Positions 1-64,000 of a stretch of 64,000 nt of DNA are shown here, in pieces. A program made the translations under genes and the position numbers. Positions within the stretch are counted from its first letter, which is position 1. Each line of letters begins with the position of its first letter. This DNA is from Halanaeroarchaeum sulfurireducens (GTDB lineage Archaea; Halobacteriota; Halobacteria; Halobacteriales; Halobacteriaceae). The notes beneath the pieces are model-generated. The model worked only from the letters and a program-made list of their open reading frames with translations. It was not told where the DNA came from and did not search any database. The stretch is from the NCBI RefSeq assembly GCF_001011115.1, contig NZ_CP008874.1:1936440-2000439 (forward strand). Direction: 5' to 3'.

Positions 1-52
1 CAAGATCATCATCCAGAAAGCCGACCCGGACGAGGTCGACCACGACTTCTAG
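1..52 (+). CDS. C-terminal end of an unidentified upstream protein
   Basis: The window opens inside a plus-strand frame that ends KADPDEVDHDF followed by TAG at 50-52. Only about 16 residues are visible, acidic as expected for a haloarchaeon. This is too little to identify the protein. A TATA-like box for pyrD follows immediately, so the two genes are probably separately transcribed. Confidence 0.5.
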   Translation, partial: KIIIQKADPDEVDHDF

Positions 53-54
53 AC

Positions 55-62
55 ACTTATAC
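55..62 (+). promoter_or_regulatory. TATA box of pyrD
   Basis: The sequence ACTTATAC lies 26-33 nt before the pyrD ATG, the spacing expected for a leaderless haloarchaeal transcript. Confidence 0.55.
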
Positions 63-87
63 GCACGCGGCGACCGATACTCAGACG

Positions 88-1137
88 ATGTACGGAGCCG
101 TGAAGCCGCTTCTGTTTCGACTCCCCCCGGAAACCGCCCACGACCTGATCGTCCGAGTGCTACAGGCGAGCCAGCACGACGTCGTCCTCGACGTCCTGCG
201 CCGCCAGTTCGTCGTGAACGACGATCGGCTCGCGACGAGGGCGTTCGGCGTCCGATTTCCAAACCCCGTCGGCGTCGCCGCCGGTTTCGACAAGAACGCG
301 CGCGTTCCACGGGCGCTGGGCGCCCTGGGGTTCGGCCACGTGGAGGTCGGCGGTGTCACGGCCGAGGCACAACCCGGCAACCCTCGACCCCGCCTCTTCC
401 GGCTGCCGGAGGACAGGGCCCTCATCAACCGAATGGGGTTCAACAACGAGGGCGCCGACGCGGTCGGGCGCCGGCTCGCGAACGCAGAGACGCCGGAGAT
501 CCCACTGGGAGTGAACGTGGGCAAGTCGAAGTCCACCCCCCTCGAGGAGGCCGCCGAGGACTACCGCTACACCTACGAGCGCGTGGGCGACCACGCCGAT
601 TTCGTGGTGGTCAACGTCTCGAGCCCCAACACCCCCGGTCTCCGAGATCTGCAGGACCGGGAGCCCCTGGAGACGATCCTCGGGACGCTCGTGGACGCCG
701 GGGCGTCCCCGCTGCTCGTGAAGGTCTCGCCGGACCTCCACCGCGAGGCAATCGCGGACGTCGTCGAGCTCGCGGAGGACCTGCATCTCGACGGTATCGT
801 CGCCACCAACACCACGATCAGCCGCGACGAGGACCTCCGGAACTCGAATCGGGTCGAGGAGGGCGGACTCTCAGGGAAGCCCCTCGAGGCACGATCGACC
901 GAACTCGTGCGGTTCGTCGCCAGTCGGACCGACCTGCCCGTCGTCGGCGTCGGGGGCATCTTCACGGCCGAGGACGCCTACGAGAAAATCCGGGCGGGCG
1001 CGTCACTCGTGCAACTGTACACCGGCCTCATCTACGAGGGGCCGACCATCGCCCGCGACATCAACCGCGGTCTGCTCGACCGCCTGGAGCGCGACGGGTT
1101 CGACTCGATCACGGACGCGGTCGGCACGGACCTGTAA
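88..1137 (+). CDS. pyrD: Dihydroorotate dehydrogenase (quinone), class 2
   Basis: Oxidises dihydroorotate to orotate in de novo pyrimidine synthesis, passing electrons through FMN to membrane quinone. The 349-residue protein starts with an amphipathic stretch typical of membrane-attached class 2 enzymes. It carries GFDKNARVP, the FMN/substrate loop NRMGFNNEGAD, and the class 2 active-site segment NVSSPNTPGLR, in which a Ser replaces the Cys of class 1. The C-terminal FMN-phosphate region is GVGGIFTAEDAYEKIRAGAS. The start is fixed by the TATA box and the usual family N-terminus. The gene converges on thiC with only 27 nt between stop codons. Confidence 0.95.
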   Translation: MYGAVKPLLFRLPPETAHDLIVRVLQASQHDVVLDVLRRQFVVNDDRLATRAFGVRFPNPVGVAAGFDKNARVPRALGALGFGHVEVGGVTAEAQPGNPRPRLFRLPEDRALINRMGFNNEGADAVGRRLANAETPEIPLGVNVGKSKSTPLEEAAEDYRYTYERVGDHADFVVVNVSSPNTPGLRDLQDREPLETILGTLVDAGASPLLVKVSPDLHREAIADVVELAEDLHLDGIVATNTTISRDEDLRNSNRVEEGGLSGKPLEARSTELVRFVASRTDLPVVGVGGIFTAEDAYEKIRAGASLVQLYTGLIYEGPTIARDINRGLLDRLERDGFDSITDAVGTDL

Positions 1138-1164
1138 GCCGTCCACCGTTGGCCGCCGGGCCCG

Positions 1165-2610
<1,446 letters not shown>

Positions 2611-2631
2611 TTACCTAATTGTACCACTTAG

Positions 2632-2638
2632 TTATAAA
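2632..2638 (-). promoter_or_regulatory. TATA box of thiC
   Basis: TTTATAA on the minus strand, 25-31 nt upstream of the thiC ATG. It implies a leaderless mRNA. Confidence 0.6.
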
Positions 2639-2884
2639 GGCGTGCATGTGTCCAGTCCGTGCGGACGGCACGAACCCCGATCGAACTGGTGGCGTCCGAG
2701 GCCGGTAGGGCCGCTCTCGGCCCATAGATGGCGCCAGTTCCGGCTCTCACAGCAGACCGCGATGATCGCTCTGTGACGTCTCGAAACGTGAGAGTGGCGT
2801 CCGATTCGCTCGATCAGTGGCGACATCGCTCCCGAGGGCTCCGAGGAAAGGGGCGACACCGAAGAAAACCACAGCGGCGTCGCG

Positions 2885-4603
2885 TCACCCGTCCAGACCG
2901 TCGAGACGGAACTCGAAGCCGGCAGCCGGAACCTCGAGATCGTGTTCGACCAGCACCGCGGGGTGGAGTTCACCGATAACACCGACCGCGTCGCCGTCGA
3001 GGACGACGTCGGCCGCCCGACCCTCGATGAACGACGGGTGCTCGGTCGGCGGCGTCGCGAGGTCGACGCCGAAGTTGCGGGCGAGCGCCTGCAGTCGGCC
3101 TTTCGCATCCTCGAACGAGGCGTCGTTGCGTGCGAGGACCGCCGCCACGGTCCGGCGTTCCGCGACGTTCGTGAGTGTAGTCTCGTCGACGTGGGCGGCG
3201 AATCCGATCTCCGCGAGGTCCTGGGGGTACTCGCGATGAGTGTTGTTCTCCAGGACCATCAGCAACGAGGGCAGGGCCCAGGTGCGGACGATGGTGAAGT
3301 CCTGGCTGTACGGCTCCATGATCGTCGGCGGTCGGGCGGCACCCACCGCGTCGTCCCCGGGATCGAGACGCATTCGTTCGAAGTTCTCCGCCTCGCTCGT
3401 GAGATTGAAGTTGAGCATGTCCTCGAAGCCCAGCCCCACGAGGACGTTCCGCACCGCCTCCTCGTGACGCGCGGCCTCCGTCCGGGACCCCACCGTGCTT
3501 ACGTTCGGATAGCGAGGTGTGAGGTTGTTGAAACCGTAGGCCCGCCCAACGTCGTCCACCAGGTCCACCGGGTGCAGCACGTCGACCCGGTACGGCGGGA
3601 TCGAGACGTCGTACGCGAGTTCGTCGTCGCCGACGATCTCCGTTTCGGCGTCGAGGCCGGAGCGCTCGAAGAGGTCGATGGCTTCGTCCTCGTCCAGATC
3701 GATGCCGAGTGTTCGTTCGATCTGGCGGTGTTCGACCCGTTTTTCGTCCACTGTCAGATCCGGCCTGGTGACCGTTCCGTCGGGGTACGTGACCTCGACC
3801 TCCTCGACGCGCCCGCCCCGGGCGTCGAGGGCGTAGCAAACCACGTTCAACATCTTGTCGATAGTCCACTGGTCCGTCCCGGTCATCTCGATGAAGAGTT
3901 CGTGGGACTTCGTCGAGACCTCCGTGCGCCGGCCGTTGATCACGGGCGGAAAGCTGAACAGGCCGATGTCGTCGTAGATGGCGGGGTAGCGGTCGTACTC
4001 ACTGACGAGATCGCCGTACGTCTGGCCGACCGGATGCTCCTCGATGACCGCCGCCGGCGTGAGCGCCCGATCGGCGTCGAGCGGGACGAAGGTGTCACCC
4101 TCGGGCTCGACGCCGACGTAGCGGATCGACTTCTCGTGGTCCCGGCCCGCGACGGTACCTTTCAGCATCGTGAGGTCGTGGATACCGATGGCGCCCTTCG
4201 CGCGCTTGCGACCCATCGTCGCGTGGAGTTTCTCCTGGAGCTGGATGATGGCCTCGAGGTCGCCCTCGTCCATATCCAGGCCCCGGACGATGGCGCCAGT
4301 CACGTAGGGGCGCTCCTCGGGGACGCTCTCCGCTACCTCGATGGTCCAGTCGGCGTCGTTGGTCTCCGGAACGTAGACCCCGCGGGCGTCGCCGTACTGG
4401 TAGCGCAGCGAGCGCGCGATGCCGGCGATCGAGAGGCGGTCGAGCCGGTCGGCCTCGAACTCCAGTTGAAACTCGCCGTCCTCCGTCTCGCCCTCGAACT
4501 CGATGCCGAGCCCGAAGAGGTCGTCTTTGAGTTCGTCGTCGCTTTTCTCCTCGTGGCCCGTCATCCGGCGAAGTTCGTCCGGGTCGACGTCGACGACGGG
4601 CAT
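2885..4603 (-). CDS. pheT: Phenylalanyl-tRNA synthetase beta subunit
   Basis: Beta chain of the heterotetrameric PheRS, which charges tRNA-Phe. The protein has 572 residues, the short archaeal/eukaryotic form without the bacterial EMAP-like and B8 extensions. The start MPVVDVDPDELRRMTG matches the archaeal family. The editing (B3/4) region lies in the first half and the B5 domain and catalytic-like class II fold in the second half. Its ATG overlaps the pheS stop codon by one base (TGATG), which indicates translational coupling in a pheS-pheT operon. Confidence 0.95.
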   Translation of the reverse strand: MPVVDVDPDELRRMTGHEEKSDDELKDDLFGLGIEFEGETEDGEFQLEFEADRLDRLSIAGIARSLRYQYGDARGVYVPETNDADWTIEVAESVPEERPYVTGAIVRGLDMDEGDLEAIIQLQEKLHATMGRKRAKGAIGIHDLTMLKGTVAGRDHEKSIRYVGVEPEGDTFVPLDADRALTPAAVIEEHPVGQTYGDLVSEYDRYPAIYDDIGLFSFPPVINGRRTEVSTKSHELFIEMTGTDQWTIDKMLNVVCYALDARGGRVEEVEVTYPDGTVTRPDLTVDEKRVEHRQIERTLGIDLDEDEAIDLFERSGLDAETEIVGDDELAYDVSIPPYRVDVLHPVDLVDDVGRAYGFNNLTPRYPNVSTVGSRTEAARHEEAVRNVLVGLGFEDMLNFNLTSEAENFERMRLDPGDDAVGAARPPTIMEPYSQDFTIVRTWALPSLLMVLENNTHREYPQDLAEIGFAAHVDETTLTNVAERRTVAAVLARNDASFEDAKGRLQALARNFGVDLATPPTEHPSFIEGRAADVVLDGDAVGVIGELHPAVLVEHDLEVPAAGFEFRLDGLDG

Positions 4604-6111
4604 CAGTACTCCACCTCCACGGACCGGAGGAACTCGAGGTCGGTCAGCGTGCCGTGCACGTCGCGGATGTCTTCGAAGCCGGTGATCAACATGAGCAGTC
4701 GTTCCAGTGCCAGCCCCCACGCCATGACGTCGGCGTCGACGCCGAGGGGATCGAGCATCTCGGGCCGGAAGATGCCGGAGTTGCCGATCTCGATGAGTTC
4801 GTTCGTCTCCGGATGGCGCCCGAACAGCTCGAAGCTCGGCTCGGTGTAGGGGTTGTACGTCGGTTTGAATCGCAGATCAGTAATGTCAAAGCGGCTGTAG
4901 AACTCGGTGAACGTCCCCATGAGGTCACGGACGGTGAGGTCCTCGGCCATCACCCAGCCCTCAATCTGGAAGAACTCGAGGAGGTGGGTGGCGTCGAGCG
5001 TGTCGTTGCGATAGGCCTTCTCGACGCTGAAATATCGCTGGGGCGGCTCCAGATCGCCGACCTGTTCGCCCGAGAGGTACCGCGCGGAGAGCGAGGTGGT
5101 GTGTCCGCGCAGGGCGAGTTCCTTCGCGAACTCGACGTCCCAGGGCGAATTGTAGCCGTTGCTGTCGGGGCCGACACCCTCTCGGTGGGCCCGCTCGACG
5201 CGCTCGACCAGATCGTTGGGCAGTTCGTCGATCTTCGCCGGCGTTTCGAGGGCGAAGCGGTCCCAGTGGGTGCGCGCCGGGTGGTCCTGGGGCATGAACA
5301 GGCAGTCGTTGATCCAGAAGTCGGCGTCGACGTGGGGCCCCTCCATCTCCTCGAAGCCCATGCCCACGAGGACCTCCTTGACCCGTTCGGCCGCCTGGCG
5401 AAGGACGTGGACCTTCCCGGGGTTGGGGGTCGCGGCGTCCGCGGCGACGTTGTACTCGGCGAACTCCGCGTCCCGCCACTCGCCCGTGGCGAGCATCTGG
5501 GGAGTCAGTCGGTCGACCGCCTCCCGCACCTCGACGCCGGCCATCAGTTCGGTGACGCCCTCGTCGGTGAGGCGAACGGAGCGGGCGGTTCGTTCGTCGA
5601 GTTCGACCAGGTCGCGGCGCACCAGCGATTCGAGGACCGCCTCGTCGTCGACGGGCTTGCCAGCCGCGAGCGCCGCGAGGGCCGCGGCCTCCTCGTCGCC
5701 GTCGGGGTCGGCGTCGGGGTTCGCGGTCACCTTGCCCCCCTCGATCTCGCCGTAGCCTTTCCGGGCGAAATTCGAGAGGGCGATGTCGACGAGGGGGCCG
5801 TCGAGGTCCGCGGCCTCGATGACCGCGCCCATCTCGACCGGATCCTCGTCAGCGCCACGGTCGAGGGCGGCCTCGTAGAGCCGGACCTCGGGAAGGCCCG
5901 TCTCGACGTAGGTCTCGCCCTCCTCGGTGAGCGAGGGGTCCTGCTCCGTCGTCTCGCGGACCTCGGCCAGGCCCTCCTCCTCCAGGGCGAACGCCGCCCC
6001 AGTCACGGTCGCCGGTTTCTCGTCTACCTGTGCTGTCAGTGCGTCGACGGTCGTCCACTCGTCGGCGCTCACCGCCTCGAGCACCGCGAGTTGCTGTCGT
6101 GGGAGTTTCAT
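4603..6111 (-). CDS. pheS: Phenylalanyl-tRNA synthetase alpha subunit
   Basis: Catalytic subunit of PheRS, 502 residues. The first ~200 residues hold winged-helix-like repeats typical of archaeal alpha chains. The class II catalytic core includes DFWINDCLFMPQDHPAR, FSVEKAYRNDTLDATH (motif 2) and the C-terminal motif 3 GLALERLLML. I chose MKLPRQQLAVLEA as the start because the longer in-frame extension has a basic, untypical composition. First gene of the pheS-pheT operon. Confidence 0.95.
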   Translation of the reverse strand: MKLPRQQLAVLEAVSADEWTTVDALTAQVDEKPATVTGAAFALEEEGLAEVRETTEQDPSLTEEGETYVETGLPEVRLYEAALDRGADEDPVEMGAVIEAADLDGPLVDIALSNFARKGYGEIEGGKVTANPDADPDGDEEAAALAALAAGKPVDDEAVLESLVRRDLVELDERTARSVRLTDEGVTELMAGVEVREAVDRLTPQMLATGEWRDAEFAEYNVAADAATPNPGKVHVLRQAAERVKEVLVGMGFEEMEGPHVDADFWINDCLFMPQDHPARTHWDRFALETPAKIDELPNDLVERVERAHREGVGPDSNGYNSPWDVEFAKELALRGHTTSLSARYLSGEQVGDLEPPQRYFSVEKAYRNDTLDATHLLEFFQIEGWVMAEDLTVRDLMGTFTEFYSRFDITDLRFKPTYNPYTEPSFELFGRHPETNELIEIGNSGIFRPEMLDPLGVDADVMAWGLALERLLMLITGFEDIRDVHGTLTDLEFLRSVEVEY

Positions 6112-6335
6112 TCGTTGGGTCGGTCGTTGTCGCGTCCACACGGCTGTGCAGTAATTATCACTTCTGTCTCCCGCGGGCGGTTTCCACCGGGCGGGATGCC
6201 CGATTTTCACCGGCCCGTCAGGCGAAAACGAAACCGAACCCCGCGAGACCCGTGCTCTGGGTGGCGATGCGATCGCGACGTCGGGGGCCGGTCACCATGT
6301 GGGACGGGATGGCACAAACCGGTAAAAACGTTTTC

Positions 6336-7877
6336 CTACGGCCGCTGCGTGTCAAGGTCGACGTCCAGGTCCGCGAGGACGTCGCGCATCTCCTCGCGGC
6401 GTTGCTGGTGGTCGGCGAGGAAGTCTTCCATCGCCTCGGCCGCCTCCGTCTTGCACCCGCCACAGAGGCGCTCACCCCCGGCACACTCGTCGTATATTGT
6501 CTCGGCGTAGGCATCGTCGTCGCCCGCGAGAAGGTAGGCATACAGTTCGTAGACCGGACACTGATCGGGCCGGCCGCCGAGGTCGCGCTGTTCCTCGGCC
6601 GTCTCCCGACCGCCCGTGGTCGCCGCGCGAACCTTGTCGTACCCGTCTTCGGGGTCATCGAGAAGGCTGATGTGACTCGCCGGGACCGACGAGGACATCT
6701 TCCCACCGGTCAGCCCGGTCATGAATCGGTGGTAGATCGAGGAGGGCGGGACGAACCCGAACCCGCCGTGCTCGACCTCGACCGCACGGGCCAATTCCTC
6801 GGCCTGGTCTTTGTCCATCTCGTACGCGTCGACGTGTTCGTCGAAGACCCGCTTCTCGCCGTCGATGGCCTCGATGAGTGCCTCGAACGCCCCGTCGGGG
6901 GCGTTGCGGACCAGAAAGCGCACGCGGGGGCGCACCGGTTCCTTGCCGGCGGCCTCGAGTTTGGTGATTGCCGCCTCGCGCGTTTCGCTGGGTTCGACCT
7001 CCCGCTCGAGCCAGTTCGCGGCCTCGACGCATCTGACCAGGTCATCCGCGCCGCCGGCCTCGGCGCTGAGGGCGGCGTGGGCGGCGGCGATGAGTTCGCG
7101 TTCGTCCGCCTCGGCCTCGAAGCTTGCGTACGCACGGGTGACGCCGAAGGCGCGCATGCGCGCGGCGAGGTCGCGGGTGAGACGGATGTGCGGGTCCTGA
7201 TCGGGACCGACCGGGATGACCGTCGGCTTCGGCTCGTCCAGCTGGGGGTAGAGGATGTCAGCGGCCTGCGTGACGACGCTCTGCATGTGCGAGACGTCGG
7301 TCTCCCCGGAGAAGCCGTAGATGGCCTCGAACTCGGAGAAGTTGGCCTCGATCCCCAGTTCGAACGCGAGGTCCTGCAGACGGCGGTTGGTCGACTGCCG
7401 GTAGATGGTCCCCTCCTCGGGGTCGAACCCGAACGCCAAAAGCGAGAGGAGGTAGTCCTCGGCGTGCTCGTCGATCTCCATCCAGGAGAGCCCGCGGGCG
7501 GAGTGGGCCTCCAGGTCCGCGATGAGCGCGTAGGTGTCCCCGCCCCGCCGCTGATGCCAGATGAGTTCGTCGAAGACGAGTTTGTGGCCGATGTGTGGGT
7601 CACCGGTCGGCATGAACCCCGAGAGGGCCGCGAACGGTTCGTCTGCGGCCATCGCCTCGACGACGCGCCGGTAGTCGCGGTGGCCGAAAATGATCGCCCG
7701 TCGCATCAGGTAGTGGGGGCTCGGCACGTCGGGCAGTACCTCGTCGAACGCCTCGATGCCGAACTCCTCGAAGAGGGAGCGATAGTCCTCGATGGTCGAG
7801 GAGCCCCACGGGTCGATGGCGAGGTCGTCGGCGCCAGCGGCGGGGTCGTCGGTGTGGGTGTCTGTGTCCTGGGTCAT
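6336..7877 (-). CDS. trpS: Tryptophanyl-tRNA synthetase
   Basis: Class I synthetase charging tRNA-Trp, 513 residues. The HIGH signature appears as TGDPHIGHK and the KMSKS signature as GGKMSSS. A C-terminal segment has CAGGERLCGGCKTEA, a likely zinc-binding Cys cluster. It is the last gene of a four-gene minus-strand operon and lies 5 nt after the endA stop. trpS next to endA is a recurring haloarchaeal arrangement; some haloarchaeal tRNA-Trp genes contain introns that EndA must cut, which makes the pairing functionally sensible. Confidence 0.95.
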   Translation of the reverse strand: MTQDTDTHTDDPAAGADDLAIDPWGSSTIEDYRSLFEEFGIEAFDEVLPDVPSPHYLMRRAIIFGHRDYRRVVEAMAADEPFAALSGFMPTGDPHIGHKLVFDELIWHQRRGGDTYALIADLEAHSARGLSWMEIDEHAEDYLLSLLAFGFDPEEGTIYRQSTNRRLQDLAFELGIEANFSEFEAIYGFSGETDVSHMQSVVTQAADILYPQLDEPKPTVIPVGPDQDPHIRLTRDLAARMRAFGVTRAYASFEAEADERELIAAAHAALSAEAGGADDLVRCVEAANWLEREVEPSETREAAITKLEAAGKEPVRPRVRFLVRNAPDGAFEALIEAIDGEKRVFDEHVDAYEMDKDQAEELARAVEVEHGGFGFVPPSSIYHRFMTGLTGGKMSSSVPASHISLLDDPEDGYDKVRAATTGGRETAEEQRDLGGRPDQCPVYELYAYLLAGDDDAYAETIYDECAGGERLCGGCKTEAAEAMEDFLADHQQRREEMRDVLADLDVDLDTQRP

Positions 7878-7882
7878 GGTAC

Positions 7883-8917
7883 TCAGGGCGTGAGCCTGGA
7901 GACCGCACGCCACCGTATCGTATCCTCGTTGGCCGCGTCGAGCGCAAAAACCATTCGCTTCCGGACACCGTGGGCGAGTCGGACGTCGAGGGCGAGGTCC
8001 CGCGGGGCGAACCGGGTATCGGCCGGCACGACACGCACCAGGAGTTCCGAGTGGCCCAGATCGTCCGCCGACGTCACCTCGCGGTAGACCCGGAAATCGG
8101 CGCCGAACTTGAAGCCGGTCTTCGGAACCGCCCCGCGGTCGCGGAGCGCGGAGTACGCCCGCAGTCGCCGGTCGAACCGGTCGCCCTCGACGCTGCGCCC
8201 GTGTTCGACGAGCGTCTCGACGCCACCCTCGTCCGGCAGTGTGAGCAGCCCCCGGGCAGCCAGGTAGGCACCCTCGACCAAAGACAGGTGGAGTGCCTCG
8301 TAGGCCGCGGCTCGCCCCTCCAGAGGCTTGCCGTAGAATGCCCGGTCGTGCAGGATTGACGGCGGATCCCAGACGACGACCCGGTCGTCGAGGAGCGCTC
8401 CGGCCACGGGCTCGTCCCATTCGACGTGGGTGGTCCCCCCGGGTTCGACCGACGAGACCGCGAGATACGTGAGATCGCCCTCCTCGTCGACGACCGCCAC
8501 GACCTGATCGTCGAGGGAGCGGGCAGCGACGTCCGCCCGCTCGCCGACGACCCGCACGCGGTGGGCGACCTCGCCGTCCCCCGGACCCTTGCCCCTGGGG
8601 TACACGATCAGGTCCACGCCCTCGGGATCGTCGACCCATCCCTCGCGGGCGGGCGAGAGGTAAAATCCCCGGTCGCGCAAGTCGAGGTAGACCAGAAAGC
8701 GCGGCCCGAATCCGGCCGGTCGGGTAGTGATGAACGACCGGAAGTCCATCCCCTCGACGGTCTCGAGGTCTCCACGATAGAGCAGGTGTGCGGCCTCGAC
8801 GGGGGCAAGAGCGATGCGATTGCCCTCCAGCGGTCGGCCGTAGCCGCGCGCATCGTGAAACCGCTGCCGGGCATCACCGCCGACCCGAATCTCGTCACCG
8901 TGCACCTCGGCGTCCAT
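7883..8917 (-). CDS. endA: tRNA-splicing endonuclease
   Basis: Cuts bulge-helix-bulge introns from archaeal precursor tRNA and rRNA. At 344 residues it is the duplicated form that works as a homodimer. The C-terminal unit carries the catalytic triad region: Tyr in KFGADFRVY, His in GHSELLVRVV, and Lys in HGVRKRMVF. The N-terminal half is a degenerate repeat (DFRSF, FGPRFLVYLDLRDRGF). Gaps of 27 nt upstream and 5 nt downstream place it inside the helicase-zinc ribbon-endA-trpS operon. Confidence 0.93.
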   Translation of the reverse strand: MDAEVHGDEIRVGGDARQRFHDARGYGRPLEGNRIALAPVEAAHLLYRGDLETVEGMDFRSFITTRPAGFGPRFLVYLDLRDRGFYLSPAREGWVDDPEGVDLIVYPRGKGPGDGEVAHRVRVVGERADVAARSLDDQVVAVVDEEGDLTYLAVSSVEPGGTTHVEWDEPVAGALLDDRVVVWDPPSILHDRAFYGKPLEGRAAAYEALHLSLVEGAYLAARGLLTLPDEGGVETLVEHGRSVEGDRFDRRLRAYSALRDRGAVPKTGFKFGADFRVYREVTSADDLGHSELLVRVVPADTRFAPRDLALDVRLAHGVRKRMVFALDAANEDTIRWRAVSRLTP

Positions 8918-8944
8918 TGCGGGGACCTGTGGTCTGCGAAGTCA

Positions 8945-9664
8945 TCAATGTGCCCCTGTCAGCTCGCAGGACGGGTCGAGACACCGCGGCCCGTCGGCCG
9001 TCTCGAACGTCGGCAGCCCGCACTCGCAGGGATCGGAGACGATACCACTCGGGACGACGTGCGAACGGCCACACTCCTCGCAGGTGGCCCGAAGCCCGCG
9101 ATCCCGCTCGATGTCGAGGGGAGTTCCGCAACCGGGGCAGGTCCACTCGCCCGCGAAGCGCTCGCGAACCACGTCGTCCAGGGACTCGCAGTCGCGGTCG
9201 AGACACACCTCGAAGTGGTCCCCCCGCTCCACGGACAGGGTCGGGAGCCCACAGGTTTCGCAGGTGTCATCGGTGACCGTGGCGTCCCGGGGGAGCGGGT
9301 AGGAGTCGCCACAGCCCACGCAGGTGACCGCGCCGCGCTCGCGGACGAGCGCACCGTCACACGTTGGACAGGTACCCACGCGGGGTCCGGACGCCGAGAC
9401 GGCGAACGCGGCGTGACCGACCGACTCGCCGGACAGCGACAGGGTATCCGATCCCTTTCGGGCGCGCAAGCGAAATCCGCCGTCGTCGCGTTCGACCTGG
9501 ACCGCGTCCGCCCGGGTGAGCCAGGCCGACGGCTGGTAGCCGCTGGCGTCGTGGACGAGCACGGTGTTGTCCGGCTTGACGAGTGCCACGACGGCGCCGT
9601 CCTGGGTGGTGTCGTTCTCGGTGACCGTACAGCGCCCGGCGTACACACGCAACGATTGCTGCAT
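8945..9664 (-). CDS. NucS-type N-domain protein with four zinc ribbons, no nuclease domain
   Basis: The 239-residue protein has two parts. Residues ~6-55 (RVYAGRCTV, then VVALVKPDNTVLVHD and QPSAWL) resemble the N-terminal dimerisation/ssDNA-binding half-barrel of NucS/EndoMS (GKCEV..., IIKPDGSFLIHQ, PVNW). The RecB-like nuclease domain that follows in NucS is absent. Instead there are four Cys4 zinc ribbons: C99/C102/C115/C118, C135/C138/C154/C159, C176/C179/C195/C198 and C213/C215/C228/C233, similar to topoisomerase I C4 fingers. It probably binds single-stranded or structured nucleic acid. It lies 26 nt after the helicase stop and 27 nt before endA, so co-expression is likely. Function is inferred only. 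Confidence 0.75.
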   Translation of the reverse strand: MQQSLRVYAGRCTVTENDTTQDGAVVALVKPDNTVLVHDASGYQPSAWLTRADAVQVERDDGGFRLRARKGSDTLSLSGESVGHAAFAVSASGPRVGTCPTCDGALVRERGAVTCVGCGDSYPLPRDATVTDDTCETCGLPTLSVERGDHFEVCLDRDCESLDDVVRERFAGEWTCPGCGTPLDIERDRGLRATCEECGRSHVVPSGIVSDPCECGLPTFETADGPRCLDPSCELTGAH

Positions 9665-9690
9665 GAACCGGGGTGGGCCTATCTCCGTAC

Positions 9691-12111
9691 CTAAAGGTTC
9701 GCCTGTGCGGCATTCACGACGACGACCCGTTCCTCGCGGACCGGGCGGAGCGGCGCCCTCGGAAACGTCACCGTCACGGTGTACGTCAGCCGGTCGTCCT
9801 CGGCCCCGAAGACGCCAACCGGGACGGTCATTTCGTCGGAAAGGTACGTCCCATCGGCGGTCATCTCGACCCCGTTGACGGTCACGCGAACCCCCACGCG
9901 GGCCCCCGCACCCGCGTTCCGGACCGTCACCTCGCACAGCTCGTTGTCGCCGCGGTCGATGGCCTCGGGAAAGTCACCCCACTCGACGTGGATGGCCGGC
10001 AGGTCGGTAGCCTGTTCGAGGACGTTCTCCGCGACCCCCTCCGAAAGACCGGCATCGACGAGTCCCGAGACCCCGGCCTCGCGGACCGCGTTCGGGTCCG
10101 TTATCCCCTCCTGGGCCAGGCGATGGCCCCGGCCGGATCCGACGCCGTCGAGCGCGGTGAGACCCACCGCGTCGGCGGGGACGCCCGTCTCGATCCTGGC
10201 CTCGAGCCGGGCGGCCAGGTTCGCTCCCGCGGGACGGTCGTACCGGACGAAAAATTCCCCCAGCGCCGCGACGAGACGGAGCGCGTTCTGCCTGATGACC
10301 CAGGCGTCCGAGCGCAGCTCCGGGGGGATCGATCCGTCCATGCTCCCCACAAGGATAGCGTACACCTTCCGTGCCCCGGGCTCGAGGGACTTCTCGCCAG
10401 CGTCGAGGGTGTCGTCGATGGCGTCGCGTTCGGCCTGTCTCGCGCTGACGCTGTCGAACTCGCTCGCCCGGGCGACCGCCCGCAACACGTCCCGTTCGTC
10501 CGGAGCCGCGCTGGCGAGTTCGTGGAAGCGTTCGGCGGTGTCGAGGTGCAGGTAGTACGTCGAGGCGAGCACGCCCAGGGTCGTCGGCGAGAGACCCAAT
10601 CCCTCGTCGGTCTCGATGAACCCACGGTCGCGCAGGTCGTCGAGGATCGTCCGGACCCGATCGCGAATCGAGCCGTAATCGTAGGTCTCTGGGGCGCTCC
10701 GTGCGCGGTGGTAGAGGAAGGTCGTCTCCAGCCAGTCCATCACGTCGTCGAGGCCGTGGATGGTGCCCATGGCGATCTCCGCGTTGAGGTGTTCGGCCAG
10801 GTCGTCGGCCAGTCGGGACTCGATGGCTTTCCCCTCGCGGAGAAGGCGCCGGTAGCGGTCCGCCTCCGACCTGTCGCAGACGACCCATCCGTAGCCCACG
10901 TCGTCGTAGCCCGGGCGACCGGCACGGCCGATCATCTGGATGACGTCGAGCGGGCTCATGTCGACCTCGCCCTCGAGCGGGTCGTGGAGTTTGGTGTCCC
11001 GGATGACGACGCACCGAGCGGGCAGGTTCACCCCCCAGGCGAGCGTCGACGTGGAAAAGAGGAGGTCGATCCGCCCCTGCTTGAACCACTCTTCGACGAG
11101 GTCCTTGTCGTTCTTCGAGAGGCCCGCGTGGTGGAAGGCGACCCCGTCGAGGACCGACTGTCGGAGCGTCCCGTTCTCCAGGGCCTGGGTCTCGGTATGG
11201 AAGTCGTACTCCCCGCGGGTCGCGATGGGGATGTCCCGCTCGGCGATCTCGTCGCGGGCCTTCTTCGCCGCCTGGACGGTGTCCTGCCGGGAGGAGACGA
11301 ACACGAGCGCCTGGCCGTCCTCCCGGAGATGGGGTTCGGCGAGATCGAGGGCCGTGTACAGCCGCCGGTACTTGTCCGCGAACGCGTTGTCCCCGTGCGT
11401 GTACGTTTGCACGTCAGCGTGAAGGTCCACCGGACGGTACTCGTCGCCGAAGTCGAAGGTCGCCGCGTCGGGGGCATCGAGCCACGCAGCAACGTCCTCG
11501 ACGTTCTCCATCGTCGCGGAGAGCGCGACGATACGCGGATCAGCGAGGCGGCGAAGCCGGGAGACCACGACCTCGAGGACGCTGCCCCGCGTCTCCGAGT
11601 CCAGCAGGTGGACCTCGTCGATGACGACGACGTCGACGTCCGTGACGAAGGAGTATCGCGGGGAATCGTGTTTGCGGGTCGCCGAGTCGGCCTTCTCCGG
11701 GGTCATCACCAGCACGTCGGCCCGGGCGGCCCGCCGGGGGTTGAAATCGCGCTCGCCCGTGACCACGTACACCGAGTAGCCCAGGTCCTCGAAGCGATCC
11801 CACTCGGCTTCCTTCTCGTTCGTCAGAGCGCGCATGGGCGCGACGAACAGCGCCGTGCCCGCCACACGCAGGGCGTCCACGATGGCGAGTTCCGCGAGGG
11901 CGGTCTTCCCGCTCGCGGTCGGGGCGCTGGCGACCACGTTCGCGTCCGTGTCGAGCAACGCCGGCAGGGCCTCGCGTTGCATCGCGTTGAATTCCTCGAA
12001 CGAAAACGCCTCGGCGAACTCCGGAACGACCTCGGCGACCTCCATCTGTTCGCTGGGAAGAGGGGTACGCGCAAAGGCGTTTCCCTCGCGGGCCGGCGGC
12101 GTCGTCGACAT
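9691..12111 (-). CDS. Ski2-like superfamily 2 helicase with Sec63 module (Hel308/Brr2/ASCC3 relative)
   Basis: ATP-dependent helicase, 806 residues. Motif I is ASAPTASGKT (~57-66), motif II is DEVH (~163), followed by SAT, HHAGLSKNDKDLVE, TLAWGVNLPARCVV and motif VI QMIGRAGRPGYDD. After the winged helix and ratchet helices come a helix-hairpin-helix (about residue 650, LTALDGVGSGRGHRL) and a ~100-residue beta-rich domain from about 707 (IHVEWGDFPEAI onward). The last two resemble the HhH plus FN3-like end of Brr2/ASCC3/Mer3 Sec63 units, which Hel308 lacks. An alternative ATG lies 24 nt upstream; the chosen start has a typical N-terminus. First gene of the four-gene operon and divergent from lpdA. 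Confidence 0.85.
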   Translation of the reverse strand: MSTTPPAREGNAFARTPLPSEQMEVAEVVPEFAEAFSFEEFNAMQREALPALLDTDANVVASAPTASGKTALAELAIVDALRVAGTALFVAPMRALTNEKEAEWDRFEDLGYSVYVVTGERDFNPRRAARADVLVMTPEKADSATRKHDSPRYSFVTDVDVVVIDEVHLLDSETRGSVLEVVVSRLRRLADPRIVALSATMENVEDVAAWLDAPDAATFDFGDEYRPVDLHADVQTYTHGDNAFADKYRRLYTALDLAEPHLREDGQALVFVSSRQDTVQAAKKARDEIAERDIPIATRGEYDFHTETQALENGTLRQSVLDGVAFHHAGLSKNDKDLVEEWFKQGRIDLLFSTSTLAWGVNLPARCVVIRDTKLHDPLEGEVDMSPLDVIQMIGRAGRPGYDDVGYGWVVCDRSEADRYRRLLREGKAIESRLADDLAEHLNAEIAMGTIHGLDDVMDWLETTFLYHRARSAPETYDYGSIRDRVRTILDDLRDRGFIETDEGLGLSPTTLGVLASTYYLHLDTAERFHELASAAPDERDVLRAVARASEFDSVSARQAERDAIDDTLDAGEKSLEPGARKVYAILVGSMDGSIPPELRSDAWVIRQNALRLVAALGEFFVRYDRPAGANLAARLEARIETGVPADAVGLTALDGVGSGRGHRLAQEGITDPNAVREAGVSGLVDAGLSEGVAENVLEQATDLPAIHVEWGDFPEAIDRGDNELCEVTVRNAGAGARVGVRVTVNGVEMTADGTYLSDEMTVPVGVFGAEDDRLTYTVTVTFPRAPLRPVREERVVVVNAAQANL

Positions 12112-12174
12112 GTGGACGGTTCGCCACCGCCACATGCCATAGCTTGAAACACCCACGCCCCGCCTGTTAGGACA

Positions 12175-13599
12175 ATGGTCACTGGAGACGTACCAAACGA
12201 GACGGAACTGGCCGTGATCGGTGCGGGGTCGGGGGGCTACGTGACCGCCATCCGGGCCGGGCAACTCGGCCTCGACGTGACGCTGATCGAGTCCGATGCC
12301 ATCGGGGGCGTCTGCCTCAATTACGGGTGTATCCCCTCGAAAGCGCTCATCACCGCCGCCGACGTGGCGTACGAGGCCGGTCACGCCGAATCGATGGGTG
12401 TCTACGCGGACCCGGACGTCCGCATGGACGAGATGAGGTCCTGGAAAGACGGGGTCGTCGATCGCCTGACCGGTGGCGTGGAGAAGCTCTGCGAGGCGAA
12501 CGGGGCGACGATCGTCGAGGGACGCGCCGAGTTCGTCGACGAACACACCCTCCGGGTCGTCCATGACGGCGAGGGAAGTGATCCAGCGCACCTCACGTTC
12601 GACAATGCCGTCATCGCGACGGGGTCCCGTCCCATCGAGGTGCCGGGCTTCGCGTTCGACGGCGAGTCCATTCTCTCCTCACGCGAGGTGCTGGACCTCG
12701 AGACGGTTCCGAACAGCGTCCTGATCGTGGGCGCAGGGTATATCGGGATGGAACTCTCGACCGTCCTGGCGAAACTGGGCGCCGACGTGCAGGTCGTGGA
12801 GATTCTCGACGACGTGCTCCCGGGGTACGGCGCCCGACTCGTCCGTCCGGTAAAACGCCGCGCCGAGGAACTGGGAATCGACATCTCCTTCGGCGAGGCC
12901 GCCGCCGACTGGGAGAAAGCGGGGGACGGTGTCGTCGTCACCACCGAGACGGAGGAGGGAGAGCAGACCACCTACGAGGCCGAGATGGCGATCGTCGCGG
13001 TCGGCCGAGAGGCCGTGACGGACACGGTCGACCTGGACGCGATCGGGCTCGAACCGAACGACGCCGGTTTCCTCGAAATCGACGAGGAGGCGCGAACCGA
13101 CCTCGATCACGTCTTTGCGGTCGGCGACGTGGCCGGCGAGCCGCTCCTCGCGCACAAGGCGAGCGCGGAGGGGATCGTGGCGGCCGAGGTGGCCGCCGGC
13201 GAAGCGTCCACCCTCGATCACGAGGCCATCCCGGCAGCGGTGTTCACCGACCCCGAGATCGGCACCGTCGGATTGACCGAGGCAGCGGCCGAGGAGGCCG
13301 GATTCGATCCCGTCGTGGGCACGTTCCGGTTCGGCGCCAACGGCAGAGCACTGACCACCGGTCACGCGGACGGGATGGTCCGGATCGTCGCCGACGGGGG
13401 GACAGGAGGTATTCTGGGCGCACAGATCGTGGGTCCGGAGGCCTCCGAACTCATCGCCGAACTGGGCCTCGCCGTCGAGACCGGGGCGACCCTCGAGGAC
13501 GTGGCCGGCACGATCCATAGCCATCCGACGCTCTCCGAGAGCGTCATGGAAGCCGCAGAGCACGCCCTCGGGCGGGCGATTCATACTGCAAATCGCTGA
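12175..13599 (+). CDS. lpdA: Dihydrolipoamide dehydrogenase
   Basis: FAD flavoprotein (E3) that reoxidises dihydrolipoamide with NAD+, 474 residues. The FAD site is AVIGAGSGGYV and the redox disulfide GGVCLNYGCIPSK. The NAD-binding loop is IVGAGYIGMELS, the second FAD motif FAVGDVAG, and the C-terminal catalytic pair HSHPTLSE (His-Glu). No E1/E2 genes are adjacent, so its partner may be a 2-oxoacid dehydrogenase or glycine cleavage complex elsewhere. It shares a 63-nt divergent intergenic region with the helicase operon. Confidence 0.95.
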   Translation: MVTGDVPNETELAVIGAGSGGYVTAIRAGQLGLDVTLIESDAIGGVCLNYGCIPSKALITAADVAYEAGHAESMGVYADPDVRMDEMRSWKDGVVDRLTGGVEKLCEANGATIVEGRAEFVDEHTLRVVHDGEGSDPAHLTFDNAVIATGSRPIEVPGFAFDGESILSSREVLDLETVPNSVLIVGAGYIGMELSTVLAKLGADVQVVEILDDVLPGYGARLVRPVKRRAEELGIDISFGEAAADWEKAGDGVVVTTETEEGEQTTYEAEMAIVAVGREAVTDTVDLDAIGLEPNDAGFLEIDEEARTDLDHVFAVGDVAGEPLLAHKASAEGIVAAEVAAGEASTLDHEAIPAAVFTDPEIGTVGLTEAAAEEAGFDPVVGTFRFGANGRALTTGHADGMVRIVADGGTGGILGAQIVGPEASELIAELGLAVETGATLEDVAGTIHSHPTLSESVMEAAEHALGRAIHTANR

Positions 13600-13697
13600 G
13601 GAGACGGACAGTCGACCGCGACGTCCCACCTCCCGGTCCCCACCCCCGAATCGCAAAACTCGACGGTCCTCGACGCGACTGGTGGATCGGCGACGCC

Positions 13698-13705
13698 CTT
13701 TTTAC
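13698..13705 (+). promoter_or_regulatory. TATA-like box of pheA
   Basis: CTTTTTAC lies 23-30 nt before the pheA ATG, in an otherwise GC-rich spacer. Confidence 0.4.
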
Positions 13706-13727
13706 CCGTTCCCGAGTACGCCGTTCC

Positions 13728-14534
13728 ATGAAAACGGTCACCCTGGGACCCGAGGGAACGTACTCCCACCGGGCAGCCGACGCCGTCGCGGACGGCGACA
13801 TCCACTTTCGAGAATCGGTCTACGATATCGTCGACGGCGTCGCCTCCGACGAGTTCGATCGGGGCGTCGTCCCCATCGAGAACAGCATCGAAGGGAGCGT
13901 CACCGAGACGCTCGACGCACTCGCCGATCTCGAGATAGCGGTCGTGCGCGAGGTCGTCACCCCCATTCGCCACGCGCTCCTCGCCCAGAACGACGATTTC
14001 GAGACCGTGGCGAGCCACTCCCAGGCCCTCGCCCAGTGTCGAGAATACCTCGAGGAGACTCACCCCGACGTCGACCTCGAGGCGGTCGCGAGCACCGCCC
14101 GCGGCGTCGAGCGCGCCCGAGAGGACGCATCGATCGCGGGCATCGGCCACCCGGACAACGCCGACGAGACCCTCTCGGTCCTGGCCGAGGATATCCAGGA
14201 CCGCAATTCCAACGCGACGCGGTTTTTCGTCGTCGCCAGCCCGGCGGAGCGATCGGAGGCCGGGGGGAAGACGACGCTCGTCGTCTATCCGAGCGAGAAC
14301 TATCCCGGCCTGCTCCTGGAGTTGCTCCAGCCCTTTGCCGAACGTGACATCAACCTCACCCGGCTGGAATCCCGACCGAGCGGCGAACGGCTGGGCGATT
14401 ACATGTTCCACATCGACGTCACGGCCGGTCTGTACGAGGATCGGATGCAGGACGCCATCGCGGACCTCGAAGCGCTGGCGGCGAACGGCTGGGTGCGACC
14501 CCTCGGCTCGTACGACGTCGAACACGTCGTGTGA
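13728..14534 (+). CDS. pheA: Prephenate dehydratase
   Basis: Converts prephenate to phenylpyruvate in phenylalanine synthesis. The protein has 268 residues and is monofunctional, with no fused chorismate mutase. The catalytic domain includes VPIENSIEGSVTETLD and the catalytic Thr-Arg-Phe segment NATRFF. A C-terminal ACT domain with LTRLESRPS (the ESRP phenylalanine-binding motif) predicts feedback inhibition by Phe. Start MKTVTLGPEGTYSH is the family N-terminus. Confidence 0.95.
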   Translation: MKTVTLGPEGTYSHRAADAVADGDIHFRESVYDIVDGVASDEFDRGVVPIENSIEGSVTETLDALADLEIAVVREVVTPIRHALLAQNDDFETVASHSQALAQCREYLEETHPDVDLEAVASTARGVERAREDASIAGIGHPDNADETLSVLAEDIQDRNSNATRFFVVASPAERSEAGGKTTLVVYPSENYPGLLLELLQPFAERDINLTRLESRPSGERLGDYMFHIDVTAGLYEDRMQDAIADLEALAANGWVRPLGSYDVEHVV

Positions 14535-14562
14535 CTCCGGCGGCGATCGCCCGGCCGCTATC

Positions 14563-14575
14563 TTTTTGTTCTTTG
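14563..14575 (+). terminator. U-rich tract after pheA
   Basis: CTTTTTGTTCTTT begins 29 nt after the pheA stop and 33 nt before the hsp20 ATG. Archaeal termination uses such oligo-T runs. The same tract might serve as a weak promoter element for hsp20, so the assignment is tentative. Confidence 0.35.
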
Positions 14576-14595
14576 CGAGACAACGTGACAATGAC

Positions 14596-15018
14596 ATGCG
14601 ACGAAACAACCCCTTCGAGGACATCGAGCGAATGTTCGAACGAATGAGCAAGCAGTTCGAGGACTTCCCCAAGACGGAGATGGGGCTGACGAATCAGCTC
14701 ACCGTCGACGTCGAGGACCGCGTCGACGAGTACGTCGTCACCGCGGACCTGCCCGGGTTCACGAAAGACGATATCGACGTCGAACTCGTCGAACAGACGC
14801 TGCGCATTGCCGCCGAGTCCGAGACCGAAGCGGAGACCGAAGAACCGGGCCAGTACGTCCGGCGCGAACGCAGTCGTGAGTCGATGAGTCGGTCGATCTC
14901 GCTCCCGGAGGCCGTCGAGAAGGAGGCCGTCGAAGCCCGATACAAAAACGGGGTCCTGACGGTGACGCTTCCGAAGGCCTACACCACAGAGGATACTCAC
15001 GAGATCGACATCGAGTGA
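14596..15018 (+). CDS. Small heat shock protein, Hsp20/alpha-crystallin family
   Basis: ATP-independent holdase chaperone of 140 residues. The N-terminal arm has an amphipathic helix (FEDIERMFERMSKQF). The alpha-crystallin domain runs from about residue 34 (LTVDVEDRVDEYVVTADLPG) to the conserved YKNGVLTVTLPK near the C-terminus. The start MRRNNPFEDIERMFERM fits the family. A nearby upstream ATG at 14591 is out of frame. The gene stands between pheA and leuS with its own spacer. Confidence 0.92.
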   Translation: MRRNNPFEDIERMFERMSKQFEDFPKTEMGLTNQLTVDVEDRVDEYVVTADLPGFTKDDIDVELVEQTLRIAAESETEAETEEPGQYVRRERSRESMSRSISLPEAVEKEAVEARYKNGVLTVTLPKAYTTEDTHEIDIE

Positions 15019-15187
15019 CGGCGGCCCCACGGCGAGTCTCCGCCTACCGGTCGGGAACGGGATTCGTGACTGCATCGTCTCCTTCGAAACGGTGGACTGA
15101 CCAGCCATCACCGGGTCGCTGTCTGCCGATTGCTGGACCGGGGTGAGGCCGGCCGACCGGGCGAGCCGGCCTGTTCGAGTCAGAAGT

Positions 15188-15197
15188 CCTTTTTAGA
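15188..15197 (+). promoter_or_regulatory. TATA-like box of leuS
   Basis: CCTTTTTAGA lies 21-30 nt before the leuS ATG. Confidence 0.4.
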
Positions 15198-15217
15198 CGG
15201 ACGCCGAGACCACGGGT

Positions 15218-18052
15218 ATGGACTACGAGCCACGGGAAATCGAGCGAACGTGGCAGACCCGCTGGGCGGAACGCGGCCGGTACGAAGCCGACCCCGACGA
15301 CGGGGAGGCCACCTTCGTGACGGTCCCCTATCCGTACCCGAGCGGCGGGATGCACATCGGTCACGCTCGAACCTACACCGTCCCGGACGTGTACGCGCGA
15401 TACCGCCGGCTCCAGGGCGACACCGTCCTGTTCCCCATCGCGTGGCACGTGACCGGCACGCCGATCATCGGCGCAGTCAACCGTCTCCAGGAGGGCGAAC
15501 CGGAACAGCTCTCGGTGCTCCGGGACACGTACGGGGTCCCGAAGGACGAACTCTCGGACCTCGAGACGCCGATGGGCTTTGCGCGATACTTCATCGAGAA
15601 CCACTACAAGGCCAACATGAAGGCCCTGGGATTGAGTATCGACTGGCGCCGGGAGTTCACCACCAACGACGAGCGCTACTCGAAGTTTATCACCTGGCAG
15701 TACGAGACGCTGAAGGATCGCGGCCTCCTCGAAAAGGGGCTCCATCCGGTCAAGTACTGCACCAACGAGGAGAATCCAGTCACGACACACGACCTGCTCG
15801 AGGGTGAGGAGGCGGAATTCCAGGAGTACTCGCTCATCAAGTTCGAGACCGAGGATGCCGTGATGCCCATGGCGACGCTCCGACCGGAGACCGTCTACGG
15901 CGTCACCAACGCCTTCGTGCGACCTGACGGGACCTACGTCCGTGCCACGGTCGACGGGGAGCCCTGGATCGTCTCCCAGGACGCCGTCGAAAAGCTGCGG
16001 CTCCAGGAGCGGGCGGTGACCGTCGAGGAGACTTTCGCTGGCGACCGCCTGGTGGGGGCGACCGTCACCAACCCCGTCACCGACGACGAGGTCGTGATCC
16101 TGCCGGCCGACTTCGTGGACCCGGACAACGCGACGGGCGTCGTCATGTCCGTTCCCGCCCACAGCCCGGACGACTGGGTGGCCCTGGAGGCGGTGAAATC
16201 CGACACGGAGCGCCTCCGCGAGTACGACATCGACCCGGAAACCGTCGCGGCCATCGAACCACGATCGATCATCGAGGTGGAGGATTACGGGGCATATCCC
16301 GCCCGGGACGCGGTCGAAGCGTTCGACATCGATGGACAGGACGACCCAGCCCTCGAGGACGCGACCCAGGAGGTCTACAACCGCGAGTTTCACGCGGGCC
16401 GGCTCAAGGAGATGTACGACGAGTACGCCGGATCGGTCGTGGAGGACGTCCGCGACGAACTCAAAGCCGACTTCGAGTCGCGTGGGGACTTCGACTCCAT
16501 GTACGAGTTCTCCGAGGAGGTCGTCTGCCGGTGTGGCGGCGACGTCGAGGTGGCCAAACAGGAGACGTGGTTCCTGCGGTACAACGACGAGGCCTGGGAG
16601 GCGAAGACCCGTCGCGTCGTCGACGAGATGGACGCCATTCCGGAGAACACGCGCGATCAGTTCTACCACACCATCGGCTGGCTCAACGAGTGGCCCTGTA
16701 TCCGCAACTACGGACTGGGCACCCGGCTGCCGTGGGACGACGACTTCGTCATCGAACCGCTCTCCGACTCGACCATCTACATGGCGTACTACACCATCGC
16801 CCACCGCATCGGAGACGTCCCTGTCGAGCAGCTCACCCGCGAGTTTTTCGACGCCCTGTTCTACGGCGAAGACGCCGTCGAGGACCCGCCCGAGCGGGCG
16901 CTCGACCTGCGCGAGGAGTGGGACTACTGGTACCCCGTCGATTATCGCTGCTCCGGCAACGACCTCATCTCGAACCACCTGACGTTCTACCTCTACCATC
17001 ACGCGGAACTCTTCGACGAGCCGGACTGGCCCCAGGGCGTTGCCATCATGGGGATGGGACTGCTCGAGGGCGAGAAGATGTCCTCCTCGAAGGGCCACGT
17101 CGTGTTGCCCTCCGAGGCTATCGACGAGTACGGCGCGGACACCGTGCGCTTTTTCCTGCTGAACTCGGCGGAGCCGTGGCAGGATTACGACTGGCGCGCC
17201 GAGGAGGTCCAGAGCACCCAGGATCAGCTCGCCGGGTTCTGGCGGCGGGCCCAGGAGGTCATCGACCTGGACGCGCCGGCGGAGCGTCCCGATCTCAGGC
17301 GGATCGACCGCTGGCTCCTCTCGAAGCTCCAGGCAACGATCCGCGACGTCACCGGGTCCCTGGAGGAGTTCAGCACCCGCCACGCCAGCCAGGACGCCTT
17401 CTATCAACTCGAAGAGCACCTGCGCTGGTACCGCAAGCGCGCCGAACTCGACCGACCGGGCGCAACGTGGACCCGCCAGGAGGTGCTGCGCGCCCGCCTG
17501 CGCATGCTCGCGCCAGTCATCCCGTTCATGACGAACGAGCTGCACGAACAACTCGACGGCGTCCCGGTCGAGGACGCCGGCTGGCCGGAGCCAGATCCGG
17601 AACTCGAGTCGGACCGGGTCGAACTCGAAGAGGAACTCGTGGAGGGACTGGCCGACGACGTCCGGGACATCGTCGACGTCACCGAGACGGATCCGGACCG
17701 CATTCAGGTCTTCACCGCGGCTGACTGGAAGCACACGGTCTTCGAGGAGGTCGTGGAGACCGGGCCCGACGTCGGGGCGGTGATGGGATCGGTCATGCAG
17801 TACGACGGACTTCGCGAGCGCGGCGACGCCGTCAACGACCTGGTGCAGTCGCTCGTCGCCGACGTGCGCGAGCGCAGCGACGAGGAACGACAGGCCCTCC
17901 GGAAGATCGACGAGACGGACGTCTACGAGTCGGCCGCCGGGTTCCTCGCCCGCGAGTTCGACGCGACGGTCGACGTCGTTCCCGAGGACGAGACGGACGA
18001 GGAGAAAGCCGAGAGCGCCGAGCCGTTCCGGCCGGCGATTCTGCTGAGCTAG
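15218..18052 (+). CDS. leuS: Leucyl-tRNA synthetase
   Basis: Class I synthetase charging tRNA-Leu. The 944 residues match the long archaeal/eukaryotic form. The HIGH motif is in YPSGGMHIGHART (about residues 39-51) and KMSKS appears as GEKMSSSKG. A CP1 editing domain inserted between them includes TLRPETVYGV. The anticodon-binding and archaeal C-terminal domains complete the protein. The stop is followed within ten bases by the structured spacer described below. Confidence 0.96.
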   Translation: MDYEPREIERTWQTRWAERGRYEADPDDGEATFVTVPYPYPSGGMHIGHARTYTVPDVYARYRRLQGDTVLFPIAWHVTGTPIIGAVNRLQEGEPEQLSVLRDTYGVPKDELSDLETPMGFARYFIENHYKANMKALGLSIDWRREFTTNDERYSKFITWQYETLKDRGLLEKGLHPVKYCTNEENPVTTHDLLEGEEAEFQEYSLIKFETEDAVMPMATLRPETVYGVTNAFVRPDGTYVRATVDGEPWIVSQDAVEKLRLQERAVTVEETFAGDRLVGATVTNPVTDDEVVILPADFVDPDNATGVVMSVPAHSPDDWVALEAVKSDTERLREYDIDPETVAAIEPRSIIEVEDYGAYPARDAVEAFDIDGQDDPALEDATQEVYNREFHAGRLKEMYDEYAGSVVEDVRDELKADFESRGDFDSMYEFSEEVVCRCGGDVEVAKQETWFLRYNDEAWEAKTRRVVDEMDAIPENTRDQFYHTIGWLNEWPCIRNYGLGTRLPWDDDFVIEPLSDSTIYMAYYTIAHRIGDVPVEQLTREFFDALFYGEDAVEDPPERALDLREEWDYWYPVDYRCSGNDLISNHLTFYLYHHAELFDEPDWPQGVAIMGMGLLEGEKMSSSKGHVVLPSEAIDEYGADTVRFFLLNSAEPWQDYDWRAEEVQSTQDQLAGFWRRAQEVIDLDAPAERPDLRRIDRWLLSKLQATIRDVTGSLEEFSTRHASQDAFYQLEEHLRWYRKRAELDRPGATWTRQEVLRARLRMLAPVIPFMTNELHEQLDGVPVEDAGWPEPDPELESDRVELEEELVEGLADDVRDIVDVTETDPDRIQVFTAADWKHTVFEEVVETGPDVGAVMGSVMQYDGLRERGDAVNDLVQSLVADVRERSDEERQALRKIDETDVYESAAGFLAREFDATVDVVPEDETDEEKAESAEPFRPAILLS

Positions 18053-18467
18053 GCCGGGAGTTGCGAGCAGGCGACGCGGGTGGCGCGAAGCGCGCCACCG
18101 AAAGGCGAGCGGCAAAGCCGCGAGCCGGATGGCCCCTACCGGAGCCACCGAAAGCGAGCGGTCGGCAGCTGCAGCACGCCGCTCTAGTCCCGGAACGGGC
18201 CGTCGCACTCCCGCCGTGTTCGTCCCGGGCTATCGGTCGGAGATAGACACCGGTGGCCCGATCTCGGTATTTGAACCTTCGGACGAATCAGCCTTCGAGA
18301 AAGCCGTTCGGCATTCGCGACCCAAGTGGTCCGTCAGGACCCGGGAGGGAAGCGATTCGCCGCGGCGGAGGCGCGGTCGCCAAGGACCGCGAAGTGGGGT
18401 CCGACGGCGATTTTTCCCACGTTTTTGCCGACCGCCGGCGAAGCCGGCGCGCAGCGCAAAAAGTGGG
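18053..18467. repeat. Structured spacer element, copy A (between convergent leuS and 18469 gene)
   Basis: No protein gene is supported in these 415 bases. The stretch is homologous to 40135-40527. Shared blocks are GCGAGCAGGCGAC just after the leuS stop, a block at 18206-18230, CGGTATTTGAACCTTCG at 18265-18281, the GGTCC/GGACC hairpin at 18328-18341 and the final inverted repeat at 18416-18467. Other hairpins are 18079-18099 (8-bp stem), 18109-18121 and 18372-18391 (7-bp stem). A short open frame here encoding an RYLNL-containing peptide is a by-product of the repeat. Confidence 0.75.
18411..18467. terminator. Bidirectional inverted-repeat terminator with T5 tracts
   Basis: CCCAC at 18416 pairs with GTGGG at 18463; TTTTT at 18422 pairs with AAAAA at 18458; GC pairs with GC, with one bulged G. 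Inside is a 7-bp hairpin with a GAA loop (18433-18449). The plus strand has T5 tracts at 18411 and 18422, and the minus strand has a T5 tract only 6 nt after the stop codon of the minus-strand gene. It probably ends both convergent transcripts. Confidence 0.65.
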
Positions 18468-18468
18468 A

Positions 18469-19464
18469 TTACACGCCCATCAGGTCGAAGTCCGTCCCGA
18501 TATCGTGGTCCCGCGCGTGCTCGTAGACGACGTGAGCCGCGACGATGTCCTGAATGGCGAGCCCCGTGCTATCGAAGACCGTGACACCATCCTCGGCGGT
18601 CCGCCCCGCGATCTCACCCGTCACGACGTCGCCGAGTTCGCCGTAGAGATGGGCGTCGTCGAGGACGCCGGCACTCCAGGGAACGTTGATCTCGCCGGAG
18701 TGGGTACACTGCTCGTAGTCGTCGATGACGAGTTTCGCGTTCAGGAGGAGGTCGTCCGCCAGTTCGTGTTTGCCCTCGGCGTCGGCACCCATGGCGTTGA
18801 TGTGGGTGTGATCCCCGACGTCCTCCGGGGAGACGATGGGCGATTCAACGGGTGTTACGGTGGAGAGAATATCGCAATGGGCGGCCTCGCCCACGGTCCC
18901 CCCACGGACCGCAAAGCCATCGTCGTACGCGTCGACGAACGCCTGGACAGCTTCGGCGTCCACGTCCGAGACGACGACCTCCTCGATGTCCCGGATCTGG
19001 GAGATGGCTTCGAGCTGGGTGTGGGCCTGGTTCCCGGCGCCGATGAGCCCCAGTGAGGAAGCGTCCTCGGCGGCGAGGTGATCGGTCGCCACGCCCGCCG
19101 CGGCGCCGGTTCGTTTGTTCGTGAGGACCGTGCCGTCCATGATGGCAAGCGGGTATGCGGTCTCGGGGTCGCTATAGATGACCGTCCCCATGACCGTCGG
19201 CAGGTCGTGGTCGTCGGGGTTGTCCGGGTGGACGTTGACCCACTTGATCCCGGCCGCGTCCCAGTCGGTCACGTCGAGATACGCCGGCATCGAGCGGAAA
19301 TCGCCGTTGTACTGGGGCAGATCGATGTACGATTTCGGTGGCATGTTGGCGTCCCCCCGGGCGTACGCCGCGAACGCATCTTCGAGTGCGTCGACGAGTG
19401 CGTCCATCGGCATCGCTTCGTCGACCACATCACTCGGGAGTATCAGTGTCGAACGATCGTCCAT
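18469..19464 (-). CDS. Alanine dehydrogenase / ornithine cyclodeaminase-mu-crystallin family
   Basis: NAD(P)-dependent enzyme of 331 residues. It contains the substrate-binding region MPPKSYIDLPQ and the conserved KWVNVHPDNP. The Rossmann loop is LGLIGAGNQAHTQLEAI and the acidic end of beta-2 is VVSDVDAEA. The catalytic Asp region is VFDSTGLAIQDI. Such archaeal proteins are commonly alanine dehydrogenases of the AF1665 type, but ornithine cyclodeaminase or imine reductase activity cannot be excluded. The start MDDRSTLILPSD is placed 26 nt from a clear TATA box. Confidence 0.88.
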   Translation of the reverse strand: MDDRSTLILPSDVVDEAMPMDALVDALEDAFAAYARGDANMPPKSYIDLPQYNGDFRSMPAYLDVTDWDAAGIKWVNVHPDNPDDHDLPTVMGTVIYSDPETAYPLAIMDGTVLTNKRTGAAAGVATDHLAAEDASSLGLIGAGNQAHTQLEAISQIRDIEEVVVSDVDAEAVQAFVDAYDDGFAVRGGTVGEAAHCDILSTVTPVESPIVSPEDVGDHTHINAMGADAEGKHELADDLLLNAKLVIDDYEQCTHSGEINVPWSAGVLDDAHLYGELGDVVTGEIAGRTAEDGVTVFDSTGLAIQDIVAAHVVYEHARDHDIGTDFDLMGV

Positions 19465-19489
19465 GTGGGGTACTCGGTTCCTCGTTAAC

Positions 19490-19496
19490 TTATAAG
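19490..19496 (-). promoter_or_regulatory. TATA box of the alanine dehydrogenase-like gene
   Basis: CTTATAA on the minus strand, 26-32 nt upstream of the ATG at 19464. Confidence 0.6.
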
Positions 19497-19560
19497 GGCG
19501 CCATTTTTGCCGGATGATCCGGGGGTTAGATTCACGGCACCCGGCCCCAAATCGGACGGC

Positions 19561-19971
19561 ATGGAATACGTCGAAGAGACCGACCGGATCGTCGTTCGAC
19601 TGGCCCGCGGTGACCGGGTCATGGAATCCCTGGAGACCATCCGCGATGAGTGCGAGGTCACCGGCGCGTTTTTCTTCGGTATCGGCGCCGTCGACGAAGT
19701 GACGCTGGGCCACTACGACGTCGGCGAGCAGGATTACAAAGAACGGACCTTCGAAGAGGACTTCGAGGTGACGGGTTTACTCGGTAACATCGGGCCCGAC
19801 AAGATTCACGCCCACATTCAGCTCGGTCGACGGGATTTCAGCACCCTCAGCGGCCACTTCGCCGGGGGTCGCGTGTCCGGGACCTTCGAACTGATCGTCG
19901 TCCCCGTGGCGACCGAGCTCGTCCACCAGTACGACGAACCGACGGGTCTGGACGTCTTCGACCTCGAGTGA
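19561..19971 (+). CDS. PPC/DUF296-domain protein (PD1-like)
   Basis: Protein of 136 residues consisting of one PPC (plant and prokaryote conserved) domain. The metal-binding histidines are visible in KIHAHIQLG and LSGHF. Plant relatives carry this domain after AT-hooks and bind DNA; prokaryotic single-domain members form trimers whose role is not settled. The start MEYVEETDRIVVRLARGDRV matches the family. It has its own short spacer and converges on the thermosome gene. Confidence 0.85.
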   Translation: MEYVEETDRIVVRLARGDRVMESLETIRDECEVTGAFFFGIGAVDEVTLGHYDVGEQDYKERTFEEDFEVTGLLGNIGPDKIHAHIQLGRRDFSTLSGHFAGGRVSGTFELIVVPVATELVHQYDEPTGLDVFDLE

Positions 19972-20054
19972 CAATTCGCCAGACGTTTCGATTGGTAGAG
20001 GTGAAATGAAGGGGTAGACGACGGGGGCGGGTCGGTCGAAAGCAAGAGAGAGAG

Positions 20055-20062
20055 GAAAAAAT
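20055..20062 (-). terminator. U6 tract after the thermosome gene
   Basis: On the minus strand a run of six T residues occurs about 48 nt after the thermosome stop codon, consistent with an archaeal oligo-U terminator. Confidence 0.45.
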
Positions 20063-20108
20063 TCGTGGGGCTCGGCGATACTGGTCTGAGTGGAGGGGGT
20101 GGCCGGTC

Positions 20109-21809
20109 TTACATCGCGCCGCCCATGCCGCCCATACCGCCCATGCCACCCATGCCGCCCATACCGCCGCCCATGCCGCCGGCGCCGGGCGGGCCGCCAG
20201 CGTCTTCGTCATCGTCGGTGTCGACCTGACCGCCCTTGAGGTCGCCGGCCGCGATGACGTCGTCGATGCGGAGGATCATGACAGCCGCCTCGGTGGCGGA
20301 CTCGATGGCCTGCGTCTTCACGCGGAGGGGTTCGACGACGCCCCCGCTCTCCATGTCGACGATATCGCCGGTGTACGCGTCGAGTCCGGTCTCCACGTCT
20401 CCAGCGTCGTGGGTGCTGCGGAGGTCGACCAGGGAGTCGATGGGGTCGTGGCCCGCGTTCTCGGCGAGCGTGCGCGGGACGACCTCGAGCGCGTCGGCGA
20501 AGGACTCGACAGCCAGCTGCTCGCGGCCGCCGACCGAGTCGGCGAAGTCACGGAGCATGCGGGCGAGTTCGGTCTCGGGTGCGCCGCCGCCGGGGACGAC
20601 CTTGCCGTCTTCGAGGGTGACGCGAACCACGCCGAGGGCATCCTCGATGGCTCGTTCGACCTCGTCAACGACGTGCTCGGTGCCGCCGCGGAGAATGAGT
20701 GTGACCGAGCGGGCTTCCTCGACGTCCTCGATGAAGATGCGCTCGTCGCCGCCGATGTCCTTCTGCGCGACGGAACCGGCGGTCCCCAGGTCCGCGTCGG
20801 TGATGTCACGGGCGTTCGAGACGGCCGTGGCACCGGTCGCCCGGGCGATGGCCTGCATGTCGGAGCTCTTGACGCGACGGGCGGCCATAATGCCTTCCTG
20901 GGCGAGGAAGTGCTGGGCCATGTCGTCGATGCCGCCGTCCACGAAGACGACGTCGGTACCGGCCTCGGCCAGCGCGTCGACCATTTCGCGGAGCTGCTGT
21001 TCCTCGCGCTCGAGGAATTCCTGAAGCTGGTCGGGGTCGGTGACGTTGACCTCGGTGTCGACTTCGGTTTCGGCGACCTCGAGACCGTCGTCGATCAGCG
21101 CGACGTTGGCGTTTTCCGCGGCATAGGGCATGTTTTCGTCGACGCGGGTCTTGTCGACGATGACGCCCTCGACGAGTTCGGACTCCTCGATGGAGCCCCC
21201 GACGACCTTCTCGATGCTGACGTTGTCCGTGTCGATGCTGTCCTCGTCGGCGACCGACTGGACGGCCTGCACGACCAGTTCCGACAGCGTGTCCTTCGCG
21301 CTCTCGGCACCCTTGCCCGTCATCGCCGTGGCGGCGATCTGGGTGAGATGTTCGGTGTCGTCCTCGGAGATCTCGATGGCGACCTCATCGAGGAAGTCCT
21401 TGGCCTCCTCGGCGGCCTGACGGTATCCCTGCGCCAGTGTGGTGGCGTGGATGTCCTGCTCGAGCATCTCCTCGGCCTCCGAGAGGAGTTCACCGGAGAG
21501 AATGACGGCCGTCGTCGTGCCGTCGCCGACCTCGTTCTCCTGGGTTTCGGCGACCTCGACGATCATGTTGGCCGCCGGGTGCTCGATGTCCATCTCCTTC
21601 AGGATGGTGACGCCGTCGTTCGTGACGACGACGTTGCCCGACGAATCGACGAGCATCTTGTCCATGCCTTTCGGTCCGAGTGTCGTCCGGACCGCTTCGG
21701 CGACGGCCTTGCCGGCCGTGATGTTCATCGACTGTGCGTCCTTTCCAGACGTTCGCTGAGACTCCTCGGAGAGTACGATAAGGGGCTGATTACCCATCTG
21801 CTGTGCCAT
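20109..21809 (-). CDS. ths: Thermosome subunit (group II chaperonin)
   Basis: ATP-driven protein-folding chamber subunit, 566 residues. ATP-site motifs are [20 protein letters not shown] and VGDGTT. The apical domain carries the lid protrusion characteristic of group [11 protein letters not shown] is in the lower equatorial domain. The C-terminus is a Gly-Met-rich GGM repeat tail that hangs into the cavity. An ATG six bases upstream is possible, but the TATA spacing favours MAQQMGNQP. The gene is transcribed alone. Confidence 0.95.
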
Positions 21810-21833
21810 AGTCATCGGTGATTGATTGTCGTT

Positions 21834-21842
21834 CTATATAAG
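21834..21842 (-). promoter_or_regulatory. Strong TATA box of the thermosome gene
   Basis: CTTATATAG on the minus strand, centred about 29 nt before the ATG at 21809. It is one of the best TATA matches in the window. Confidence 0.65.
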
Positions 21843-22034
21843 GATTGTGTTGCCGTTCCGGGTTACGGCCCAACACCGGCCCTACCCCTGCGTGTGAACG
21901 ACACTCATTCCCCCCTTTAAGGGCGACACCGCCGCATCGGTGAGAACGACGACGCGACGACGACTCGGTTCGGTTGGTAGCCAGACTCGATCGGCCTGCG
22001 AGAACGACGCGGGTCCGAAACGATTCCGCGAAAT

Positions 22035-22586
22035 TTAGCCGTTGTACTCGTGGTATTCGAGGCCCTGGTGTTTGAGTTCCTCGACGCGCTTGCGTTCGAG
22101 GAAGGAGTAGACGGTCCCGTGTGGGGCACCGTCGAGGATCATCTCGGCCGCCTTCCGGACGACATCGACTTCTTTCGGGGAGCCGATGACTCCCATCGTC
22201 GAGCCGTAGATGACGACCGTCGCGCCGGTGAGTTCCTCCATGAGTTCACGGGTCCGCCCGTTTTCGCCGATGAGACGCCCTTTCTTGCGGCGGAGATCGT
22301 TGTCGTTGCGGGCCACGCGACCGACGTCGATGATCTCGAACATACGCATCTCGTCGTCGAGAAGGGTCAACGCGTCCTCCGGCGGGAAACCGCGACCGAT
22401 GGCCTCGACGATGTCGGCCGCCTTCATCCCCAGCAGGGGGTCGCCGGTCTGCTCGATGGCGACCGAACCGTTCTCCGAGTCGACGTCCAGTTGCACCTCG
22501 GCGGCGTGTTCGATGCGGCGGAGCGTCTCCCCGCCGTCACCGATGAGCACGCCGATGCGCTCCTGCGGAATCTTCACGTGTTGCAT
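22035..22586 (-). CDS. KH-domain RNA-binding protein (archaeal Dim2/Pno1/Krr1 homologue)
   Basis: Protein of 183 residues with two KH domains: GVLIGDGGETLRRIE near the N-terminus and GRLIGENGRTRELMEELTGA in the second half. Eukaryotic relatives act in 18S rRNA 3'-end maturation, and the archaeal protein binds the 16S 3' end and aIF2alpha. It follows the aIF1A-RIO1 pair in the conserved archaeal order but has its own TATA box. Confidence 0.9.
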   Translation of the reverse strand: MQHVKIPQERIGVLIGDGGETLRRIEHAAEVQLDVDSENGSVAIEQTGDPLLGMKAADIVEAIGRGFPPEDALTLLDDEMRMFEIIDVGRVARNDNDLRRKKGRLIGENGRTRELMEELTGATVVIYGSTMGVIGSPKEVDVVRKAAEMILDGAPHGTVYSFLERKRVEELKHQGLEYHEYNG

Positions 22587-22609
22587 GAAAAACCGTACTC
22601 GCTCGTACC

Positions 22610-22616
22610 GTTTAAG
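22610..22616 (-). promoter_or_regulatory. TATA-like box of the KH-domain gene
   Basis: CTTAAAC on the minus strand, 24-30 nt before the ATG at 22586, inside the spacer behind rio1. Confidence 0.45.
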
Positions 22617-22641
22617 GTTGTTCGACAGGGGTCTCGACGGC

Positions 22642-23499
22642 TCAGTCCTCACGTGGGTCCGCGTTCTCGTGGATGTACCCACACAGCGAGTCGCCGTCCA
22701 CGTCGACGCCGAGTCGGGAGAAGAAGGCGGCGACGTTCTCGCAGTCGCGTTCGAGGAAGTCCCCGGCGTTCGGGTGGTGGATGGTGACCGCCTGTCCGAT
22801 GTCGATGACGACGAGTTCGCCCTCGTACACCACGATGTTGTACTCCGAGAGATCCCCGTGGACGAGCCCCGCATCGTACAACCGGCGCATGTACTCCCGA
22901 ACGACCTCGAAGGCCGTCTGCGGGTTCTCGATAGCGACGTCGTGGAGCGTCGGGGCGTGGTCGTCCTCCTCCCCGATGAGTTCCATGACGAGGACGTTTC
23001 GCTGGACGGCGATCGGCTCGGGCACCCGAACGCCCGCCGCTCGCGCACGCTGGAGGTTCGAGAACTCCTTTTGGGTCCACGTCAGCACCACCGACTTCTT
23101 GTCCCCGCGAATTCCCTCGAACCGCGGATCTCCCTCCAGGTAGTCGCGCATCTGCTGGAAGTTGCTGGCGTTGATGCGATAGATCTTGACGGCGACGTCC
23201 GTGTCCTCGGGACCGAGTGCCTCGTAGACGTTCGCCTCCTTGCCGGTCGAGATGGGGCCCCCAAAGGCGACGATATGACCGTCCTGGACCAGTTTGTAGA
23301 TGGCGGCGTAGGTCGCTTCGTCGAAGACGCTCTCCTCGAGTTTGAGATCTTCGGCGTCCTTGAGCTGGTCGCGAAACTGTGAGAATTCGCGGTCGCGCTC
23401 CCTGGCGATGCGATCGGCTTCGGTGTCCCTGACGTCGATCTCCTCCCACTCGTCTCCCGGTGCCCCCTCCGAGTCGTCGAGGAGATCGTCGTCGGTCAT
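22642..23499 (-). CDS. rio1: RIO1-type serine/threonine kinase/ATPase
   Basis: Atypical kinase needed for late small-subunit maturation, 285 residues. The RIO nucleotide loop is STGKEANVY, the ATP-anchoring Lys is in VAVKIYR, the catalytic loop is LVHGDLSEYN and the metal-binding loop VIDIGQAV. The aIF1A stop is followed directly by GTG and then ATG; I use the ATG. The tight linkage implies co-transcription with aIF1A. Confidence 0.94.
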   Translation of the reverse strand: MTDDDLLDDSEGAPGDEWEEIDVRDTEADRIARERDREFSQFRDQLKDAEDLKLEESVFDEATYAAIYKLVQDGHIVAFGGPISTGKEANVYEALGPEDTDVAVKIYRINASNFQQMRDYLEGDPRFEGIRGDKKSVVLTWTQKEFSNLQRARAAGVRVPEPIAVQRNVLVMELIGEEDDHAPTLHDVAIENPQTAFEVVREYMRRLYDAGLVHGDLSEYNIVVYEGELVVIDIGQAVTIHHPNAGDFLERDCENVAAFFSRLGVDVDGDSLCGYIHENADPRED

Positions 23500-23502
23500 C
23501 AC

Positions 23503-23790
23503 TTACTCGATGTGCCCTTCTTCGCGAAGCTGGTCGGCATCCGCCTTCTCGTAGCGCCAGACGATGTCCGCCTTCTCGTCCTGCCAGTCCCAGGGTTCGA
23601 CGAGAACCACGTCGCCTTCGCGGATCCAGATGCGTTTTTGCATCCGACCGGGGATGCGAGCGGTCCGTTCTTGGCCGTCTGCACAGCGTACCTTGACGCG
23701 ATTTGCACCGAGCATGTTCTCCACGACGGCGAAGACCTCGTCCTCGTCGGGCATCCGAAGGTCCTTTCGGCCGCCTTCGTTTGCGGTCAT
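23503..23790 (-). CDS. eif1A: Translation initiation factor aIF1A
   Basis: OB-fold factor that occupies the 30S A site during initiation. The 95 residues match the family length. Signature segments include [19 protein letters not shown] and [18 protein letters not shown]. The start [18 protein letters not shown] is supported by a TATA box. It heads the aIF1A-rio1 operon with the KH gene downstream. Confidence 0.95.
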
Positions 23791-23814
23791 ACTCAGGGGT
23801 TGCACATCGAACGG

Positions 23815-23821
23815 GTTAAAC
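23815..23821 (-). promoter_or_regulatory. TATA-like box of eif1A
   Basis: GTTTAAC on the minus strand, 25-31 nt before the aIF1A ATG. The remaining ~230 bases up to tyrS show no further feature. Confidence 0.45.
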
Positions 23822-24054
23822 CCCTTCGTGATCGGTCACCCACCGAAAACAAAGCCGTTTGCCTACGAGTCAAACGGTGGGAGACGGGCGGCAGAAACTC
23901 CGCGCCTGCGGCGGTTTCGGACTCCGTGCGCTCCTCGGTGGATCGGCATGGAGCCGATGGGAACCGGTCGTCCGGCCACGATGTCGATCGTGGCCGAGCG
24001 ATACTGTCGTGAACCGCGTCGTCGGGCAGAGAATTGGCCCCTCCAGGACGGGAG

Positions 24055-25041
24055 TCACTCGCCGGATCGGAACGTCGCGAGCCGTTCGCGGCCCGGTTCG
24101 ATGAGGCGATCGAGGTACTCCGCGAGCGCGGTTTTGGCGTCCGCCGGGTGAAGTTCGCCGCTCTCCAGATCGTCCGCTAGCGCCTCGAAGTCCTCGTATT
24201 CGAGGTCGCCGCCGTACTCCGCCGGCCGATCGACGACGACCCGGTCGAACCGGGGGAAGACGTGGTACTGGAACAGTTCCAGTACGGGGTTCACCGTATC
24301 GCCCTCGGGATCGCGCTCAGGTGGGCAGTAGGCGTCGTTGACCTTCTCCTCGATTGCCTCGCGGTCGTCCTCCATCGAGATCGTGACTCCCTCGCTCGAT
24401 GACATTTTGCCCTCGCCAGTGGAAAGATCGCCCAGGATCGGGGTGTGGAGCGCCGGCCTGACGTCGTAGCCGAGACTCGGCAGTTCGTCGCGGGCGAGCA
24501 TGTGGACTTTTCGCTGGTCTAGGCCGCCGACTGCGAGGTCGATGTCGAGGTACTCGATGTCGAGTGCCTGCATGAGCGGGTAGACGACGTGCGAGACCGT
24601 CGGCGTCTCGTCGCTTTGAATCTCGGCCATGGCTCGCTGGGCGCGGTTCAGGGTCGTCTCGACCTCCAGTGTGTGCAGGTCGAGGACGTAGTCGTCTTCG
24701 AGTTGGTACGAGGAGCCGTAGACGAACTCGGTGTCCGTCTCGTCGAGCCCGTACGCGAGGAACTGCGCGCGCATCTGTTTGGCCGTTTCGCGGATCTCCT
24801 CGAACGTTCCCTTCCCGTTGAGGTAGGCGTGAACGTCCGCCAGAAGGACGACGATGTCGAAACCCGCCTCCTGCAGGTCGATGAGCTTGTTCGCCGTGAG
24901 AAGGTGTCCCAGGTGGAGGACCCCCGAGGGTTCGTACCCGACGTACGCCCGTTTGCCGTCGGGGTCCTCGGCCAGCGCCTCGCCCTCCGCAGCCGTCACC
25001 ACCTCCTCGGCGTTCCGCGTCATCAGCTCGTGGGTATTCAT
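24055..25041 (-). CDS. tyrS: Tyrosyl-tRNA synthetase
   Basis: Class I synthetase charging tRNA-Tyr, 328 residues, the compact archaeal/eukaryotic type. The HIGH motif is GVLHLGHLLT and KMSKS is GKMSSSEG; VGGLDQRKVHMLARD is conserved. A longer in-frame start exists, but MNTHELMTRNAEEVV is the natural N-terminus and the extension is repeat-derived. It lies downstream of the DUF460 gene on the same strand, separated by a copy of the structured 3'-end element. Confidence 0.94.
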   Translation of the reverse strand: MNTHELMTRNAEEVVTAAEGEALAEDPDGKRAYVGYEPSGVLHLGHLLTANKLIDLQEAGFDIVVLLADVHAYLNGKGTFEEIRETAKQMRAQFLAYGLDETDTEFVYGSSYQLEDDYVLDLHTLEVETTLNRAQRAMAEIQSDETPTVSHVVYPLMQALDIEYLDIDLAVGGLDQRKVHMLARDELPSLGYDVRPALHTPILGDLSTGEGKMSSSEGVTISMEDDREAIEEKVNDAYCPPERDPEGDTVNPVLELFQYHVFPRFDRVVVDRPAEYGGDLEYEDFEALADDLESGELHPADAKTALAEYLDRLIEPGRERLATFRSGE

Positions 25042-25089
25042 ACCCGTGCAGAGTCGGGGCTGGACAAAATGGCTTCTGATACACGGAGT

Positions 25090-25258
25090 CGGCCCACGAA
25101 GGTTCAAATACCGGCAGCGGGCCACGCACCCACATCACGTAGCGATCGTCGCGGGACGAACACGGCGAGTGTGCGGCACCCCGTCTCGCGAGTCGAGAGT
25201 CGGCGAGCCCTCCAGGGACGAGGGGCTCGACCTGACAGCGCGTGCCGCCTGTTCGCTC
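25090..25258 (-). repeat. Structured spacer element, copy C (first half only)
   Basis: Read on the minus strand, the sequence directly after the DUF460 stop begins GAGCGAACAGGCG, like copies A and B after leuS and ahcY. It contains the CGCCGTGTTCGTCCCG block at about 25150-25170 and ends with CGGTATTTGAACCTTCG (25097-25113). The second half with the T5 inverted repeat is missing, consistent with the next gene (tyrS) being on the same strand and not convergent. Confidence 0.6.
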
Positions 25259-27226
25259 CTACACGCGGTCCGCCCGGTGCTCGGAGATGATGGCGTCGAC
25301 CATCTCCGCGTTCTGCTCTCTCCGTCGCTGTTCGGCCCGGCGTTCCCAGGCGTCGATGGCCTCCTCGACGTCCGTCTCCCGGGCGACGGCCAGTTCGTCC
25401 ACCTGCTGAATGGTGATGTCCTCGGCCGGCGCAACCGGTATCTCGTGCTCGAAGAGCAGACGGTCGGCAACGTCCGAGAGTCCCCCGCCGTCGCGCACCA
25501 CGAGCCGGGGCTCGTACTCGACGAGTTGCTCGGCCGTCCGACGTCCTGCGCCGCTGGCGTCACGCAGATAGACGATGTCGCCTCGGGCGATGCCGTACTC
25601 CTGCTCGGCGGTCCGGAGGGCGTCGAGGGAGAACTTCTCGACCGGCTTGACCGAGACGAGGTCGTCGTTCGTGTCCACGTCGGCGAAGTTCGAGTGGTCG
25701 AGCTTCCAGAGGTCCTTGAGCCGCTCGAGTTTCGTTTCGAGTTCGTCGGCGCGCCGGCGTTCTTCCTCGAGTTCGGCCTCCAGGGAGTCGTTCTTCCAGC
25801 GGAGATGGGAGACCTCACGGCGGGTCTTGACCTCGCGGCGTTCCTCCCGGCGGGCCTCCGAGAGCTTCGCCTCGTACTCCTCGATTTCGGCTTCCTTCGC
25901 CTCGAGATCGGCCTCCAGGTCGGAGACGTACCCCTGGAGGCGTTCGACCTGGGTTTCGAGGTCGCGGATCCGCCGCTGTTCCTCGCTGGGTTCTGGAGAC
26001 GGTGTCGCCTCCGCCGACTCCTCGTCCGTCTCCTCCTCGGTCATCTCCTCGATCACGGCCTCGGCGGACAGATCGTCGCGAAGTACCCGGGCCACGACCG
26101 TCTCGTGATCGAGTTCCCGGGGTACCTTTCGGATAACCCGTTCGATCTGATCGGCGTGGTCGTCGTGTGCGAAGAGCGCCGCCGACAGCGCGTCCCGTTC
26201 GTGATCGTTGTCGTACGACGCGTCCCGCGTCCGGTGGAGTTTCTCGTCGACCGGCAGGTCGGCGTCCGGGATCCACCGGGCGGCGTTGAAACTCCGGCGA
26301 ATCTTCTCGACGGTCTCCGGAATCGGCGTGACGTCGGCCGCGACGACGACGGGACGACCGTGTTCGATGATCCACTCGACGACCTCGGCGGTGTCGGCGG
26401 TACGCGAACTCCAGACGTCGAGGACGCGACCGTCGAGACCCACCAGACCGAGGCCGGTGGTCGTCCCGGGATCGACGCCCACGATGACGGCATCCCGACG
26501 CTTGGCGAGGGGGCGAAACTCGATGCCGTCCCGGCGCACCGGCTCGATCTCGATGCGGGTGTCGCCGGAGCGATACTCGGAGACCGGGATCTCCGCCACC
26601 GGCGCCTGGACGGTGAAAATGGCGTTCGAAAAGCCCCCGTACTTCTCGGTGGCGTCACGGTCGTAGTCCAGTCCGGCATCGTTCAGCGCCGTCTCCACCT
26701 CGCGAGCAGTCCGCTTGACGGCCCCGTGGATGCGTCGCGTGTACCGGTCCTCGCTCCACCCGCCCTTGCCCGTCGACCGCCCCCGGGCCACCTTCACCCG
26801 GGTCTCGTCGGTGAACGCCGAGACTTCGTAGCCCACGTTTCGCGCCGCCAGCCGGGCCGCCGCCTCGGCCTCCTTCATCGGGTCCTTTCCGTAATCGACC
26901 CCGTGTCTGGCGGCGACCCGTGAGAGGGGTTCCGGTCGCTCGTCTCCGGTGACCTGCACGAGTTTCGTCGCCGCCGGAAGGGCCCCCAGCAAGTGGACCA
27001 GATCGTCCTTGTCCGCCGCCAGTTCGTACATGTTGTCCGTCGCCACGATGGCGGGTTCCCGATCGGCCACCAGCCGGAGGAGTTTCCGTCGAGAGACGAC
27101 GTCGCGGTCCACGGACTCGCCGTCGAAGACACTCAGCGCGTAGGAGGGACCGTCACCACGGACGTCACCGCTCTGGACGTCGACCCCGAAGACCACCGCG
27201 TCGAGGGCCCGAGTGCGGGTACTCAC
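25259..27226 (-). CDS. DUF460 protein: RNase H-like domains plus long coiled coil
   Basis: Protein of 655 residues. Near the N-terminus FGVDVQSGDVRG and at about residue 246 VIVGVDPGTTTGLGLV look like RNase H/RuvC-fold first strands with an Asp. A predicted coiled coil rich in Glu/Arg heptads covers about 417-505. A C-terminal domain includes VRDGGGLSDVADRLLFEHEIPV. The family is archaeal and uncharacterised; nucleic-acid processing is an inference from the fold. The start is a GTG (STRTRALDAVV follows) with a TATA box at the leaderless distance. Confidence 0.82.
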   Translation of the reverse strand: MSTRTRALDAVVFGVDVQSGDVRGDGPSYALSVFDGESVDRDVVSRRKLLRLVADREPAIVATDNMYELAADKDDLVHLLGALPAATKLVQVTGDERPEPLSRVAARHGVDYGKDPMKEAEAAARLAARNVGYEVSAFTDETRVKVARGRSTGKGGWSEDRYTRRIHGAVKRTAREVETALNDAGLDYDRDATEKYGGFSNAIFTVQAPVAEIPVSEYRSGDTRIEIEPVRRDGIEFRPLAKRRDAVIVGVDPGTTTGLGLVGLDGRVLDVWSSRTADTAEVVEWIIEHGRPVVVAADVTPIPETVEKIRRSFNAARWIPDADLPVDEKLHRTRDASYDNDHERDALSAALFAHDDHADQIERVIRKVPRELDHETVVARVLRDDLSAEAVIEEMTEEETDEESAEATPSPEPSEEQRRIRDLETQVERLQGYVSDLEADLEAKEAEIEEYEAKLSEARREERREVKTRREVSHLRWKNDSLEAELEEERRRADELETKLERLKDLWKLDHSNFADVDTNDDLVSVKPVEKFSLDALRTAEQEYGIARGDIVYLRDASGAGRRTAEQLVEYEPRLVVRDGGGLSDVADRLLFEHEIPVAPAEDITIQQVDELAVARETDVEEAIDAWERRAEQRRREQNAEMVDAIISEHRADRV

Positions 27227-27250
27227 GGTCCGCGACTATGGGGTTGGCGA

Positions 27251-27259
27251 ATATAAATT
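27251..27259 (-). promoter_or_regulatory. TATA box of the DUF460 gene
   Basis: AATTTATAT on the minus strand, 25-33 nt before the GTG start, supporting that start. Confidence 0.55.
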
Positions 27260-27494
27260 CCGTCCCGACTCGCCGCCGTTCTTGCGAGCGAGAAAAGGTG
27301 GATTCATTGTGGAGGGTTGTAAACGTGTGCTACACAGGTGGCTATGAAAGGTACTGGCACGCGCGAAACGATCTTCGCGCGGACAGTCGTCGATCACCCG
27401 GATGGACCGATCGGACGGCGCTCGGGCAGAGTTCCGTCCCCGTCCAGCCGAGGTGAGCCACGTGCCCAGTGACCAATCACCAGTTCAGTAGATC

Positions 27495-28277
27495 ATGACA
27501 CAAGAATGGAACATCGTCGTTTGCGTCAAACAGGTGCCAGACGCCGACGACGTATCTATCGACCCGGAGACGGGCACGTTGAATCGTTCGGACGCAGCGG
27601 CCGTCCTGAACCAGCCGGATTACAACGCCATCGAGGCAGCGCTGCAACTCCGCGAGGAGGTCGGTGGCACCGTCAGCGCCGTCACGATGGGACCACCGTT
27701 CGCTGTCGACGTCCTCGAAACGGCGGTCGCGCTCGGCGCCGACGACGGGATGCTCCTGACCGATCGGGCCTTCGGTGGGTCGGACACGTGGCCGACGAGC
27801 CTCGCGCTGGCGAAAATCTCGGAGGAACTCGACGCCGACGTCGTCGTCTGCGGTGAGGAAAGTACGGACTCCTCGACCGGTCAGGTACCGCCGGGCGTCG
27901 CTGCCCACAACGACTGGGCTCAGCTGACCTACGTCGAGGAACTGGAGCCAAAGCCCGAAGACGACGAACTCGTCGCGAAACGCGACATCGAGGGCGGCCA
28001 CGAGATGATCGCCGCCGAACTGCCGGTCGTCGTCGCCATGGTGTTCGGCACCAACTCGCCGCGTGTGGCCGGTCTTCACCGAAAGATCTTCGCCGAGACG
28101 GACTTCGAAGCCGAGGAGTACTCCGCGAGCGATCTCGGTATTGAGGAGAAAGTCGGACTCGCCAACTCCCCGACGTCCGTCGGCGGGATGGACACGGCCG
28201 ACCCGGTCCCCCGGGAGAAAGAAGTGTTCGACGACGTCGACAGTCTCTTCGAGGCATTCGAAGAGGAGGTGGTCTAG
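27495..28277 (+). CDS. fixA: Electron transfer flavoprotein beta subunit FixA
   Basis: Small ETF subunit, 260 residues, beginning NIVVCVKQVPDADDVSID, the classical ETF-beta N-terminus. VVCGEESTDSSTGQVPPGVA is the conserved nucleotide-binding loop. Together with FixB it holds the bifurcating FAD. First gene of fixABCX; the fixB ATG follows its TAG without a gap. No convincing TATA box lies at the leaderless distance, so the promoter may be further upstream. Confidence 0.93.
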   Translation: MTQEWNIVVCVKQVPDADDVSIDPETGTLNRSDAAAVLNQPDYNAIEAALQLREEVGGTVSAVTMGPPFAVDVLETAVALGADDGMLLTDRAFGGSDTWPTSLALAKISEELDADVVVCGEESTDSSTGQVPPGVAAHNDWAQLTYVEELEPKPEDDELVAKRDIEGGHEMIAAELPVVVAMVFGTNSPRVAGLHRKIFAETDFEAEEYSASDLGIEEKVGLANSPTSVGGMDTADPVPREKEVFDDVDSLFEAFEEEVV

Positions 28278-29303
28278 ATGCCTGCCGACGTCGACCCTGA
28301 GGACTACGAGGACGTTTGGGTCTTCATCGAACAGCACGACGGCGAGGTCGCGAAGGTTTCCTGGGAGTTGCTCAACGAGGGCCGAAAACTCGCAGACAAG
28401 AATGGGGAGCGCCTGGTCGCACTCGTGATGAGCGAGGACGGGCAGGAGATCGCCGAGGAAGCCGTCGTCCGGGGTGCCGATCACGTGCTCGTCGCCGACG
28501 ATCCCGTCTTCGAGCCCTACCGGGCCGGCCCCTACGGCGCCCAGTTCCGGGATCTGGTCGAAGAGCGCAATCCGGACATCGCGCTCATCGGTGGCACCCA
28601 CACAGGGCGAGACTTCGCCGGTCGTGTCGCAGTCCCGACCTACGCGGGACTGACCGCCGACTGTACGGAACTCGACGTCGAGGAGGATACGGGCCTGCTG
28701 CTCGCCCGCCGCCCGACGTTCGGCGGGGACGCGATGGCGACCATCAAATGTACGACGCACCGTCCACAGATGTCCACGGTCCGCGCCGGGGTCTTCGACC
28801 CGGCCGACCGGGACGAGGACCGCGAAGGCGAAATCGAACACGTGGAGGTCACCGTCGACGAAGACGACGCCCACTCCCGCATCATTGATCGGGTCGTCAG
28901 CGACGTCGTCGACATCACGGACGCCGAAATCGTCGTGGCCGGCGGCTTCGGCACCGAGGGGGACTTCTCGCCCATCGAGGATCTCGCCGACGCGCTCGGG
29001 GGCGAAGTCGCTGCGAGTCGCGAGGCCGTCGAGGAAGGATGGGCCGAACCAGCCCGCCAGGTCGGGCAGACCGGCAAGACGGTCCGACCGGAACTGTACA
29101 TCGCGGCGGGCATCTCCGGCGCCATCCAGCACCTCGAGGGGATGGACGACGCCAAGACTGTCGTCGCCGTGAACTCCGATGAGAACGCTCCGATCTTCGA
29201 GAACGCCGACTACGGCATCGTCGGCGATCTCTTCGAAGTGCTCCCCGAACTCACTGAGCGGGTTCGAGAAGCGAAGGGTGAGGAGGTGACATCCGATGAC
29301 TGA
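28278..29303 (+). CDS. fixB: Electron transfer flavoprotein alpha subunit FixB
   Basis: Large ETF subunit of 341 residues. The C-terminal FAD domain is plain: VVAGGFGTEGDFSPIEDLAD, RQVGQTGKTVRPELYIA and AGISGAIQHLEGM, ending with the NADYGIVGDLFEVLPEL segment. Its 3' end overlaps fixC by 8 nt, so the four fix genes form one translationally coupled unit. Confidence 0.94.
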   Translation: MPADVDPEDYEDVWVFIEQHDGEVAKVSWELLNEGRKLADKNGERLVALVMSEDGQEIAEEAVVRGADHVLVADDPVFEPYRAGPYGAQFRDLVEERNPDIALIGGTHTGRDFAGRVAVPTYAGLTADCTELDVEEDTGLLLARRPTFGGDAMATIKCTTHRPQMSTVRAGVFDPADRDEDREGEIEHVEVTVDEDDAHSRIIDRVVSDVVDITDAEIVVAGGFGTEGDFSPIEDLADALGGEVAASREAVEEGWAEPARQVGQTGKTVRPELYIAAGISGAIQHLEGMDDAKTVVAVNSDENAPIFENADYGIVGDLFEVLPELTERVREAKGEEVTSDD

Positions 29304-30636
29304 AACACCGAACTACGACAACGAGTACGACGCGATCGTGGTCGGAGCCGGGCCGGCCGGCTCGGCCGCAGCACTCACGATGGCCCAGCGGGACCTCGAC
29401 GTCATCATGATCGAGCGGGGGAGCTACCCAGGCGCGAAGAACGTCTTCGGCGGCATCCTCTTCACGCCGACCATCAGGGAACTCGTCGATGACTTCTCCG
29501 AGGCGCCGACGGAGCGCTACATCGCGGAGAAGAAATTCTCGATGCTGTCCAACGAGGACGAAACGGCCCTCTCGATGAAACCGGGCGCGTGGCACGAGGA
29601 GCCCCACAACGACTCATACACTATCCTCCGCGGCGACTTCGACGAATGGTTCGCGGAGCAAGCCGTGGAGGCCGGTGCAACCCTCGTCACCGAGACGACA
29701 GTTCTCGACGTGGTCCGCGAGGGCGACGACGAGAACGGCCAGATCGTCGGCGTCGAGACGGACCGACCGGACGGGCAGCTCCTGGCGCCCATGGTCGTTC
29801 TCGCTGAGGGCGCGAACTCGCTCGTCAGCGAGGACGCCGGGCTCAAGGAGACGTCCGACGCCCAAGACGTCGCCGTGGCCGCCAAAGAAGTCCGCAAATA
29901 CGACCGCGACACGATCGAGGAGCGGTTCAATCTCCACGACGAAGACGGCGTCGCCTACCACTACTTCGGCGAGGGCGCAATTCCGGAAGGATTCGGCGGG
30001 GCCTACATTTACTCCAACAAACGCACCATCTCCATCGGACTGGCCTACTCCATCAAGGACGCTCGAGAATCCCAGAAAAAGCCCGACGAGATCCTCAACG
30101 ACTTCAAGGAGCATCCGGCCGTCGCACCGCTCGTCCGCGGTGGTCAGCTCGTCGAGTACTCCGCCCACGCCATCCCCGAGGGTGGCTACGACGACGTCCC
30201 CGACCTCGTCCACGACGGGGCCGTCCTGGTCGGCGATACCGCGAGCCTGGTCCTGAACAACGGCGTCCACCTCGAGGGGACGAACATGGCAGCGGAGAGC
30301 GGCTATCACGCCGGCAAAGCCATCGCGAACGCTCTCGACCAGGGGCGGACGGAGGCCTCGGCCCTCTCGCAGTACCCCGAGGACCTGGAGAACTCCTTCG
30401 TCCTCGATAACCTCGAGCACTACAACTGGTTCCACGACCTCATGGAGCAGGAAGAGGACTTCCTGTTCAAGGAACTGCCCACGGCCATCGCCGACGCGGA
30501 GAAGGAGTACTTCCGCATGGATAAAGAGCCGAAAGAATCACACGCAAAGAGCGCAAAGAGTATCGTACTCCAGGCGGCAGGCGGCTACATCGGCGCTGCC
30601 AAACGGGCCTGGAAGTTCAGGAGGTTCCTGTCATGA
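29296..30636 (+). CDS. fixC: FixC flavoprotein, ETF-quinone oxidoreductase type
   Basis: FAD-dependent dehydrogenase of 446 residues. The FAD loop is VVGAGPAGSAAALTMA near the N-terminus, and a second FAD segment is GAVLVGDTASLVLNNGVHLEG. It receives electrons from FixAB and, with FixX, passes one pair to quinone. In studied FixABCX complexes NADH oxidation is split between quinone and ferredoxin/flavodoxin. The TGA overlaps the fixX start (ATGA). Confidence 0.93.
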   Translation: MTETPNYDNEYDAIVVGAGPAGSAAALTMAQRDLDVIMIERGSYPGAKNVFGGILFTPTIRELVDDFSEAPTERYIAEKKFSMLSNEDETALSMKPGAWHEEPHNDSYTILRGDFDEWFAEQAVEAGATLVTETTVLDVVREGDDENGQIVGVETDRPDGQLLAPMVVLAEGANSLVSEDAGLKETSDAQDVAVAAKEVRKYDRDTIEERFNLHDEDGVAYHYFGEGAIPEGFGGAYIYSNKRTISIGLAYSIKDARESQKKPDEILNDFKEHPAVAPLVRGGQLVEYSAHAIPEGGYDDVPDLVHDGAVLVGDTASLVLNNGVHLEGTNMAAESGYHAGKAIANALDQGRTEASALSQYPEDLENSFVLDNLEHYNWFHDLMEQEEDFLFKELPTAIADAEKEYFRMDKEPKESHAKSAKSIVLQAAGGYIGAAKRAWKFRRFLS

Positions 30637-30953
30637 GCGCCCACCCCAAGACCCCGGACGTCGAGAAGGCAAGTATCGAGGACCGGCTCTACGCCAACAA
30701 GTACACCGACCACGAGGAAAGCCACCTCGACGTCAAAGTCGAGGGAGTCTGCGAGGACCGGTGTGATACCTACGACTGCGTGTCCGTCTGTCCCGCCAAC
30801 GTCTGGCGGAACGAGGACGAAACGGATGTCGTTCCGATGATCGCCTACGAGAACTGCCTCGAGTGTGGCAGCTGCCGGTTCGCCTGCAAGTACGACAACG
30901 TCGTCTGGGAGTGGCCAGCGAACGGCACCGGCATGACCTACAAGTACGGGTAG
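30633..30953 (+). CDS. fixX: Ferredoxin-like protein FixX
   Basis: Iron-sulfur partner of FixC, 106 residues. Two Cys groups are visible: CEDRCDTYDCVSVCP and CLECGSCRFAC (C-x2-C-x2-C-x3-C). FixX proteins generally carry [4Fe-4S] centres on the path to quinone. It is the last gene of the fix operon. The formate-THF ligase gene starts about 75 nt later. Confidence 0.93.
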   Translation: MSAHPKTPDVEKASIEDRLYANKYTDHEESHLDVKVEGVCEDRCDTYDCVSVCPANVWRNEDETDVVPMIAYENCLECGSCRFACKYDNVVWEWPANGTGMTYKYG

Positions 30954-31028
30954 TCGGCCGGCACACTCGTTCTTAGCGACTGGGAATCGCATTTTCGTTT
31001 GATGCAGGGCTCGGCTCTTCAGTCGTAT

Positions 31029-32738
31029 ATGAGGACACCTGACGAGCAACTGGAGCGCAGCGACGCCGAACTCGCCCGTGACGCCGACATGCGGCCCATC
31101 GAGGACGTCGCCGCGGATCTCGGGCTCTCGTCCGATGACGTGGAACGGTATGGCACGGGGACGGCGAAGCTGACCCGTGAGGCGATCGACCGCGTCAGGA
31201 CGGACCACGACGCCGACGGAAACCTGATTCTCGTCACGGCCATGACCGCGACGCCGAAGGGTGCGGGCAAGACCGTCACCACGGTCGGGTTGGGGCAGGC
31301 CCTCTCCGCCAGCGGGAAGCGGGCGGTCACGGCGATTCGCGAACCCTCGCTCGGGCCCGTCTTCGGCATCAAAGGTGGCGCGGCGGGTGGCGGTCTCGCC
31401 CAGGTGCTCCCGATGGAGGACATCAACCTCCACTTCACTGGCGACATCCACGCCCTGACTGCCGCCCACGACCTTCTCGCCGCGATGCTCGACGCGCATC
31501 TTCACCACGGCAACGAGTTGGACATCGACGTCGACCGGGTCGACTGGCCCCGGGCTCTCGACGTCAACGACCGGGCGCTCCGCGAGACGGTCGTGGGCCT
31601 GGGCGGCAGCGCGAACGGTCCGCCGCGCTCGGATGGATTCCAGATCACCGCAGCCTCCGAGTTGATGGCCATTCTCGGCATGGCGAGCGACCTGTCGGAC
31701 CTCACGGCCCGCATCGCCCGGATCGTGGTCGCCTACGACGAGGACGGCGACGCGGTGACCGCGGGGGACCTCGACGCCGAGGGGGCGATGGCCACGCTCC
31801 TGAAAGACGCCCTGCGCCCGAACCTTGTCCAGACGATCGAGGGGACGCCCGCGTTCGTCCACGGCGGCCCGTTCGCCAACATCGCTCACGGCACGAACAC
31901 GATCCTGGCCGACGAGATGGGACGGTCGCTCGCGGAGTACACCGTCACCGAGGCGGGGTTCGCCGCCGACCTTGGGTTCGAGAAGTTCGGCGATATCGTC
32001 GCCCGCCAGGGGCTCGTCCCGGACGCCGTCGTCGTGGTCGCGACGATCCGCGCGCTCAAATATCACGGCCTCGACATGTGGCCCGTCGACTACGACAGAC
32101 TGGCCGATCCAGACCCCGAGGCGGCCCTGGCCGGCCTTCCCAACCTCGATCACCACCTGGAAACGGTCGAGCGGTTCGGCCTCCCCGCCGTCGTGGCCGT
32201 CAATCGCTTCCCAACGGACACCGACGAGGAGATCCGGGCCGTGGTCGAGGAACTCGAATCCCGGGGCGTCCGGGTCGCCGTCTCCGAGGTCCACGCGAAG
32301 GGCAGCGACGGTGGTCTCGCCCTCGCAGAGCAGGTCGTCGACCTGGCCGAAAGCGACGCCGGGTCGTTCGAACCGCTCTACGGGCTCGATTCGTCTCTCA
32401 CGGAGAAAATCGAGACCGTGGCCGCGGACGCGTACGGAGCGGCCGACGTGGCCTACACCCACGACGCCAGAGAGGACCTGGACCGCCTGGAAGACGGTGG
32501 GTTCGGGGAGTATCCGGTGTGTATCTCGAAGACCCAGCACTCGATCACCGACGACAGCGCCCGGAAGGGCGCGCCCAGCGACTGGACGCTTTCCGTCCGA
32601 CGCGTGTATCCCGCGGCCGGGGCCGGCTTCGTCGTCGCGCTCACCGGCGACGTCCTCACGATGCCTGGGCTACCGGCCGAGCCGGCCGCCGAGAAAATCG
32701 ACGTGGACGAAGACGGCGTCGTCACCGGGCTATTCTGA
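31029..32738 (+). CDS. fhs: Formate-tetrahydrofolate ligase
   Basis: Makes 10-formyl-THF from formate, ATP and THF. The protein has 569 residues. The P-loop is ATPKGAGKTVT, and EPSLGPVFGIKGGAAGGG and NIAHGTNTILAD are strong family signatures. An ATG 27 nt upstream gives an extra MQGSALQSY; I chose MRTPDEQLERSDAELARD because it places MRPI at the normal family position. It follows fixX on the same strand and converges on rnz with 26 nt between stops. Confidence 0.93.
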   Translation: MRTPDEQLERSDAELARDADMRPIEDVAADLGLSSDDVERYGTGTAKLTREAIDRVRTDHDADGNLILVTAMTATPKGAGKTVTTVGLGQALSASGKRAVTAIREPSLGPVFGIKGGAAGGGLAQVLPMEDINLHFTGDIHALTAAHDLLAAMLDAHLHHGNELDIDVDRVDWPRALDVNDRALRETVVGLGGSANGPPRSDGFQITAASELMAILGMASDLSDLTARIARIVVAYDEDGDAVTAGDLDAEGAMATLLKDALRPNLVQTIEGTPAFVHGGPFANIAHGTNTILADEMGRSLAEYTVTEAGFAADLGFEKFGDIVARQGLVPDAVVVVATIRALKYHGLDMWPVDYDRLADPDPEAALAGLPNLDHHLETVERFGLPAVVAVNRFPTDTDEEIRAVVEELESRGVRVAVSEVHAKGSDGGLALAEQVVDLAESDAGSFEPLYGLDSSLTEKIETVAADAYGAADVAYTHDAREDLDRLEDGGFGEYPVCISKTQHSITDDSARKGAPSDWTLSVRRVYPAAGAGFVVALTGDVLTMPGLPAEPAAEKIDVDEDGVVTGLF

Positions 32739-32764
32739 GAGGGAACCGTCGAACACACCCTCCG

Positions 32765-33694
32765 CTAGCGCTTCTCGGAATAGGGAACGTCCACGTCGTC
32801 GCCGTCGCGTGCGACGAGCACCCGTCCGTCGAAGGCCGCCTCGGCCTCCGCTTTGAGAATCCCCGTATCACCGGCGTACCGCGAGGAGATATGGGTCAGG
32901 ACCAGCCGTTCGACGTCGGCCCGGTCGGCCACTTCGCCGGCCTCGCGAGCGGTCGAGTGACCCGTCTCGCGTGCGCGCTCGTCCGACGATTCGGCGAACG
33001 TCGCGTCGTGGATGAGGAGGTCGGCCCCGCTCGCCGCCTCGACGACGGAATCGACGGGCCGCGTATCGCCGGTGTAGACGACCGTTCGCCCAGGGCGTGG
33101 TGGACCAACGACCTGGTTTGGTTCGATCACCGTTCCATCCTCAAGCTCGACGGGTTCGCCCTCGTGCAGGGCCGAGAACTTCGGACCGACCGGAACGCCC
33201 AGTTCCTCGGCACGCTCCCGGTCGAACCGGCCCTTCCTGTCGGCCTCGACCAGCGCGTATCCGACCGACCGGGTCCGGTGCTCGGTGGCGAACGTCCGGA
33301 CATCGTACGCCCCGGCGTCGACGACCGTCTCTCCCGGCCCGACCTCCACGACGTCGACCCCGTAGGAGGGTTCCGGGCCGATGGCGTAGATGAGGTTGCG
33401 AATCGAACGGCCGGTCCCCTGGGGCGTGAAGATCGTGAGCGGGTCGGACCGTTCGTTGAAATCCATGGTCTGGAGCAGCCCCGGGATCCCGAGAACGTGA
33501 TCGCCATGCAGGTGTGAGAGAAACACCCAGCGTACGTCGAAGCCCGTTCCAAAGCGCATCATCTGGCGCTGGGTTCCCTCCCCGGCGTCGAAGAGCATCG
33601 CGTCGCCCTCCCGTCGGACGAAGAGGCCACTCGGGTTGCGGTCGGTCGTCGGCACCGCCCCGCTGGTCCCGAGGAACGTCACCTGGAGGCTCAT
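32765..33694 (-). CDS. rnz: Ribonuclease Z (tRNase Z)
   Basis: Metallo-beta-lactamase nuclease that removes tRNA 3' trailers, 309 residues. The HxHxDH motif is SHLHGDHVLG, preceded by FDAGEGTQRQM. Other metal ligands are in VVYTGDTRPVD and LIHDATF, and the HST motif is GHSTAREAGEVA. It is divergent from rfcC with about 120 nt between starts. Confidence 0.95.
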   Translation of the reverse strand: MSLQVTFLGTSGAVPTTDRNPSGLFVRREGDAMLFDAGEGTQRQMMRFGTGFDVRWVFLSHLHGDHVLGIPGLLQTMDFNERSDPLTIFTPQGTGRSIRNLIYAIGPEPSYGVDVVEVGPGETVVDAGAYDVRTFATEHRTRSVGYALVEADRKGRFDRERAEELGVPVGPKFSALHEGEPVELEDGTVIEPNQVVGPPRPGRTVVYTGDTRPVDSVVEAASGADLLIHDATFAESSDERARETGHSTAREAGEVADRADVERLVLTHISSRYAGDTGILKAEAEAAFDGRVLVARDGDDVDVPYSEKR

Positions 33695-33715
33695 GGCCGG
33701 CACTTCTCGGGACAC

Positions 33716-33724
33716 GGATAAACC
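33716..33724 (-). promoter_or_regulatory. TATA box of rnz
   Basis: GGTTTATCC on the minus strand, 22-30 nt upstream of the rnz ATG. No clear TATA was seen for the divergent rfcC gene. Confidence 0.45.
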
Positions 33725-33813
33725 GCCTTCGGAGTGGCCACGCGTCGGTTCCGGCGGTCCGGCGCGGGAACGGACCGACCCATTCTTTGCCCCCGAGCGC
33801 CGAGGAGACGGCA

Positions 33814-34818
33814 ATGGAACAGCCGCTGTGGATCGACGAGTACGCCCCCTCGCTGTCCCAGTTGCCACAGCACGACGTGCGCGACCGGCTTCAGGACGCC
33901 GTGGGTGACCCGGTGAACCTCGTCCTGCACGGCCCCGTCGGCAGCGGCAAGACCGCCGCCGTCAGGGCGCTGGGGGATGCGGCCCACGAGGATCCCGACA
34001 ACGACCTTATCGAGATCAACGTCGCGGACTTCTTCGACATGACGAAAACGGAGGTCGCAGAGGATCCCCGGTTCTCGCGGTTCATCTCCGCGAAACGACG
34101 GCGGGAGTCCTCGAAGGCCGACCTCATCAACCACGTGCTCAAGGAGTCCGCGGGCTACCCGCCCGTCTCCGGACGGTACAACACGATCGTGCTCGACAAC
34201 GCCGAGGCGATCCGCGAGGACTTCCAGCAGGCCCTGCGCCGGGTCATGGAGCAGTATCACGAGGCGACCCAGTTCGTCATTACCACGCGTCAACCCACGA
34301 AACTCATCCCCCCGATTCGCTCGCGGTGTTTCCCGGTCTCCGTCCGCGCGCCGACCGACGCCGAGACGGTCGCGGTGCTCGAACGGATCGTCGAGGCGGA
34401 AGGGGTCGCGTACGACGAAGAGGGACTCTCCTTCGTCGCGAGCTACGCGGACGGCAACCTCCGGAAAGCCATCCTCGGCGCCCAGACGACGGCCGAGACC
34501 CAGGGCGAGATCGCGATGGAGACGGCCTACGAGGCGATCTCGGACGTGGGCCTCGACGCCCGCTTCGAGGAGATGCTCGACGCAGCCGAGGCCGGCGAGT
34601 TCACCGACGCCCGTTCGGTGCTCGACGACCTGCTCGTCGACGAGGGGCTCTCGGGTGAGGAAGTGCTCGAACAGCTCCTGACGGTCGCTCGCTCCCGGTA
34701 CGACGGTCCACGCCTGGCCGAACTCCACCGGCTCGCCGGCGAGATCGAATTCGACCTGACACAGGGGACGAGCGATCGAATCCACGTCGGGCGGCTCCTC
34801 GCCGAACTCGGTATCTGA
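33814..34818 (+). CDS. rfcC: Replication factor C small subunit paralogue (RfcC)
   Basis: Clamp-loader AAA+ subunit of 334 residues. Walker A is GPVGSGKTAAVR. The Walker B region reads TIVLDNAEAI instead of the usual DEAD box, so the catalytic Glu is Asn. The SRC motif is kept (RSRCFPV). Haloarchaea carry two small subunits, and this divergent form fits RfcC. Its stop directly abuts that of the convergent tRNA methyltransferase. Confidence 0.9.
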   Translation: MEQPLWIDEYAPSLSQLPQHDVRDRLQDAVGDPVNLVLHGPVGSGKTAAVRALGDAAHEDPDNDLIEINVADFFDMTKTEVAEDPRFSRFISAKRRRESSKADLINHVLKESAGYPPVSGRYNTIVLDNAEAIREDFQQALRRVMEQYHEATQFVITTRQPTKLIPPIRSRCFPVSVRAPTDAETVAVLERIVEAEGVAYDEEGLSFVASYADGNLRKAILGAQTTAETQGEIAMETAYEAISDVGLDARFEEMLDAAEAGEFTDARSVLDDLLVDEGLSGEEVLEQLLTVARSRYDGPRLAELHRLAGEIEFDLTQGTSDRIHVGRLLAELGI

Positions 34819-35784
34819 TCAGCTGAGCACGTGGACGTACCGGTCCAGAGACCGGTGGACACGCCGCTGGAAAACCCGCTCGACCGACCAGCCGGCACTC
34901 TCGGCCGCCACGTGCCAGGAGCGGTCCGCGACCAGCACGCCCCGCGGAGCGACCCGCCGTGCCTCCGCGAGTGCGCCCGCCACGAGGTCGCCCAGCCCGT
35001 GGGTCGCGATCTTCGACTGTCGACCGTACGGGGCGTCGAGGACGATCGCGTCCGCCGCCCCGTCGGCGAGGGGAAGACGCGTTGCATCGGCCATGCCGAC
35101 GTCCCACCGACCGTCCAGGTACTTCCCGAGGTTCTCCCGGGTCCCCGCGGTCATCTTTCGCTGCGCGTCGAAGCCGACCGGCCGGCCGCCGACGAGGCCG
35201 GCTTCGATGAGCAGTCCGCCCGTTCCGCACATCGGGTCGAGCACGACGTCCCCCGGTTCGACGCGCGCGAGGTTGACGACAGACCGCGCCAGAAGCGGAT
35301 CCATGCTCCCCGGCTGGAAGAAGGGGCGATCCGTTGGCAAGCGGTCGCCGTAGCCGCGCTCGCTCTCGACGAGTTGCCAGGCGAGAACGCACTCGTCGCC
35401 GGCACAGAGCACGAGGAGGACGTGATCGGGCGTCTCGAGGTCGACGGTAAATCCGCGGTCGACGAGGACGCTGCCCACGACCCGTTCGATAGCCTGAGTG
35501 TCGACGTCGGCCGTCCCACGCACGTCCCGGGCGCGAACGGCGACCGGCCCGTCCCGATCGACGGTCGCGGAGCGAACGGCCGCGCCGGCCGCTTCGGACG
35601 TGGCCTCGCAGCGAGCGAGCAGTTCGCCCGCCCGACGGCCGAACGCGAGAGAGCGGAATCGATCCGCATCGAGTCCCCGTGCCAGAGCGACGCCGGGGGC
35701 GATCACCGCGACGTCCCGGGCCGCGACCGCGGCCTCGGCGGCGGCGAAGGCGTCGTCTTCCCCACCGAGTTCCAGGACGTACAC
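34819..35784 (-). CDS. tRNA (guanine(10)-N2)-dimethyltransferase, TrmG10 type
   Basis: S-adenosylmethionine-dependent enzyme modifying G10 of tRNA, about 321 residues. The N-terminal half resembles a THUMP-type RNA-binding domain. The methyltransferase part has DPMCGTGGLLIEAGLVGG (motif I) and VLDAPYGRQSK (motif IV, with DAPY in place of DPPY). I chose a GTG start (VYVLELGGEDDAF) because a TATA box lies at the leaderless distance and the longer frame has a non-haloarchaeal composition. Confidence 0.87.
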   Translation of the reverse strand: MYVLELGGEDDAFAAAEAAVAARDVAVIAPGVALARGLDADRFRSLAFGRRAGELLARCEATSEAAGAAVRSATVDRDGPVAVRARDVRGTADVDTQAIERVVGSVLVDRGFTVDLETPDHVLLVLCAGDECVLAWQLVESERGYGDRLPTDRPFFQPGSMDPLLARSVVNLARVEPGDVVLDPMCGTGGLLIEAGLVGGRPVGFDAQRKMTAGTRENLGKYLDGRWDVGMADATRLPLADGAADAIVLDAPYGRQSKIATHGLGDLVAGALAEARRVAPRGVLVADRSWHVAAESAGWSVERVFQRRVHRSLDRYVHVLS

Positions 35785-35808
35785 GTCCGGGTCTGGGGGG
35801 CCGCGGAA

Positions 35809-35815
35809 GGTAAAC
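35809..35815 (-). promoter_or_regulatory. TATA-like box of the TrmG10 gene
   Basis: GTTTACC on the minus strand, 25-31 nt before the GTG at 35784. Confidence 0.4.
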
Positions 35816-35888
35816 GGTCCGGTCCAGCGGGGGCACCGGCCGCCGTGACGGCGGCGCCAGCGCGACGGGTGTGACCGGGGTTGCCAAC

Positions 35889-35921
35889 CTTTATAAGTCT
35901 TAAATACGACACTTAAGTCGT
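35889..35921 (+). promoter_or_regulatory. tbp promoter with two TATA-like boxes and an inverted repeat
   Basis: TTATAAG at 35891-35897 and TTAAATA at 35900-35906 lie 27-33 and 18-24 nt before the tbp ATG. Overlapping the expected start site is ACGAC-N6-GTCGT (35906-35921) with a central ACTTAA. The arrangement looks like an operator over the transcription start. TBP binding its own duplicated TATA could give autoregulation; this is inference. Confidence 0.55.
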
Positions 35922-35923
35922 AC

Positions 35924-36484
35924 ATGACGGATCCCAAGGAAACCATCAATATCGAGAACGTGGTCGCCTCCACCGGGATCGGCCAGGAACTCGACCTCCA
36001 GTCGGTCGCAATGGACCTCGAAGGCGCCGATTACGACCCGGAGCAGTTCCCCGGTCTCGTCTACCGAACCCAGGAGCCCAAATCTGCTGCGCTCATCTTC
36101 CGATCAGGCAAAATCGTCTGCACCGGCGCGAAGAGCACCGACGATGTCCACGAGAGTCTTCGCATCGTCTTCGATAAACTCCGCGATCTCGACATCCAGG
36201 TCGAGGAGGATCCCGAAATCGTCGTCCAGAACATCGTCACGAGTGCCGATCTGGGTCGCCAGCTCAACCTGAACGCCATCGCGATCGGGCTCGGCCTCGA
36301 GAACATCGAGTACGAACCAGAGCAGTTCCCCGGCCTCGTCTACCGTCTCGACGAACCAGAGGTCGTGGCGCTGCTGTTCGGGAGTGGAAAGTTGGTCATC
36401 ACGGGCGGGAAACGACCCAAAGACGCCGAGGAAGCCGTCGACAAGATCGTCTCCAGGCTCGAAGACCTCGGACTCCTCGAATAA
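35924..36484 (+). CDS. tbp: TATA-box-binding protein
   Basis: General transcription factor that recognises the TATA box. The 186 residues form the typical two-fold repeat: EQFPGLVYRTQEPKSAALIF with FRSGKIVCTGAK in the first half, and EQFPGLVYRLDEPEVVALLF with FGSGKLVITGGK in the second. The protein ends with a short acidic tail. Haloarchaea often encode several TBPs; this one has the canonical chromosomal sequence. Confidence 0.96.
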   Translation: MTDPKETINIENVVASTGIGQELDLQSVAMDLEGADYDPEQFPGLVYRTQEPKSAALIFRSGKIVCTGAKSTDDVHESLRIVFDKLRDLDIQVEEDPEIVVQNIVTSADLGRQLNLNAIAIGLGLENIEYEPEQFPGLVYRLDEPEVVALLFGSGKLVITGGKRPKDAEEAVDKIVSRLEDLGLLE

Positions 36485-36568
36485 CGAGATTGCGACCACG
36501 TCGATTCGTCAGCAGGGGTCGCGGTAGCCGTTCGCGGGCCGCGCCTGGATTCGCCCCGTCCCCGACCG

Positions 36569-37417
36569 TCACTCGACCAGCCGTTCGATCTCGGTAACGA
36601 GGATGTCACTGGCGCCGATCCGCTTGAGTTCGTTTATCGTCGTGAACACGTCGCCTTCGTCGACGACCGCGTGTACCGCGACCCGATCCTCCCCGTCGAT
36701 ATCCATGACGGTCGGTCCGCCGAGTCCGGGGATGACGTCCTGTATCGCGTCGAGATCCCCCTCGGGCACGTTCATCATGAGATAGCGCCGATCCTCGGCC
36801 GCGAGTACCGACTCGAGCGCCATCGACACGTCCGAGACCGCCGGGTCGTCGGCGACGTCCTCGTGGGCGAACAGGCGGACGGAACTCGAAAGGACCTCGT
36901 CTATGACCTCGAGTCGGTTGACCGCGAGCGTCGTCCCGGTGCTGGTGATATCGACGATGGCGTCGGCCATCTCCACGTGGGGCGTGAGTTCTGTCGCGCC
37001 GGTCACCTCCACGATGTCGACGTCGATGCCCTGTTCGTCGAAGTACTCGCGGGTGACCCGTGGGAACTCCGTAGCGATGGTACTGCCGGAGAGCGCCTGG
37101 ACCGAGGCGATATCATCCTCCTCGGGCGCGGCGACCACGAGCCGGCAGGTACCGAACTCCAGATCGAGAAGTTCGACGACGTCGTCGACCCCCGCCTCAC
37201 GGTACTGGTCGTACCCGGTGATCCCCACCTCGGCGGCCCCGTCGTTTACGTACTCCGGGATGTCCGCAGCGCGGGCGAACAGGAGGGTGATCTCCGGATC
37301 CACCGTGTTCGCGTAGAGTTGCCGGTCCATTCCGTCCGTGATATGGATACCGGCACGGTCGAGGAGGTCGATCGCCGGATCGTGCAGTCGGCCCTTGTTG
37401 GGTACCGCGATACGCAT
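36569..37417 (-). CDS. hisG: ATP phosphoribosyltransferase, long form
   Basis: First enzyme of histidine synthesis, condensing ATP and PRPP. The 282 residues include the C-terminal ACT-like regulatory domain (from about residue 208, [16 protein letters not shown]), so feedback inhibition by His without HisZ is expected. The catalytic part shows [19 protein letters not shown] and the PRPP-loop segment [16 protein letters not shown]. No other his gene is adjacent, so the pathway is dispersed. Confidence 0.95.
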
Positions 37418-37514
37418 TGCCGGGACTTCGCCGCCCCGAATGAACTAGCTTTCGGCCGTCGGTGTCGGACCGGGCTTCGACGGATTGAGGCACCCCCACA
37501 CCAAACGGCGTGAT

Positions 37515-38804
37515 ATGACCACGGTAGTCATTCGTGGTGGGCGGGTCCTCCGGCCGGACATGACCGTCGACCGGGCCGACGTCCTCGTCGACGGGGAGAC
37601 CGGGACGATTCGCGCGGTCGGGGACGTCCCGGCCGGCGACGAAGTGCTCGACGCGACGGAGGGTCTCGTCATGCCAGGGCTGGTCAATGCCCATACACAC
37701 GCCGCGATGACGCTCCTCCGGGGCTACGCGGACGACAAACCCCTCGATCGATGGCTGCGCGAAGACATCTGGCCGACCGAGGCAGCCCTGGAACCGGCGG
37801 ACGTGCGCGCCGGGACCGACCTCGCGATGGCGGAGATGATCCGTTCGGGAACGACGGCCTTCGGGGACATGTACTTCTACATGAACGAGGTCGCCGAGGC
37901 CGTCGAAGCGGCGGGGCTCAAAGCCCGCATCGCCCACGGCATCGTCACTGTCGGCAAGGACGCATCGGCCGCCCAGGACGATCTGGAGGAGGGACTCTAC
38001 ATCGCGAAATCCCACGACGGGACCGCCGACGGCCGCGTCCGGACGGCGTTCGCTCCCCACTCGCTCACGACCGTCTCCGAGGAGCAACTCGCGGCGTTCG
38101 TCCCGAAAGCGCGGGCGGCCGGGGTCCCGCTTCACTTCCACGCGAACGAGACGCGTGACGAAGTCGATCCGATCGTCGCCGAGCGCGACGAGCGGCCGCT
38201 CGCCTACGCCGACTCGCTCGACATGCTCTCGCAGGGCGACTTCCTCGCCCACGGCGTCCACCTCGACGAAACCGAAATGGGCCTGCTCGCGGACCGCGGG
38301 ACGAGCGTGGTCCACTGCCCGGCGTCGAACATGAAACTCGCATCGGGGATGGCACCGGTCCAGCGGCTACTCGACGCGGGCGTCGGCGTGGCGCTCGGGA
38401 CCGACGGCGCGGCCTCGAACAACGACCTGGACGTCTTCGACGAGATGCGGGACGCCGCGATGATCGGCAAGCTCGCGGCGGGCGACCCGGCTGCGGTTGC
38501 CGCCGAGACTGTCGTCCGGATGGCGACGGAGGGCGGGAACCGCGCTCTCGGGTTCGACGGCGGGCGCATCGAGGAGGGGGCGGCCGCCGACGTGGTCGTG
38601 GTGGACTTCGACGCACCGCGCATGACGCCTGTCCACGACTACGTCTCCCACCTGGCCTACGCGGCGACGGGATCGGACGTTCGCCATACCCTCGTCGACG
38701 GCCGGGTACTACTGCGGGACCGGAAGCTGACGACCCTCGACCTCGACGCCGTCCGGGAGCGAGCGGCGTCGCGGGCGGCCGATCTCGTCGACCGCGCCGG
38801 GTGA
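37515..38804 (+). CDS. mtaD: MTA/SAH deaminase family amidohydrolase
   Basis: Zinc amidohydrolase of 429 residues. Metal-site segments are VNAHTHAAM (HxH), PLHFHANE, the SVVHCPASNMKLASG region and LGTDGAASNNDLD. Family members deaminate S-adenosylhomocysteine, methylthioadenosine and 5'-deoxyadenosine. The gene lies 46 nt upstream of an AHCY homologue on the same strand, which favours SAH as the physiological substrate. Start MTTVVIRGGRVL fits the family. Confidence 0.9.
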   Translation: MTTVVIRGGRVLRPDMTVDRADVLVDGETGTIRAVGDVPAGDEVLDATEGLVMPGLVNAHTHAAMTLLRGYADDKPLDRWLREDIWPTEAALEPADVRAGTDLAMAEMIRSGTTAFGDMYFYMNEVAEAVEAAGLKARIAHGIVTVGKDASAAQDDLEEGLYIAKSHDGTADGRVRTAFAPHSLTTVSEEQLAAFVPKARAAGVPLHFHANETRDEVDPIVAERDERPLAYADSLDMLSQGDFLAHGVHLDETEMGLLADRGTSVVHCPASNMKLASGMAPVQRLLDAGVGVALGTDGAASNNDLDVFDEMRDAAMIGKLAAGDPAAVAAETVVRMATEGGNRALGFDGGRIEEGAAADVVVVDFDAPRMTPVHDYVSHLAYAATGSDVRHTLVDGRVLLRDRKLTTLDLDAVRERAASRAADLVDRAG

Positions 38805-38850
38805 TCGTCGCTTCGGTAGGGTTTTGCCCGGCCTCCACGACGGAGTGGGT

Positions 38851-40134
38851 ATGGACACCGCGCCCCCAATCAGCGACCGCCTCGAGGACCTCGAGACGGC
38901 CAGAGACGACGGCCGACAGAAGATCGACTGGGCGTTCCAGCACATGCCCATCCTCCAGTCGCTCCGCGAGGACTTCGAGGACGAACAGCCCTTCGCGGGC
39001 GTCACGATCGGCATGGCGCTCCACGTGGAGGCCAAAACCGCGGCGCTCGTCGAGACGTTGGCCGACGGCGGGGCCGAGGTCGCCATCACCGGCTGCAACC
39101 CGCTCTCGACCCACGACGACGTGAGCGCCGCTCTCGACGCCAACGACGCCATCACGTCCTACGCGAAACACGGCGCCGAGGACGAGGACTACTACGCGGC
39201 CATCGAGGCCGTCATCGACCACGAGCCGGCCGTCACCGTGGACGACGGCGGCGACCTGGTCTTCCGCATCCACGAGGAGCATCCGGGACTCATCGATTCT
39301 ATCGTCGGCGGAACCGAGGAGACCACGACCGGCGTCCACCGGCTCCGCGCGATGGACGAGGACGGAGCCCTGGAGTACCCCGTCATCGCCGTGAACGACA
39401 CGCCGATGAAACGGCTGTTCGACAACGTGCATGGCACCGGCGAGTCCTCGCTGGCCAGCATCGCCATGACCACGAACCTCGCCTGGGCGGGCAAGACCGT
39501 CGTCGTCGCGGGGTACGGCCACTGCGGCCGCGGCGTCGCCAAGAAGGCCGCCGGCCAGAACGCCCACGTCGTCGTCACCGAGGTCGACTCGCGTCGCGCG
39601 CTCGAGGCCCACATGGAGGGCTACGAGGTGACGACGATGGCCGAGGCCGCCGAGAAGGGAGACGTCTTCGTGACCACGACGGGGAACCGCGACGTGATCG
39701 CGCGCGAGCACTTCGAGGTCATGCAGGATGGCGCCGTCCTCGCGAACGCCGGCCACTTCGACGTCGAGATCAACCTCGACGAACTCGCCGACCTCGCCAC
39801 GGCCGAGCGCGACGCTCGCGACGGCGTTCGCGAGTACGAACTCGAGGACGGTCGGCGGATCAACGTCCTCGCGGAGGGACGACTCGTCAACCTCGCCGCA
39901 CCCGTCTCGCTGGGTCATCCCGTCGAGGTCATGGACCAGAGTTTCGCCGTGCAGGCGGTGAGCGTGCGTGAACTCCTCGAGAACGGTGCGGACTACGACG
40001 CGGCCGTCCACGAGGTGCCCGACGATTTGGACCGCGAGGTGGCGGAGGTGAAACTCGCGGCCGAGGGCGTGGCGTTCGACACGCTCAGCGAAGAGCAGGA
40101 GGACTACCTGCAGAGCTGGCAGCACGGAACGTAG
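38851..40134 (+). CDS. ahcY: Adenosylhomocysteinase / S-inosylhomocysteine hydrolase family
   Basis: NAD-dependent hydrolase of the SAH hydrolase family, 427 residues. The Rossmann loop is VVAGYGHCGRGVAKKA, and NAGHFDVEIN and SFAVQAVSV are family signatures. It removes methylation by-product SAH. In Methanocaldococcus jannaschii the homologue acts on S-inosylhomocysteine after a deaminase acts on SAH, and the mtaD-like gene immediately upstream suggests the same route here. Substrate preference cannot be read from sequence. Confidence 0.92.
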   Translation: MDTAPPISDRLEDLETARDDGRQKIDWAFQHMPILQSLREDFEDEQPFAGVTIGMALHVEAKTAALVETLADGGAEVAITGCNPLSTHDDVSAALDANDAITSYAKHGAEDEDYYAAIEAVIDHEPAVTVDDGGDLVFRIHEEHPGLIDSIVGGTEETTTGVHRLRAMDEDGALEYPVIAVNDTPMKRLFDNVHGTGESSLASIAMTTNLAWAGKTVVVAGYGHCGRGVAKKAAGQNAHVVVTEVDSRRALEAHMEGYEVTTMAEAAEKGDVFVTTTGNRDVIAREHFEVMQDGAVLANAGHFDVEINLDELADLATAERDARDGVREYELEDGRRINVLAEGRLVNLAAPVSLGHPVEVMDQSFAVQAVSVRELLENGADYDAAVHEVPDDLDREVAEVKLAAEGVAFDTLSEEQEDYLQSWQHGT

Positions 40135-40527
40135 GGCGAACAGGCGACCAGGGTGGCGCCGTCAGGCGTCACCTAATGTCGAGCGGTGCACAGAGTGAAC
40201 CGCAAACCGCGAGGGCGAGCGAAGCGAGCCCTCGGAAATGTGACGCCCGGAGCGGGTGGTCGCGCTCCCGCCGAGTTCGCCCCGGGCCGTGCGTTACAGC
40301 ATAGCCGCGGTTGGTCTGGTTTCGGTATTTGAACCCTCGCAAAAGTGATCGGTTTTCCTAAATTCGCAGTATCATTCGGCGACCGAGTGGTCCGAAGGAC
40401 CCGGAAGGTCGCCGATTCCCCGAGCGCGAAGCGCTCGGCCCGACGAACCCCCGTAGGGGGTGAGGACGGGTTTTTCCCCACGTTTTTGCCAGCGAGCGGC
40501 GCAGCCGCTCGCGCAGCAAAAAGTGGG
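40135..40527. repeat. Structured spacer element, copy B (between convergent ahcY and cdc6)
   Basis: No protein gene is supported here. The stretch is collinear with copy A at 18053-18467. Hairpins are 40152-40173 (9 bp, GTCA loop), 40210-40234 (7-bp closing stem), 40389-40401 (GGTCC-GAA-GGACC), 40420-40438 (8 bp, GAA loop), 40448-40460 (CCCCC-GTA-GGGGG) and the final T5/A5 inverted repeat. CGGTATTTGAACCCTCG is at 40323-40339. Stem sequences differ from copy A while pairing is retained. Confidence 0.75.
40471..40527. terminator. Bidirectional inverted-repeat terminator with T5 tracts
   Basis: CCCAC at 40477 pairs with GTGGG at 40523, TTTTT at 40483 with AAAAA at 40518, and GC with GC, with one bulged G exactly as in copy A. 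The inner hairpin (40492-40512) has a 9-bp stem and GCA loop. T5 tracts face both ahcY and cdc6. The cdc6 stop codon is 5 nt away. Confidence 0.65.
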
Positions 40528-40531
40528 TGCT

Positions 40532-41656
40532 TTAAAGATGATCGCGGACCGCGTCCTCGTCGTGGGCGAGTCGGAGCCGCCGTGACCGGCCTCGGCCCTC
40601 GAGTTGCTCGTATTCGGCCTCGATGATGCCCAGCGTGTCGAGTTTGTTGACGATCTCGGTGTAGCGCGTATAGCCGAGGTCGGTCCGCTCGTGAAAGGCG
40701 TCGTAGACGTCGCCGGCCCGCTCGTCGCCGTGTTCGGCCACGACCTTCACGAGGGTCCGCTCGGTGTCGGTGAGCGCCCGAAGGTTCCGCGAGAGGTGGA
40801 CGTGTTTGGCGTCGTCGAAGGCGTCCTCGACGTCCTGGCGTTCGACCGTGCGGCTGGCGCGCCGTTCCGCGTTGAGGCCGGCCCGACGAAGGAGATCGAT
40901 GCCGACGCGGAGATCACCCGTCTCGGCGGTCAGTTCGGCGACCCGATCGGTGACCGTGGTCGGGACCGCCCCGTCCTGGAAGCCCGCGTCGATACGATCC
41001 TGCAGAATGTCGGCGATCTCCGTGACGTCGTAGACGGGGAAATAGGCCTCTTCGGGGCGGAAGACGCTCTGGACCCGGCCATCGAGGTCGTCGATAACGT
41101 CGAGGTCGAGGTCCGAGGAGACGACGATGACACCGATTTTCGTGCCGGGGTGGGCCTCGTGTGCGCGTAACAGCGAGTAGAGCGTATCGGACGCCTCTCC
41201 CTCGTAAAAGAGATAGTTGACGTCGTCGAGGGCGACGACGAGTACCTCTTCGTTGTCGACCAGCGAGTCGGCAACCTGCCCAAAGAGCTTCTTGAAGGAG
41301 ATGCCAGAGGAGGGAGGTTCGTACTCGAAGAGTTCCTCGAAGATGCGTGAAAACACCGCGTACCGGGTCGAGTCGACCTGACAGTTCACCCGAACGGCCC
41401 GCACGCCGGGCTGGTGGTCGAGCTCGGCGAAAACCTTCTGGATCGCGGTGGTCTTTCCCGTTCCGGGCGGTCCACGGACCACGACGTTGAGCGGGCGCGA
41501 CCCGCGCACTGCCGGTCGCAGCGCGTACTTCAATGTCTCCATCTGAGACTCGCGGTGGCGAAACGCCTCTGGCACGTAGTCGATCTCGAAGACGTGCTCG
41601 TCTCGGAACACCGATTCGTCCCAGGACAGCATCCCCTCCTCGGGGTCGTCTGCCAT
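40532..41656 (-). CDS. cdc6: Orc1/Cdc6 replication initiator
   Basis: AAA+ origin-binding protein, 374 residues. Walker A is GPPGTGKTTAIQ, the Walker B region VLVVALDDVNYLF, sensor-1 IGVIVVSSDLD, and a C-terminal winged helix follows (ALTDTERTLVKVVAEH onward). Upstream ATG/GTG codons exist, but ATG 41656 (MADDPEEGMLSWDES) is at the right distance from a TATA box. No convincing origin-recognition boxes flank it, so this may be one of the several haloarchaeal paralogues without its own origin. Confidence 0.92.
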   Translation of the reverse strand: MADDPEEGMLSWDESVFRDEHVFEIDYVPEAFRHRESQMETLKYALRPAVRGSRPLNVVVRGPPGTGKTTAIQKVFAELDHQPGVRAVRVNCQVDSTRYAVFSRIFEELFEYEPPSSGISFKKLFGQVADSLVDNEEVLVVALDDVNYLFYEGEASDTLYSLLRAHEAHPGTKIGVIVVSSDLDLDVIDDLDGRVQSVFRPEEAYFPVYDVTEIADILQDRIDAGFQDGAVPTTVTDRVAELTAETGDLRVGIDLLRRAGLNAERRASRTVERQDVEDAFDDAKHVHLSRNLRALTDTERTLVKVVAEHGDERAGDVYDAFHERTDLGYTRYTEIVNKLDTLGIIEAEYEQLEGRGRSRRLRLAHDEDAVRDHL

Positions 41657-41680
41657 CACGTTCATCACGCCGGCGTAGCT

Positions 41681-41687
41681 ACTTAAC
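41681..41687 (-). promoter_or_regulatory. TATA-like box of cdc6
   Basis: GTTAAGT on the minus strand, 25-31 nt before the ATG at 41656. It decides between three possible start codons. Confidence 0.4.
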
Positions 41688-41790
41688 GCTTCGCTCGATC
41701 CACCCGAAAGGGGGCCGTAACCCGCCGCTTGCCGGCGAATCTATCGGTCAACTGACCGGCAGTCTGTGGCCGCGTTTCGTTATCCCCCAC

Positions 41791-41826
41791 TTATATTATC
41801 AATGAAGCAATAATTATAGCGAGGAG
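41791..41826 (+). promoter_or_regulatory. Promoter and Shine-Dalgarno of the alcohol dehydrogenase gene
   Basis: TTATATTAT at 41791-41799 is a good TATA box 35-43 nt before the ATG, and GAGGAG at 41821-41826 is a Shine-Dalgarno-like sequence 7 nt before it. Most neighbours appear leaderless, so this leadered arrangement is unusual. The local AT content (41790-41818) is also high for the window. Confidence 0.5.
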
Positions 41827-41833
41827 CGATACT

Positions 41834-42886
41834 ATGAAAGCATTCGTAATGGAAGAACTCGGCTCGGTCGGATTCGCGGACAAACCAGAACCGTCACCGG
41901 GACCGACCGACGCGATCCTTCGACCGACGAAGGGGCTGGTCTGCACCTCCGACGTCCACACGGTTCACGGGGCAATCGGCGAGCGAGAAAACTTGACGCT
42001 GGGTCACGAGGTCGTGGGCGTGGTCGAGGCGGTCGGATCGGAGGTCGATCACTTCGACGCGGGCGATCGCGTCGCGGTGGGCGCGATCACGCCCGACTGG
42101 GGCTCGGACGCCGCACAGGACGGCCATCCCTCGCAATCAGGGCAGGCGCTCGGTGGCTGGAAGTTCGCCAACGTCAAAGACGGGATCTTCGCCGAACTGG
42201 TGCACGTCAACGAGGCCGACGCGAACCTCGCACACATCCCCGACGGCGTCACCGACGAGGAGGCCGCGTACGTGACGGACATGATGAGCACGGGCTTCAT
42301 GGCCGCCGAGAACGCCGACATCCCGATGGGCGGGACGGTCGCCGTCTTCGCCCAGGGGCCCGTCGGATTGATGGCCACGAAGGGCGCAGCCCTTCAGGGG
42401 GCCGCCACGATATTCGCGGTCGAGACCGTCCCCGAACGGCAGGAACTGGCCCGCGAGTACGGTGCGGACGAGGTCATCGACTTCGACGACGTCGACCCCG
42501 TCGAGGCCATCATGGAGCGGACCGACGGTGACGGGGTCGACGCAGCCATCGAAGCGCTCGGGAACAGCGTGAGCTTCGAGCAGTGCGTCGCCGTGACCAA
42601 GGCCGGCGGCACCATCTCCAACGCGGGCTACCACGGCGAGGGCGAGTACGTGAACCTCCCGCGCGAGGAGTGGGGCGTCGGTATGGCCGAGAAGACCATC
42701 GCGACCGGCCTGTGCCCCGGTGGCCGCCTGCGGCTCCGGCGCTTGCTCCGACTACTCGACGAGGGACGCGTCGACCCGACGAAGATGACGACCCACGAGT
42801 TCCCCTTCGACGAGGTGGACGAGGCGTTCCGGCTGATGGAGACCAAAGAGGACGGTGTCATCAAGCCGCTCGTGAACTTCGAGTGA
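41834..42886 (+). CDS. Zinc-dependent secondary alcohol dehydrogenase
   Basis: Medium-chain dehydrogenase of 350 residues, strikingly like the Thermoanaerobacter/Clostridium secondary alcohol dehydrogenases. Shared stretches include PGPTDAILRP, CTSDVHTV, GAIGER, GWKFANVKDG, DMMSTGF, and KTI followed by GLCPGGRLR. Catalytic zinc ligands are Cys37, His58-Glu59 and an Asp near 150; structural-zinc cysteines are absent, as in that group. The beta-2 end reads AVETVPER, with an acidic residue where the NADP-specific enzymes have Gly-Ser-Arg, so NAD(H) use is predicted. Confidence 0.88.
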   Translation: MKAFVMEELGSVGFADKPEPSPGPTDAILRPTKGLVCTSDVHTVHGAIGERENLTLGHEVVGVVEAVGSEVDHFDAGDRVAVGAITPDWGSDAAQDGHPSQSGQALGGWKFANVKDGIFAELVHVNEADANLAHIPDGVTDEEAAYVTDMMSTGFMAAENADIPMGGTVAVFAQGPVGLMATKGAALQGAATIFAVETVPERQELAREYGADEVIDFDDVDPVEAIMERTDGDGVDAAIEALGNSVSFEQCVAVTKAGGTISNAGYHGEGEYVNLPREEWGVGMAEKTIATGLCPGGRLRLRRLLRLLDEGRVDPTKMTTHEFPFDEVDEAFRLMETKEDGVIKPLVNFE

Positions 42887-42899
42887 AGGAGCCGCGTCC

Positions 42900-44870
42900 T
42901 CAGAACTTCTCCAGGAGACGATCGTAGAACTGCCGGTCGTCTTCGCCAGCCAGCTTCTCGACGATGAGTTCGGGCGTCGACCTGGCCAGGTGATCCTTTT
43001 TCGGCGAGCGGTCGACCTTGAGTTCGCCGTCCTCCAGTCCGAGGGCTCGGATACCGTCGACCGTCACGTCGAATGCGGTCGCCTCGCGCACCTCGCCGGC
43101 GAGGTGGGAGACGAATACCGCACAGGAGTCCGAGGACGCGAGTTCCTCCAGGATGCCGGCGATGATCCGCGCGGAGGCACCCGGTTCGGTGATGCTCTCG
43201 AGTTCGTCGACGAGCACCAGTTTGGCGGCCGACCCCTCCGCGATGGCCGCGAAATCCCGGAGCGTGCTTTCGAAGGCGCCGGCATCGAGGGTCCCCTGCG
43301 TTTTCGCGTGATAGGCCAGTTCCTCGATCGCGGGGACGCGCGCGGATTCGGCCGGGACCGGGAGCCCCATGTGAGCGAGCACCGTCACGAGCGCGACCAG
43401 ATCCAGCGTCGAGGTCTTCCCGCCGCTGTTCACGCCGGAGAGCAGCGCGACGCCGTCGACGGCGTAATCGACCGGTTCGACGTCCGAATAGGGTTCCTCC
43501 AGGAGCGGTGAGCGGCCGCCTTCGATGGCGAACCCCCGCCCGCCACGCTCGGGCATCGTGCAGTCGAAATCGGCGGCGAATCGGGCGATCGCGTACTCGA
43601 CGTCGAGTTCGAGCGCGCGGCGGACCAGCCGGGTCGTGGCCTCGCGGCGGTCGGCCAGTTCGGCTGCGAGCTCTCGCTTTTGCTTTGCGGCCCGCCGGTC
43701 GCGCTGGGCCACGAGTGATTCGCGGAGCCTGGAGATGGTTTCGTCGTCGCGCTCGACTGGATACGTCGGATCGTCCGGGAAAGCCCGCCGGGCGAGATCC
43801 GCCTCCTCCGGCGGGAGATCGAGGGCGTCGACGAGGGTATCGCGGGCCTCGGATACGGCTGCGTCGTATTCATCCGTGAGTTCGCGAGAGAGCAACGAGT
43901 CCACGCCCGCCCCGCGTTCGACCAGCGAGAGGAGGTCCGATCCCTCGATGGTCACGTCGCGGGCTTTGATGGCGTCTTTCAGGCGATCGTTCGCGACGGA
44001 CTCGGCGGTCGAGACGGCCGCGTCGAGGTCCTCGACCGCGTTCTCGAGCCGTGCCAGTTCGTCGTCGCCGACGACGCTCCCGTCGTCGTCGAGTCGAGAG
44101 AGTGCGGCGTCGAGGTCGTCCAGGTCGGTTCCGGGATCGAGGTCGGCCGCCCGGTGAACATCGATGGCGGCCCGAATGGCGGTCCGGTTCGTCGCGAAGA
44201 AGGCGAGAGGGCGCTCGGGAATGGTCGCAGTCGGGTCGTCGATGGCCCCTGGTTCCACGCGGACGTCACCGTCGACGTCGACGCCGGCAAACGCTTCGTC
44301 GAGGGCGATGACGGTCGAGTAGCCGCGTGCGAGTTCGGCCAGGTCTCGCGCGTCGTCCACGACCTCGACGCTCATCTCCGGGAACGCATCGCGAGCGGCG
44401 GCGTACGTTTCACCGTCGGCGGTGGCCAGACACCGGTCGCGCACGGTGACGGACTGCGGGCGTGACAGGGGCGAGACATCGGCCAGGGCGTCGAGTGCGT
44501 CCTCGGTCACCGACCGGTCCATCGCACGCGTCGCGAACGACCGGGTTTCCTCGATGCGCGAGGGGGCGGTACTGGGGTAGAACGTCTCCAGGCGTTTCTC
44601 CCCGTATGCGGTCACGGCTCGCTCCTGGAGCAACGCGAGTGCCCGATCGTAAATCTCGCGTGCACGGTCGGTCGAGAGAAACCCGCCGGGGTCGTCGTGA
44701 CGGTCGCGAATCGCGCTCCGAACGATACGGGCGGCACGGCCCTCGCTCACCCCGGACGCGCTCGCCAGAGCGGCGACGTCCTCGCGTTCGATCGCCCCCG
44801 CAGGATCCTCGAGGTCCCGCAACGCCGCCGCGGTCTTCGCGCCGACGCCCGGGATTGCTTCCAGGTCCAT
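42900..44870 (-). CDS. MutS-family ATPase with N-terminal helix-hairpin-helix
   Basis: Protein of 656 residues. An HhH motif opens the protein (LEAIPGVGAKTAAALRDL). Helical lever and clamp regions follow, with coiled-coil-like stretches around 390-430. The MutS ATPase domain has Walker A GVNSGGKTSTLDLV (about 480), Walker B KLVLVDELESITEPG and the FVSHLAGEV segment. The mismatch-recognition N-terminal domain and the Smr domain of MutS2 are both absent. It resembles archaeal MutS-related proteins of unsettled role in recombination or repair. Confidence 0.85.
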   Translation of the reverse strand: MDLEAIPGVGAKTAAALRDLEDPAGAIEREDVAALASASGVSEGRAARIVRSAIRDRHDDPGGFLSTDRAREIYDRALALLQERAVTAYGEKRLETFYPSTAPSRIEETRSFATRAMDRSVTEDALDALADVSPLSRPQSVTVRDRCLATADGETYAAARDAFPEMSVEVVDDARDLAELARGYSTVIALDEAFAGVDVDGDVRVEPGAIDDPTATIPERPLAFFATNRTAIRAAIDVHRAADLDPGTDLDDLDAALSRLDDDGSVVGDDELARLENAVEDLDAAVSTAESVANDRLKDAIKARDVTIEGSDLLSLVERGAGVDSLLSRELTDEYDAAVSEARDTLVDALDLPPEEADLARRAFPDDPTYPVERDDETISRLRESLVAQRDRRAAKQKRELAAELADRREATTRLVRRALELDVEYAIARFAADFDCTMPERGGRGFAIEGGRSPLLEEPYSDVEPVDYAVDGVALLSGVNSGGKTSTLDLVALVTVLAHMGLPVPAESARVPAIEELAYHAKTQGTLDAGAFESTLRDFAAIAEGSAAKLVLVDELESITEPGASARIIAGILEELASSDSCAVFVSHLAGEVREATAFDVTVDGIRALGLEDGELKVDRSPKKDHLARSTPELIVEKLAGEDDRQFYDRLLEKF

Positions 44871-44915
44871 TATCGAGATGTCGTCGTCACGGCGCTAAAC
44901 GATTGGGGAAGCCGA

Positions 44916-46226
44916 TCAGCCCCGGTTGGTCCACTGCAGGAGCAACAGCGTGCCCTCGAAGAGCGCGACCATCGTCGCGGCCACGATGATCGGCGCCATG
45001 CCGGTCGGATCCGGGCTGAAGAGGAACGACACGCCCAGAAAGACCCCCCAGAAGATGAGACGCCGGTCCTGCATCCACTGCCGGGTCGTCAGCCCCATCA
45101 TGATCGCGAGCATGATGAACAGCGGAATCTGGAAGACGAGCGCGAGATACCCGATCAGGATGAGAATGAGGTTGAACGTCTGTCCCAGCGCGAAGGCGAT
45201 GTCGACGACCTCCTTTGAGTAGTAGAGGAAGTAGTTCATGACCGCCGGGAGGACGATGAAGTAGGCGAACGTCATTCCGACCAGCGCGAGTATCAGACTG
45301 GTCGGCACGGCGGCCAGGTAGTACCGCCGCTCGTGGGGATAGAGCCCGGGGCGCATGAACGCGTAGGTCTGGTAGACGAACGCCGGGAGGGCCACGACCA
45401 GTCCCGCCAGACTCGCCGTCTTGAGCTGTGTGAGGACGAGCTCGAGGGGATGATAGACGTGTGGCTGGGAGACCGATCCGGGCAGCACCGAGTACCACAG
45501 GAAGGTGATGACGCCCTCGGCGAACGGGAACGCCGCGAGGCTCACACCCCCAGCGATGACGAGGACGATGCCCAGACGCTTGATCATCTCCTCGACGTGA
45601 TCAGCGAGCGGCTGTTCTTCGTCGGTTTGCGGGCCCGTTTCCGCCTTGCGTTCGATCGCGGTCGAGTCCGGATCGTCGGCAGCCGCACCCGTTTCGGCCA
45701 TCGCCCCGTCCGTCTCCTCGGCAGTCGCGTCCGACTCGTCGGTCGCCGCCTCCGTTTCCTCGCCTGCCGCGTCTGACTCGTCGGTCGCCGCCTCCGTTTC
45801 CTCGCCTGCCGCGTCTGACTCGTCGGTCGCCGCCTCCGAATCGCCGGACGACTCCCCATCCGACGAACCGGGCATCTTCGCGGTCCATTCGGCCTCCTCG
45901 TCGTCGGACCCCGGTCGTCCGGTATAGTCAGGCTCCGACCCGATTTCCATGCCTGCGTTGACCTCAACGTCGAAGTCGTCGGCCGACATCTCGTCGCCCT
46001 CGTCGCCTGCGCCTTGGGACTGCGCTGACGTATCGTCCTGGGTGGGCGTCTCTTCGGACGTGTCGTCCTGGGTGGGCGTCTCTTCGGACGTATCGTCCTG
46101 GGTGGGCGTCTCTTCGGACGTATCGTCCTGGGTGGGCGTCTCTTCGGACGTATCGTCCTCGTCGTGACGGTCGGTCTCCTCGTCGACCCCCTCTTTCCCG
46201 GATTCGTCCGCCGGGTCCTCTCCCAT
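44916..46226 (-). CDS. tatC: Tat translocase subunit TatC with long acidic N-terminal extension
   Basis: Membrane core of the twin-arginine translocase, 436 residues. Residues 1 to ~200 are a highly acidic, low-complexity region with two tandem repeats: DDTSEETPTQ (four copies) and EAATDESDAAGEET (2.6 copies). The six-helix TatC domain starts near 202 (LADHVEEMIKRLGIVLVI) and includes the conserved FVYQTYAFMRPGLYPHERR and LGQTFNLILILIGYLALVFQ segments. It is divergent from the double TatC gene, a typical haloarchaeal pair. Confidence 0.92.
   Translation of the reverse strand: MGEDPADESGKEGVDEETDRHDEDDTSEETPTQDDTSEETPTQDDTSEETPTQDDTSEETPTQDDTSAQSQGAGDEGDEMSADDFDVEVNAGMEIGSEPDYTGRPGSDDEEAEWTAKMPGSSDGESSGDSEAATDESDAAGEETEAATDESDAAGEETEAATDESDATAEETDGAMAETGAAADDPDSTAIERKAETGPQTDEEQPLADHVEEMIKRLGIVLVIAGGVSLAAFPFAEGVITFLWYSVLPGSVSQPHVYHPLELVLTQLKTASLAGLVVALPAFVYQTYAFMRPGLYPHERRYYLAAVPTSLILALVGMTFAYFIVLPAVMNYFLYYSKEVVDIAFALGQTFNLILILIGYLALVFQIPLFIMLAIMMGLTTRQWMQDRRLIFWGVFLGVSFLFSPDPTGMAPIIVAATMVALFEGTLLLLQWTNRG
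45727..45837. repeat. 42-bp tandem repeat inside tatC
   Basis: Two complete 42-bp units (45727 and 45769) and a 27-bp partial unit (45811-45837) are nearly identical and keep the reading frame, encoding EAATDESDAAGEET repeats. High identity suggests recent expansion. Confidence 0.85.
46028..46159. repeat. 30-bp tandem repeat inside tatC
   Basis: Four complete 30-bp units starting at 46028, 46058, 46088 and 46118, then a 12-bp partial unit. They differ by a single base (A/G at 46062) and encode DDTSEETPTQ repeats in frame. Confidence 0.9.
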
Positions 46227-46253
46227 TGCTACGGGGGATTTCGTCGCGGGGCT

Positions 46254-46260
46254 GTTATAG
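46254..46260 (-). promoter_or_regulatory. TATA box of tatC
   Basis: CTATAAC on the minus strand, 28-34 nt before the ATG at 46226. Confidence 0.5.
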
Positions 46261-46331
46261 GCCTTTTTTATCGACGGCCGGTCGTAGCGGACGGGAAGAT
46301 TGATAATCGCGAACAGGATAGCCACGAGCAC

Positions 46332-48503
46332 ATGAGCGGTGGCGTCTCCGAGTACGTCGACGAGGACACGGCCCGGAGCATCGAGACCGGGCGTCAGACC
46401 CTCGGGGTCGCCCTCCGCACCGCCCAGGAGCGCCTCCAGAAGGTGTTCATCGCCTTCGTCGTGGGCATGCTGGGCGCCATCATCGCGATGCGATCGTACG
46501 TCTGGCCGCAGTTCAAAGCTGACCTGCTGGCGAAAGGGGCCAGCGTCATCGCCCAGACGCCCTTCGACGTCATCCTCCTCCAGGTGAAAATCGGGCTCGT
46601 GGTGGGCGTGTTCACGGCGATTCCGGTGCTGGCCTACTACGGAAAAGAACCGCTGGTCGAGCGAGAGATCATCCCGGACGTCTCGGTCGCCCGGTGGAAG
46701 CTGGTCGTGCTGCTCGTCATGGCCCTCGCGCTGGCCGTCGGTGGCTCGGTGTACGCGTACTTTCTCTTCTTCCCGTTGATGTTCCAGTTCCTGGCCGGGA
46801 ACGCGCTCGGGGCGGGCCTGGCACCGATGTACTCCATCGTCGACTGGACGGAGTTCATTATGGTGCTGGCCTTCTCCTTCGCGCTGGCGGCCCAGCTCCC
46901 GCTCGTCATGACGGCGCTCTCGGTGTCGGGCATCGTCCCGTACGAGGTCTTCCGGGAGAAGTGGAAGTACGCCGTCGTGGCCATCTTCGGGTTCGGCGCG
47001 CTGTTCTCCCCGCCCGACCCCTTCACCCAGATGATGTGGTCGCTGCCGCTGCTGGCGCTGTACGGGTTCAGCCTCTATTTGTCCCGCGTCGTCACCGTCG
47101 CGTACCGCGGGCGGTCACAGATCAGCGTGACCGGAGCCATCCTGGAGCGCTGGAACCACGTCGTGGGGGCTGCCGTCCTCGGGGGCGGAATCCCCTACGT
47201 CTTCTTCTCCGCCGGCGGCGTGCGCATCATCAACGAGAGCGTCCGACCGGCATTGCCCGCCGCGATCCGCCCGGGACCGTTACCAGGCATCGGGACCGTC
47301 GTCGGCATGGGCCGGCCCGAAGCGATCCTCGTCGTGGCCGTCCTGTCCGGGCTCCTCGTCGCCGTCGTCGCCGCGATGGTTGTCGCGTACGCGGCTATCG
47401 TGGCGGCGGAGGACGAGCGTTCGACCGACCTCGAGGAGGAGTTCGACCTCTCTCGACTCTCGGTTGCAGGGGTGCGGTCCGCCCCGGCAGCGGTCTTCGA
47501 GGACCTCACAGAGGCGGAGGCAGTCGCCGCAGCCAGTGAGGCGATGGACGAGAACGATCCGCAGAAGGCAGAGGCCATCCTGGAGCGCTTCGACGAGGTG
47601 CGAGAGCCAGCACAAGAAGAGGGGGAGTCCGAGGAGGCGAGCGGCGACCCCGTCGCAAACACGACCGCCGGGATGGTCAATGCCTTCACCGAGGACGAGA
47701 CGACCGAAGACGACATCGGCGGGTATTGGCACGACATCTCGTTCATCCTGGACAGCCTCCGCTCCCGGGCCTTCCGTCTCGCGTCCGTCTTCTTGCTCAC
47801 GATGGCGGGGATCTTCACCTTCCTCTACCGGGGCGGTATCGGGATGATTCGGGCGGATTTCCTCTCCCGGATCCCCGAGGCCGTCCGCCCAGAGCCGGCG
47901 GAGACGGCGTGGCCCATCACGCTGCACCCCGTCGAGGCACTCGTCTTCGAGGTCAAGATCGCAACCGTGATCGCGGCCATCGTCACGGTGCCGTTCGTCC
48001 TCTATTACGCGTGGCCGGCCCTCGAGGAGCGGGGTATCATCGGGGGCGATCGGCGGTACATTACGCTGTGGGGGATCACCATCACCGTCGGACTGATCGT
48101 CGGGAGCGTGCTGGGCTACCAGTACGTCGCGCCCTCCATCATCTCGTATCTGGTCTACGACGCCCTCCAGGCGGGGATGATCATCTCCTACCGGGTGAAC
48201 AACTTCTTCTGGATGGTGTTTCTCACCACCGCTGGCATCGGCCTGCTCGCCGACGTGCCGGTGTCGATGCTCCTGTTCCACCGGGGCGGCCTGGTGCCCT
48301 ACCGCGCCATGCGCGAGCACTGGCGGGTGGCCGTCCTGTCCACGTTCGTGATCGGGACGGTGCTGACCCCCGGGAGCCTCTACACGATGTTGCTCGTGGC
48401 CCTGCCGCTCTCGTTCGCCTACCTGTTCGGGCTGGGGATCCTCTGGGTTCTCACGCTGGGCGGCCGTCGCGGGGGCGGGCCACCCGCGGAACAGCCGGCC
48501 TGA
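46332..48503 (+). CDS. tatC2: Double-domain TatC (TatCt type)
   Basis: Protein of 723 residues with two TatC domains in one chain, a haloarchaeal hallmark. The first domain (about 25-260) contains TAIPVLAYYGKEPLVERE and VFREKWKYAVVAIFGFGALFSPPDPFTQ. A pair of extra membrane helices and an acidic cytoplasmic linker follow, to about residue 460. The second domain begins near 465 (WHDISFILDSLRSRAF) and contains VPFVLYYAWPALEERG and SVLGYQYVAPSIISYLVY. Haloarchaea export many proteins by Tat, and this type is considered essential in studied species. Confidence 0.93.
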   Translation: MSGGVSEYVDEDTARSIETGRQTLGVALRTAQERLQKVFIAFVVGMLGAIIAMRSYVWPQFKADLLAKGASVIAQTPFDVILLQVKIGLVVGVFTAIPVLAYYGKEPLVEREIIPDVSVARWKLVVLLVMALALAVGGSVYAYFLFFPLMFQFLAGNALGAGLAPMYSIVDWTEFIMVLAFSFALAAQLPLVMTALSVSGIVPYEVFREKWKYAVVAIFGFGALFSPPDPFTQMMWSLPLLALYGFSLYLSRVVTVAYRGRSQISVTGAILERWNHVVGAAVLGGGIPYVFFSAGGVRIINESVRPALPAAIRPGPLPGIGTVVGMGRPEAILVVAVLSGLLVAVVAAMVVAYAAIVAAEDERSTDLEEEFDLSRLSVAGVRSAPAAVFEDLTEAEAVAAASEAMDENDPQKAEAILERFDEVREPAQEEGESEEASGDPVANTTAGMVNAFTEDETTEDDIGGYWHDISFILDSLRSRAFRLASVFLLTMAGIFTFLYRGGIGMIRADFLSRIPEAVRPEPAETAWPITLHPVEALVFEVKIATVIAAIVTVPFVLYYAWPALEERGIIGGDRRYITLWGITITVGLIVGSVLGYQYVAPSIISYLVYDALQAGMIISYRVNNFFWMVFLTTAGIGLLADVPVSMLLFHRGGLVPYRAMREHWRVAVLSTFVIGTVLTPGSLYTMLLVALPLSFAYLFGLGILWVLTLGGRRGGGPPAEQPA

Positions 48504-48533
48504 CCGAATCGACGCCGGCAGGGAAGTGGCAAA

Positions 48534-48542
48534 ATTAATTAT
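48534..48542 (+). promoter_or_regulatory. TATA-like box of the NhaC-family antiporter gene
   Basis: The AT-rich ATTAATTAT lies 24-32 nt before the ATG at 48566, in a 62-nt spacer after tatC2. Confidence 0.45.
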
Positions 48543-48565
48543 CGTCGCTCGGTGTGGAGAGGGAT

Positions 48566-50134
48566 ATGTCAGAGTTTGGCGCCGTGTCGCTCGTCCCGCC
48601 GCTTCTCGCGATCGTTCTCGCTGTCGTAACGCGAAAGGCGATCCTGTCGCTGTTTCTCGGGGTCTGGTCCGGGGGCGTCATCGCCACCGGGAGCATCGGA
48701 CTCGGACAGACGTTCACCTGGATCGCCGCCGCCATCGGCGAGAGCACCTTCCACGCGAAGGTGATGATCTTCCTCCTCCTGCTCGGATCGGCCGTCGCCA
48801 TGATCTGGCGGCTGGGCGGCTCGTATGCGGTCCGCGACTGGACCATGGAGCACATCGAAACCCAGCGGAAGGCCGGGCTGGTCGCGTGGCTCCTGGGCAT
48901 CGTGATGTTCTTCGACGACTACGCGAACACCGCCATCGTCGGCAGTAGCGTCAAGGACCTCTCCGATCACCTCCAGATCTCCCGGGAGAAACTCTCCTAT
49001 ATCGTCGACTCGACCGCGGCACCGGTCTCTACGCTGGGCATCTCCTCGTGGGTCGCCTACCAGCTATCCATGATCGAGAGCGGCTACGAGGCAACGGGGC
49101 TCCCGGCCGCCGAGGTGCCCGACGCTTTCGATATCTTCCTCCAGTCGATCCCCTTTAACATGTACGCCATCCTCGCGATCGCGATGGTCGGCATCGTGGT
49201 CCTGACCCAGCGCGATTTCGGCGAAATGCTCGCGGCCGAGCACCGGTCGGCGACCACGGGGAAAGTGACCCGCGAAGAGGGGCGACCAATGCAGGACGTG
49301 AAAGCGGAACTCGGACAGCCCGAAATCGGGAACCCGCGGCTCCGGTCGTTTTTCCTCCCCATCGGCGTCCTGATCGCAGTCACCATCGGTTCGGCGCTGT
49401 ACACCGGCTACGCCCCCGACGCCACGCTCCGTGACATGCTCACCGGCGGGGACTACGCGATGGCGCTCATCTTCGGCTCGTTTGCGATGGTCGCCACGAC
49501 GTACGTCCTCGGCTTTATGGATGGGCACCTCACCCTGAGCGAGAGCGTCGACGCCACCATCGACGGGTTCGGGCTCATGCTGACCGCGGTGACCATCCTC
49601 GTGCTCGCGTGGTCCATCGGCAACGTCGCGAACGCCCTGGGGACTGGCACATACGTCGCCAATATCGCGGTCCAGAGCCTTTCGCCGACGATCCTTCCCG
49701 TGGTGGTGCTGGTGGTGACCGGCTTCGTCGCCTTCGCGATGGGGACCGCCTGGGGAGCGATGAGCATCATGACACCCATCGTCGTCCCGGTCGCCTGGGA
49801 ACTCACTGGCGGGCACACCATGGTCGCCGTTGTCGTCGCGATGGTCTTCTCGGGGTCCATCTTCGGGGATCACACCTCGCCCATCTCCGATACGACGGTG
49901 CTCTCGGCGACGTTCACGGGCGCGGACCTCATCGACCACGTCCGCACCCAGATCTACTACGCCGTCACCGTCGCGCTGGTCGCCATCGGCCTCATGCTCG
50001 TCTGGGGAGTTACCAAGGTGTCGCCGTGGCTCCTCCTCGGCGTCGGCGTGGTCGTCCTGGTGGGACTGGTGTACGGGCTGTCCGCCCTCGACGCCAGCCG
50101 CCGCGGGATCGCGCCGGTCCAGCGGCCCGACTGA
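48566..50134 (+). CDS. Na+/H+ antiporter, NhaC family
   Basis: Polytopic membrane protein of 522 residues with about twelve hydrophobic segments. Family features include FFDDYANTAIVGSSVKDLSD, STAAPVSTLGISSW, FAMGTAWGAMSIMTPI and SGSIFGDHTSPISDTTVLSA (acidic and polar residues within membrane segments). It probably exchanges Na+ for H+, relevant to salt and pH balance in a halophile. An in-frame GTG 12 nt upstream is possible; the TATA spacing favours ATG 48566. Confidence 0.88.
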   Translation: MSEFGAVSLVPPLLAIVLAVVTRKAILSLFLGVWSGGVIATGSIGLGQTFTWIAAAIGESTFHAKVMIFLLLLGSAVAMIWRLGGSYAVRDWTMEHIETQRKAGLVAWLLGIVMFFDDYANTAIVGSSVKDLSDHLQISREKLSYIVDSTAAPVSTLGISSWVAYQLSMIESGYEATGLPAAEVPDAFDIFLQSIPFNMYAILAIAMVGIVVLTQRDFGEMLAAEHRSATTGKVTREEGRPMQDVKAELGQPEIGNPRLRSFFLPIGVLIAVTIGSALYTGYAPDATLRDMLTGGDYAMALIFGSFAMVATTYVLGFMDGHLTLSESVDATIDGFGLMLTAVTILVLAWSIGNVANALGTGTYVANIAVQSLSPTILPVVVLVVTGFVAFAMGTAWGAMSIMTPIVVPVAWELTGGHTMVAVVVAMVFSGSIFGDHTSPISDTTVLSATFTGADLIDHVRTQIYYAVTVALVAIGLMLVWGVTKVSPWLLLGVGVVVLVGLVYGLSALDASRRGIAPVQRPD

Positions 50135-50168
50135 TCGGCGTTTCTCGCACGGCGAACCGTGACGGTCA

Positions 50169-50176
50169 AGTATATT
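50169..50176 (+). promoter_or_regulatory. TATA box of the RHH-transporter operon
   Basis: AGTATATT lies 20-27 nt before the ATG at 50196. Confidence 0.45.
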
Positions 50177-50195
50177 CTCCCAGTATTCTCTCGAT

Positions 50196-50372
50196 ATGCC
50201 CAAGATAAGCGTCGAGGTTCCCGCGGAGCTGCTGGGGGATCTCGACGATCACGTCGGCGAAGAGGGCAAGTTCGTCAACCGTAGCGAGGCGATCCGGGCC
50301 TCCATTCGGAAGACCCTCGACCTGCTCGACGACATCGACGACCGACAGGGACGTTTGGAGGAGGGAGAATGA
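50196..50372 (+). CDS. Small ribbon-helix-helix (CopG-like) DNA-binding protein
   Basis: A 58-residue protein: MPKISVEVPAELLGDLDDHV then FVNRSEAIRASIRKTLDLLD. This is the classic RHH layout of a short beta strand (KISVEVP) and two helices with the NRSEAIR turn. Such dimers bind DNA operators. Its stop overlaps the start of the transporter gene (ATGA), so the two are translationally coupled and it may autoregulate the pair. Confidence 0.85.
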   Translation: MPKISVEVPAELLGDLDDHVGEEGKFVNRSEAIRASIRKTLDLLDDIDDRQGRLEEGE

Positions 50373-51082
50373 CCGAGCGGCTTTCGACGGTTCAAGTCGC
50401 CCTCGTCGGCCTGTTCGTCACGGCGCTCGTCACCGCCCAGCTGACCGCGGCGAAAGTGCTGGCGGTGGACTCCCCCCTCACGCTCCCGCTCGCGGGTGAC
50501 ACGCTCTTCCTCCCTGGGGCTGCACTCGCGTACGCGCTCACGTTCTTCGCATCGGACGCCTACGCCGAACTGTACGGTCGACGGGCCGCCCAGGTGCTGG
50601 TCAACGTGGCCTTCTTCCTCAACTTCGTCATGCTGGCGCTCGTCTGGAGCACCATCGCCGCACCCGTCGCTCCGAACTCCCCCGTGGGCGCGGAGGCCTT
50701 CGCCGGCGTCCTCGGCCCGAGTACGAGCATCGTCGTGGGAAGCCTGGCCGCCTATCTGGTCAGCCAGAACTGGGACGTCGTCGTCTTCCACGCGCTCCGG
50801 GACGTGACCGACGGTGCGCACCTCTGGCTGCGCAACCTCGTCTCGACGGGCACGAGCCAGCTCATCGACACGGTCATCTTCGTCACGGTGGCCTTCTTCG
50901 CCGTTCCAGCGGCCCTGGGGACCGGCGACCCGCTCCCGACGTCAGCACTGGCGGCGCTAATCGTGGGGCAGTACGTCCTCAAACTCCTCATCGCGCTGGT
51001 CGATACGCCGTTCGTCTACGCGATCGTCGGCTTCGCCCGGCGCTCCAAGCGGTCCGAGCCGACCGTGACGACCACGGAGTAA
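50369..51082 (+). CDS. Queuosine-precursor transporter, YhhQ/VUT family
   Basis: Integral membrane protein of 237 residues with six or so helices. The family signature is clear in FFASDAYAELYGRRAAQVLV and LRNLVSTGTSQLIDTVIFVT. Bacterial YhhQ imports preQ0/preQ1. In archaea 7-deazaguanine feeds archaeosine at tRNA position 15, so this protein probably salvages the precursor. It is coupled to the RHH gene upstream. Confidence 0.9.
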   Translation: MTERLSTVQVALVGLFVTALVTAQLTAAKVLAVDSPLTLPLAGDTLFLPGAALAYALTFFASDAYAELYGRRAAQVLVNVAFFLNFVMLALVWSTIAAPVAPNSPVGAEAFAGVLGPSTSIVVGSLAAYLVSQNWDVVVFHALRDVTDGAHLWLRNLVSTGTSQLIDTVIFVTVAFFAVPAALGTGDPLPTSALAALIVGQYVLKLLIALVDTPFVYAIVGFARRSKRSEPTVTTTE

Positions 51083-51112
51083 CGTGGTCGGCAGCGATAC
51101 GCCAGCCCGATC

Positions 51113-52192
51113 TCACGCGGTCTCGAGTTCGACGGCAAAGACCGCACCTCGCGGTTCGTTGTCCGTGATATCCACCGATCCGCCGATCTGATCGACGATG
51201 GTCGCGACCAGATACAGACCGATCCCCGATCCCTTGCTCGCAGGCCCTTTCTCGCCTTTCCCGAAAATCGACTCGCGCATGTCCGCCGGGACGCCGGGAC
51301 CGTTGTCCGCGAAGGCAATTCGGACCCGACCGTCCCGTGTCGTGGCCGAGACCGTGACCGTTGGCTCCTCGGCGTCATTGTGCTGGACGCCGTTGTTCAG
51401 GAGGTTCTGGAACACCGAACCGAGCAGGTCGGTCCCCATCACGTCGACGTCGGGGATCGTTCCCTCCACGCGGATCTCGGCCTCGGGATACGATTCACGA
51501 GCGACCCCGATCGCGTTCCGCAGCGACGGGGCGAGCGGAATGGGTTCCGGCGTGAGCGTGCCGTCCCCGGTGACGACCTCGACCAGATCGCGGGTCGTTT
51601 TGGTAAGTTCGATGACGTGCTGGCTCGCCGTCATAACCCGTTCGAAGGCTTCCCGTCCCTCCTGGCTCTCGATCTCGTCCTCGACGGTCTCGAGCCAGCC
51701 CATGATGACCGACATGTCGTTTCGTATGTCGTGACGGACGACGCGGTTGAGCACTTCGAGTTGCTCGTTCTTCTGAGTGATCTCACGTTCCCGTTCGCGG
51801 CGATTCGTCACGTCCTCGAACGAGAAGATGAGTCGTTTGACCACCCCGTCCGCATCCATGAGGGGAGCACCGGAGATCGAGACGTCGATCGTCGAAGCGT
51901 GAGGCCGCTCCATTCGGTACTCTCGGTTGAAGATCGGCGCTCGCGTCTCCTGCACCTCGACGAATGGATGCTCGGATTCGGACAGGGGCTCTCCGTCTGA
52001 GTCGGTGAAGGTCCACTCCGGCTCGCCGTAGGTTTTCCCTTCGATCGTCGACTCGTCCAGCTTCAGAAGCTGTTCCGCCCGCTGATTGCAGCGCGTAATA
52101 CGCCCGTCGGGGGTGAGGACGACGATGGCAGTCGGGCTCGTCTCGAAAATCCGATCGAGTAGTTGCCCTTCGTCGATCGAATTCTCGTTCAT
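51113..52192 (-). CDS. PAS-domain sensor histidine kinase
   Basis: Cytoplasmic kinase of 359 residues with no membrane segment. A PAS domain covers about residues 10-130 (SPTAIVVLTPDGRITRCNQRAE to FSFEDVT). The dimerisation box is NRVVRHDIRNDM, with the phospho-accepting His. The ATP-binding domain has NLLNNGVQHN (N box), ADNGPGVP and GSGIGLYLV. No response regulator is adjacent and no receiver domain is fused, the usual state of orphan haloarchaeal kinases. The signal is unknown. Confidence 0.9.
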   Translation of the reverse strand: MNENSIDEGQLLDRIFETSPTAIVVLTPDGRITRCNQRAEQLLKLDESTIEGKTYGEPEWTFTDSDGEPLSESEHPFVEVQETRAPIFNREYRMERPHASTIDVSISGAPLMDADGVVKRLIFSFEDVTNRREREREITQKNEQLEVLNRVVRHDIRNDMSVIMGWLETVEDEIESQEGREAFERVMTASQHVIELTKTTRDLVEVVTGDGTLTPEPIPLAPSLRNAIGVARESYPEAEIRVEGTIPDVDVMGTDLLGSVFQNLLNNGVQHNDAEEPTVTVSATTRDGRVRIAFADNGPGVPADMRESIFGKGEKGPASKGSGIGLYLVATIVDQIGGSVDITDNEPRGAVFAVELETA

Positions 52193-52217
52193 TACTACGT
52201 CTTACTGGGTGAGACAC

Positions 52218-52224
52218 ATAAATT
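52218..52224 (-). promoter_or_regulatory. TATA box of the histidine kinase gene
   Basis: AATTTAT on the minus strand, 26-32 nt before the ATG at 52192. The following ~200 bases to rlmE hold nothing else recognisable. Confidence 0.5.
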
Positions 52225-52424
52225 CATCCGCCCGAGAATTACCCCTCGGTTTCCTTCCAATACCGGCACATCTGGGACGTTTCTGGCCGTCGCGAGGAGT
52301 GGAATCACCGCCACAACTATGATCGATTGACCTCCCCCGCGTTCGATCCCCGTCACGAGAAAACGGCGTCGGGACGTCCAACGGGGCGGTGAAGAGACGA
52401 CTGCGCGGATCGCCCCATTCCACG

Positions 52425-53195
52425 CTATCCGTCCAGGGGCTCGGCGAAGCCAAACCGGGGTTTGACGTCGGTGACCCGGACGGTCAGCTCCTCGCCGGGG
52501 TCGGTCCCCGGCACGAAGAGCGTGTACCCGTCGACGGAGGCGATACCGTCGCCTTCGTCGCCGATATCGGTGATTTCGACGTCGAGTTCGTCGCCCTCTC
52601 GGAGTTCGGTCGTCAGCCGTCCCTTCCCCACGACGTAGACCTCAGAGGAGCTGTCCCTGGAGGCGTCGGGGCGGAGGACCCTGACGTACTCGAACGACGC
52701 AGCGACGTCCTCGCGAAACGCGTCGAAGTCCTGGCCGTCGAAGACTTTCACCGCGAAGTCGCCGCCGGCCCCGAGCAGGTCGAGAGCCGTTTCGAGCGCC
52801 TGGCGGGCGAGGTGCACGGAGCGCGCGTGGTCCACGCTGTACTCACCTGTCATGTTGGGGGCCAGGTCTGAGACGACGGTGTCGACGGTCCCGCCCGCGA
52901 CCTCCCGGACGCGCTCTTTCGTGTCGTCCTCGGTCATGTCGCCGCGGATCGTTTCCACCTCGTGGTCGTCGAGGTCGGAGATGCGCTGTCGGTCCACGCC
53001 GATGACGCGCCCCGACGGGCCCACCGCCTCCGCAGCCACCTGGAGCCACCCACCCGGGGCCGCACCGAGGTCGACGACCGTCCCACCGTCCGGCAAGAGG
53101 CCGACCTCGCGGTCGAGTTGCTTGAGCTTGTAGGCCGACCGCGAGCGGTAGCCTTCCTGTTTCGATTTGTTGTAGTAGTGATCTCTTCCGGTCAT
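52425..53195 (-). CDS. rlmE: 23S rRNA 2'-O-methyltransferase RlmE (FtsJ) with C-terminal TRAM domain
   Basis: Methylates the A-loop uridine ribose of 23S rRNA. The protein has 256 residues. The FtsJ core has SRSAYKLKQLD, the SAM loop VVDLGAAPGGWLQVA, VVSDLAPNMTG (catalytic Asp), FAVKVFDGQ (Lys) and SSSEVYVVGKG (Glu), giving the K-D-K-E set. From about residue 200 a TRAM domain follows (LREGDELDVEITDIGDEGDG), an RNA-binding fold not present in bacterial RlmE. Confidence 0.92.
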   Translation of the reverse strand: MTGRDHYYNKSKQEGYRSRSAYKLKQLDREVGLLPDGGTVVDLGAAPGGWLQVAAEAVGPSGRVIGVDRQRISDLDDHEVETIRGDMTEDDTKERVREVAGGTVDTVVSDLAPNMTGEYSVDHARSVHLARQALETALDLLGAGGDFAVKVFDGQDFDAFREDVAASFEYVRVLRPDASRDSSSEVYVVGKGRLTTELREGDELDVEITDIGDEGDGIASVDGYTLFVPGTDPGEELTVRVTDVKPRFGFAEPLDG

Positions 53196-53362
53196 GATTG
53201 CGTCGAGGGGTCCCCGGCGTTCGGTGCCCAGCGGCGCCGGTGCCGTTCGGGACCCGGCACGGACTGTCAATCGGTTCGCGCCCGAGATGGAAAAGTTGGA
53301 GGTTTCGCGGGGTCCCACCAGTCGACGGATCGGTGATCCACGGGGACGACGATCGGGTGGCG

Positions 53363-53989
53363 CTACGTGGAGGAGGCTTCGTCGGCTTTCACGAGGCCGG
53401 CGACCAGGACGTCGATCAGGAGATCCCGTGCTTGTCCGTACTCCGTCTCGGTGTCGAGGGTCTTGAACTCCTCGCGCAGTCGGACGACCTGGGTCAACAT
53501 TCGGATGAGTCCGACGACCGTCTCCGGATCGTCGGCCCGGAACCGGGGCCGTCCCGTCCATCGCTCGGCGAGCGCAACGAGGGTCTCGTTCGTCTCCCGA
53601 TAGCGCTCTTGCTGTCGCTCGGCCGGGAGACGGCGCAACAGGACCTGACGCTCGTTCTCGACGATGGAGCGATAGAACAGCTGGTTGTTCTCGAGTTCCT
53701 CGAAGAGCGACGCCAGGCCGAGACGCACCTCCGCCTCGAGGGTCGGCGCGTCGGCCAGCTTCCGCTCGTAGTCCTCGACGATGCGCTCGGATTCGTGATG
53801 GAGGACGGCGAGATACAGCGCCCCCTTCGAATCGAAGAACTGATAGAACGTGCTCGTCCCGATGCCGACCGCGTCCGTGAGATCGCTTATTCGCGTCCGT
53901 TCGAGGCCCAGGTCGGTGAACAGTCTTCGCCCCGCCTCGATGAGGTCCGCCCGGATCCGCTCGCGTTCGGCGTCCGAGAAGCCCTTCAT
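53363..53989 (-). CDS. TetR-family transcriptional regulator
   Basis: DNA-binding repressor of 208 residues. The HTH is RTRISDLTDAVGIGTSTFYQFF (about residues 31-52), followed by DSKGALYLAVLHHES. The C-terminal ligand-binding part is all-helical. It is divergent from the COG1361/RND exporter genes and is likely their regulator and its own. Its ATG overlaps the stop of a 17-codon leader frame (ATGA). Confidence 0.9.
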   Translation of the reverse strand: MKGFSDAERERIRADLIEAGRRLFTDLGLERTRISDLTDAVGIGTSTFYQFFDSKGALYLAVLHHESERIVEDYERKLADAPTLEAEVRLGLASLFEELENNQLFYRSIVENERQVLLRRLPAERQQERYRETNETLVALAERWTGRPRFRADDPETVVGLIRMLTQVVRLREEFKTLDTETEYGQARDLLIDVLVAGLVKADEASST

Positions 53990-54039
53990 CGCTCGATCCT
54001 CTCGCCGTCGGGGCCAGGGAGTCGTCCAGGCGTGGCCAT
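53986..54039 (-). CDS. Possible 17-codon leader peptide before tetR
   Basis: ATG at 54039 opens a frame encoding MATPGRLPGPDGERIER, whose TGA overlaps the tetR ATG. The only TATA-like sequence upstream (AAATACAAAA, about 54064-54073) is at the leaderless distance for this ATG but 75 nt from the tetR ATG. This suggests the mRNA starts at the leader frame. Translation is unproven. Confidence 0.3.
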   Translation of the reverse strand: MATPGRLPGPDGERIER

Positions 54040-54094
54040 TGACGGGATTCTACGAACGAAATCATTTTGTATTTTTGGATTCGAATCTCCGACT
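54040..54094. promoter_or_regulatory. Divergent promoter/operator between tetR and the export genes
   Basis: This is a 55-bp region between two divergent ATGs. The central AT-rich 54061-54076 can serve as TATA for both strands. GATTC at 54046-54050 and GAATC at 54083-54087 form an inverted repeat centred on it, and 54078-54087 is a perfect palindrome GATTCGAATC. These are good candidates for the TetR operator. Confidence 0.5.
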
Positions 54095-54238
54095 ATGAAT
54101 CCCGGAGCGAATCGCGGAGAGGGTCCGATGGGGCTGTCGTCGCCGTCGGCCGTCGCGACGGCGAATCGATACGGACGGTCGTGGAACGGGGCCGGTGAGA
54201 ATCGATACGGACGGTCGTGGAACGGGGCCGGTGAGTGA
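54095..54238 (+). CDS. Possible 47-residue leader protein with 12-residue repeats
   Basis: ATG at 54095 lies about 27 nt after the TATA-like tract and opens a 47-codon frame ending NRYGRSWNGAGE twice. Its TGA overlaps the ATG of the COG1361 gene (TGATG), implying coupling. The composition is neutral to basic and unlike haloarchaeal proteins, so it may be a translated leader and not a stable protein. Confidence 0.35.
   Translation: MNPGANRGEGPMGLSSPSAVATANRYGRSWNGAGENRYGRSWNGAGE
54164..54235. repeat. Perfect 36-bp tandem duplication before the COG1361 gene
   Basis: Units 54164-54199 and 54200-54235 are identical and end directly at the start codon of the export gene. The duplication preserves the 47-codon leader frame. 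Confidence 0.9.
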
Positions 54239-55836
54239 TGGCGCGCGTGCACAGGAGTCTCGCGGTGGTCGTCGCAGTAGCGGTCGTCCTCTCCGGCACC
54301 GTGGGCGTCGCGGGCGTGGCGTTCGGCCAGAGCGTCCAGGGCGATCCGGAGCTGGACGTCTACCTCCCACAGGAAACGGTGTTGCCCGGGGAGAAGACGG
54401 AGCTCGAACTGCGTGTCGCAAACGAGGGGGACATGACCTTCGGGACCCCCGATTCCCGTCCTGCCGCCACGACCGCCCACAACGTCCTCGTCGAGGCCGA
54501 GGCCGAGGAACCGTTGGCGGTGGAAACGGGGGAGACACCCATCGGGGCCGTCACCGAGGATAAACCGGGGAGTGCGCCGATCGTGCTCACGATTCCCGAG
54601 GGAACGGAGCCGGGAACCTACGAGATCGACGTCGACCTCGAGTACACGTACGCGAACGTCTACGACCTCGGCAGCAACGCGGTCGACGACAAGACCCGGA
54701 GCGTGACCCGAACCGTCGAGATCACCGTCGACGACGCGCCACGATTCGCGGTCGAGAACGTCACCCCCGACGTCCACATCGGAGAAAGGGGGTCGATGGC
54801 GGTCACCCTCGCGAACACCGGTTCGCAGCCGGCCAGCGACGTCCGAATGACCCTCGAGTCCTCGAGCGGGAAGTTCCTGTTCGGCGAGAGCAAGGCCGGA
54901 ACCACACGGGTTGGGTCGATCGCACCGGGGGAGAATGCCACGCTCACGTACGACGTTGCGGTCCAGTCGTCGGCCAGCGTCCGCGATTTCGACCTCTCTG
55001 GGACGGTCCTGTACACCGATCCCGATGGGATCATGGGCAAGCACGACGGGCTTTCAGCGGGCGTAACGCCGCTCTCCGAGCAAACCTTCACGATCGATAC
55101 CCGGGAGTCAACGCTGCGCGTCGGCGAGGAGGGGGAACTACACGGGACCGTGACCAACACCGGCCCGGTCGCGGCCAATGACGTGGTCGTCCAATTCGCC
55201 GAGGAGGCTCAGACGATCGTCCCCGTCGTGCGTAGCGTGTCGGTCGGCACGCTCGAACCGGGGGCGAGTGCCGACTTCACACTCCCGATCGAGGTCACGA
55301 CCGAGGGGAAGGCCGTCCCCAACACGTTCGACATGCTGGTCACCTATCGGAACGTGGACAACGAGAAACGGGCGTACGAGGACGTGTCCACCAGCGCCGA
55401 GATCGAGCCGCGACGCGATCAGTTCTCCATCGAGGTCGCCGAGCCGACGATCACTGCCGGCGAAACGCGAACCCTCCAGGTCACCATGCAAAACGAACTC
55501 GATGAGACCGTCTCGGATGTCGAACTCAAGATGTTCGTCGACGATCCGCTGGACAGCAGCGAGGATGAAGCCTTCGTCAGCTCGCTGAAGCCGGGGGAAT
55601 CCGCGACAGCCACCGTCACGCTGAGCGCCGGCGGCGACGCCGTCGCGAAGTCGTATCCCGCGTCCTTCGACGTGCGATACGACGATGCCGACGGAACCTC
55701 GCAGCTCTCGGAGACGATGCGGGTTCCGATATCGGTCACCGAGTCGGAGAGTTCGGGCCTCCCGATCACCCCGATCGGGATCGCTATCGCCCTCCTGATC
55801 CTCCTAGCGGGCGGCTACTGGTACTGGAGGGATTAA
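54238..55836 (+). CDS. Secreted COG1361-type S-layer/NEW3-like protein with C-terminal anchor
   Basis: Protein of 532 residues. An N-terminal signal peptide (RSLAVVVAVAVVLSGTVGVAGVAFG) is followed by several Ig-like beta-sandwich repeats with phrases such as LANTGSQPASDV, VTNTGPVAANDV and MQNELDETVSDV. A single C-terminal membrane helix (ITPIGIAIALLILLAGGYWYW) ends the protein. It sits 1 nt before the RND gene and is likely an extracellular adaptor for it. Cargo is unknown. Confidence 0.85.
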   Translation: MARVHRSLAVVVAVAVVLSGTVGVAGVAFGQSVQGDPELDVYLPQETVLPGEKTELELRVANEGDMTFGTPDSRPAATTAHNVLVEAEAEEPLAVETGETPIGAVTEDKPGSAPIVLTIPEGTEPGTYEIDVDLEYTYANVYDLGSNAVDDKTRSVTRTVEITVDDAPRFAVENVTPDVHIGERGSMAVTLANTGSQPASDVRMTLESSSGKFLFGESKAGTTRVGSIAPGENATLTYDVAVQSSASVRDFDLSGTVLYTDPDGIMGKHDGLSAGVTPLSEQTFTIDTRESTLRVGEEGELHGTVTNTGPVAANDVVVQFAEEAQTIVPVVRSVSVGTLEPGASADFTLPIEVTTEGKAVPNTFDMLVTYRNVDNEKRAYEDVSTSAEIEPRRDQFSIEVAEPTITAGETRTLQVTMQNELDETVSDVELKMFVDDPLDSSEDEAFVSSLKPGESATATVTLSAGGDAVAKSYPASFDVRYDDADGTSQLSETMRVPISVTESESSGLPITPIGIAIALLILLAGGYWYWRD

Positions 55837-55837
55837 G

Positions 55838-58279
55838 GTGTCTCCCGGCGGGAGAGTCGAAGCGGCGACAGAGCGCGTCGGAGAGATCATCACCGATCGG
55901 CCACGGACGGTCATCATCGCGTTTCTCCTGCTGACGGCGGTCTTTGCAGGCGGCATGACACAGGTGTCGACGAGTTCGGGATCGACGGACTCGTTCACCG
56001 AAGATCTCCCGGAACAGCAGGCGTTGGACGACATCAACGAGAAGTTCCAGGGACCCTTCGAGACTGATTCAGAGACGACACAGCTGATCCACGAGGGCGA
56101 CGATGTCCTCACACGGCAGGCCCTCCTGGAGATGCTTTCGGTCCTCGAACGCGTCGACCAGCAAGATGACCTGTGGATGTCCTCCGCGAACGGGCCGGCC
56201 CCGGCGATCGCACAAGCGATCGACCCGACGGCGACCACCCCCGCAGAGCAACAACGGGTGATTCGTCACGCGAGCGATCGCGAACTCCGATCCGCCATTC
56301 GCGCCCTCTCCGAGCGGCCCTCCTTCGAACGGACCCTCTCCGACGATTTCAACTCCCGAGAGGCGGCCGCGTCCGCGTCGATCACGGTGATCACCCACGA
56401 TCCCCCCGAGGGCGCGGACGAAATGCAACGCGTCCAGACGACCATCCAGTCGATGGCCGACGATGCCGATGGGAGCATCCACACACTGGGATCGGGGATT
56501 ATCGACGCTGAGTTTTCGAACGTCATCGGGGACTCCATGAGCCTGGTGATGCCGGTCGTGATGGTGCTCCTGCTGACGTTCCTCGTCATCGCCTATCGTG
56601 ACCCGATCGACCTTGTGCTCGGGCTGATCGCCCTCGTCATGACCATCATCTGGACGTTCGGTTTCCTGGGGTTCGCCGGGATACCGTTCGACCAGATGAT
56701 GATCTCCGTCCCGGTGTTGTTGCTGGCCGTGGGGGTCGACTTCGGGATCCACATCATCAATCGCTACCGCGAGGAGACCATCGATGGCACCGAACCGATC
56801 CCATCGATGCGACTCGCTCTGGGACAGCTACTGGTGGCGTTCGTCATCGTCACGGCGACGACGGTCTTTGGGTTCGGCGCCAACGTCGTCTCGGACCTGG
56901 CACCGATCCGGCGGATGGGCATGGCGGCGAGCGTGGGTATCGTCTTTACCTTCCTCATCTTCGGACTGTTCTTGCCGCCGGCGAAAATCGAAAGCGACCG
57001 GTTCCGCGAGCGGTATAACGTCCCGGCGTTCAATTCGACGCCGATCGCGAGCGAGGATTCGGGGCTGGGCCGAATGCTCGCGGTTCCGGCTCGGATCAGT
57101 GATCGTGCCCCCGCAATGATCGTGCTGGCGATCCTCGTCCTCGCTGCCGTAGTCGGCGGGTACGGCGCCGGAGTCGACAACACGTTCGACACCGACGACT
57201 TCCTGCCGCCGGAGGAGCAGCCGGGGTACGTCGACTATCTCCCCGCCAGCATGACCCCGGCCGACTACACGGTGACGGAGACGGTCAACATCATCGAGGA
57301 TCGGTTCGCGACGGCAGAAAGCGAATCTGTGATGATATACGTGGAGGGACCCTTCGAACGGGCGCACGCCCTGACTGCGCTGACGGCGCCGAACGAAGAC
57401 CCGCCGGAGAGTTTCGCCGTAGGCCCGCACGGCGAAGCCAGTGCGCGGAGCATCGTCACGGTGATTCAGTCGTACGCCGATCAGAACCCACAGTTTGGGG
57501 AACTCGTCGAACGGAGCGATCTGAACGGCGACGGGATACCGGACCAAAATCTCGAACGGATCTACGACGAACTGATGGCCTCACCGTACGCCGATAGCGC
57601 GGACGACTACCTCACCGAGGATCGACGTGCCGCGAAGGTTTCCTACACCGTCGACAGCGAGGCGAGCCAGGACGAGATCGCGACCGACGCCTCCCGCCTC
57701 GCCGAGGATTTCCGCTACTCGGCGACCGCGACCGGTGAGACCATCATCTTCGCGGCGGTAAGCGACCTGATCTACGAGTCCGCGATCCAGGGGCTCGTGC
57801 TGGCGATCGGGCTGTCCGCGCTGTTCCTCGTCCTCACGTACACGATCCTCGAACGAAAGCCGATGCTGGGGATCGTGAACGTCTTCCCGATCATCGTCGC
57901 CGTCATCGTGCTTCTCGCGACGATGCGTGCGCTGGGAATGTCTCTGAACGCCCTGACGGCGACCATCCTCTCGATATCGATCGGGGTGGGCATCGCCTAC
58001 TCCGTCCACGTTACCCATCGGTACACCGACGAGATCGGGGGCGGGATGGAGTCCAGAGAGGCTCTGTTGACCACACTGACGGGGACCGGCGGCGCCCTCG
58101 CGGGGAGCATGGCGACGACCTCGCTGGGAACCGGCGCGCTGACGCTCGCAATATCGCCTATTCTGGGCGATTTCGGCTTTCTCATGGCCCTGAGCGTCTT
58201 CTACTCGTTCGTCGCGTCGATGACCGTTCTGCCACCCGCGCTCCAGCTCTGGGCGCGCTGGGAGACCATCGTCGGCTGA
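55838..58279 (+). CDS. RND-superfamily (MMPL/HpnN-like) exporter
   Basis: Membrane permease of 813 residues made of two repeats, each one membrane helix, a large outer domain and five more helices. The helices near the first ectodomain include MPVVMVLLLTFLVIAYRDP and VPVLLLAVGVDFGIHIINRY; the second repeat has ISIGVGIAYSVHVTHRY. The second ectodomain carries DLNGDGIPD (561-569), a calcium-loop pattern. The GTG start has a GGAGG Shine-Dalgarno 6 nt upstream and follows the COG1361 stop by 1 nt. Substrate unknown; lipid or hydrophobic compound export is typical of the superfamily. Confidence 0.88.
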   Translation: MSPGGRVEAATERVGEIITDRPRTVIIAFLLLTAVFAGGMTQVSTSSGSTDSFTEDLPEQQALDDINEKFQGPFETDSETTQLIHEGDDVLTRQALLEMLSVLERVDQQDDLWMSSANGPAPAIAQAIDPTATTPAEQQRVIRHASDRELRSAIRALSERPSFERTLSDDFNSREAAASASITVITHDPPEGADEMQRVQTTIQSMADDADGSIHTLGSGIIDAEFSNVIGDSMSLVMPVVMVLLLTFLVIAYRDPIDLVLGLIALVMTIIWTFGFLGFAGIPFDQMMISVPVLLLAVGVDFGIHIINRYREETIDGTEPIPSMRLALGQLLVAFVIVTATTVFGFGANVVSDLAPIRRMGMAASVGIVFTFLIFGLFLPPAKIESDRFRERYNVPAFNSTPIASEDSGLGRMLAVPARISDRAPAMIVLAILVLAAVVGGYGAGVDNTFDTDDFLPPEEQPGYVDYLPASMTPADYTVTETVNIIEDRFATAESESVMIYVEGPFERAHALTALTAPNEDPPESFAVGPHGEASARSIVTVIQSYADQNPQFGELVERSDLNGDGIPDQNLERIYDELMASPYADSADDYLTEDRRAAKVSYTVDSEASQDEIATDASRLAEDFRYSATATGETIIFAAVSDLIYESAIQGLVLAIGLSALFLVLTYTILERKPMLGIVNVFPIIVAVIVLLATMRALGMSLNALTATILSISIGVGIAYSVHVTHRYTDEIGGGMESREALLTTLTGTGGALAGSMATTSLGTGALTLAISPILGDFGFLMALSVFYSFVASMTVLPPALQLWARWETIVG

Positions 58280-58361
58280 CGGTCGCCAGTGGGGACGAAC
58301 CGGGCCGACCGGCGTCAAAACCGGGCGACGGGGCGCTCTCGGCGGCGTTCGAACGGATGAC

Positions 58362-58368
58362 TTTTATG
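58362..58368 (+). promoter_or_regulatory. TATA box of pcna
   Basis: TTTTATG lies 26-32 nt before the pcna ATG. Confidence 0.55.
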
Positions 58369-58393
58369 GTGGGTGTCCCTACACGCGAACAAG

Positions 58394-59137
58394 ATGTTTA
58401 AGGCCATCGTGAGTGCCGATACGCTCCGGACCACCCTGGACTCCGTGAGCGTGCTGGTGGACGAATGCAAGATCCACCTCAACGAAGAGGGCCTCGCCAT
58501 CCGGGCCGTGGACCCGGCGAACGTGGGCATGGTTGACCTGGAACTCGACGCCGCGGCGTTCGAGTCCTACGAGGCCGACGGGGGGCTCATCGGTGTCAGC
58601 CTCGCGCGCCTCGAGGATATCGCCGGCATGGCCGACGCGGGCCAGCTCGTCCAGCTCGAACTCGACGAGGAGACACGGAAACTTCACATCCAGATCGATG
58701 GGCTCGAGTACACGCTCGCACTCATCGATCCGGACTCCATCAGACAGGAACCGGACCTCCCCGACCTCGATCTGCCAGCCCGCATCGTCATCGAAGGCGC
58801 TGACATCGACCGTGCGGTCAGGGCGGCCGACATGGTCTCCGATCACATCGCCCTGGGCGTCGACGAGGGCGACGAGCAGTTCTACGTCGACGCGGAGGGC
58901 GACACCGACGACGTCCACCTCGAACTCGGCCGGGCGGACCTCATCGACCTCGAGGCGGGCGACGCACACTCGCTTTTCTCCCTCGATTATCTGAAGGACA
59001 TGAACAAGGCCATTCCGAAGGACGGGGAGGTAGCCGTGGACCTGGGCGAGGAGTTCCCGGTGAAGATGCACTTCGAGATCGCCGAGGGGCTGGGCCAGGT
59101 CACGTTCATGCTGGCCCCACGCATCCAGAGCGAGTGA
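58394..59137 (+). CDS. pcn: DNA polymerase sliding clamp PCNA
   Basis: Homotrimeric ring that tethers replication and repair enzymes, 247 residues. Typical stretches are [40 protein letters not shown], the interdomain loop around [18 protein letters not shown], and the C-terminal [10 protein letters not shown]. It is followed by hjc on the same strand, and Hjc in archaea is a PCNA-stimulated enzyme. The start is supported by the TATA spacing. Confidence 0.96.
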
Positions 59138-59195
59138 TTCCCGCCGGGAGACGCCGCCGACCCACGGATCGGGCCTCCGGCCCGGTGACACGGCC

Positions 59196-59618
59196 ATGAG
59201 TTCCAACCGGAAGGGCGACCGACGCGAGCGAGAACTCGTGAACGAACTCGACGACCACGGGTTCGCCGTAATGCGTGCGCCCGCCAGCGGGTCGGCGACC
59301 GAGCGGGAACTCCCCGACGTGCTGGCAGGCAACGGCGAGGAGTTCTATGCTATCGAGGCGAAATCGAGCGCCGGCGACCCCATCTACCTCACCGGCGAGG
59401 AGGTCGAGGCGCTGGTGTACTTCGCCCGAAACTTCGGCGCGCGGCCCCGCGTGGGCGTCCGATTCGACCGTGAGCGATGGTACTTCTTTCATCCGGGCGA
59501 CCTCCACGTCACCGATGGGGGTAACTACCGCGTGAAACGCGAAACCGCACTCGGGGAGGGCGAGGACCTCCCCTCGCTGGCCGGCGAATCGACCCAGTCC
59601 CGTCTGGGCGACCGGTAG
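59196..59618 (+). CDS. hjc: Holliday junction resolvase Hjc
   Basis: Structure-specific nuclease that resolves four-way junctions, 140 residues. The nuclease core shows [19 protein letters not shown] (Glu), [19 protein letters not shown] (Asp) and [13 protein letters not shown] (E-x-K), then the conserved [17 protein letters not shown]. It lies 58 nt after pcn and may be co-transcribed with it. Confidence 0.95.
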
Positions 59619-59663
59619 GGGCGCTTCGGTGGCTTTTTGCTCCGTCTGCCGAAACGACGGTGT

Positions 59664-59864
59664 ATGAACGTCGGACGCGACACGATCCGAGAGGCCCTGC
59701 TCGCCACCGTCGGGGTCGTCGTCTTCCTCGCATTTCTCGTCGCCGCGACGACCGTCTCGCCGGATGGAATGGGGCCGACCGGTGGGTACGTCGCCGTTGC
59801 CGGAATCGTCGCATTCGTTCTGACGATGGCCATCATCGGCATCTTCTTCCTCGATAAAGACTAG
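59664..59864 (+). CDS. Small membrane protein with two transmembrane helices
   Basis: A 66-residue hypothetical protein. Two hydrophobic helices are visible (LLATVGVVVFLAFLVAATTV and YVAVAGIVAFVLTMAIIGIF) with a short outer loop and the acidic end LDKD. I do not recognise the family. The stop codon is shared, through the palindrome CTAG, with the stop of convergent priL. Confidence 0.75.
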   Translation: MNVGRDTIREALLATVGVVVFLAFLVAATTVSPDGMGPTGGYVAVAGIVAFVLTMAIIGIFFLDKD

Positions 59865-60931
59865 GGGTCCTCGTCCGAATCGCGCTCCCGCCAGTCGGTC
59901 ACCTCGTCCTCGTCGGCGTCCTCGAGTTTGGCCTCGTAGTAGGAGAGGGGATGTGAGACGGCGTCGCAGAGGTCGTCGGGGTTGACGCAGTCGCCATAGG
60001 CCTGCATCGTGGCACAGGAGGGGGCGGTGTACTCGGTCGGGCTCGAATCGCCGCGGATGTGGTCGGCCTGATACCGCGTCATCTCGCGCCCGAAGCCGGG
60101 GTTGACCGCGTAGAGGTCCACGATCTCGTCGGTGGCGAGGCCGATATTGGCCAGAAACGACGTGATTGCAAAGCGCGAGTGATGCGGGAGGTGGTCGCCA
60201 CGCTGGATGCCGTCGAGCAGGTGTTGCATGCACGGCGGGAACAGCTCCGGGACGACGGTGTCGATATCCCGGGTGAAATCCAGCTCCGCCAGCGTCTCCT
60301 CGATGGTCGCGACCTCCCGACTCAGCTCCGAGGAGATTGCGTCGGGAACCGAGAGCGGGAGGCCGTCGGCGACACGCTCCTCGACGGCCTGGCGAAGGAG
60401 ACGGTCGAGTTCGTCCGCCCCGATCGGCACCGTTCCGTCCGACAGCGCGCGGGTCGCGAGCCGCCACTCCTCGCCTCGCAGCGAGGCGGCGTATTCGAGA
60501 TACGGGACCACGTCCATCCGGTATCGCTCGCCGTCCCGACGAACGGCGACGGAGAGGCCGAACTCCCGGAGCAACGCGTCCCGGGTGAGTCCGGCACTCC
60601 CCACGGATCGCATCTCCGCGTCGTCGTCGAAGTCGGTCGTGAAGCGTTCGTAGGCAGTTGCGGCCTCGGCGCTGGCGTACCGGCGGCGGGCCACGTCCGC
60701 GTCCACGAGCGAAGCCAGGACTCGCGCCACCGGGTACGACAGCAGTTCGACCCGGGTCGAACGGGCCATCGGCCCCACTTCCCGGTCGGTGAGCGCCCGG
60801 GTGACGCGTTCCACCGCCCGCTCGACGACGTCCCGGTCGGTCGCGACGACGTCGGCGAGATCCACGCCGGCAGCCTCGACGGCTTCGCGGGCCCCGCCGA
60901 GGAACGGGTAGCGGGCGTGACGAGCGTCCAT
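59861..60931 (-). CDS. priL: DNA primase large subunit PriL
   Basis: Regulatory subunit of the archaeal/eukaryotic primase, 356 residues. The C-terminal iron-sulfur domain has four cysteines: PPCMQHLL, then SCATMQAYGDCVNPDDLC. YSDV-like helices fill the N-terminal domain, beginning MDARHARYPFLGGAREAVE. It belongs to the local replication/repair group (pcn, hjc, priL) but runs opposite to the others. Confidence 0.94.
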   Translation of the reverse strand: MDARHARYPFLGGAREAVEAAGVDLADVVATDRDVVERAVERVTRALTDREVGPMARSTRVELLSYPVARVLASLVDADVARRRYASAEAATAYERFTTDFDDDAEMRSVGSAGLTRDALLREFGLSVAVRRDGERYRMDVVPYLEYAASLRGEEWRLATRALSDGTVPIGADELDRLLRQAVEERVADGLPLSVPDAISSELSREVATIEETLAELDFTRDIDTVVPELFPPCMQHLLDGIQRGDHLPHHSRFAITSFLANIGLATDEIVDLYAVNPGFGREMTRYQADHIRGDSSPTEYTAPSCATMQAYGDCVNPDDLCDAVSHPLSYYEAKLEDADEDEVTDWRERDSDEDP

Positions 60932-60956
60932 CGGCCCGGGATTGGTCGTCGCCCCG

Positions 60957-60963
60957 AATAAAG
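60957..60963 (-). promoter_or_regulatory. TATA box of priL
   Basis: CTTTATT on the minus strand, 26-32 nt before the priL ATG. Confidence 0.5.
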
Positions 60964-61019
60964 TCCCCGCTCGTGGTGACACCCGAACGTTCGAGTGCTC
61001 GGCTGCCGTAGCTCCGACC

Positions 61020-61607
61020 ATGCACCTCGCGCCCGGGACCTGGCGGCTCGCCGCGCCACTCATCGCCGCATCCGTCCTGGGGTTCATCCTCTCCCCGCTC
61101 TGGGGTGCAGCGGCGCTCGCGCTCGCCGCCCTGGTCCTCTGGTTCCACCGCGATCCCAACCGAAACCCGCCGGATCACGGGATCGTTTCGCCGGCCGATG
61201 GCCGAATCTCGGTCCTCAGACGGGAGGGCGAGCGCGTTCGCGTGGGCGTGTTCATGAACGTCACCGACGTCCACGTGAACCGGACGCCGATTCCCGGCAC
61301 CGTCCGCGAGGTCGACCACGTCCCGGGCGCCAACCGGCCTGCGTTCACCAAGGGCTCCGACCGAAACGAACGTCTCCACCTCCACTTCGACGAGCTACGA
61401 GTGACGCTCATCGCTGGCTGGTTCGCGAGACGCATCCATGCCCACGTCGGCCCGGGTGACCGCCTCGAACGAGGGGATCGGATCGGTCACATCTCCTTCG
61501 GTAGTCGGGCCGACGTGTTGCTCCCCGAAAGCGTGTCCCTCGAGAACGTCCGCGTGGAAAAAGGCGATCGCGTCCGGGCAGGCGAGACGATCATCGCGAC
61601 CCGCTGA
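61020..61607 (+). CDS. asd: Archaetidylserine (phosphatidylserine) decarboxylase
   Basis: Pyruvoyl enzyme producing the ethanolamine lipid head group, 195 residues. Two N-terminal membrane helices (LAAPLIAASVLGFILS and AAALALAALVLWF) are followed by PADGRISVLRREG and VFMNVTDVHVNRTPIPG. The self-cleavage site is ISFGSRADVLLP, where the Gly-Ser bond splits and the Ser becomes pyruvoyl. The short form is typical of archaeal Asd. It converges on the CBS gene. Confidence 0.9.
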   Translation: MHLAPGTWRLAAPLIAASVLGFILSPLWGAAALALAALVLWFHRDPNRNPPDHGIVSPADGRISVLRREGERVRVGVFMNVTDVHVNRTPIPGTVREVDHVPGANRPAFTKGSDRNERLHLHFDELRVTLIAGWFARRIHAHVGPGDRLERGDRIGHISFGSRADVLLPESVSLENVRVEKGDRVRAGETIIATR

Positions 61608-61617
61608 CCGGCCACGG

Positions 61618-62061
61618 TCACTCCTCGTAGTCGCCAAGATCGACCGGCGTCACCCGTTCTCGATCGAGTTTCTCTGCCTCCTGGGCCAGTTCGTGCTGGT
61701 GATAGACGAAGTCGGTCATCGTGACGATGCCTACGAGTTCGTCGTCCTCCACGACGGGGAGTTTCTTGATACCGTGGTCGTGAAGCGTCGCCATCGCGTC
61801 CTCGATCGATGTGTCGGGTGACGCAGTGACGAGATTGGCGCTCATCGCTCGCGATACCGGTATCTCCTCGAAGGCGCACTCGAACGTCGTCCCGACCGCC
61901 AGGACGTCAGTCTCCGTGACGATACCGGCCGGTTCCGGCCCGCTTTTGACGACCACGCTGCCGACTCGGTTGTTCAACATGCGCGAGACCGTCTCCTGGA
62001 GGGATTCCTCGAGGGGCACCGTCACCAGGTCCGTCGTCATGATATCTCGAACGACACTCAT
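61618..62061 (-). CDS. CBS-domain pair protein
   Basis: Stand-alone Bateman module of 147 residues. The first CBS has VVRDIMTTDLVTVPLEESL and VVVKSGPEPAGIVTETDVL. The second has VSRAMSANLVTASPDTSIEDAM and LPVVEDDELVGIVTMTDFVYH. Such modules bind adenosyl nucleotides and modulate partners. Neither the ligand nor the partner is evident, and the neighbours (asd, rpiA) give no clear hint. Confidence 0.9.
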   Translation of the reverse strand: MSVVRDIMTTDLVTVPLEESLQETVSRMLNNRVGSVVVKSGPEPAGIVTETDVLAVGTTFECAFEEIPVSRAMSANLVTASPDTSIEDAMATLHDHGIKKLPVVEDDELVGIVTMTDFVYHQHELAQEAEKLDRERVTPVDLGDYEE

Positions 62062-62184
62062 GGCTATCCCTCGGTCGTCTGGATACACAAAGGTTTCCAA
62101 TATTGTACTTTGCACCCAAAATCGTGACCCTGGCGTCGAGCGAGGACCCGCGGCTTTTTCTCCCCGTGGATCCGTGGAACCCGT

Positions 62185-62874
62185 ATGAAGACCCAGGGAG
62201 GGTCCTCGGACGCGAAGCGGCGGGCCGGCGAGAGCGCGGCGAATCTGGTCGTCGACGGCATGGTGGTAGGCCTCGGAACCGGGAGCACGGCCGCCCATGC
62301 CATCGACGCCCTCGGCGAGGCAGTCGACGCTGGCCTCGACGTCCGGGGCATCGCCACGTCGTATCAGTCACGACGGCGTGCGCTCGAAGCGGGCATCCCC
62401 CTGACTACCCTCGACGCCGTCGACCGCGTGGATGTGGCCATCGACGGGGCCGATCAGGTCGCCGACCGACACCTCCTGAAAGGCGGCGGCGCTGCTCACG
62501 CCCGGGAGAAGGTCGTCGACGGGGTCGCCGATCGGTTCGTCGTCGTCGTCGATTCCTCGAAGACGGTGGAGACGCTCTCTCGACCCGTCCCGCTCGCGGT
62601 GCTCCCGGACGCAGAACCCGTCGTCGAACGGGCTGTCGAGGACGTCGGCGGCGATCCCGAACTCCGAACGGCGACCGCGAAAGACGGACCCGTCGTTACC
62701 GACGACGGCAATCTCGTTCTCGATTGCTCGTTCGGCCCGATCGAAGACCCGGCGGGTCTGGCCAGCACGCTGTCGTCGCTGCCGGGTGTCGTCGAACACG
62801 GCCTCTTCGTGGGCATGGTCGACGAGATCCACGTCGGAACGGACGGGGATGTCACCGTCGAGCGCTTCGATTGA
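62185..62874 (+). CDS. rpiA: Ribose-5-phosphate isomerase A
   Basis: Interconverts ribose 5-phosphate and ribulose 5-phosphate, 229 residues. Key segments are VVGLGTGSTAAHAID (phosphate loop), DVAIDGADQV and LLKGGGAAHAREKVV (catalytic Glu and Lys), plus VDEIHVGTDG near the C-terminus. Haloarchaea lack a complete classical pentose-phosphate pathway, so this enzyme most likely serves ribose supply for nucleotides and histidine. Confidence 0.95.
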   Translation: MKTQGGSSDAKRRAGESAANLVVDGMVVGLGTGSTAAHAIDALGEAVDAGLDVRGIATSYQSRRRALEAGIPLTTLDAVDRVDVAIDGADQVADRHLLKGGGAAHAREKVVDGVADRFVVVVDSSKTVETLSRPVPLAVLPDAEPVVERAVEDVGGDPELRTATAKDGPVVTDDGNLVLDCSFGPIEDPAGLASTLSSLPGVVEHGLFVGMVDEIHVGTDGDVTVERFD

Positions 62875-62924
62875 CCGACGCCCGAGCGTCGTCGGTCCCG
62901 AAAAATTCCGCAGGCACTTCGTCC

Positions 62925-63092
62925 TTACAGGTCGCGCGGCTGGACGGTCTTCCGACCGTTCTCCTCGGCACGCCGGCCAGCATCGTCGAGCAGGTCTTCG
63001 ACCTTCTCGTCGAGTGCGTCGTAGAAGTCCGACGCGACGTTTTTGTCAGCGAGTGCTTCCTTCACAGCGGCCTTGACGATTAGGTCTGCCAT
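62925..63092 (-). CDS. DUF1931-type small histone-fold protein
   Basis: A 55-residue protein reading MADLIVKAAVKEALADKNVA then FYDALDEKVEDLLDDAGRRA and ending GRKTVQPRDL. The helix-strand-helix layout and terminal TVQPRDL match archaeal histone-like DUF1931 members. Whether it binds DNA in haloarchaea, whose interior is near-saturated salt, is uncertain. It is monocistronic with a TATA box at the leaderless distance. Confidence 0.85.
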   Translation of the reverse strand: MADLIVKAAVKEALADKNVASDFYDALDEKVEDLLDDAGRRAEENGRKTVQPRDL

Positions 63093-63116
63093 ACGGGGAC
63101 AAATTCCCAGACGACC

Positions 63117-63126
63117 CTAATAAGAG
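63117..63126 (-). promoter_or_regulatory. TATA box of the DUF1931 gene
   Basis: CTCTTATTAG on the minus strand, 25-34 nt before the ATG at 63092. Confidence 0.5.
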
Positions 63127-63293
63127 TTGCCATAATCGGCAGGCTTAGCCGCCCTCCGGGCCCCACACGGCACCCAGTCCCGAAATAATATTGTCTCTCG
63201 AACCAATCATGTCATAGCACTCACGCGTTCCCGCAGGTCTCACCCACGCTCCCCCTCCCCGAACCGAAACCGACAGGGAACCCCGGAACCACA

Positions 63294-63542
63294 GTGACGT
63301 TCGTGCATCACGTGTACGTCCTCTCGTGTGCCGACGACACGCTCTACACCGGGTACACGACCGACGTCGAACGGCGTGTCGCCCAACACAACGCGGGAGA
63401 GGGCGCGAAATACACGCGGGGACGGACCCCCGTCGACCTCGTTCACGTGGAGACGTACGGATCGCGGTCCGCGGCCCTCTCCCGGGAGTACGAGATCAAA
63501 CAGCTCTCGCGCGCGGAAAAAGAGCGACTCGTCGAGGACTGA
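63294..63542 (+). CDS. GIY-YIG nuclease-superfamily protein
   Basis: An 82-residue single-domain protein. The motif appears as [20 protein letters not shown], followed by the conserved Arg in VERRVAQHN and the Glu/Lys region [16 protein letters not shown]. Short stand-alone members of this family (COG2827 type) are widespread and poorly characterised, and the first motif is degenerate (YVL/YTG). The start is a GTG; a second GTG lies 9 nt downstream. It is 45 nt upstream of the phosphohexomutase gene. Confidence 0.85.
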
Positions 63543-63587
63543 TGCCCGACCGGAGCGGTTTTGCCGGCTCACGTACAGTTCCCGGGC

Positions 63588-64000
63588 ATGGACGCGATTT
63601 CGTTCGGGACGTCCGGGTGGCGTGCCACCCTCGACGTCTTCACCGCCCCACGAGTCCGGATGGTCGGGCAGGCCACGGCCGATTACCTCGACGACGTGGG
63701 GAGCGGGGACGAATCGGTCGCCATCGGCTACGACGCGCGAGAGACCTCCCGCGGGTTCGCCGAAGAACTCGCCCGCGTCGTGGCGGCGAACGGTCACGAC
63801 GTGCTCCTGCCGGCCCGTGACTGTCCGACCCCGATGGTCGCCCACGCCATCGTCACTCGCGACCTCGCCGGCGGACTCGTCGTCACGGCCTCGCACAACC
63901 CGCCGGAGTACAACGGCGTGAAGTTCTTCCCGGGAAACGGCTCGCCACCGCTTCCCGACGTCACCGAGGCCATCGAGGCGAACCTCCGGGAGCCGGTCGC
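63588..64000 (+). CDS. Phosphoglucomutase/phosphomannomutase family, N-terminal part
   Basis: The gene is cut by the window end; 137 residues are visible. It begins MDAISFGTSGWRATLDVFTA, the usual alpha-D-phosphohexomutase N-terminus, and contains VAIGYDARETSRGFAE and the active-site phosphoserine loop VVTASHNPPEYNGVK. The family interconverts hexose 1- and 6-phosphates; glucose, mannose or glucosamine specificity cannot be decided from this part. Confidence 0.93.
   Translation, partial: MDAISFGTSGWRATLDVFTAPRVRMVGQATADYLDDVGSGDESVAIGYDARETSRGFAEELARVVAANGHDVLLPARDCPTPMVAHAIVTRDLAGGLVVTASHNPPEYNGVKFFPGNGSPPLPDVTEAIEANLREPV

Follow-up and report, generated by a model that had tools for sequence, protein, structure and literature searches.

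Most haloarchaeal genes are leaderless. Given this, and since Shine-Dalgarno (SD) motifs are inactive in first initiation at the 5'UTRs of Haloferax volcanii (PMC6728339), the supply of ribosomes to genes that lie away from the 5' end of a transcript is a practical question. The locus analysed here raises it on both strands at once. In a stretch of 64,000 nucleotides (hereafter, the window) from the 2.2-Mb genome of Halanaeroarchaeum sulfurireducens, whose relatives are haloarchaea, a tetR gene and a COG1361 gene diverge from a shared AT-rich region, and each is preceded by a short open frame. COG1361 is the first gene of an exporter operon that the TetR repressor probably controls. What are these two frames for? 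A sequence-only reading of the window had claimed that the 17- and 47-codon frames end exactly on the tetR ATG (as ATGA) and the COG1361 ATG (as TGATG), and had proposed that a TetR/exporter switch is controlled through their translation.

Two coupled leader frames at one divergent promoter

Both overlaps and their coordinates are confirmed from the sequence (Table 1). An alternative start of COG1361 is possible at an in-frame GTG at 54235, which would give GTGA with the same leader stop. On either strand, the leader ATG lies ~20–35 nt away from the shared AT-rich core, and a Pfam search with the 47-aa COG1361 leader peptide gave no match. The 36-bp tandem duplication inside that leader is absent from the relatives read and looks recent.

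Table 1. Features of the divergent tetR–COG1361 locus, in window coordinates
Feature	Position	Strand	Details
tetR, TetR-family regulator	53363–53989	-	208 aa; Pfam TetR_N, E 7.7e-10
tetR leader frame	53986–54039	-	ATG at 54039; 17 codons + TGA; peptide MATPGRLPGPDGERIER*
ATGA stop-start overlap	53986–53989	-	leader TGA (53988–53986) on tetR ATG (53989); distance -4 nt
Shared AT-rich core promoter region, predicted	54056–54080		basis: sequence and profile averaged over clusters
TATA-like TTTTGTATTTTT	54065–54076		within the shared AT-rich core
COG1361 leader frame	54095–54238	+	ATG at 54095; 47 codons + TGA
Perfect 36-bp tandem duplication	54163–54235	+	inside COG1361 leader; adds 12 codons; frame-preserving (multiple of three)
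TGATG stop-start overlap	54236–54240	+	leader TGA (54236–54238) and COG1361 ATG (54238) with 1 base in common; distance -1 nt
COG1361 protein	54238–55836	+	CARDB/NEW3-type domains, signal sequence, C-terminal membrane segment
MMPL/RND exporter	55838–58279	+	start 1 nt past COG1361 stop (TAAGGTG)

The frames might be a product of chance, in that GC-rich DNA poor in stops, combined with frequent ATGA starts, would yield functionless frames. When the real gene starts were held fixed, the upstream bases shuffled, and core-proximal ATG frames ending on an overlap scored, a coupled leader arose with P = 0.09 on the minus strand and 0.008 on the plus strand (joint ~7e-4). The minus-strand value taken singly is compatible with chance, and even the joint value, judged from the window alone, is suggestive only and not conclusive, because NTGA starts are common (40/88 promoter-proximal genes). 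In this background set, which was drawn from stretches of three annotated haloarchaeal plasmids and therefore combines more than one species and depends on the gene starts as annotated there, a coupled ATG frame precedes 11 of the 88 genes, a rate that also speaks for chance, and 4 of the 44 divergent ones. On the minus strand of the Haloarcula marismortui plasmid L171 (L numbers denote loci throughout), wecB and a gene for a nucleotide sugar dehydrogenase are each preceded by a coupled ATG leader, of 20 and 28 codons respectively, and by AT-rich sequence ~30 nt upstream (L171:14705-15820 and L171:15973-17253); they are possible further cases.

Conservation of the arrangement across Halobacteria

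For comparison, we used the divergent tetR–COG1361 pair in 63 non-redundant loci from Halorubrum, Halobellus, Natrialba, Halopiger, Halostagnicola, Natrarchaeobius, Natronomonas and other genera. In 56 of them, an ATG frame, mostly 14–17 or 20 codons long, terminates at the tetR start through ATGA, GTGA or TAATG. The loci were then grouped at 75% TetR identity into 37 clusters, a leader was sought within 120 nt, and the expectation was taken from dinucleotide shuffles. On the tetR side, 32 of 37 clusters have an ATG leader against 6.9 expected (P ~5e-20, an optimistic figure that treats clusters as independent and ignores phylogeny); on the exporter side, an ATG or GTG leader is found in 20 of 34 clusters against 8.1 expected (P ~4e-7, which likewise ignores phylogeny and is a guide only). 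The exporter-side coupling signal is the weaker of the two, with some error added by the simple signal-sequence rule through which COG1361 starts were picked. Both proportions also exceed the 11/88 background of promoter-proximal genes. That two overlaps, one per strand, are unlikely to have arisen by chance was a sound expectation, and it is the cluster counts that are decisive for it.

A second test was blind to coupling and considered only the first ATG located 18–45 nt from the AT-richest core. On the tetR side, 22 of 26 such ATGs are in the coupled phase, where one third would be expected, and 21 of 26 open frames that end on the overlap, at several distances; the exporter-side counts are 12/20 and 11/20, respectively. 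The signal weakened when GTG was admitted beside ATG. A coupled phase maintained across many leader lengths, together with the excess on the tetR side, makes a chance origin very unlikely.

The tetR leader is missing in L065, L068, L094 and L170. In a Natronomonas-type clade (L065, L066, L067 and L151), the exporter-side predicted leaderless ATG is fused in frame to COG1361, such that a hydrophilic N-terminal extension of the protein replaces the separate leader. Programmed -1 frameshifting, fusing leader and downstream protein, would make sense of the existence of such a clade and of the constant -1 offset of the leader frame from that of the gene. For such a mechanism, a conserved stop placed exactly on the start codon is needless, a tail ahead of the TetR helix-turn-helix domain or of a signal sequence has no visible purpose, and leader lengths would hardly vary as freely as they do; we regard it as extremely unlikely.

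In L020, the 27-codon leader MPAIQTDDLTKYYGDV... upstream of tetR looks, by eye only, like the beginning of an ABC ATPase, as though the first codons of a deleted operon had stayed behind as a leader.

What selection keeps in the leaders

Comparison of close relatives gave pN/pS values of 0.81 for tetR-side leaders and 0.85 for exporter leaders, versus 0.14 for codons 1–60 of the same tetR genes. Within the 13 codons before tetR, the leader frame has 3 stops, whereas the two alternative frames have 15 and 12. These sequence patterns indicate that selection maintains an open frame that terminates at the start codon but places little constraint on the peptide. Near-neutral evolution of the peptide, taken with the frame-preserving duplication in the window, therefore suggests that what counts is the act of translating the leader and not the peptide it yields.

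The leaders could instead encode functional small proteins. Haloarchaea make many of these (PMC4983044), and the leader peptides are arginine-rich. Their composition is nevertheless unlike that of haloarchaeal proteins (D+E 12% versus 21% in tetR), and with lengths ranging from about 10 to 50 codons and pN/pS about 0.8 we give this alternative almost no credence.

Predicted promoters and transcript starts

Averaged over clusters, exporter leaders are preceded by an A-rich BRE-like element at ~-39 to -33 and a TATA-like element at ~-30 to -24 from the leader start, in a profile that carries a mild bias from the choice of exporter leader starts partly by AT content; for tetR leaders, the AT-rich stretches fall at -40 to -31 and -28 to -19. 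The averaged profile has no comparable BRE/TATA-like peak at the same distances from the gene starts. Because promoter-like sequence precedes the leader starts rather than the gene starts, both transcripts are predicted to be leaderless or nearly so, and the spacing fits putative transcript starts at the leader ATGs or within ~10 nt before them. The proposal that the leader ATGs lie at leaderless distance from the shared promoter thus agrees with the placement of the predicted elements. A scan for sigma-70 promoters and terminators, whose bacterial consensus is ill-suited to archaeal promoters, returned nothing. Among the article texts searched, no haloarchaeon combining published transcription-start or ribosome-profiling data with the exact divergent pair was identified.

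TetR paralogues and COG1361 genes in other contexts

In the TetR tree, the regulators of the divergent pairs form one clade (support 100/99) and the paralogues fall into clear groups. None of 16 TetR paralogues with a promoter of their own has a coupled frame, a further point against chance, and most of them have ATGC starts. Paralogues located behind an ABC-2 permease (an identity that was Pfam-checked for three loci) either overlap the permease directly (e.g. L012, L097 and L123) or are connected with it through a bridging mini-ORF of 10–34 codons (L013, L014, L016, L023, L024, L106 and L117), which begins on or beside the permease stop and terminates at the tetR start, resulting in a chain of coupled frames. 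Mapped on the TetR tree, the bridge label needs six changes. Actinobacterial TetRs (L131, L133, L136 and L139) also match the haloarchaeal TetR query, with about 33–40% identity over the best segment, and the three placed in the tree lie near standalone haloarchaeal paralogues.

COG1361 genes that lack a divergent tetR provide the complementary control: 12 of 18 (L036, L045-L053, L057 and L058) have coupled short leaders, versus 2.4 expected. The leaders therefore do not constitute a device specific to the TetR/exporter pair. In two of these loci, L057 and L058, the ATG comes immediately after the leader stop and is in frame with it. A COG1361 gene on a Halobacterium salinarum plasmid, read by eye, is not divergent from a tetR.

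These results bear on the possibility that the leaders are regulatory sensors, in which conditional stalling or termination toggles the repressor or the exporter by attenuation or leader-peptide control. A regulator and an exporter are both plausible targets, and coupling would render both genes responsive to leader translation. Such a sensor is unlikely in view of the almost neutral evolution of the peptides and the presence of the same leaders on COG1361 operons without a divergent tetR. Nor do the leaders have the expected RNA features: folding of both is no better than that of shuffled sequences (z = 0.60 and 0.34), an Rfam search with E up to 1 gave no match, and the scan based on the bacterial consensus revealed no terminator-like site. 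Of the earlier proposal that TetR and the exporter are controlled through leader translation, one part is supported, by the conserved position and coupling of both leaders across Halobacteria, by the spacing of the predicted promoter elements and by strict termination-reinitiation in H. volcanii. The regulated switch is not supported; constitutive ribosome delivery accounts for everything seen.

Probable ribosome delivery by termination-reinitiation

The best explanation, and in our judgment a probable one, is peptide-independent delivery of ribosomes by termination-reinitiation through predicted leaderless mini-ORFs. The two divergent transcripts would each begin at or just before the leader AUG, ribosomes would load at this 5' AUG, translate 17 or 47 codons, terminate at the UGA lying across the real start codon, and begin again from that codon. 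On this view the leader peptide is a by-product, and tetR and the COG1361-MMPL operon would receive their ribosomes through its translation. Since relatives keep the arrangement and not the tiny peptides, delivery of ribosomes to the gene is probably the job of the leader.

The reinitiation step is proposed by analogy with experiments in H. volcanii, in which coupling at overlapping or closely spaced stop and start codons was strict in 9/9 gene pairs (PMC6728339). Reinitiation declines within ~20 nt of stop-start spacing, and in E. coli the final 15 nt of the preceding gene are sufficient for it (PMC10666635). Strict coupling in H. volcanii, the inactivity of SD motifs in first initiation and the fall of reinitiation with spacing together imply that a leaderless mini-ORF that terminates at the start codon would suffice to feed tetR and COG1361. 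An SD match of at least 4 nt is absent at 22 of 37 tetR starts, a point in favour of delivery by the leader; the SD-like motif found at most COG1361 starts counts against it. The idea that repressor output is held low by partial reinitiation is no more than a guess.

More generally, Halobacteria may keep a class of empty leader ORFs whose only role is to bring ribosomes that loaded at a leaderless 5' end to a start codon used in reinitiation. One TetR group would be fed in this manner in nearly all contexts: at divergent loci by a leaderless mini-ORF, elsewhere by an ABC permease or a bridging mini-ORF. We put this generalization forward tentatively, as somewhat short of an even bet; if it is true, the level of TetR would be set by the efficiency of reinitiation.

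Relation to known systems and implications

Leaderless, coupled small-ORF architecture is known from mycobacteria, where the linkage is conserved, the peptide is not, and ribosome delivery has been proposed (Shell et al. 2015, PMC4633059; review PMC12548453). The haloarchaeal leaders are a variant of this kind, with an RTGA overlap with the annotated gene and with position and coupling conserved in preference to the peptide; a start of the small frame at the 5' end of the mRNA is predicted from promoter-like sequence at leaderless spacing. In mycobacteria the leaderless status has been measured (PMC4633059), whereas in the haloarchaeal locus it is predicted. What is new compared to the mycobacterial type is that the leaders are archaeal, occupy both arms of one divergent promoter, are kept over many genera, use TGATG and TAATG overlaps as well, and have bridging counterparts inside TetR paralogue operons. 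In the open-licence literature we found no report of leaderless coupled small-ORF architecture in archaea.

Within the same archaeal group, the overlapping gene pairs of H. volcanii share the ATGA and TGATG junctions, from which tight coupling would be expected here too, but there the upstream partner is a real gene (Huber et al. 2019, PMC6728339; 2023, PMC10666635), unlike the 10–50-codon leaders with their non-conserved products. Short ORFs at the front of haloarchaeal transcripts have likewise been described in H. volcanii, where uORFs of 15–31 codons occur in 16/97 long 5'UTRs (Babski et al. 2016, PMC4983044); these differ from the tetR and COG1361 leaders in their low isoelectric points, and the accessible part of that paper does not report stop-start overlap or conservation. 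Bacterial attenuators also have a short leader ORF ahead of regulated genes; the haloarchaeal leaders, in contrast, lack a conserved peptide, a codon run or an alternative RNA structure, and their stop sits on the gene start.

A conserved, peptide-free leader ORF would answer the question of ribosome supply for this operon and would explain a class of unannotated archaeal small ORFs. Such leaders should not be called genes, nor should gene starts be shifted onto them. The locus offers a ready system in which archaeal reinitiation can be tested, and an independent match to the architecture of leaderless mycobacterial mRNAs.

Elsewhere in the window, the minus strand encodes a TatC-like membrane protein with tandem repeats in its acidic N-terminal region, recognized by eye from the translation. 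The repeats, at 46027-46159 and 45676-45838, consist of DDTSEETPTQ units and then of ATDESDAAGEETE units, and the start region of the gene overlaps a divergent TatC-like gene.
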